Assembly: GCA_009760855.2 (NCBI GenBank)
Contig: WPIO01000041.1
Location: forward strand, 2,710,001-2,774,000
Origin: Cristatella mucedo
Lineage: Eukaryota > Bryozoa > Phylactolaemata > Cristatellidae
Reading direction: 5' to 3'
Length of the DNA stretch: 64,000 nt
Below are positions 1 through 64,000 of the stretch, piece after piece. The position numbers were made by a program, and so were the translations under genes. Below the pieces are notes generated by a model. The model did not search any database. It saw only the letters and a program-made list of their open reading frames with translations, and had not been told where the DNA came from. Every line of letters starts with the position of its first letter. Position 1 is the stretch's first letter.

Positions 1-116
1 AAACGGACTGCAGTGAGAGGTGTAAGGGCCACAACAAACGCCCCACGCGTTAACTCGATCGCCCGCCGCATGGTTCACGAGGCGGCGGCACCCCTCGAGA
101 AGAGCTCTCAGCTCAC

Positions 117-162
117 GCATACGAGATTTTCCATTCAGCCTGAGGTCTCCACTCGACACTTC
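117..162 (-). CDS. Possible UBR7 exon 7 (tentative)
   Basis: A 46-nt open stretch flanked by TTTCGTCAG and a good GTGAGC donor. Phase 1 at the acceptor agrees with exon 6. The short peptide (SVEWRPQAEWKISYA) was not recognised as UBR7, so this is a splice-signal-only call. RNA data would settle it. Confidence 0.3.
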
Positions 163-498
163 CTGACGAAAGCCGACAGAAGCGCAGTCCGCCCCTGAGG
201 CTAGCACTCGAGTCTCGATGGCTGATACGATAATAATAATAGTAATAACAATAATACTCTTGATAAAGTGTCCTCAGAGAACTCAATCTCTTTCTAGGCA
301 CTTCACATAGTCACGAGCGGCTGAACGGTGAAATCTGGCGATCGATGGGAGGGTGCAAACTGAGCGGGAGAGCGCTGAGATCGAAAGAGCGCTGAGAGCA
401 GCCCCGTCATATTGACCGACCAGCTGACCCGAGGTCTGAGAGGGGTGGGATGGGCGTGTGCACACATGCAATCGCCCACTGGTCCAGAGCAAACTTAC

Positions 499-613
499 GG
501 GCTGCAAACGAAGAGGTCACGTAGAAGCACAGGAAGTCCAGCTTGGTCGTGCAGACGCCGCAAATCATCTCTTCGTATGAGTCCTCTCGAGGCACGGTAG
601 CAACGCCCAGGTG
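499..613 (-). CDS. UBR7: UBR7 exon 6 (end of PHD finger)
   Basis: Begins HLGVATVPREDSYEEMICGVC and ends in FAA plus one base (phase 1). The acceptor is TTGCAG and the donor GTAAGT. It supplies the final CxxC of the PHD finger and a hydrophobic helix (LDFLCFYV) that also follows the finger in other UBR7 proteins. Confidence 0.87.
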
Positions 614-1697
614 CTGCAACGCAAAACGCCGGCTCGAGATGGTCGCCGAAAGGCCACGGGGGCGGGGCCGGGGCGGCGGGTTAGGGATTCTGAACCTCAG
701 CTCCGCTCCTCCTAACGCTCTGAACGGCTCTGCCCCGAAAATCGAACCGAGTGACACCGTGTGCACGGTGCATGAGACACACGAAGCAGCCGGCTCTGGC
801 AGCACTGCTGTCCCATACGAACAGCATGCCATGGAGAAAGAGAGAAGAATGAGGAGAGAGAGAGAGAGAGAGAGGGAGAGACAAGTAAGAAAATGCTGAA
901 CTATGAGGCCATGACCGAGCTGAACACAGAAGAGAGAGCAAGGGGCAGAGAGAGTGCAAGCGACACGTGCCACTCACCCTGGTGTGGAACCAGTCCTCAC
1001 AGACGGCGCACTGCAGCATCTCGTCCTCGACCTGCAGCCGTAAGAAAAAACGTGCCCGCGTGACCTTCTCGAGAGGGTGCATTCGCCAGGCAGCACTCGG
1101 TGGTGGCATTGCTGACTTGGCTTTGCATCCAAGTCAAAAGGTCAGCATGGAGACGCAAAGGGTGGGCCGGGCGTGCGCAGCAAGGCCAAAACAGCAGAGA
1201 CGCGTAGAAGTCAATCGCTCACATCGTCATCCGGATCCGGGTACGGCCTCTTGCACACGCAGTATCGACCAGAGAAGTTCTGGTTGTAGACATTTCCATC
1301 GTTGACCGCTTCCTTGTCCTGCAGGATAAGGCCAAGCAGCCGGTTATGTGGCACACATGACCTGCGGCAGCAGCTTAGCAACAGCGGCAACCGGTAGGTG
1401 TCGCTTCGGGCAACCAGCACACACCAACCCACCAAACAGCAGAACCAGCAAACTGGGCCAAGGCCATCCTAAGAAGCTCGTAGCAGCTGGCATCCACTAG
1501 CAGTGCTCATAGCAGCCTCTGCGCCTCAACAGAATGAAGTTTCATACAAGCCTATGGACTTCGAACTTGACGGAACACATGCATGCCGATAGATAGACCC
1601 TCATTCCTCCAAGCTAAGGCAGAGACCTTTTGCACATACCTGCTCTGTGTAAGCTTGCGTTTGTTACGGTGTGTAGGCCATTCATGAATACAAACCT

Positions 1698-1742
<45 letters not shown>

Positions 1743-2132
1743 AGTGTGTGTGTGTGTGTGTGTGTGTGTTTTGTGCAATAAGTGCTTTATAAGCTAAAGA
1801 TCAGATGTAGTGGAGGCAATCAGTAACTTCTTTCAGCCATCGTGAACCGGAAATTCGGATAGCCCACCACAGTGTGTATAACATAGCAGCTCAAGGTAAT
1901 AACTCAATAGATGCACAAATGCACACGAGCAGAAGTCCGACAAGCGAAAGGCACACGAATGCTGCTTGCAGTCGCCCTTCCCGCATGCAAACAAAGTCAG
2001 TTAAACTACCTAGCTTACCGATAGCAGACGACAAGTAAAACCTGGAGGAAACTTGCTGTTGCCACAGTCACAGCGGAGGCTCCTGAAACAAGCACCAAAC
2101 GTGAACGCAAATAAACCCGAACACAGTTCAAA

Positions 2133-2179
<47 letters not shown>

Positions 2180-2384
2180 ATCATAGAAACCCCGAGCTCT
2201 CATACAAGGATGACCTATCGAGGCTAGCCCAGCTGAAGGTACTGTCTCGAGGCTGCTCTCTTGCAAACCGCGGTCTTCTCTACTGCTTTCTCTACTGCTT
2301 TGCACTCTGATTATCATTTGCTCTTTTGCTCGGCTGCAGGAAAAGAAACGAAGTAAGCTACTGGTTATGCACTCACCCGGGGAG

Positions 2385-2426
<42 letters not shown>

Positions 2427-5400
2427 CTCTCAGCGTTCGAGTCGAATCCAGGTAGCGCAAGTGGGCATCATCGCCAAGCCTGACCTGGCGGTAAGCCAGG
2501 CTGTGACCTTTGCCACCGGAACATTTCGGAGTACTCTGGTGGCACAGCTCCGGTGCCGACATACTGCTTGCTCTTCTTCCTATGCAATGCTCTGCACTAA
2601 AACGCTCGGCGCTGCTTCGTGAAAGTGCTGCACACATCCGGCGCTCGGTTGAGCCAAAGTCAACCATCTCTGCTTTGGCACTTTGCAGCATCACGACTGT
2701 CCACTGGCTGAAACCAGCGCTGCTACAAGAATCTCTAAACCCCACTCCAGTCCTCGTGACTTTGCAGTGTCCCAGAGGCTAAGCACTGCATTAGCAGCAA
2801 TACCGCAGCAACCGGGAGCTAGTCGCTTTAGTTCCGCTGAGCGCACCGCAGCAGTCTCCAGAGCTGCTATCACTGCTATCCTACAGTCCAAGTGTCAAGC
2901 CAAGACCAGAGTTCGGCCGGCTCTGGAGTTGCACCGACCAATATCAAGGTCGCCTGCACACTGCTACGCACGCCGGACTGTCCCCTCACTCCCAACTATC
3001 TCCATGCCCGACTGTTTCCAGGCGCGTTCGATTCAAGTGACTTAACTAGTGATTATAGACGAAATCCGGGCCACACTAGAAAAAAGCTGGCAAAAGCGGG
3101 AGCGTGGCTGTCGGTGGCAGCACTCGTCGCTCGTCAGCTAGTGGCAGGGCGCCTTGTAGTCTGCTCTTCGAACACGGCACACCGGACCTCGGCACACCGG
3201 ACCTCGGCACACCGGACCTCGGCACACCGGACCTCGGCACACCGGACCTCGGCACACCGGACCTCGGCACACCGGACCTCGGCACACCGGACCTCGGCAC
3301 ACCGGACCTCGGCACACCGGACCTCGGCACACCGGACCTCGGCACACCGGACCTCGGCACACCGGACCTCGGCACACCGGACCTCGGCACACCGGACCTC
3401 GGCACACCGGACGGACCTCGGCACACCGGACCTCGGCACACCGGACCTCGGCACACCGGACCTCGGCACACCGGACTCCGGCACACCGGACCTCGGCACA
3501 CCGGACCTCGGCACACCGGACCTCGGCACACCGGACCTCGGCACACCGGACCTCGGCACACCGGACCTCGGCACACCGGACCTCGGCACACCGGACCTCG
3601 GCACACCGGACCTCGGCACACCGGACCTCGGCACACCGGACCTCGGCACACCGGACCTCGGCACACCGGACCTCGGCACACCGGACCTCGGCACACCGGA
3701 CCTCGGCACACCGGACCTCGGCACACCGGACCTCGGCACACCGGACCTCGGCACACCGGACCTCGGCACACCGGACCTCGGCACACCGGACCTCGGCACA
3801 CCGGACCTCGGCACACCGGACCTCGGCACACGCACGAGCGGGATGGCACCGAGCTAGCACGGCCCAAAGGCAGTTCCTTAAAGCTTATTTCGCCGCACGA
3901 GGGTCAAGGCTGGTCAGCTTTGGAGAGCCTGCATGCTGATAAGACAGTGGCCCTGGAGGAGCGCTGATGGCAAGGCAAATCAAATAGACATTGCGTGGTT
4001 TTGGTCACACGATCTCCTGAAACAGCGGGCCGTGTGCATTACCACCTGCATGGTGGGTCTCCAAGGCTGCCGAACGTAGAGATTCTATCCTCCCGCAGAC
4101 CCTAGCCTGCTGCTCGCTAACAACCAACCAACCAACCAATGGCCAAGGTGGTACTAGCGCCAACGAAGAGAACTGGCGCGAATTGCATTTTTCTCCGGGC
4201 AACCTTGAAGTGTGAGCCTTGTTGATGCCGTAGAGTAATTCCAAAAATTTGAATTCTTGCCGGCCAGCAAAATGACAACAAGCATAACGTGGTCAGCTGT
4301 GACACGCACAGGACCATAATAATAATAATAATAGCACACTTGATAAGCGCCCTCAGAGAACTCAAGCTCTTTCTAGGCGCTTTACATTTGCTGCAATGGA
4401 AACATGATCGAGTGGTAGTGGTATCATGCTTTATTAACAACATGAATAACATGGTTAGGGTGACAAGCACTGGGTCAGCATGCAAGTGTGGTTAATGGCA
4501 CCATGCAAAAGTGTAAGAACGCATAAGCACCTACGGCAAAATCAGAGGGACCCATAAATGCTGTGATAAAAAGGTGGTTTTTCATTTCTTTTTAAATGTG
4601 GTCAAGTCAGGGGATGTCGTGACAGAAGCCGGGAGTGAGTTCCAGGCTTTGGGAGCATCCGAACTACAGGCACAGCCTCCCAAGGTTCTGAGGTACATAA
4701 GAGGTGCTGGTATACGGCTAGATTCAGAAAAGCGGGTGATAACGACGCTTAGCCTGATGGAGAAGTAGATCTGATACGTAGACTGGAGCCAAAGAATGAA
4801 GGAACCTAAAAGTGAGCGACAAAACCTTGACAGTCAATCCATTGCTTGACTGGGAGCCAGTGCAGGTCGGCGAGAACTGGTGTGATGTGGCAACTGCAAC
4901 GCTCACGACAGATAAGCCTAGCTGCAAAGTTTTGCACCAGCTGTAAGTAACTGATTGGACATGCCGGTAGACCAGCCAGCAGTGAGCTACAGAAGTCAAG
5001 ATAAGATGTCACAAATGCATGGATCAACTTAGATGTGGTATCCTTGTCTAAACAAGTCCGAATTTCAGCAACGTTATGTAGTTGAAAGTAGGCAGACTTG
5101 ATTTTGGACCTGATGTGGTCATCTAATGAAAGGTCACTTTGGAACATGGCACCTAGATTTCGTGCAGATTCAACAGGAGATATGCTGACAGAGCCGATTT
5201 TGAGTGTTAGCCTTTCCAATGTCTGAATCACACTTGGTTTGCCCATAACTAGTAAGTTGGATTTTATCACCATTCAATTGAAGAAAAAATTTGCTGACAT
5301 CCATGTGTGGATGTTTTCAATACACAGCAAGGTAGCTGAGAGAATTTGATGTGCTCGAAGGCTGGCAGGGATCAAAGCAATGGTACAACTGAGTTCATCC

Positions 5401-6520
5401 GCATAGAAGTGCAAGACTAGATTGTGCTTGGCTATCACATCGGCAAGAGGGATAGTATAAACTGTGAACAGAACCGGACCAAGCATGGAGCCCAGAGGTA
5501 CCCCATATTTCAGGGTAAGCATGCAAATATAGTTGGTGGCAGCATGCACAATGTCAGCACACACAGAATGAATCACATGGACCCACTAAATGGTGATAAA
5601 TAGATGTGTTTTAGCTTCGTTTTAAATGTTTTAAAGGCAGGGGATGTGTAGCGTCGAGCAAGTCGGTAGTGAGTTCCTGGCTTTGGGAGCATGCAAACTA
5701 AAGGCACGATCTCCAAAAGATTTGGGGTTCACACGAGGTATAGGCAAACGATTAGAATCCGAAAAGCGGGTGGTACTATGCTTGGCCAGGTTGGGGAATA
5801 GACCGGATAGGTAGGCTGGTTAATTGCACCGAAACCAGGCTGGAAGTTTAAGCCGCTGTCGGTGGTACCATGTTTACTGGAAGCACCAGCCTCATGTTTA
5901 AGCACGGCATATGCAGCTACTAGGCATCTCTAGCCTTTGAATCGTCACCGCGATACATGCCATCATCTACATGAGCAACACACGAGTTTAAGCCAACTTC
6001 GAACTGGGTACGGCGAATGATAGAGCAACGAGCCAGTTGAAGCCGTTGAACTAAGCAACCCGCTAAGTGGATGACACATGGGGTGAGCAGCGGCCTACTG
6101 CGCAGCTGAAAATGTCTTAGCAGCAATCACCTTTTAGTATAGAGTTCAATCAGATTGTGCCCTTCATGGCATTCCAACGAGCAGGCCAAACAAATGGCCG
6201 CCGGCTCGCCGTTCGGCGCAAGGCACGTAGAGCATGAGTAAACGGCTTGCCGCTTGACGTAACCCTACGAAGCGAAATTCGATCGCCAATCAGGTCTGCG
6301 AAGCTGGAGGCACAGCACAGCAGACACGTGGAGTTACGACGCTCAAGCGACGATCAAAACCGTTAGCGCCGCAGCCGTTTGTTACTTGGCCATAGGTGCA
6401 GTTCTTATCATCACTGTCCCCTAAGACTGCAGTCACAGTCTCTTCTAGCTCCTCCTGCGCCGACAGAATGTCGTGCATTAGCATTCCGTCTTCGTCTTCC
6501 CGCCGGGTTGGTTCGGCCAT
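499..6520 (-). CDS. UBR7: UBR7-like putative E3 ubiquitin ligase, 5' and central exons (partial gene)
   Basis: Gene span on the minus strand with six confidently placed coding exons: 6386-6520, 6131-6264, 2019-2082, 1223-1318, 978-1031 and 499-613. All phases agree (0, 2, 0, 0, then 1 at the last donor) and every intron has GT/AG ends. The conceptual protein has an acidic N-terminus, a UBR-box zinc domain rich in C and H (including the motifs YSCSTC, CLACSLECHEGH and RCDCGNSKF), then a PHD-type finger (YCVCKRPYPDP, MLQCAVCEDWFH, MICGVC). This order is diagnostic of the UBR7 family, known in animals as a putative N-recognin/histone-directed E3 ligase of the nucleus and cytoplasm. The C-terminal part of the protein lies beyond the left edge. 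Intron 2 is about 4 kb and repeat-filled. Identification is from remembered family features, not a search. Confidence 0.9.
840..900. repeat. (AG)n-rich microsatellite in UBR7 intron 5
   Basis: Short GA/AG-rich simple repeat between exons 5 and 6. It keeps several frames open by composition only. Confidence 0.8.
978..1031 (-). CDS. UBR7: UBR7 exon 5 (PHD finger core)
   Basis: Eighteen codons, phase 0 at both ends, encoding VEDEMLQCAVCEDWFHTR. The CxxCxxWFH arrangement is the PHD core. The acceptor is CTGCAG and the donor GTGAGT. Confidence 0.9.
1223..1318 (-). CDS. UBR7: UBR7 exon 4 (linker and start of PHD finger)
   Basis: Thirty-two codons, phase 0 at both ends. The acceptor is CCTGCAG and the donor GTGAGC. 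It encodes DKEAVNDGNVYNQNFSG and then YCVCKRPYPDPDDD, the first Cys pair of the PHD finger. Confidence 0.9.
1700..1770. repeat. (TG)n microsatellite in UBR7 intron 3
   Basis: Two runs of TG dinucleotide interrupted by GAGAG near 1740. Confidence 0.9.
2019..2082 (-). CDS. UBR7: UBR7 exon 3 (end of UBR box)
   Basis: A 64-nt exon: one base completes the Arg codon from exon 2, then 21 codons encode SLRCDCGNSKF and a short linker ending LLS. The acceptor is TTTCAG and the donor GTAAGC. The RCDCGNSKF motif is the last zinc-ligand cluster of the UBR box. Confidence 0.9.
2136..2180. repeat. (CA)n microsatellite in UBR7 intron 2
   Basis: CA dinucleotide run with a single AA interruption. It lies about 50 bp from exon 3. 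Confidence 0.9.
2390..2432. repeat. (CT)n microsatellite in UBR7 intron 2
   Basis: CT dinucleotide run. Open frames here (Ser/Leu or Arg/Glu repeats) are compositional. Confidence 0.9.
3176..3831. repeat. 15-bp minisatellite, about 43 copies, in UBR7 intron 2
   Basis: Near-perfect head-to-tail copies of GGCACACCGGACCTC. A 19-bp variant unit at 3401-3419 carries an extra GGAC, and one unit near 3474-3480 has a CC shift. The unit has no stop codon in any of six frames, so it produces long but meaningless ORFs on both strands (HRTSA, GTPDL, PRHTG, CRGPV, VPRSG and EVRCA repeats). It lies wholly inside an intron. Confidence 0.95.
4316..5515 (-). mobile_element. LINE-A copy (CR1/L2-like), 5'-truncated, in UBR7 intron 2
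   Basis: Starts (in plus coordinates) with an (ATA)n tail, then the family's conserved 3' end (CTTGATAA-GCGCCCTCAGAGAACT). It extends back through the C-terminal reverse transcriptase region. Minus-strand ORFs at 4724-4999, 4806-5273 and 5274-5576 carry the RT catalytic area (YADE in place of YADD), NLGAMFQSDLSLDDHI, and HAFVTSYLDFCSSLLAGLP. Such segments are typical of CR1/L2-clade ORF2. Frame breaks and the altered catalytic motif make it inactive. Confidence 0.85.
5516..5825 (-). mobile_element. LINE-A 3' fragment
   Basis: A second 3' piece abutting the first, lacking the ATT tail. It holds the 3' UTR signature (CAGCATGCACA, GGACCCACTAAATG) and the last coding part. The UBR7 intron thus has two LINE-A insertions in the same orientation. 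Confidence 0.75.
6131..6264 (-). CDS. UBR7: UBR7 exon 2 (first half of UBR box)
   Basis: Acceptor TAG before a GGT codon at 6264. It encodes GYVKRQAVYSCSTC, then CLACSLECHEGH and IELYTKR. These carry most of the zinc-binding Cys/His residues of the UBR box. The donor is GTGATT after 6131, phase 2. The intron separating it from exon 1 is only 121 bp. Confidence 0.9.
6386..6520 (-). CDS. UBR7: UBR7 exon 1 (start codon, acidic N-terminus)
   Basis: Forty-five codons from ATG at 6520. The peptide starts MAEPTRREDEDG and ends in CTYGQ, followed by a GTAACA donor. The Glu/Asp-rich segment followed by a VLGDSDDKNCTYGQ motif is what UBR7 proteins show before the UBR box. Phase 0 at the donor. Upstream intergenic DNA (6521-6808) separates it from a divergent small ORF. 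Confidence 0.88.
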
Positions 6521-6808
6521 TCTCTATCTGCGAGGTCAACGACGGCAGGGTAATGTGAAGGCTCCCGGTTGGCCCTCGATTATATCTATTCCTAAATCGC
6601 GCTTCGCCGCGCGTACACCACATCGCACAATTTCGCGTTCGTTCGTTCAATAATCCGATGGTAAAATGAATTTGGCTTCACGCTTCCTATTAAGATAAAA
6701 CGTAATTATTCTGCCTGCTCAACCGCCCATACTCGTCCCGAAAAATCGTAATACTAAATACTCCCATTCGTACACGAAGTGTAGGAAGCACCGAAAATCC
6801 CCGAGACG
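6521..6808. promoter_or_regulatory. Candidate bidirectional promoter between UBR7 and the 6809 ORF
   Basis: A 288-bp gap between two divergent start codons. The half next to UBR7 is CpG-containing (TCGCGCTTCGCCGCGCG near 6595). No TATA box is seen. The promoter role is inferred from the head-to-head arrangement only. Confidence 0.4.
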
Positions 6809-7006
6809 ATGGAGCAACAAAGCAGCCTTCTGCTGCGGGCGCTCCGCCTACATAAAATGCTAAAGGTTCTCTTGAATGACCAAAATTTGGTTACCATCTC
6901 TCCAAATATAAAATTCATCAAAGAAAAGAGCGTCAAGGTGTATCAAGAACATCTGCTAAGGGAGCGGACGAGACGGTCCTACCGAAGAAAGTTGGTGTAC
7001 AATTAG
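6809..7006 (+). CDS. Small basic protein, 65 aa, function unknown
   Basis: ATG in good context (GACGATGG). The 65-residue product is Leu/Lys/Arg-rich with no membrane segment or signal peptide, and its very basic end contains RERTRRSYRRKL. A canonical AATAAA at 7016-7021, ten bases after the stop, supports a real transcript end. It is divergent from UBR7 with starts 288 bp apart. The short basic helical look recalls small mitochondrial or ribosome-associated proteins, but I do not recognise the family. It could instead be the last exon of a gene whose other exons I missed. Confidence 0.5.
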   Translation: MEQQSSLLLRALRLHKMLKVLLNDQNLVTISPNIKFIKEKSVKVYQEHLLRERTRRSYRRKLVYN

Positions 7007-7015
7007 CTCTACAGC

Positions 7016-7021
7016 AATAAA
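7016..7021 (+). terminator. AATAAA poly(A) signal for the 6809 ORF
   Basis: Canonical hexamer ten bases after the stop codon, followed by a GT-rich stretch. It supports transcript termination here. Confidence 0.55.
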
Positions 7022-7373
7022 AGTCAGGTTAAAGGTTGCATGCTGTCACTAAATTTTTTTCAACTACAAGCATACACATTCCTTCACAAAGTACACCCAG
7101 TGGAAAATTAAAGCTGAGGCTTTAAAGCCCGGTGTTAAACGCCAACGCAGGAGTATTCTCGACTGTTCAGTCGGTAAGAGCACTGTGCCGGTAGCCTTGA
7201 GTATGCAGGATCGCCACTCGGTTGAGCCGAAATTCTCTTTCGACATTCAGTCTCGCGACAGATTCACCCTCGGGTCGCTCTGTATTTTGAAATTCGTGCT
7301 TCGACGCTCAGGCTGTCGCGCGAAAGAATCTTCTACAAGTGGGCTGTGAAAATATCATCAACCGTTTGCGGGC

Positions 7374-7550
7374 GAGCCGTGACGGCACACTAGGTAAGGC
7401 GGTTGCTTTTCACGATCTCGGACCCGAGGTCGCGGGTTCAAATACTGATGTGGGCAATCCTTTATTGCCACTGCAAGCGGTGGTGATGGACGTCAAGGCT
7501 CTTCTGTCGCTATAGAAAAGAAGCCGTTAAATCAGCTAGTATTTTCTTTA
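7374..7550 (+). mobile_element. tRNA-like SINE (type 1)
   Basis: Head AGCCGTGACGGCACACTAGGTAAGGCGGT resembles an A-box region and GCGGGTTCAAAT a B-box. The body (CACTGCAAGCGGTGGTGAT) forms a hairpin. The end is CTCTTCTGTCGCTATA, then TTAATCAGCTAG and a T-rich tail. The same consensus recurs eight more times in this window. Confidence 0.75.
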
Positions 7551-8271
7551 TCAAGCATTTGCAGTTGATCGCCAATATGGCCACTGCAATGGTCCTATAA
7601 TTCACGAAGTTCGGCTGCTCGTTTCCGGTGCCAAAATGAGCCGCGCTGGTTTCTGATTGGTCTCGCCAAACCCTCCAAGCCCTACTGCAAATTCCCAGCA
7701 AAATTTAGTGACCGGATACCCAGCTGAACTACCGCCTAGAACGTCAGCCCTTTCATTCACTCGGGTCCTCTCGTTCAATTATTGATGTGCTCAGCCATTT
7801 TTACAGAGGCACCAATGAAGGGCACCTGCCTGATTTTGAAAAGGAAGTGCTCAAAATTGACATCCTCTAGGTCAGCCAATCACCGGAGATGATTAAAGGG
7901 GTTCGCCCCCCCCCCCCAGTATCCCTCGTCGACGTAGGTGCAGACAGCAGGCGGATATCAGCAAGATATCGATATGCTGCTTCTCAGAATGAGAGAATTC
8001 GTTTCAAAATATATGCTTAATGATACTTTCTGGAATCTTTTGTTCGCAAGGGCGAATGCCTCTTGTATTTTCACCAAACTCAAGCGGCGCCCTCACGGCG
8101 ATGCGAACAGGCCTGCGTCCAGCATTGTCCACTTCCGTTTCTCCTCTGGCCCCTCGAGGTTCTCCAGGTATCTTTACCCCGGCGAAATAGCTTTGGCATT
8201 CCACATTTATTACTCGCAGCACAGCAGGCTGACAGCATGCAAAACTGATTCAGGGGCGGCTCAGGCAGCGT

Positions 8272-8436
8272 AGCCGTGACGGCACACCAGGTAAGGCGGT
8301 TGCTTTTCACGTGGGTTCGATTCCTGCGGCGGGCGATTCTGAATCGCCCGCCGCAAGCGGTGGCGATAGCAGCCGTAAAGGCTCTTCTGTCGCTATACAA
8401 AAAGAGGCTGTTTAATCAGCTAGGATTTTTTTTTTA
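8272..8436 (+). mobile_element. tRNA-like SINE (type 1)
   Basis: Same consensus as the 7374 copy, with A-box-like head, GTGGGTTCGATTCC B-box, GCCGCAAGCGGTGGC hairpin and T-run end. It lacks part of the region between the boxes. Confidence 0.75.
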
Positions 8437-11280
8437 GAGAGCTCCATCAGCAGGAATGAAGGCTACACTTTCTGTTCTCATATTTGAGCAGATTTGAACA
8501 CTTATTCAAGCCGCCCTATACTGCTGCTGCTGCTGCTGCTGGTGCTTTGGCAATTCCTTCTACCTCCTGATTAACGGGGTAGCCTGCAAAATTTTTTAAG
8601 AAGTCCTCAAAAATGTAAATTTTTTTAAGTTTGCATATTAAAAGATAAACTAGTTTAAAATGCAATAAAAAAATTTGGTCGTCGTCAGATGACTGGAACA
8701 TGGTCAATAAATTTTTATGTGAGACTTATTTAAACCGGAAGTATCATCGAGCTCAAAATAATTTTCTTTGAAAAATAACAGAGCCTCAACTGCGGTTTTT
8801 TGGTGAGCTCGGCGAATATAAGCTACTCAGCCCTAAAAGGACCCTCAGAAAATAACTTTGGAAAATGACAAAAAACGTAAAAATCTCCCGGAAATGACAC
8901 GCCCCTCGAGATCAGACGTCCGACCGGTAGTATAACAAGATCATAAAAGAGTAAACCCCCTATCGGCTGGGGCCTAGTCCCGCCTCCGCTTCCCCACCCC
9001 GCCCATAGCAACCGGCTGCCAACGGCATTCCAAGGCCAACTCTTTATTTACTTAGCAGAAACATGCTTACATTTGTATGTTTACATCGGATCACAAACCG
9101 GAAGTGACTGTCATTTGGCCAGTAAACGAACATTAGGGATACTGTATTGAGAATTTACTGCTGCCGGGGCCGCCGTAACTAAGGAGTCAATTACCACGGC
9201 ACCGCATGAATCCTGGGACAGCTGATCCAGTTCCTGTAGCAGCCATAACGCACTAGGCGACGGCCACGAGTGGTACGTTGTTCCTCGGCCGGTCAGCGTG
9301 GTGACTTGGATGGAACTAGCGCTTCGTTTACTGGAAGCGAGTCTGAAAATTTTGATTCATTTCGATTCAAGGAAATTTAGGTGATTTCAAGTTCTCATTT
9401 ATGTCGTTAATAGGTAGATATTTGTATTGGCGAATGCTGGTGAGCCACCCGGCTATAGCGTAAATTGACGGCCTGCGGTATGAGACCTATCGCGGATATA
9501 TCCTGCTTATGCTGTATAAGGGTCTTGTTAGTTTGACCTATTCCTAAGATCCATATTTATTTATTCATTGAATTGTTTGTGCGACGATACCGTTTCCTAG
9601 TGCTGCCTCTTGGTTATAGCTTGGAGCTCTCAAGTTTACCTGCACACGCCAGTCCAATGCCTGCTGTCACTTATGTCATATCTCCTAAAATAATCATCCG
9701 ATCACCTTAAAACTTTGGAATATATGATCGATTGTAGATACATACCATTCCGGCCTTCTCGCGTGCATATTGGACCTCAGCAGATAGACTTATTTCGGTC
9801 AAAACTGGCTGTGTTTGTCATGCTAAGCCTTTGTCATCCTTTCACACATGTAAAAATGTCATAGGTAGGCTAATAGTGACCCAATCAACGTGAAATTCGA
9901 AATACACGCTCGTAAGTATGTGTTTCCAAGTTGTATAGCGACAAATATAGTAACAATCCTGTTTTTCGTCACCTGCATGCTTTGGCAGCTTAAGTTGGCT
10001 ACTCTGAGTGCTGTCCCAGCATTGGTACTAGGTACCTCATCAATTGTACAACTTGGCCGATACTGGGCCGATCTGTGTAAAATTTGAAATATGGGTGGGC
10101 TCACCTGACCACGTCCCCCCCCCCTGTGCATCTACGTATGATGGGTGTGTATGCAAATAATGCGTCTCACAAAATGTCCCTGGGCTGTGGTCGTGATGGC
10201 CCCCCTGTGCATCTACGTATGATGGGTGTGTATGCAAATAATGCGTCTCACAAAATGTCCCTGGGCTGTGGTCGTGATGGCAGTCAACAGTTTGAGATGT
10301 CGAATTTTTTTTGTGGTGGGTTAGCGTGGAGTCGAATGCCTTGCATCGTTTGAGCGGTTTGCCATATTTCTACAATGACTGGTGTTAAATCTGGGAGATT
10401 TGACGGTAAAGCCGTGTGCGGTTAGCTGCAGTGCTATATGTGACCTTGTACAGGTCATCAGAAGGTCAAAACGGCAGCTATATCACATCAAATGATAGCT
10501 TATGTTACCAGTGTTTTTGTGCCAATTTTCCTGCAATTCATTTCATTGGTCTCTGTACAATATTAAATAAATAAGCTTTGGGGGATTACTCCCACTACTG
10601 GTGGACATTTACGGGTATCACTCCCAATATTTGCCGAGCTACCCCGTCACTTGTTACTTACTGGCTTCGAGAGAAGAAGGCTTTTGTAGCTCACGATGAT
10701 TGTGCACGTCAAACGCTGCTTTGACCTAGAGAGTCTTTATTGCAGACATATGTTGACATTTTGACTTCTGCCTAGACTCCAGCGTGAAATAAGTAGCTCA
10801 GCTAAGTATGCTCGAAGCCAGCCTCAAAAGCGAGGAATGCAAAGAAAGCCATGCACAAAAGGGCCTAGAAGCAAATAACTTTAGACTCCGGCTTCTCAGT
10901 TTTCAGGGCTAAATGAAAAGAGCAAAGTCAGTTACCGAATAGCCCCAGGAAGGTTTATTAATACGAATTCATACGTGTATTCATACGAAAGTGCTATGCA
11001 ATAGCCCATGACTTGCAAAATCTGACCGCCAGTAAAAAAAATTATAATCAACGCATCTTGCCTTGCTTTCTGGAAGAGAGGTGAGGTCGGAGCTTTGCCT
11101 ATATTAGCAACAAGGCCTGTAGCAAGAGGTGTCAGTAAAACGATCTCGGAGTGCCCTTTGGAGTCAAGCCATCAAAAAGATCACAAGTTAGTAATTAAAT
11201 CATTTACTGCATAGACTTCGACGACAATCGCCACGGAGTTGTGTTGCCAATTTATTAATCTTGAAAAATTAATGCCTACC
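8437..11280. other. Gene-free stretch, nothing recognised except a short tandem duplication
   Basis: AT-moderate DNA with only short unconvincing ORFs on both strands. No protein family or repeat family was recognised. It holds the 81-bp duplication listed separately. Confidence 0.5.
10115..10283. repeat. 81-bp tandem duplication
   Basis: Two almost identical copies in direct orientation. Each starts after a C-run with TGTGCATCTACGTATGATGG and ends GGTCGTGATGGC; the start points are 10125 and 10206. Confidence 0.9.
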
Positions 11281-11284
11281 TCAA

Positions 11285-11420
11285 TCTGCCGAGCTGGTTT
11301 GGCCGTGTGGTTAAGATGCTCGCCCCGACCGCTATCGATGTGAATGTATTTGATGACCGAGATCGTGCACTTGGTACTCCACCCGTGAGCCTCTAGTAGA
11401 CAGTAGTAGCTTCGCATTCA
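11285..11420 (+). mobile_element. SINE type 2 head (tRNA-like)
   Basis: CCGAGCTGGTTTGGCCGTGTGGTTAAGATGCTCGCC is a tRNA-like 5' part. Related heads occur at 49441 and 59175, and in reverse at 13430, 49985 and 62470. Confidence 0.55.
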
Positions 11421-11454
11421 GGTTTAAGTTTGCTGGTATTTATACATGATTAAT

Positions 11455-11545
11455 AATTCATTTGTATAGTGCCCCGAAGAGAACTGATTCTCTATTCAAG
11501 CGCCTCACACATGCCATGGAGCTGTAATACCAAAAGATTGAATGC
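11455..11545 (-). mobile_element. LINE/SINE 3'-tail fragment
   Basis: In reverse it reads as the shared 3' end (GCGCTTGAATAGAGAATCAG...GGGGCACTATACAAATGAA) used by both LINE-A and SINE type 2. Confidence 0.5.
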
Positions 11546-11702
11546 TCTGCAACAACCGAATTTATGGAGTTCTATAAGTGACCTAAAATATGGATTTTCA
11601 TTTTTAGTTTCATTCGAGTGTGTGAAGAGAAAGCAACAGGCAGTTGACGATTGGCTGTCTTACTCAATCGGGCGAATAATAATATGTTAATAATTTATTT
11701 CG

Positions 11703-13322
11703 AAACCTCACACCTTGCTAGTAAGTTCCAGTCTGGCTTTAGAGCTAGTCACTCCACAGAGTCAGCATTGCTTAGGGTGTACAATGACCGACTTAGGAAT
11801 ACAGACATGGGTAGAGTGTCTCTGCTTGTTTTGCTTGATCTTTCGGCAGCTTCTAGAGCGCCTCTCATCTCGCCTGAGTATCACTGGCACTGCTCTGCAG
11901 TGGCTCAGGTCCTATCTTAGTGGGAGACTCCAGAGTATTGACGTGAATGGACAAAGATCATCTGAGGTACCTCTGAAATATGGCACACCTCAGGGCTCCG
12001 TGCTAGGTCTGGTTCTTTTCACGGTTTATACTCTCCCTCTTGCTGATGTGATTGCCAAGCACAATCTAGGCTTTCACTTCCATGTGGATGACACTCAGTT
12101 GTACCTTTGTTTTGATCCCTCCCAGCCTTCGAGCACGTCAAATTCTCTCAACTCACTCGCTCCATGTATTGTAATGTAATGTATCTTCGTCTGTAACTCC
12201 ACAAAGTCATAAAGACCATGTGGGTGTTACGCAGGAGAGTTTTGTATAGCGAACTCACAGCCTAACCGGCTTTCGGTACGAATTCGGTATTGATGACATC
12301 CGCACATGGATGGCAGCAAATTTTCTAAAACTAAATGACAATAAAACAAACTTACTAGTTATGGGAAAACCCAGTGTGTTTCACAAATTGGAAAGGCTGA
12401 CGCTCAAAATTGGCTCTGCCAGCATATCTCCAGTTGATTCATCTCAAAATCTAGGTGTCATATTCCAAAGCGACCTCTCGTTAGACGACCATATCAGCTC
12501 CACAGTCAAATCGGCCTATTTATCGGCCTATTTTCAGCTTTATAACAGTGCTAAAACTCGGGCTTGTTTAGCTAAGGATACCACGTCCAAGTTGGTCCCT
12601 GCATTTGTGACATCCCGTCTCGACTTCTGCAACTCACTGCTCGCTGGCCTACCAACATGTGCGATCAGGCGATTGCAGCTGGTGCAAAACTCTGCAGCTA
12701 GGCTTGTCTGTCGTGAGCGTCGCAGTTGCCACATTAATCCACTTCTCGCCGACCTGGACTGGCTACCAGTCAAGCAACGGATTGACTTCAAGGTTTTGTC
12801 GCTCACTTTTAGGTCCCTTCATTCTTTGGCTCCAGCCTATCTCTCAGATATACTCCCCCATCAGGCCAAGCATCGTACCACCCGCTTTTCGGAATCCAAC
12901 AGTCTACAAATACCCGTATAAACCTAAAATCCTTTGGAGACCGTGCATTTAGTTCGTATGCTCCCAAAGCCTGGAATTCCCTCCCGCGTCTTCCCTTCCT
13001 TCCTGCGTCAGAGCATCCCCTGACCTGACCACATTTGAAAAGAACTTAAAAACACCTATTTGGGACAGCATTTAGTGGGTCCCTGTGATTCGTGCTTGAT
13101 GTGCTTATGCGTGCTGACACTGTGCATGCTGCCACTAACCACATTTGCATGCTGACCCTGTGCATGTCACCCCTAACCATGTTATTCATTTTGTTTGTTT
13201 GTCAAGCATGATTTTACTCACCATTCAATTGCATTTCCATTTGCAGCAAATGTAAAGCGCCTAGAAAGAGATTAAGTTCTCTGAGGGCGCTTTATAAAAT
13301 GCATTATTATTATTATTATTAT
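11703..13322 (+). mobile_element. LINE-A copy (CR1/L2-like), longest RT segment, interrupted
   Basis: Contains RT motifs in order: PLKYGTPQGSVLGLVLF, the catalytic motif as HVDDTQLYL (normally YADD), MAANFLKLNDNKTNLLVMG, NLGVIFQSDLSLDDHI, FVTSRLDFCNSLLAGLP, LQLVQNSAARLVCRE and DWLPVKQRIDFKVLSLTFRS. The 3' UTR ends with the family tail GCGCCTAGAAAGAGATTAAG...GGGCGCTTTAT and (ATT)n at 13300-13322. The 5' half (endonuclease) is absent. It is interrupted at 12171-12286 by a reverse LINE-B tail with a 5-bp target duplication. Confidence 0.88.
12171..12286 (-). mobile_element. LINE-B 3' tail inserted in LINE-A
   Basis: Reverse complement of the LINE-B end (CTTTATGACTTTGTGGAGTTACAG...ATTACATTAC). 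It is flanked by GTATT at 12166-12170 and again at 12287-12291, and removing it restores LINE-A continuity at that point. Confidence 0.85.
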
Positions 13323-13445
13323 GTAAGGTGCCCCGGGAAAACTTCATCTTCATCCAGGCGCTTTACTCATGCCGCAGGGCTTGAGCCGGCGACCCCAGTC
13401 GGCAAAGGCGAGCACGTTATTCCTTGGCCAAACCAGGGTAATACC
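13322..13445 (-). mobile_element. SINE type 2 (reverse)
   Basis: Reads in reverse as a tRNA-like head with a GCCGGCTCAAGCCC B-box-like element, then a LINE-like tail (GCGCCTGGATGAAGATGAAG). It begins exactly where the LINE-A (ATT)n tail ends. Confidence 0.6.
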
Positions 13446-13607
13446 ACAGCTCGTATTGCAGAGGTGCTAGGAGCAAATATTCATGACCAGATCGGTTCCG
13501 TTTTCGTTTAAAAATGCAGCAGTATCGCACCACCCTGATCCACGGCAGTTGGCAGGGCTCGAGAAACTATATTCGGAAGCTCAATTTCACAAGCACTTGA
13601 AATCCAC

Positions 13608-14098
13608 ACTCAATAATAATAATAATAATATTGCACTTGATAAAGCGCCCTCAGAGAACTTAATCTCTTTCTAGGCGCTTTACATTTGCTGCAAAGTGAT
13701 ATGCAATAGAATAGTAAGTAAAATCATGCTTGAAAAACAAACAAATTGAATAATATGGTTAGGGGTGACATGCACAGGGTCAGCATGCAAATGTGGTTAG
13801 TGGCAGCATGCACAGTGCCAGCACGCATAAGCACATCAAGGACGAATCACAGGGACCCACTAAATGCTGTCCTAAATAGGTGTGTTTTTATGTTTCTTTT
13901 AAATGTGGTCAGGTCAGGGGATGTTCTGACGCAGGTCAGGAGGGAGTTCCAGGCTTTGGGAGCATACGAGCTAAATGCACGGTCTCCAAAGGATTAAAGG
14001 TTTGTACGAGGTATTTCCAGACTGCTGGATTCCGAAAAGCGGGTGGTACGATGCTTGGCCTGATGGGGTAGTATATCTGAAAGATAGGCTGGCTCAAT
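13608..14098 (-). mobile_element. LINE-A 3' fragment
   Basis: (ATA)n tail at 13613-13630, the conserved GCGCCCTCAGAGAACTTAATCTC end, 3' UTR, and the last coding residues, ending near ILPHQAKH-equivalent sequence at 14098. Confidence 0.85.
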
Positions 14099-14384
14099 GC
14101 CTTTTTTAGTCTGTGTGCTGCTATACGGCCACAGGTTTCGTGCTTCACTATTCACGTTCGAAACATCAGCAGGTGGTGCGAATAACTCGACGGCTATGAT
14201 TGTCTAAGAAGATGCTCCATTACAACACTTCTTCAACCTGCACCGGGTCCCCATCAAGCAGCGTGTCGATTGCAAGGTTTTAGGTCAAGGTCTTTGCACT
14301 CACTTACAGGTCATTTCACTCCTGATTAACAAAACTAGTTATATAAAATTCATGTGTAAAGCTCTCTAAGGAAGCTTAATCTCT

Positions 14385-15290
14385 ATCCAAAATTCAATCA
14401 TGGATGTCGGTAAATTTCCTTAACTAAGCGACGATAAAATGGAATTGCTGTTCATAGAACACCCTATGCTTGTCGTAAGTTTAGAAGGCTCTGTTCATCA
14501 AATAAGCGATGCTGTTGTGGGACTATCGCCAGGTGCTCGGAATTTAGGTGTCGTCTTCGACAGCTGCCTACATTTTAAAACCATTTAGAAGACTGCTTCT
14601 ACAGCTAACCATCGCGTCTGATGCCTATCCAAGATTAGGAACTGTCTTCCACAGTGGCTTGCAAAGAATTTAACTAGCTCCTTAGTTCTGTCTCGAATAG
14701 ACTTTTGTAATTCCCTTTTAGCTGGGCTACCAAAAGAGAGCCACTAGGCCACTGAGGCAACTGGCTATGAATATGGCTGCAAGGCTAGTTTGCAAATCCC
14801 AGAGGTTTGACCTTGTGTTCTCTTTGCTGAAAGAGCTAGGATGGCTGCCGGTTGATCAACGGATACGGAGCAAAGTTTTGAATTAATGCACCAGTTTCAG
14901 CCTCCTCGTGCTCTCAGGTCCTGTATGGACAATAAATTAGCTGCTCTATTCCTCTGCATAAAGACCGTTGGCGACAGAAGCTTTTGTTCTGCAGGTCCTA
15001 GACTGTGGATCTCACTTCCACAATTCTTACGCATCGACAACTGCTCTCCTGCTGCCGACTATGGCAATCCTTTCCATCCACCCTGAGCTGCTACTTCTAT
15101 GCTACTCACTACCTCAACTGCTCTTCTGACTCGGCTATGCTTCTCACTTTCTCTCTGACGGGTGAGATGAAGTCTGTTGACAACCGAATACGTACCGAAA
15201 GCCGCTTAGGCTGTGAGTGCGCTATACAAAACTCTCCTGCATAACACCCACATGGTCTTTATGACTTTGTGGAGTTACAGATGGAGATAC
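14385..15290 (+). mobile_element. LINE-B copy (second CR1/L2-like family), 3' half
   Basis: A degenerate RT 3' domain followed by an ORF with FQPPRALRSCMDNKLAALFL, DRSFCSAGPRLWISLPQFL and RTESRLGCECAIQNSPA. The family tail is CATGGTCTTTATGACTTTGTGGAGTTACAG. Other copies are at 60165, 46186 (reverse) and 47775 (reverse). Multiple stops; inactive. Confidence 0.75.
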
Positions 15291-15390
15291 ATTATCTAAG
15301 CGCTTCACATATGTCATGGTGGTCGAGCCCATGACCTCGGTCATTAACTGCATGTACCTTTAACCGCTGGCCCAAACCAGCTTGGCAAAC
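15290..15390 (-). mobile_element. SINE type 2 fragment (reverse)
   Basis: Reverse tRNA-like element with a GTCATGGGCTCGACCACCA B-box-like region and a truncated head near AGCTGGTTTGGGCCAGCGG. Confidence 0.5.
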
Positions 15391-15539
15391 CTATACGAAA
15401 TGCTAACTCCACGGGCTTCCCTTAGCACCACCTAACTCCTCTTTCTCTGGCCTTTCGGTCCAGCCTCTCACTGACTTCAAGCTCCTTGCAGACGGTGTCT
15501 TTAGTTTCCCCGAAACCTAAAGCCCGGATCCCTACAGAA

Positions 15540-15815
15540 AGTCAGGGAATGCTGTAACGCCAGCAGGAAGTGAGTTCCTGTCTTTGGGAGCACACGAACT
15601 GAAGGCACGGTATCTAAAGGATTTGAGGTTCGAACAAGGTGTGGGTAAACGATCCGATTCAGAAAAGCGTGTTGTACGATACTCAGCCTCCTGGGGGAGT
15701 AGATCGGACAGACAGGCTGGAGCCAAAGAGTGAAGTGACCTCAAAGTGAGCGACAAAACCTTGAAATCGATCCATTGCTTAACAGGGAGCCAGTGCAGGT
15801 CGGCGAGAGGTGGTT
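15540..15815 (-). mobile_element. LINE-A fragment
   Basis: Minus-strand ORF 15532-15858 encodes DLHWLPVKQWIDFKVLSLTLRS, HSLAPACLSDLLP and KSFRYRAFSS. This is the C-terminal RT region without the 3' UTR. Confidence 0.8.
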
Positions 15816-17340
15816 TATAATAACAATAATAATAATGTACTTGATAAAGCGCCCTCAAAGAACTTAATCTCTTTCTAGGCGCTTTACATTTGCTGCAAAG
15901 GGAAATGCAATTAAATGGTAAGCAAAATCATGCTTGAAAAACAAAACAAAATTAATAACATGGTTAGGGGTGACATGCACAGGGTCAGCATGCAAATGTG
16001 TTTAGTGGCAGCATGCACAGTGTCAGCACGCATAAGCACGTGAAGGACGAATCACAGGGACCCACTCAATGCTGTCCTAAATAGGTGTGTTTTTAGGTTC
16101 CTTTTAAATGTGGTCAGGTCAGGGTATGTTCTGACGCAGATCGGGAGGGAGTTCCAGGCTTTGGGAGCATACGAACTAAATGCAAGGTCTCCAAAGGATT
16201 TGAGGTTTGTACGAGGTATCTCTAGACTGTTGGATTCCGAAAAGCGGGTGGTACGATGCTTGGCCTGATGGGGGAGTATGTCGGAGAGATAGGCTGGAGC
16301 CATAGAATGAAGGAACCTAAAAGTGAGCGACAAAACCTTAAAGTCAATCTGTTGCTTGACTGGTAGCCAGTGCAGGTCGGCGAGAAGTGGAGTAATGTGG
16401 CAACTGCGATGTTGAAACGTTTGGCAACTTCGACGTTGGTTTGACGTTGAAACTGCTATGCTCACAGCAGACAAGCCTTGCGGCAGAGTTTTGCACCAGC
16501 TGTAAGCGCCTGATTGCAAAGGCTGGTAGACCAGCAAGCAGTGAGTTATAGAAGTCAAGACGGGATGTCACTAATGCATGGACCAACTTAGATGTGGTAT
16601 CCCTGACTAAACAAGCCCGAATTTAAGCAACTTTATGTAGCTGAAAGTTGGCAGACTGGACTGTGGAGCTGATATGGCCGTCTAAGGTAAGGTTATTTGT
16701 AACATGACACCTAGATTCCGTGCAGATTCAACAGTAGAAACGTTCGAAGAGCCGATTTTGAGATAGATTTTCAAAATTTCCGAATCACACTTGATTTGAA
16801 AGTAGTAAGTTGGTTTTATCATCGTTCAATTTAAGAAAGTTTGCTGCCATCCATGTTCGGATGTCATCTATACATGAATCGAGGAAGTTAAGAGAATTCG
16901 ACGCGCTGGAGCGCTGGGAGAGATCAAAGCAAAGGTACAACTGAGTGTCATCAGCATAGAAATGAAAGCCTAGGATTATGCCTGGCAAACACATCGGCAA
17001 GAGGGAAAGTAAAACTGCGAAAAGAACCGGACCAAGCACAGACCCCTGAGGTACCCCATGCTTGCGTGGTTCCTCGGATGATCTTTTGTCTGTTCACATC
17101 AATACTCGAGTCTCCCACTGAGATATGACTTGAGCCATTGCAATGCAGTACGGGTGATGCCCGGCGAGATGAGAGGCATTCAAGAAGGGCTTGGCGATCG
17201 ATAGTTTCAACAGCTGACGAAAGATCGAGCAAAACAAGCAGAGAGACTCTACCCAAGTCTGCATTCCTAAGAAGGTCGTTATACACCTGAAGCAATGCTA
17301 ACTGTGGAATGCTTAGCTCTAAAACCAGACTGGTACTTAC
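15816..17340 (-). mobile_element. LINE-A copy, RT to 3' tail
   Basis: (ATA)n tail, conserved 3' end, C-terminal coding part (16052-16558), then RT core with an intact FYADDTQLYLCFD motif (16785-17039), then LLVLLDLSSAVETIDRQALLECL (16951-17295). It carries a local insertion near 16412-16450 and frameshifts. The 5' part is missing. Confidence 0.85.
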
Positions 17341-17715
17341 TGGCTAGGTATGACGTTTCGAGAAGTAGTGTAATGTGACAGTTGCGACGTTCGCGAAGGA
17401 CAAGCCTAGCTAGTTCACGAAGGACAAGCCTAACTACAGTTTTACACCGACTATCAGCGTCTTATCGTACAGGCGGGAAGAACTAGGTGTTGCAAGTTAC
17501 ACAATTCTTGTCGCGATGTTACGAAAGCATAGACCATCTTGGCTATGGTGTTCGTATCTAAGTAGCCCGAATTTTTGCAATGATACCTAGGTGAAAGGAG
17601 GCAGACTTGACGGGGGAGCTGATGCGGTAATCAAGTGAAAAGCATTTTCCGAAGAGGACACAGATTCGCGAAAAAGCAACAGAACACACGCTGGCCGAGA
17701 AAATTTATAGGGTCA
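17341..17715 (-). mobile_element. Older LINE-A fragment
   Basis: Diverged reverse LINE-A sequence with the region before the C-terminal domain; a short internal duplication (GACAAGCCTAGCT / GACAAGCCTAACT) at 17400-17435. Stops in all frames. Confidence 0.6.
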
Positions 17716-17727
17716 ACATTTCCACTA

Positions 17728-17810
17728 TAATAATAATTATTATTATAATAATGCATTTATATACCGCCCTTACAGAGCTGAATCTTTTTTTAGGCACTTT
17801 ATACGTGCGC
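17728..17810 (-). mobile_element. LINE-A 3'-tail fragment
   Basis: (TAA/ATT)n run followed by the tail signature TATATACCGCCCTTACAGAGCTGAATC. Confidence 0.6.
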
Positions 17811-18095
17811 ATGATGGGTCTCTCGTTCCGAGAAGTCGATGCGCCATGACAGTACTGGCCAACGTCAGGATAAGCCGCCGCTAACACTACGCCCACAACT
17901 GGCCCCCCCACCAACATTACCAAGAAGAGCGGCGGCGATTTAACAGTGGAAAAACACCAACAAAACCGTGAAAGACGCTGCGAACGCCGAGTTTCTCCGT
18001 AAAAGGGTATACAAATCGTAAAGTATAACTCGGCAGCCTCCTCGCTTGCGTCTCACGGAACCGGTTTGGAAGGTGAAGGTTAGCAGTCGTCGGAG

Positions 18096-32146
<14,051 letters not shown>

Positions 32147-34278
32147 TGCCAGCATTGAACGCCACAACTGTGCAGACCTCGAGGTCGGTCGTCTGTACAC
32201 TTTGATCTAGGCTAGCAGGACGAACATACTCTGCTCTTTGTTTTGCGTCCTCCGAGGTGCACAAGTCTTCTTGCAGCTCCAACTTCGGCGACGTTTTGCG
32301 CACGAGCACGAGAGTTTGATGCCTTCCTCATGGCATCGAGTCTCGTGGTTGGACTGATAAGCACAAATATCATAGAATATCAACCGTGAAGGTTTCTAAC
32401 GAGGCACATCCGATAGCTGCCGATATGACTCCACCGAACGTGCATGACTTTCTTGTGGGGTCACATGCTGGAGTGGTATGTCAAGCGAGGGAGACGTGCT
32501 TGTGTCGGTGTCACGTGATGTTGTCACGTGCTGTTGTCACGTGTTGCAGTCACCCCACCGAACCTCCGTCAGCATCCCCACAAACGTTGGCAGGATAAGC
32601 TCATCGAGCAGTTTCTCTCTGCATTGTCAGTCATCTTGCAGCAGTATGCTTGCCCGCAGGATATCGGTTCCTGGTCAGCTACATGGTGGCTATTTCTGGA
32701 ACCCTTCTTGAAGTTTTGATTGGTCGCTTAGTGTGTCCCTGTAACGAAACTGTGTGCTTGGGTTGTGTTTCTGTTTATTGTACCAGGGTAAGCTGTACAT
32801 TGCACGTGTAAGAAAATAAGAATTTCTAAAAATCAAAGCAAATTTATGTGATTAAAAAAATGTTAACTAAATCTAGAAGCCAGTTCGAACTTGATGTGTA
32901 TGATCAAAAGCTGCCATTGCTTGTGCTGTGTCGTCTTACCTTCATCCCTGGGTAGCTCCTCAGCCATTGCTGGGCTATAAAAATCTGTTAGTCATTACTG
33001 CCGTTGGGAAGTTTTGCTTTTGTGAGAGTGCGCTGTGTGACGAGTAGCTCACTTACCAAAGATGGCATCTACCGGAAAGGGAGGAGGATTTGATGCAGAA
33101 GACATTCATTGAAGGGTTGCCAATTGCAGCCAAAGCTCACATTGTACACATTGCAATAGCGTCCATCTTCATTCTAGTGAAAACAGCACTCTCGACTGTA
33201 AACCTGTTCAGTGTGCGCTACCTGAGCTACCAATGGTAATCGATAATATCCCGATTGTAATGGGTAGCCTAGCTGGATAGCAGAGCACTCGACATCGTGG
33301 ACCCGGGAGAGCCATATTTTCCACTCAGGTGCTGCTCGGGTGACTTCGTACAGTGTCGGACTCATGATTTTTTTGCAGATTATAGAACCTAAAAGCTGCA
33401 AGTTTTTGCTATCTACTTGGTTAAGGGACCTGAGGTCGCACAGAGATAATTCCAAAAACAATCCCGTGACCAATATGGAAAGCCGTACACCTGAGCTTCC
33501 TCGTGCCTAGCTGAATTGCTACAGCAGTTTAGCGTTCTCGAACCCTTTCATGACAACTCACGAGCCTTACCTCACTTTCATTAAAATGTTGACTAGCGAT
33601 GCTTTACACCGTCAGTCTCAGACGGTCGGTGTTGCTCCAACAATTGTTATGTAAAGCTACTACCTCTCTCCTGTAATGCCAGCTCTGGTATGTCTTTCTA
33701 ATTTTGCTACCATTTATTTACTATTCGCTTTCTTGACCTTCACCTCATTTTCAGCTCTGCTTTTCACGTTTCATCGTTTCTGAGATTACTGCTATTACTG
33801 CCTACCGATTGCTTTTGGAGTGCTGTAGTAGATATCAGGGTAACACGGTTGCCAGATACAGCCCCCCCCCCCCCAGGAGCGTAGCCAGGAATTCCTTAGC
33901 CGGCCGAACCTCGCCGGAGCCAGCCAATCGCTAGCCGTTGATGCAACCCACCTGCTCGACTTAAGTCACGCCGTGACAGTCATTGCATGGCCAGACCTAT
34001 CTGCAAAAGTTTTTTGGTCCGAATTTTAACTTCAAGAGAGTGACACGCCGGAAAAATCTTTAATGAGTTGGAAACTCAACAGCGATATATTCCAGTTACT
34101 CTTAGTGATCACTTCAGGTCAGGGTGCAAACAAACGATGAAAGAGCTGCATTCTCCACGCTGGCGTACATGATCGCGCTATAGCCGACTTGTCCAACAAA
34201 TTAGGGTGCAATTATTATGAATGTGCTGTTGCGGCCACTGCACAACGCTACTTGGCCTTAACACAGCGCTCATAGAGG
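32147..34278. other. Intergenic DNA between OPA3 and the LTR element
   Basis: Unassigned. It includes a short ATG-led reading frame near 33062 (16 codons) and a minus-strand ORF at 33174-33473 with no recognised family. C-runs lie at about 33862-33875. Confidence 0.4.
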
Positions 34279-35214
34279 TGCACTGGTGCAGCTCTCAGCT
34301 TAGCCGCGATGGGAGCCCTTGCCTAAGAGGGGGGGGGGTCGACTAGGGCGCCTAGTACAGACCCAGCTCCTGACTCACCTAGCTCAGGTTAGAATGGAGC
34401 TTTATGCAGGCGATGCGGTTAGGAGATGGAGCGACTAATGTGGTTGTCTTAGCGGGTTCGACTTGGACAGCTAGTACAAGCCCGACTCCTGGTCTACCCG
34501 CTAAAGTTAGAATGAAGCCTGGTGCAGACGTTGCGGTCAGGATGTGCACCGACTAATATGCTGAAGTAGAAATAGCAGCGGCGCGCGAGGTCAGGAGTTG
34601 AAAGGAGAGAGAATATAATGAGACGAGTGAGAGCTTACTCGGGCAGCTTTGGTAGTCGAGAGAGACTACGCCCCGAGAGCTGAGAGAGCTGGGGTAGTCG
34701 AGCAGGGACTACGCCCCGAGAGCTCAGAGCTGCAGCTTGGTAGTCGATGCGAGACTACGCTTCGAGAGCACGAGAGACGAACCTACGGCGACGAACAGCT
34801 AAGTGTAACTTAGACTGCGCAGTTGTGTTCTGCCGGCTACTCAGTTAGCTGCTCGTATCTTGGGGTGCTGTAGCAACCCGCCTTCGCAATTGCAAGCGAC
34901 GCGCGCATAGGTTAGTGTATTATACGCGGGCTTCGGGAGTTCGCGAAGTTAACTCCGTCAGGCCGGTACGCGGCGCGTAAACGCACAGGGTAGTTGGTTA
35001 TACTCGGGCTTCGGGAGTTCGCGCAGTTAACTCCGTCGGTCCGGTACGCGCCGCGTAAAGCGCTTGCGCCGGCGCGTAACCACTACTAACAGGCCCACAA
35101 TAAACTGTTGCTTTCGGCACCCAGTTGTGGCCGCCTGTGTTTTAACCGCACTGCTGCACTGCATCACACAGTCCACCGGTAGAGAACCGGGGGACGAACT
35201 TCTACGCGGTTACA
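34279..35214 (+). repeat. 5' LTR (936 bp)
   Basis: Starts TGCACTGGTGC and ends GGTTACA. It contains AATATAATG (TATA-like, near 34613), three GTAGTC...GACTAC hairpins (34652, 34694, 34740), a 78-bp-spaced direct repeat (from 34921 and 34999) and AATAAA at 35099-35104. Confidence 0.93.
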
Positions 35215-35216
35215 TT

Positions 35217-35234
35217 TGGTGACCCTGCTTTTGA
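35217..35234 (+). other. Candidate primer binding site
   Basis: TGGTGACCCTGC begins two bases after the 5' LTR, the expected position for a tRNA 3'-end complement. The tRNA is not assigned here. Confidence 0.6.
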
Positions 35235-35271
35235 TTCGAAACACTTGCAACGTTCTTGATTGGACGTGGGG

Positions 35272-36729
35272 ATGGCGTCGTTTAACGGTTCGGGGCTATT
35301 GAATAACTCCGGCCCAGCGTTCGACATTCTGCAGGCGAGCATAAACGATCGCGCTATTTTTGCTTCGATCAGTCGCTATTTGACTGAGCGTTTACGCGTG
35401 CTTGAGGAAGAGAACGCGCAGCTACGCGCGGCGGCGGCTTCGCGGGTTAGCCGCCCCAGCGCCAGCACACCAGCCGGGTCGGTAACTTCGCCGCCGACCG
35501 GCACCCCGCCAGCTGCGCCGCACGGTGCTCCGACCGTACTTCCTTCGCCATCGCAGTACGCGGTCGGTCTCTTACCGCACCCGTAGGGGTATGCTGCGCC
35601 CACCGCCTTGCGACGCGCCGAAGGTTACGCCCCATACGTTACGACGTGCCCGGCAGGAGTCGCTCCGCCGCACGCTGCTCATGCTTCGCACGCTGCTCAT
35701 GCTTCGCACGCTGCGACCGCTATCTTTCCTTCACCCCGCGCGGAGCCTTTTTCTGCTAACCCTGCTTCCGGTGGCGCGGCAAGCTATCCGCGGCCGGACC
35801 ATTCGGAAAAGCCACAGGCGCACTCGGACGCCGCCCTTATTTTCGCGCCGGCGGCTAATGCGAGCGGAGACTACGCCCGACCTGTCGCTACCCCGCGCGC
35901 TGAGCAGACTCCTCGCACGGCTGAGCCGGCATTGCCGAGCCGGATCTTCGTTGTGCCCGCACCCACAGCCTCATTTGACGGGAGCGTAGAGGCCTCACCG
36001 CTGCAACTGGCACCTTTCCGGGGGGACCTGACGGACTCCTTCCCAAGGTTGATCAGCGACTATGAGGTACTTTCTAGGTCCTGCGGATGGTCTCCGGACC
36101 TTCAGCTATTGCGCTTGGGGGCATATTTTCGCGGCCGAGCGCTCGACGTATATTGCTCGGTCTATGAACGGCTCTGCGCTGAGCCAGGCCAGCGATGTAC
36201 ATTTGAGGAAATGAAAGGTGAACTGGTGCGAACGTTCACCGCTGGCGTGCGTCGCGATGCTGCTCGCGGGGCCCTACACGGTTGTCGCCAGGGCGCTTCG
36301 CAAAGCGTTTATGATTTCTATAGACACCTTGTAGATACTGCAGCCGTCGCTTACCCTACTACTCCGCAGGCGGACCGTGACGCTATGGTCCTCTCCTTGT
36401 TCATTGGGGGCCTTCATCCCGACATTAGCGGCGCCGTCTTTGCCAAAGACTGTGCCTGCCTAGACGAAGCTCTAGCTTTCGCTGAAAGATGCGAAGCCAA
36501 CCCTCGCTTCTTCAGTCGCGGGGCTGCTTCTGCCGTGCACGCCGGCGACCAAGGCCGCCCATACCCACGAGGAAAGGATAGGGCCCCTACTTCGCGCGAT
36601 ATAGAGAGTAAGGTGGATGCATTGGCCGGGCAAATGACCAAGGTGTGTGACCTGCTTGCCGAGGGGAAGAGGGAAAACTTCGACCCCACCCGTAGACAAT
36701 CGTACGAGCCCCCGCCCGGCGCCGCGTAA
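35272..36729 (+). pseudogene. Ty3/gypsy gag, interrupted by an in-frame TAG
   Basis: ATG at 35272 opens a frame with an N-terminal helical segment (YLTERLRVLEEENAQL), then a Pro/Ala-rich stretch. TAG at 35584-35586 stops it. The same frame continues to a TAA at 36727-36729 with a capsid-like (retrotrans_gag) region, roughly 35990-36510, including LAPFRGDLTDSFPRLISDYE and AVYDFYRHL-type sequence. The CCHC zinc knuckle that should follow lies in the +1 frame at 36779-36820. The TAG could be a point mutation or a natural recoding site; one copy cannot tell. Confidence 0.8.
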
Positions 36730-36778
36730 GCCCTTTAATTCTTCATCCGGCTTCCATACCAAGGAAGGCCGCCCCCTC

Positions 36779-36820
36779 TGCAGGATTTGTTCCAAACCAG
36801 GCCACACCGCTGGTAACTGC
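36779..36820 (+). other. CCHC zinc knuckle (nucleocapsid), out of frame with gag
   Basis: CRICSKPGHTAGNC fits C-x2-C-x4-H-x4-C. It lies in frame 2 within an open stretch that ends at TGA 37220-37222, while gag is in frame 1. This is evidence of a frameshift, either programmed or by mutation. Confidence 0.88.
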
Positions 36821-37237
36821 CCACAGGCCGACCTGACCATCGGGCGTAGGCCATTCGCACACAACAGTCGGCGGTCCGACGACCGGGTGCAGGCTGCCAT
36901 GGGTCACAGGAATGGCTGGGCGGACGCAGGACGTGGCAGGCCGTTCCATTACGAGTCGGCTGATCGAAGCCCTAGCGAGCCAGTACGCTACAATCCAGGT
37001 GGTTCCCCTCCACACCTTTCGGCCTGGCAACCCCATGGGCCGGAATCTTCCGGTTCTCTTGGTGGGAGTAGGGACGCGAACTATGCTTCGGCTGGGTGGA
37101 TACCTTCATCCTCGACCGGCGTCCAGACACAGCCTATGGCTGGCCAGGTATCTGAGAGCGGTTTTGGTCGGGATGGCTGCGGTTTCTGGGACGCTCGGTC
37201 GGCACCGTCTCAACAGGAGTGACTAGCACGGGCGCCG

Positions 37238-40200
37238 ATGCGGCATGAAGCCGTGGACACCGCCCCCCCCCCCGCCCCACACACCATCGCCCCACACACC
37301 ATCGCGCTGGTGAAGGTGAATGGTGTCCTGATCCCTGCACTATGGGACACCGGTGCGAATATTTCCTTGATATCGGCCTCCCTCGCCCAACGGTTGTGTC
37401 TCCCCTTATCGATGGTGTTTGTTCGGGCCTCCAGTATAACGGGTTCTACCCTACCTATAATCGGGGCCGTGACAGCGAGCGTGCAAGTGGGAAGCATCAC
37501 CCGCGAGCACCAATTTTATGTCACCACCGAGTCTCTGCAACCGCTGCTGCTGGGTACCAACTTTCTTGCTACTCTCCCGCCCGTCACGTACGACTATAGG
37601 CACGGAGCCGTGCAGGTGGGTGACCACCATCTACCGCTTGTAGGTCCCTCTGAGGCTGTACCTCGTCCGCGCCAGGTGTGCCTTGCGACAGACATCACGA
37701 TTGCCCCACGCTGCCAACGCTTACTGCAGGGCGTAATGGAGGGACCCCCTACATTAGGTCTTCTCCTTTTCGAGGCAAATGCTGACCGACTTAATGGTAA
37801 AGGGCTCACAGCTGCTCGGGCCGTGGTGGCTCCGATGGGCGGACTTCTGCCAGTTAGAATCTTAAATATGTCAACATGTTCGGTTTTTCTGAAAAAAGGG
37901 ACCTGCCTCGGCTTCGCTGAACCGGTGTTCCCTGCCGCCGACTCTCCTGACAGACGGCCCCCCACCAACCGCGTGGGCTTCGTCGGTACGGATAGTGTGC
38001 AATTCAACCTATCCCAGTCGGATCTCTCTGAGACCCAGAAAAGAGCCCTCACTCAATTGTTGTCGACCTTTTGCGATGTATTCGCGACCAACAATCTGGA
38101 CCTGGGCCTAATGGACTCTGTCACCCACAGGATTGACACTCGCAACGCAGCGCCTATTCACTGTAGGCCGTATCCGGTCCCCCAGGCCCTGCGACACGAA
38201 ATTGTCCATCAAATCGACGAAATGTTGGAAGGAGGAATCATTGAGCCCAGTGTTGGCCCGTGGTCCTCTCCTGTCATCCTGGTGAAGAAGAAGGATGGTA
38301 CTTACCGGTTCTGCGTAGACTATAGGAAGTTGAACTCGGTCACTGTTAAGGACTGTTATCCGCTACCTCGACCCGATGAGGTCAGCCAGTTGTTGGGTGG
38401 GGCACACTACTTTAGTACGCTAGATTTAGCATCGGGATATTGGCAGGTTGCTGTTCACCCCGACGATAGACAGAAGACTGCGTTCACCACTTATCGAGGG
38501 AAATTCCAATTTTTGAAAATTAGTTTCGGGCTATGTAATGCGCCTAGCACATTTCAGCGTGCCATGGACTATTGTCTAGCCAATCTCAACTGGTCCGAAT
38601 GCCTTGTCTACCTAGACGACATTCTGATATTCTCGAGAACCTTTGAGGACCATTTGTCGCGTCTGTCGATAGTCTTGGAGCGCCTACGCTCCAATGGTCT
38701 TAAGGTAAAACCGTCAAAATGCCAATTCGCGCGGCAAACAGTACGCTACCTTGGGCATATGTTGTCATCTGCCGGGATGCGGCCAGACCCCGAGAACGTC
38801 GCCAAGGTGAAGGCATACCCGCGACCACACTCGCTCGCCACAGTGCGTCAGTTCCTGGGGTTGGCGTCATACTATCGCAAGTTTATCCCTGCTTTTGCTA
38901 AAGTGGCTACACCGTTGACCAATCTGCTCCGCAAGGCCAAGCGTTTTGAATGGACTGCAGATTGCAAACAAGCATTCGCTGTTCTCCGGGACCATCTGAG
39001 TAGGGAGCCGGTTCTTCGATTTCCAGATTTTTCAATACCCTTCGTGCTCTGCACTGACGCAAGCGCAGCTGCTGTAGGGGCAGTGCTAGGACAAGTAGTT
39101 GATGGCAAAGAGCACCCCGTCGCCTACTACAGCCACGTCTTAAACGATACCGAACGCCGTTATTCGACTGTCGAACGAGAGGCTCTTGCGGTAGTGACTG
39201 CCGTACGCCACTTCTGCGGGTATCTGTATGGACACAAGTTCTTGGTCCTCACCGACCATCAACCACTCGTATGGGTCCTGCGAGGCAACCATGACTCCAA
39301 CCGCTTGGCTCGGTGGGGTCTTGAATTGCAGGAGTACGACATGGAGGTCCGGTACCGTTGCGGCAAGGCTAATTCCAACGCCGACGCCCTCTCGCGTGTT
39401 CCTACTGAACCGGAGCATCAAGTAGCTAATGCTGTTATGGCCGCTGTGGCTGACCCAACCTTCGTCCGCGAGGCTCAAAATTGTGATCCGTTGCTGTACT
39501 GTGTACTGGCCACGTTACAGGGCCATGATCGAAGCAACTGCTCTGCTGAGCATATCCGCTATGCCAACGCTGAGCTGGACATGTTTGCAATCATGCCGAA
39601 CGGCTGCCTTTACCGAAAGGATCCAGCTCGGCGAAACAGGCAACTAGTTTTACCGGCTCACCTGAGGGAATGCGTCTTGCGAGAATGCCATGCCGGCCTC
39701 TTTGGAGCTCATCTAGGGCGACAGAAGACGCTTAAAAAAATTCAGGATAAGTATTTCTGGCCAAGCATGACCGAGGACGTCGCTACCTGGGTGAGGACGT
39801 GCGTTTCATGCCACACTAGAAAGCCCCCAAAGGAGAGGGCTCGGGTGCCCCTCCAAAGCATCCCCGTAGAACGACCGTGGCAGAGAGTCGCCATGGACAT
39901 CGTGCAGATGCCTGTCTCTGGAGCCGGAAACCGCTATCTGTTGGTGATGACCGACTGTTTCACCAAGTGGCCAGAGGTTCGCGCGATTCCCGACCAAACG
40001 GCCTCCACGTGTGCACGCGTGTTCGTTGAGGAGATTGTATGCCGACATGGCGTACCCGAGCAAATCCTCTCAGATCGTGGTGCTAATTTCCTTTCTCGAA
40101 TGATGGAACGCGTGTGCCGCCTACTCTCTGTTGAACGGCTCCATACATCCCCGTATCATCCTCAAACAGACGGTCTAGTTGAACGTTTTAATCGTACGCT

Positions 40201-41140
40201 GGTAGAGATGCTCTCTATGTACGTGAGGACGGACCAGCGCGACTGGGATACGTATGTGCCCTACGTACTTTTTGCTTACCGCACGAGCTATCACGATTCG
40301 GTTCGGTGCACGCCTTTCTTCATGGAGCATGGGAGGGAGGCACGGCTACCCGTAGACCTGGTCTTGCCAGTCGACGATCCTTGTGACCCAGTGGACGATT
40401 ACGCGATCGCGGTCCGTGATAAACTCATTGGGGGCCTTCATCCCGACATTAGCTGCGCCGTCTTTGCCAAAGACTGTGCCTGCCTAGACGAAGCTCTAGC
40501 TTTCGCTGAAAGATGCGAAGCCAACCCTCGCTTCTTCAGTCGCGGGGCTGCTTCTGCCGTGCACGCCGGCGACCAAGGCCGCCCATACCCATCAGGAAGG
40601 GATAGGGCCCCTATTTCGCGCGATATAGAGAGTAAGGTGGATGCATTGACCGAGCAAATGACCCAGGTGTGTGACCTGCTTGCCAAAGGTCAGAGGGGAA
40701 CCCTCGAACCCCCCACAAAGCAGTCGTATCAGCCGCGAGGTAGGCCGTTCGTACAGAACAGTCGGCGGCCCGACTACCGGGTTCAGGCTGCCATGGGCTA
40801 CAGAGATAGATGGGTGGACGCAGGACGTGGCATAACGTCCCAGTACGGGTCAGCTTATCGAAGCCACGGAGAGTACGGGCCACCATACCCCAGTCGCGAG
40901 GGTTCACGGCCACACTCGGGGGATTGGCGATCATTCGGGTCGGTGTCGCCCGGTTCTCTTGGTCCAAGTGGGTACGTGGGCCGTGCTTCGGCTGGTTGGG
41001 CACCTTCGCTCTCGACAGGCGTCCATACCTATCCCAGGGCTTACCAGGCCTCTGAGAGTGGTTTCGGTCTTCATGGCTACGGCTTCCGGGAGGCTCGACT
41101 GGCCCGCCACAACAGGAGCCACTACCGCCGGCGCCGATGA
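37238..41140 (+). CDS. Ty3/gypsy pol (PR-RT-RNase H-IN) fused to a gag C-terminal segment, 1300 aa
   Basis: Open for 1300 codons. Residues by position: aspartic protease DTGA at 37-40; RT with YLDD from residue 458; RNase H D607 in LCTDASAAAVGA; integrase HHCC zinc finger about 807-860; catalytic D887, D946 and E982 with D-x58-D-x35-E spacing (MDIVQMP, SDRGANF, DGLVERFNRTL). From about residue 1065 the protein changes into a partial gag copy (IGGLHPDIS onward), so the integrase lacks its normal C-terminal region. The frame is uninterrupted through the junction. The usual start is unclear because the same frame is closed by TGA at 37220-37222 just upstream. Confidence 0.9.
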   Translation: MRHEAVDTAPPPAPHTIAPHTIALVKVNGVLIPALWDTGANISLISASLAQRLCLPLSMVFVRASSITGSTLPIIGAVTASVQVGSITREHQFYVTTESLQPLLLGTNFLATLPPVTYDYRHGAVQVGDHHLPLVGPSEAVPRPRQVCLATDITIAPRCQRLLQGVMEGPPTLGLLLFEANADRLNGKGLTAARAVVAPMGGLLPVRILNMSTCSVFLKKGTCLGFAEPVFPAADSPDRRPPTNRVGFVGTDSVQFNLSQSDLSETQKRALTQLLSTFCDVFATNNLDLGLMDSVTHRIDTRNAAPIHCRPYPVPQALRHEIVHQIDEMLEGGIIEPSVGPWSSPVILVKKKDGTYRFCVDYRKLNSVTVKDCYPLPRPDEVSQLLGGAHYFSTLDLASGYWQVAVHPDDRQKTAFTTYRGKFQFLKISFGLCNAPSTFQRAMDYCLANLNWSECLVYLDDILIFSRTFEDHLSRLSIVLERLRSNGLKVKPSKCQFARQTVRYLGHMLSSAGMRPDPENVAKVKAYPRPHSLATVRQFLGLASYYRKFIPAFAKVATPLTNLLRKAKRFEWTADCKQAFAVLRDHLSREPVLRFPDFSIPFVLCTDASAAAVGAVLGQVVDGKEHPVAYYSHVLNDTERRYSTVEREALAVVTAVRHFCGYLYGHKFLVLTDHQPLVWVLRGNHDSNRLARWGLELQEYDMEVRYRCGKANSNADALSRVPTEPEHQVANAVMAAVADPTFVREAQNCDPLLYCVLATLQGHDRSNCSAEHIRYANAELDMFAIMPNGCLYRKDPARRNRQLVLPAHLRECVLRECHAGLFGAHLGRQKTLKKIQDKYFWPSMTEDVATWVRTCVSCHTRKPPKERARVPLQSIPVERPWQRVAMDIVQMPVSGAGNRYLLVMTDCFTKWPEVRAIPDQTASTCARVFVEEIVCRHGVPEQILSDRGANFLSRMMERVCRLLSVERLHTSPYHPQTDGLVERFNRTLVEMLSMYVRTDQRDWDTYVPYVLFAYRTSYHDSVRCTPFFMEHGREARLPVDLVLPVDDPCDPVDDYAIAVRDKLIGGLHPDISCAVFAKDCACLDEALAFAERCEANPRFFSRGAASAVHAGDQGRPYPSGRDRAPISRDIESKVDALTEQMTQVCDLLAKGQRGTLEPPTKQSYQPRGRPFVQNSRRPDYRVQAAMGYRDRWVDAGRGITSQYGSAYRSHGEYGPPYPSREGSRPHSGDWRSFGSVSPGSLGPSGYVGRASAGWAPSLSTGVHTYPRAYQASESGFGLHGYGFREARLARHNRSHYRRRR

Positions 41141-41560
41141 GGCAGGAAGTGGTGGGCACCAGTGCCCATGCACCGCACACTCTTGCACCGGTGATGGTGA
41201 ATGAGGTGCTGGTTACCGGACTTTGGGACACAGGTGCCAATATCTCACTGATGGCGGCCTCTTTTGCCCGCAAGCTGTGCCTTCCCTTGTCGATAGAGTC
41301 AGTTCGGGCGTCCAGTATCACGGGTTCTTCCCTGCCTATAATAGGGGCCGTGACAGCGAGCGTGCAAGTGGGAGGTATCACCCGTGAGCGCCAATTCTAT
41401 GTCACCACCGAGTCTCTGCAGCCGTTGCTGCTGGGAACTGACTTTCTTGTCTCCCTGCCGCCGGTCACCTACGACTATGGGCGTGGAACCGTGCAGGTGG
41501 GTGACCACCATCTACCACTGGTGGGTCACTCGGAGGCTTTAGCTCAGCCACAACAGAGCC
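40432..41560 (+). repeat. Internal duplicated gag-protease segment inside pol
   Basis: Matches 36403-37690 in direct orientation. The first ~250 bp are nearly identical to gag. The rest is clearly diverged and lacks the ~100-bp block carrying the zinc knuckle. It ends near a long C-run at 41560-41573, after which pol-tail-like sequence resumes. Confidence 0.88.
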
Positions 41561-41580
41561 CCCCCCCCCCCCCGAGCTAA
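41137..41580 (+). CDS. Second protease domain (partial), -1 frame overlapping the pol ORF end
   Basis: ATGA overlap at 41137-41140 with the 1300-aa ORF. It encodes LWDTGANISLM and AQVxLGTDF-like sequence of an aspartic protease. It aligns with the first protease (residues 1-140 of pol) but with substitutions, and ends at TAA 41578-41580 after the C-run. It is probably a passenger of the duplication; whether it is made is unknown. Confidence 0.7.
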   Translation: MRQEVVGTSAHAPHTLAPVMVNEVLVTGLWDTGANISLMAASFARKLCLPLSIESVRASSITGSSLPIIGAVTASVQVGGITRERQFYVTTESLQPLLLGTDFLVSLPPVTYDYGRGTVQVGDHHLPLVGHSEALAQPQQSPPPPPS

Positions 41581-42046
41581 GGTCAGGCAGAGCAGTTCGC
41601 CGAAGCTGGTGGATGCGCAGCTAGGCATAGTAGGCAAAACTAATGCCAGTGTTTCAGTTGCAGGCGACGATAAATCGACGCCGAGGCCTCGGACTCGTCC
41701 ACATCAACCACGGCCAACCGGCTTGGATGCGAACATTCCCACGGTTACTAGGTTCTCGGTTGCGACGCCGCCAGCTGTGGACCCGGCTCCACCACAGTTT
41801 CGCGGCAGCGATGCGGCTCTGCCGGAGCCAGCTTCACAGACAGGTCACCATATCGGGGCCGCTACTCGCAGCATACATGAAGGTGGAGCGATGCGTCCGA
41901 ACTCTCGCCCTCTGGCCGAGCGGCAGGGCGACCCAGAAGACGACGACCGCCGTTCTTCAACTGTGCATGAGGATAACCTATACTATTTGCAGCGCCGCGA
42001 CCGCGAGCGTAGGCCTAATCCTCGATATCGAGATATGTGGTGCTAA
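41570..42046 (+). pseudogene. Displaced C-terminal pol tail
   Basis: In the same frame as pol (frame 2). It is Pro/Arg-rich and ends RRSSTVHEDNLYY...PRYRDMW before a stop at 42046. Its position before the polypurine tract and its basic, Pro-rich character suggest the original end of the integrase ORF, cut off by the inserted gag-protease segment. Confidence 0.5.
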
Positions 42047-42201
42047 TGCAAGGCCTCCGGAGCGTTGCATTAACACCACCCCGGAAGGGCCAAAGTGTCG
42101 GATCAGTCCATTGAGGGGCTCCATGCTTTTTTTTCCCACTTGGGCCAGTGGTTTTTTTTTAACGCCGGACCCCGGACTGATCAGATACGAGGCCGTATCT
42201 C

Positions 42202-42218
42202 GCGAGGAAGGAGAGTAA
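42202..42218 (+). other. Polypurine tract
   Basis: Purine-rich GCGAGGAAGGAGAGTAA immediately before the 3' LTR, the expected plus-strand primer site. Confidence 0.8.
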
Positions 42219-43117
42219 TGCACTGGTGCAGCTCTCAGCTTAGCCGCGATGGGAGCCCTTGCCTTAGAGGGGGGGGGGGGTCGACTAGGGCGCCTAGTAC
42301 AGACCCAGCTCCTGACTCACCTAGCTCAGGTTAGAATGGAGCTTTATGCAGGCGATGCGGTTAGGAGATGGAGCGACTAATGTGGTTGTCTTAGCGGGTT
42401 CGACTTGGACAGCTAGTACAAGCCCGACTCCTGGTCTACCCGCTAAAGTTAGAATGAAGCCTGGTGCAGACGTTGCGGTCAGGATGTGCACCGACTAATA
42501 TGCTGAAGTAGAAATAGCAGCGGCGCGCGAGGTCAGGAGTTGAAAGGAGAGAGAATATAATGAGACGAGTGACAGGGCGGAGGGACAGCTTTGGTAGTCG
42601 AGAGACTACGCCCCGAGAGCTGAGAGAGCTGGGGTAGTCGAGCAGAGACTACGCCCCGAGAGCTCATGGCTGCAGCTTGGTAGTCGATGCGAGACTACGC
42701 TTCAAGAGCACGAGAGGCAAACCTACGGCGACGAACAGCTAAGTGTAACTTAGACTGCGCAGTTGTGTTCTGCCGGCTACTCAGTTAGCTGCTCGTATCT
42801 TGGGGTGCTGTAGCAACCCGCCTTCGCAATTGCTAGCGACGCGCGCATAGGTTAGTGTATTATACGCGGGCTTCGGGAGTTCGCGAAGTTAACTCCGTCG
42901 GTCCGGTACGCGGCGCGTAAACGCACAGAGTAGTTGGTTATACTCGGGCTTCGGGAGTTCGCGCACTTGCGCCGGCGCGTAACCACTACTAACAGGCCCA
43001 CAATAAACTGTTGCTTTCGGCACCCAGTTGTGGCCGCCTGTGTTTTAACCGCACTGCAGCACTGCATCACACAGTCCACCGGTAGAGAGCCGGGGGACGA
43101 ACCTCTACGCGGTTACA
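42219..43117 (+). repeat. 3' LTR (899 bp)
   Basis: Same termini and features as the 5' LTR but with a deletion of about 37 bp removing most of the second direct-repeat copy near 42965, plus scattered substitutions. AATAAA is at 43002-43007. Confidence 0.93.
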
Positions 43118-43400
43118 GTCTTGATGTATCATGTTTTTGGTAATTAAGGTGCTTCGGCGCACGAGGGGGCAAAGCCACTGGTGACTAGTAGCAATACTAG
43201 GCCAATGGGCGGACTGCATCCTGGTTGGCCAGTTAGGTTAGTTAACGCCCGAAGGGCTGAAGAGCCACCGCACGAGCTTGGCCCGTTCAGGCAACGCCCA
43301 AAGACTCCGAGAGCCACCGCACGTCGCTGTATGATAGGTTGCTCCACGACAGTTACGTTACTGAACGTAGGCTCACACTTAACCACGGAGCCGATGATGT
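43118..43400. other. Unassigned DNA right of the LTR element
   Basis: Short ORFs on both strands, none recognised. A direct repeat (GAGCCACCGCACG) lies at about 43261-43325. Confidence 0.4.
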
Positions 43401-43401
43401 T

Positions 43402-43602
43402 TTCTTCTAGTGAATACTAGGTCATTCTGGAGCAGCAGTGTACATCCACACTTCGTCTAGATGCTACTTTCTTCTAGTGAATTCTAGGTCATTCTGGAGC
43501 AGCAGTGGACATCCACACTTCGTCTAGATGCTACTTTTTTCTAGTGAATTCTAGGTCATTCTGGAGTAGCAATGTACATCCACATTTCGTCTAGATGCTA
43601 CT
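43402..43602. repeat. 67-bp tandem repeat, three copies
   Basis: Copies begin TTCTAGTGAATxCTAGGTCATTCTGGAG at 43402, 43469 and 43536, each ending CGTCTAGATGCTACT. Confidence 0.92.
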
Positions 43603-43644
43603 CGAGATAGGCTGTCCGAAGCTCATCTTGATGGATATGTTTTT

Positions 43645-43905
43645 TAATATCTAAGTCACACTTGGTTTGCCCATATATGATAAGTTGGTTTTATTGTCAT
43701 GTAATTCGAGAAAATTTGCTGCCATCCAAGCGTGAATATCTGTAATACATGCAGCAAGGGAGTAGAGCGAGCTTGACGAGCTGGTAGCCAGGGAGGAATC
43801 CAAGCAGAGGCACGGCTGTTTGTCGTCTGCATAAAAATGAAAGACTGCACAGTACTTGGCGATTACATCGGCAACAAGGAGAGTGTTAATTGCGAAAAGA
43901 AGTGT
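43645..43905 (-). mobile_element. LINE-A RT fragment
   Basis: Minus ORF 43651-43971 with VFHFYADDKQPCLCLD (RT catalytic motif intact), DIHAWMAANFLELHDNKTNLS. The rest of the element is absent or at 44165. Confidence 0.8.
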
Positions 43906-44164
43906 CCCGCTTTGGGTGCGCCTGCTGTTGTTGTAATAAGCGAGAACGCCCGATGCAGCTGTTTGATTCATCGAGCTCTCGTACGCGTAGGGTTTGAGAG
44001 AAATACAGAATGAGTCTCTTTTAATCGTTCACGTCCTCGCTTGTGCCTCCGCGAGACTGGAGTCGCAGCAAGACATGAACCACGCACAGAGGTACCCAAC
44101 ACTTGAGAGACTCCTTGGACTATTGTTGTTATTTGCTCAAGATCAGCACAGCTCGTCGCTGGCA

Positions 44165-44375
44165 TCGGTGCTCTGGAGTCTCCCACTGAGCTAGGACCTA
44201 AACCATTGTGGTGCTGTGCAAGTGATGCACAAGCGAGATGAGAGACACTTGGAATGGCCTTGGTAATCAGTAGAATTGAACTCTCCCGAAGGATTAAGCA
44301 AAACCAGCAGAGAGACGTTCTCTAAGTCTGCAGTCCTCAGAACGTCGTTTTACATCCAAAGCAGTCTGGCTGCTG
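44165..44375 (-). mobile_element. LINE-A RT fragment (part 2)
   Basis: The region upstream of the YADD motif in reverse orientation (SQWESRAPM/LSSRLCIT and LLVLLNPSGEFNST equivalents). It is separated from the 43645 piece by about 260 bp of foreign DNA, suggesting an insertion within the element. Confidence 0.55.
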
Positions 44376-44399
44376 TAGTAAGCCAAGGCTCCGCAAAAT

Positions 44400-46185
44400 A
44401 GATAAAAATAAAATAAATACAAATTAAAATTTTTAGCGTTGCGCTCTCACATAATTCACGCAAGCCACTTCTTTCATTGGACTTGCAGCTACTAATCGAG
44501 CTAAGTGGCATCTTGAGTAACTTGTAATTATTTTGGAACGACCGCGATTTACGTGGCGCGAATGCGAACGAACGTCATGATTGACTTTGACGACTTCTGG
44601 AGTCTGGAGCCTTAGAATCAGCTCTCTAAAAATGTTACTGCAACGGTTTCTAATATTGCTAGGGGTCGCACTGCTTGAAACTCGACTCTCGCGCTGCTCC
44701 AGCTGACTCGCACGCACGCCGTAGTTGCAAGGCGGAAGAGTCGGCTGCCGAAGCTCTTTAGGGCGGGAGGAGGATTCAAATTTCACTTCCGATGTACTCG
44801 GTGGCGGGGCTCTTTGTCGCGTCCTCCGTGAGTATCGTCGCCCCACAAGTAAGAGCTGTCCGCGAACTGCTGGCGGATACTGTATGTACCAATTCGATGT
44901 GTGCCTGGCTTTCCCGTTTCGCCTCGAAGCCATCCGCAAGACTGCTCCCGGACGGGATGGCATTTCTCCTTTGCCGCTTTTTGTTTCGAATTAGACCGTG
45001 TCATTGTCTGCGTGCACTGCAGCTAGTGTTGACGCTTTCTTCACTCCGATTCAGCGTCGAGCGATTCAGCGTATCTTGGCCGCTTTCCTTCGTAAGACAG
45101 TAGCAGTCGCACGCGTCCACTGTTCGCCATACTGCACACGTATATCGTTTTCGTAAAGGTTGTGGAATTAATGTTCCTTTTCGTCGCCAAGCCCCCCCCC
45201 ACCTATATGGTGCAGGCCAGGCAGATCACGCTCCCTATCTTTTTTAGCGCTGAGTAGGAGTGGTGACATTTAATTAGTCCGCCGTATTCGTGCAAAGCGG
45301 CAGCCAACCGACTTCGATCACTCTGCCCCTGCCAAACGAATTAGCACGACTTGATATGGCAAATCGGGGTTATTGCACAGCGTTTTTTCTACCTATTGTC
45401 GCCTGCCACGTTCTTTAAACGCTCGCTGTCGTTGTTCGCGAGCACGTGGGATTGCTGCACCCAGCTGTTGTAAGGCTCTATAGCTCCAGCAGGCTGAGTG
45501 ATAGCTAGTTTGGACTCAGTGAAGCGAGGGAGGGTTAGACTTATTCAAGAAAATGACTTGAAGAGCCAGTGCTCAGTAATACCGCTAGGTACAGACTGGA
45601 ACAGGCGAAGTAGAAAAATGTATGGGAAACTTGATGTGGTTTGGGAGCCGGTGTTCCAATCATCATGGTGCATCAATGATGCTAACCCGACGTAACTAAG
45701 AAACGACTGCTACCGTATGATGAAGCCTGTTTCGGCCATGGTGTCAGCTGGTGATTGTCGTCGATTGATGGCTCTACACAGATATATAATAATAATGATA
45801 ATTATTACTATTATTAAAATTATTATTGGCACATCATTGCTGTAGGCATTTGGAATACTTTTGGTTATGGTCTGGGGCACCTGGCTGGTCTGGTTTTTAA
45901 AGTCTTGGAGCTAGTTTACATGGCTGGTCTGTTGTTGTTTACTTTTTTCGTATCTGAATCACTGGAGAGCAAGTGAAAGGAATCAATCAGTGGAAGGCTT
46001 AGGAAGGAGGCTGATGGAATTTGAAGGCCAATGTGAATTCTTCATGCTTTTAAGTGTTTGCCTGTGTTCAATGTGATACCCGATCCCAATCATGCCCTAT
46101 ACGCCACTGTTTGTGCTGTTTGTACTGTCTTTATATAACTTTCTGGAAACACTCGAGCCATGTTGCATGTGTGTGTATGTATGTA
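44400..46185. other. Mostly unassigned; a short RT-like motif at 44925-45000
   Basis: The plus frame near 44940 encodes AIRKTAPGRDGISPLPLF, which resembles the conserved block of LINE reverse transcriptases before the finger-palm region. The surroundings are not recognised. A minus ORF at 44433-44963 (176 aa) shows no family and probably is not a gene. Confidence 0.4.
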
Positions 46186-46644
46186 TGTATCTCCGTCAGT
46201 AACTCCACAAAGTCATAAAGACATGTGGGTGTTACGCAGGAGAGTTTTGTATAGCGCACTCACAGCCTAAGCGGCTTTCGGTACGCATTCGGTAGCCAAC
46301 AGACTTCGTCTCACGCAACAAAGAGAAAGTGGGAAGCATTGCAGAGTTAGGAGAGCAGTTGAGGTAGTGAGTAGCATAGAAGTAGCAGTTCAGGACCGCT
46401 GAAAAAGATGTGCCATAGTCGGCAGTAGGAGAGTAGATGTCGTTGCGTAAGAATTGTGGAAGCGAGTTCCACAGTCTAGGACCTGCAGAGCTAAAGCTTC
46501 TGTCGCCAACTGTCTTTAAGCGGAGGAATGGGACAGCTAATTTATTGTCCACGCAGGACCTGAGGGCGCGAACAGGCTGAAACTGATGCAGCAGTTCAGC
46601 TAGGTACGAAGGAGCCAAGCCGTGGCGGGCCTTGTGGGTCAGCA

Positions 46645-46648
<4 letters not shown>
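46186..46648 (-). mobile_element. LINE-B 3' fragment
   Basis: Minus ORF 46232-46735 encodes LAPSYLAELLHQFQPVRALRSC, DRSFSSAGPRLWNSLPQFL and RTESRLGCECAIQNSPA. It is bounded at its 5' side by a (TG)n microsatellite. Confidence 0.85.

Positions 46649-46706
<58 letters not shown>
46649..46706. repeat. (TG)n microsatellite
   Basis: Uninterrupted TG run of about 58 bp at the LINE-B fragment's end. Confidence 0.95.
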
Positions 46707-46707
<1 letters not shown>

Positions 46708-47311
46708 TGCCTGCGTGTCCACGAGTGTTGGGCAATGGGTGAGTCGTGTGCGCACACTTCGAGCAGCCAGGAGATAGGCAGCACCATCAGCTGAATCAAC
46801 CCGGTAATTGCGGTCGATACAAGGGTGCTGAAAAAAGAGAGAGTATCAGGCAATCCTGGCGTGCTGTTCAGGTCTTGATTGCCGAGAGAGTTTTATATAT
46901 GACTTTTAACCTGGCCTTATTACAAGGAAGGAGCCCGACCTGAGCTGGCTCTTTTTTGGCAATCATCTGGTTGCGAGTCATTGGGCTGAGCGTTAGCTTT
47001 CTCATGCTTGTAATAACAACAATGAGTCTGCCTGAAGTTGCTCGGCGTAGAAACCATGATGGGATCTTCACACTTTTGCCTGAGCAGTACTGGTAATACC
47101 CCTCACCGTTTGGCAAGTGCCGGGCCACAGATCTGTAAAAATTGCACGAGTTGTGCTGCTGCCCGAACTAGTCAAAGTCAATGCCTCCCATTCAGCATAT
47201 ATATAAAGTGCATACAAGAGATTTAGTTCTCACAGATCGCAATACAAATCGTGCAACATTGTTATTATTATCATTGTTATTGCCATGTGCTTCTATTAGC
47301 TCTGAACGACT

Positions 47312-47491
47312 AAAAAAAAAATGCTAGCTGATTAGCAGCCTCTTTTGTATAGCAACAGAAGAGCCTTTATGGCTATCACCACTGCTTGCAGTGGCGATAA
47401 AGGATCGCCCACCACTGGATTCGAACCCACGACCTTAAGGGCCGAGGTCGTGAAAAGCGACCGCCTTACCTAGTGAGCCATTACGGCTTAC
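47312..47491 (-). mobile_element. tRNA-like SINE (type 1, reverse)
   Basis: Reverse consensus: A-run, GCTAGCTGATTAGCAGCC, CACCACTGCTTGCAGTGG hairpin, GATTCGAACCCACGACC B-box complement, and CCTTACCTAGTGAGCCATTACGGCT A-box complement. Confidence 0.8.
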
Positions 47492-47574
47492 CGACTATAT
47501 TGTTTGCGCTCTAGTCAACTAAGCTCTCTGTAGGCACTTTTTGTGTGCTGTAAACGAAGCATGTCAATTGCTTA

Positions 47575-47765
47575 GTGGTAATAATAATAATAGTAAAATA
47601 TTTGTATAGCACCCTAAAAGAACTAAATCTCTAGCGAGGCAACTGACATGTGCTGTAAAGGAAGCTTGTCAATTGCTTAGTGATAACATGCACAGTGTCA
47701 GCATGCATGAGAACACAAAGGTCAATTCATGCCGATCCAGCAAATGCTGTGAGGAATATTGTTAA
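47575..47765 (-). mobile_element. LINE-A 3'-tail fragment
   Basis: (ATA)n run, a diverged tail, and CATGCACAGTGTCAGCATGCA. Part of the tail is duplicated just before it at 47515-47575. Confidence 0.6.
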
Positions 47766-47774
47766 CACTGCATA

Positions 47775-48128
47775 ATGTAATGTATCTCCGTCTGTAACTC
47801 CACAAAGTCATAAAGATCATGTGGGTGTTACGCATGAGAGCTTTGTATAGCGCACTCACAGCCTAAGCGGCTTTCGGTACGCATTCGGTAGCCAACAGAC
47901 TTTGTCACACGCAACAAAGAGAAAGTGGGAAGCATGGCAGAGTCAGGAGAGCAGTTGAGGTAGTGAGTAGCATGGAAGTAGTAGTTCAGGACCGCTGAAA
48001 AAGATGTGCCATAGTCGGCAGTAGGAGAGTAGTTGTCGTTGCGTAAGAATTGTGGAAGCGAGTTCCACAGTCTAGGACCTGCAGAGCTAAAGCTTCGGTC
48101 GCCAACTGTCTTTAAGCGGAGGAAGGGA
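47775..48128 (-). mobile_element. LINE-B 3' fragment
   Basis: Reverse LINE-B: (TAATG)n, GTAACTCCACAAAGTCATAAAG, the CAGCCTAAGCGGCTTTCGG tail, and the RLWNSLPQFL region. Confidence 0.82.
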
Positions 48129-48555
48129 AAGCATAAATCGAGCTGTCGGCTCAGCTATACAGTTTCGAACGTCCTGCTAACGTGTTTCACTGCGAGCAGA
48201 ATCGCACAAGTCCCTGAGGGGCCTACCTCAAGAAGAAGGCAGAGTATGTGACTTTGAACCTCCCCATCAAGTACAGCCTGCAGGTCGGTCTCTGTGCCTG
48301 GGTTGTGTCGCAGTTGAAGCCTGTGTTCTCGTTCCATAAAGCAGTGGACCCGTCTAGGTGCTGGCAACAGCATTTTCTTTGAGATGCGCTGTCAGCTTAG
48401 TATGAATACCCAGCAGCAGCAGCTAAGAATCTCCTCTTGCATCGATGTAGGCGTTTTGAAATGGATCCACTGTAAGCCCGCCGTCTGCTGCCCAGAGCCA
48501 CGTGGTGCTAGGATTGTCCAACAATTCTGCAGCCTCGATTGCACGCACAGTCGCC
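48129..48555. other. Upstream region of the DPF gene
   Basis: No clear exon. A CAGCAGCAGCAG run is at 48412-48423. The promoter or a 5' UTR should lie here or upstream; no TATA box was identified. Confidence 0.35.
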
Positions 48556-63112
<14,557 letters not shown>

Positions 63113-63636
63113 GTAAGCACACAAGCTGTTATATCTAGCTATTCTTCATTGAGTTCGTGACTGATGTTTGCCTGACTGCCATGGTAGTGACGTCTCGATC
63201 GCGCTGCAATGGCGGCGCAGCTGCCGAGGACCGACAAGTTTGACAATGGCGTGGGCTAAACCTGATAAAAATGTGCGCACTGTGTCTTTGGACCATGTGA
63301 GGCTCTCTAGTCGAAGCAGCTTAGGGCAAACGCAAAGGCATTGTGCATGCTGACCATCGCTGCCTCGATATTTGAATCGATACGTGACCGCCTGTCAATC
63401 GATGACAATACGCCGATAAAAATAAATGGTCGGAACACCGGAAGCTGATCTGGCTGGAGTCACATTCAAGCGAAGGCTCGTGGTTTTCCTCTGCCACTTC
63501 GTCTTAGCCGAAAGTGGAAAGGCACTCGCTCTTCACGAAGCAGGTCGTGAAGAGCGAGTCCTGTAGCAGGCAGCTCGCTATTGCCCGTTAAAAGCATGAG
63601 CGGCAGCCCCCAATATTAAGAGAAATGTAGTCAACG
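63113..63636. other. Start of DPF intron 4, nothing recognised
   Basis: No exon encoding the expected C2H2 finger was found before the window ends. An inverted repeat (CACTCGCTCTTCACGA / TCGTGAAGAGCGAGTC) lies at 63524-63560 and resembles a piece of the type 1 SINE. Confidence 0.4.
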
Positions 63637-63795
63637 GTAAGCTGATTTAACAGCCTTGTTGAAATTGCGGCAGAAGGGCCTTAACGGCTATCATCGCCGC
63701 CGATTGCAGTGCTCAATAAAGGATCGCTCACCGAAGGTCTCGAACCCACGACCCGAGTCGTGAAGAGCAAGCGCTTTACCCCTGGGCTGACACCC
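63637..63795 (-). mobile_element. tRNA-like SINE (type 1, reverse)
   Basis: Reverse copy: GTAAGCTGATTTAACAGCC, TCGCCGCCGATTGCAGT, TCTCGAACCCACGACC and GCGCTTTACCCCTGGGC. Confidence 0.75.
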
Positions 63796-64000
63796 GGGAG
63801 CGGCAAGGCTCTCCTGCCAATGTCGAAATGAGGCGATCGAAACAGTCCTGCTCTGAAATGATCTGGGCCTGCTCTGAAATGACGCATCGCCAGACAAAGT
63901 GGATACTGTTTGCATCGACGAGCAGTCGCCTGGGGTCACGTGCATTGCTGTTGCTCGAGTAGCAGCAGTCGGGTCTTTAAGCTGCCGATGGCTCGTCGAG

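Follow-up and report, generated by a model that had tools for sequence, protein, structure and literature searches.

Does the open reading frame that passes from the integrase of a Ty3/gypsy-type retrotransposon directly into a gag segment encode a new protein, and which kind of event has generated it? The element in question spans positions 34279-43117 of the analysed window, a 64-kb stretch (contig C354, 2710001-2774000) of a 572-Mb genome in 688 contigs, as defined by repeat search and alignment (Table 1). Our analysis suggests, with a probability of roughly 0.68, that the locus is a same-orientation chimera of two integrated elements of one family that were joined at the DNA level by illegitimate recombination. 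The pol frame (37223-41140) displays the domain order of the Ty3/gypsy type, with Pfam matches to protease (residues 30-116), reverse transcriptase (RT, 354-513), RNase H (602-705) and the H2C2 (811-868) and rve (883-980) domains of the integrase, and the element is enclosed by a pair of LTRs with the TG...CA ends typical for this type. The Pfam match of the first gag is weak (E 0.0083, under its cut-off), and its coding sequence is broken by an in-frame stop and a change of frame.

Table 1. Features of the element in window coordinates
Feature	Position	Strand	Basis
5' LTR, TG...CA, from full-length element	34279..35214	+	Repeat search; alignment with other copies
First gag, type A, CCHC knuckle	35272..37222	+	Open reading frames, sequence, knuckle motif, weak Pfam gag match
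pol of full-length element: protease, RT, RNase H, integrase H2C2 and catalytic core	37223..40426	+	Pfam; alignment ends of relatives
Sole new junction, integrase core to gag, TC common to both	40425..40427	+	Comparison with L009, L010, L011, L015, L016
Gag capsid C-terminal stretch of second element, type-A-like	40427..40648	+	1/165 differences to own gag, 2/165 to L012 (40427-40591)
Type-B nucleocapsid-like region without zinc knuckle, and second protease	40649..41553	+	Near L011 (to ~41340), L013, L014, L018
Old protease-to-integrase-tail join of gag-PR-only lineage	41553..41580	+	Common to L013, L018, L019, L022, L023
Remnant of the integrase C-terminal region, and pol tail; type-B-like as far as ~41860, type-A-like from ~41873	41581..42218	+	Windowed comparison
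3' LTR, from second element; no TSD with 5' side	42219..43117	+	LTR alignment, six polymorphic sites

The uninterrupted passage of the pol frame from the integrase core into gag, which had been pointed out in the first-pass annotation, is evident from the list of open reading frames and from Pfam, and the described ATGA overlap with a second protease is equally present, with the pol TGA at 41138-41140 overlapping the ATG of the protease frame (41056-41580; Pfam PF13975, E 1.4e-10). The fusion had been placed near 40432, but the sequence and the full-length copies locate the exact site between 40426 and 40427, where a microhomology of 2 nt (TC, 40425-40426) is present in both parents. A search with the pol protein returned 1185 matches, and among the best 120 listed, 119 align to at least residue 1040. 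Beyond residue 1060 run 56 of these 119, and 49 of the 56 stop at residues 1061-1073, with codon 1069 marking the start of the gag part. The other seven listed relatives stop at 1078-1126, and a comparison of the gag part with these longer-aligning proteins gave no match better than E 4.7. The five full-length copies L009, L010, L011, L015 and L016 proceed into the integrase C-terminal region, which is shortened in L010; a profile of this part in relatives detects nothing in the window but the end of the core, with a remnant at the DNA level near 41590-41640.

The join was also followed at the level of the genome. A search with positions 40300-40600, in which the best candidates were scored, yielded 40 scored matches from 60 candidates; seven of these cover the integrase part and 32 the gag part, and the locus itself alone spans both. 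All of the other integrase-side copies (7/7) read on without gag. The possibility raised earlier that the chimera has itself transposed is thus unsupported, since among the 40 scored matches the junction occurs only at its own locus, with no second copy. No integrase-gag fusion was detected at E ≤ 1 among 2121 candidates of a protein search with residues 1069-1305, and neither the junction string in viral contigs nor pol in prokaryote contigs found a match, which agrees with the genome size of 572 Mb. We rejected the idea that the fusion yields a functional protein because the frame would have been preserved fortuitously, with one chance in three, because part of the integrase C-terminal region is missing and gag is broken, and because fusion matches were lacking in the protein search.

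The composition of the second gag-protease segment (copy 2) bears on the identity of the second parent. As claimed previously, its divergence from the upstream segment (copy 1) is uneven, with differences at 1 of 165 nt and then at 22 of 135, followed by windows of ~68-89% identity, and the two copies do not show the uniform identity that the first-pass annotation had named as contrary to its proposal. Copy 2 is 130 nt shorter than copy 1 at the zinc-knuckle block. The motif is found in all six type-A segments (copy 1, L009, L010, L012, L015 and L016) and in none of the eight segments of type B (copy 2, L011, L013, L014, L018, L019, L022 and L023). Copy 2 begins type-A-like at 40427 and changes to type B somewhere around 40614-40649, and the comparison of sequences supports a distinct ancestry of its near-identical first stretch and the remainder. 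Partial gene conversion, which had been suggested as a later step, may have affected the first ~200 nt but need not be invoked; a copying or conversion event could also explain why the type-A-like tract starts exactly at the join. A different combination of both types is found in L011 (C148:67500-77490), a full-length element carrying a type-B gag-protease cassette, up to the equivalent of window position ~41340, within a type-A backbone bordered by an exact 4-bp target-site duplication (TSD). This copy is probably an RNA-level recombinant that has subsequently transposed.

Of 12 mapped gag-side loci (L009-L016, L018, L019, L022 and L023), a non-random set picked from the scored matches, five are the full-length copies named above and another five (L013, L018, L019, L022 and L023) possess LTRs and a gag-protease part that is followed by an integrase tail, the RT and integrase core being absent from in between, here termed gag-PR-only; the alignments of L012 and L014 stop short, so that these two are assigned to neither class. 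Two gag-PR-only copies, L018 and L019, span the complete unit from one LTR to the other, with L018 nested in a related element. All five align with the window rightwards from 40425/40428, in case of L013, L018 and L019 with a continuous match through the tail and the 3' LTR, and the join between protease and tail at 41553-41580 is common to each of them (5/5 aligned). Since this join is shared, it predates the chimera, and the segment in the window is therefore not an insert; instead, the region from 40427 to the 3' LTR constitutes the 3' half of a second element. Based on these comparisons, the left part (34279-40426) is identified as a full-length type-A element cut within its integrase, and the right part (40427-43117) as a 3' half derived from a gag-PR-only element with a mosaic of A-like and B-like sequence. 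This donor is itself a mosaic, since its tail is B-like to ~41860 and A-like from ~41873. The description of an internal insert, behind which the displaced pol tail would resume near 41570, has thus to be revised: a single new junction rather than two is followed by the gag-PR-only 3' half, and the shared join assigns the tail to the second and not to the first element. The first-pass annotation had proposed to search for further copies of the junction beside a run of C; the join there is present in 5/5 gag-PR-only copies, and the long run (15 nt, 41559-41573) is confined to the window among the six aligned copies. Codon-usage scoring of the pol tail gave a weak signal and was left out of the conclusions.

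The same data bear on two further explanations. A tandem duplication of gag and protease in one element, with subsequent divergence or partial gene conversion, would agree with a first stretch of 165 nt that nearly equals the upstream gag, but it can be virtually dismissed, as already argued in the first-pass annotation for a simple duplication, since the remainder represents a distinct type-B lineage present at seven other loci and since gag-PR-only copies match 40425/40428-43117 without a break, which contradicts it. An assembly error, by which the contig would fuse two separate elements, has in its favour the repetitive nature of the family, the run of C at 41559-41573 and the near-identical 165-nt stretch directly following the join. 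Such an error appears unlikely, however, as the new join is non-homologous, with 2 nt shared, and located outside any repeat, unlike a misjoin based on overlap, and as the protease-to-tail join recurs at five other places.

What distinguishes joining of DNA from joining during reverse transcription is found at the outer ends of the element. Integration creates a TSD, and the flanks in the window (GAGG and GTCT) match in only one of four letters and thus do not form the 4-bp TSD of this family. In five sister copies with both ends at hand, L013 having a truncated 5' LTR, the TSDs are either exact in 4/4 letters (L009, ATGT; L010, GAGT; L011, CCTA) or match in 3/4 (L018 and L019). We read the missing TSD in the window as reflecting recombination after insertion, with the assignment to Ty3/gypsy relying on domain order and sister copies. 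The pedigree of the LTRs was followed by comparing all seven pairs and counting those differences for which both variants are each found in three or more other LTRs, in a sample that is small (14 LTRs, 8 other copies). Such shared polymorphisms account for 6 of 23 differences between the LTRs in the window, compared to 2/14 in L009, 1/13 in L011, 0/4 in L010, 0/19 in L018 and 0/9 in L019, and to 6 of 16 in L013, whose 5' LTR is truncated and rearranged. At the six sites, the 5' LTR of the window carries the states of L009_3, L011 and L012, and those in its 3' LTR are found in L010, L018 and L013_3. Five more differences cluster by a gap in a tandem repeat (34631-34640); here the alignment is less reliable, and no more than one or two other LTRs match. 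The total divergence in the window (23/884) is slightly above that of L018 (19/863) and L013 (16/794). A single reverse transcription gives identical LTRs, and the combination of unlike outer LTRs with the lack of a TSD, as found here, is taken as a sign of recombination between independent insertions (PMC1950507). In the account of unequal recombination in PMC7251063, the products include intact elements without TSDs.

For these features we favour end joining of DNA over template switching, since the TSD is missing and the outer LTRs are unlike. Breaks would have occurred in the integrase core of the first element and in the gag of the second, and the broken ends would have undergone end joining at a 2-nt microhomology under loss of the intervening DNA, so that the outer LTRs and flanks would stem from two different insertions. 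The product is most likely a dead, non-transposing copy, as gag is broken and the integrase C-terminal region is partly missing. In the alternative account, full-length and gag-PR-only RNAs would have been packaged together, with minus-strand synthesis starting on the short RNA and moving over from gag there to the integrase sequence of the long RNA, and the product integrated as one unit whose LTRs and TSD changed later. Jumps of reverse transcriptase likewise use short microhomology, and the single new join with 2-nt homology would suit such an event, as would the existence of mosaics of both types in the family, where the B cassette of L011 in its A backbone with perfect TSD suggests co-packaging and homologous switching; together with the mosaic donor, it suggests that switching at the RNA level occurs in this family. 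For the window element, this route appears rather unlikely, given the absent TSD (1/4 letters) and outer LTRs that differ at six family-wide polymorphic sites instead of deriving from one reverse transcription, although gene conversion of an LTR and mutation of the 4-bp TSD could mimic the pattern. From the initial proposal of template switching between two related elements, the two related elements are thus retained, but not switching as their way of joining.

The reading as a DNA-level recombinant places the locus close to the complexes of adjacent LTR-retrotransposon insertions described by Devos et al., 2002, which, as far as summarised in PMC1950507, are similarly chimeric, with unlike outer LTRs and no TSD. 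According to the same summary, these complexes recombine via their LTRs and retain a third LTR, whereas the window element is joined illegitimately within integrase and gag and has no LTR left in its interior. With the template-switch complexes of Triticeae (Sabot and Schulman, 2007, PMC1950507), it shares the fusion of two parents of the same family, but none of their three characteristics (0/3), namely TSDs, outer LTRs that are alike, and an LTR in the interior. The gag-PR-only lineage resembles TR-GAG elements (PMC8704663) in having a gag without RT and integrase and a related full-length partner. In contrast to these, it has kept a protease, which is connected to an integrase tail, and lacks the zinc knuckle in gag; L013, L018, L019, L022 and L023 also match the second protease segment and are thus not gag-only. 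As chimeric LTR elements (PMC1950507) and gag-only non-autonomous elements (PMC8704663) are already known, the locus is within known kinds, and the chimera probably represents an ordinary accident of chromosome breakage and repair rather than of copying. It illustrates that ordinary recombination between a full-length retrotransposon and a shortened relative can give rise to an apparent integrase-gag fusion gene, and that a chimera in which the frame is preserved should not be taken for a new protein.

The repeated, knuckle-less gag-protease-only lineage is a modest case of a non-autonomous element that may provide its own Gag and protease. The active-site motif of the protease shares one open frame with the integrase tail, up to the usual pol stop, in L013 and L019; L022 has a single open frame over this stretch, within which the DTGAN motif was not found, and in L018 the frame breaks ahead of its end. 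We tentatively consider the lineage as a parasite that would be mobilised in trans by the full-length element, contributing its own knuckle-less Gag and a protease in the integrase-tail frame, borrowing RT and integrase, and swapping its cassette upon co-packaging, as in L011. A further rearrangement in the family is found in L013 (~3365-3385), where the truncated 5' LTR is joined to the gag end of another member with TAGC shared.

Several additional features concern the family and the surrounding window. The first gag terminates with TGA-CTAG in the same frame as pol, in a sequence (TGACTAG, window 37211-37232) that is kept in five of six type-A copies (the window, L009, L010, L012 and L016; L015 differs) and that we take to resemble a stop-readthrough context. 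Directly 3' of the 5' LTR, TGGTGACCC at 35217-35225 is presumably a candidate primer binding site, possibly for tRNA-Trp. Among the 11 other open reading frames of the window, Pfam detected one weak RT fragment and one match under cut-off, and nothing else. An array of tandem repeats of high identity at 3175-3831 lacks stops in several frames and has one Pfam match under cut-off. A 78-nt tandem unit within the LTR (window 34904-35059; L009 7829-8142) varies in copy number among elements, and just beyond the 3' LTR, a 67-nt unit is repeated three times in tandem (43393-43602).
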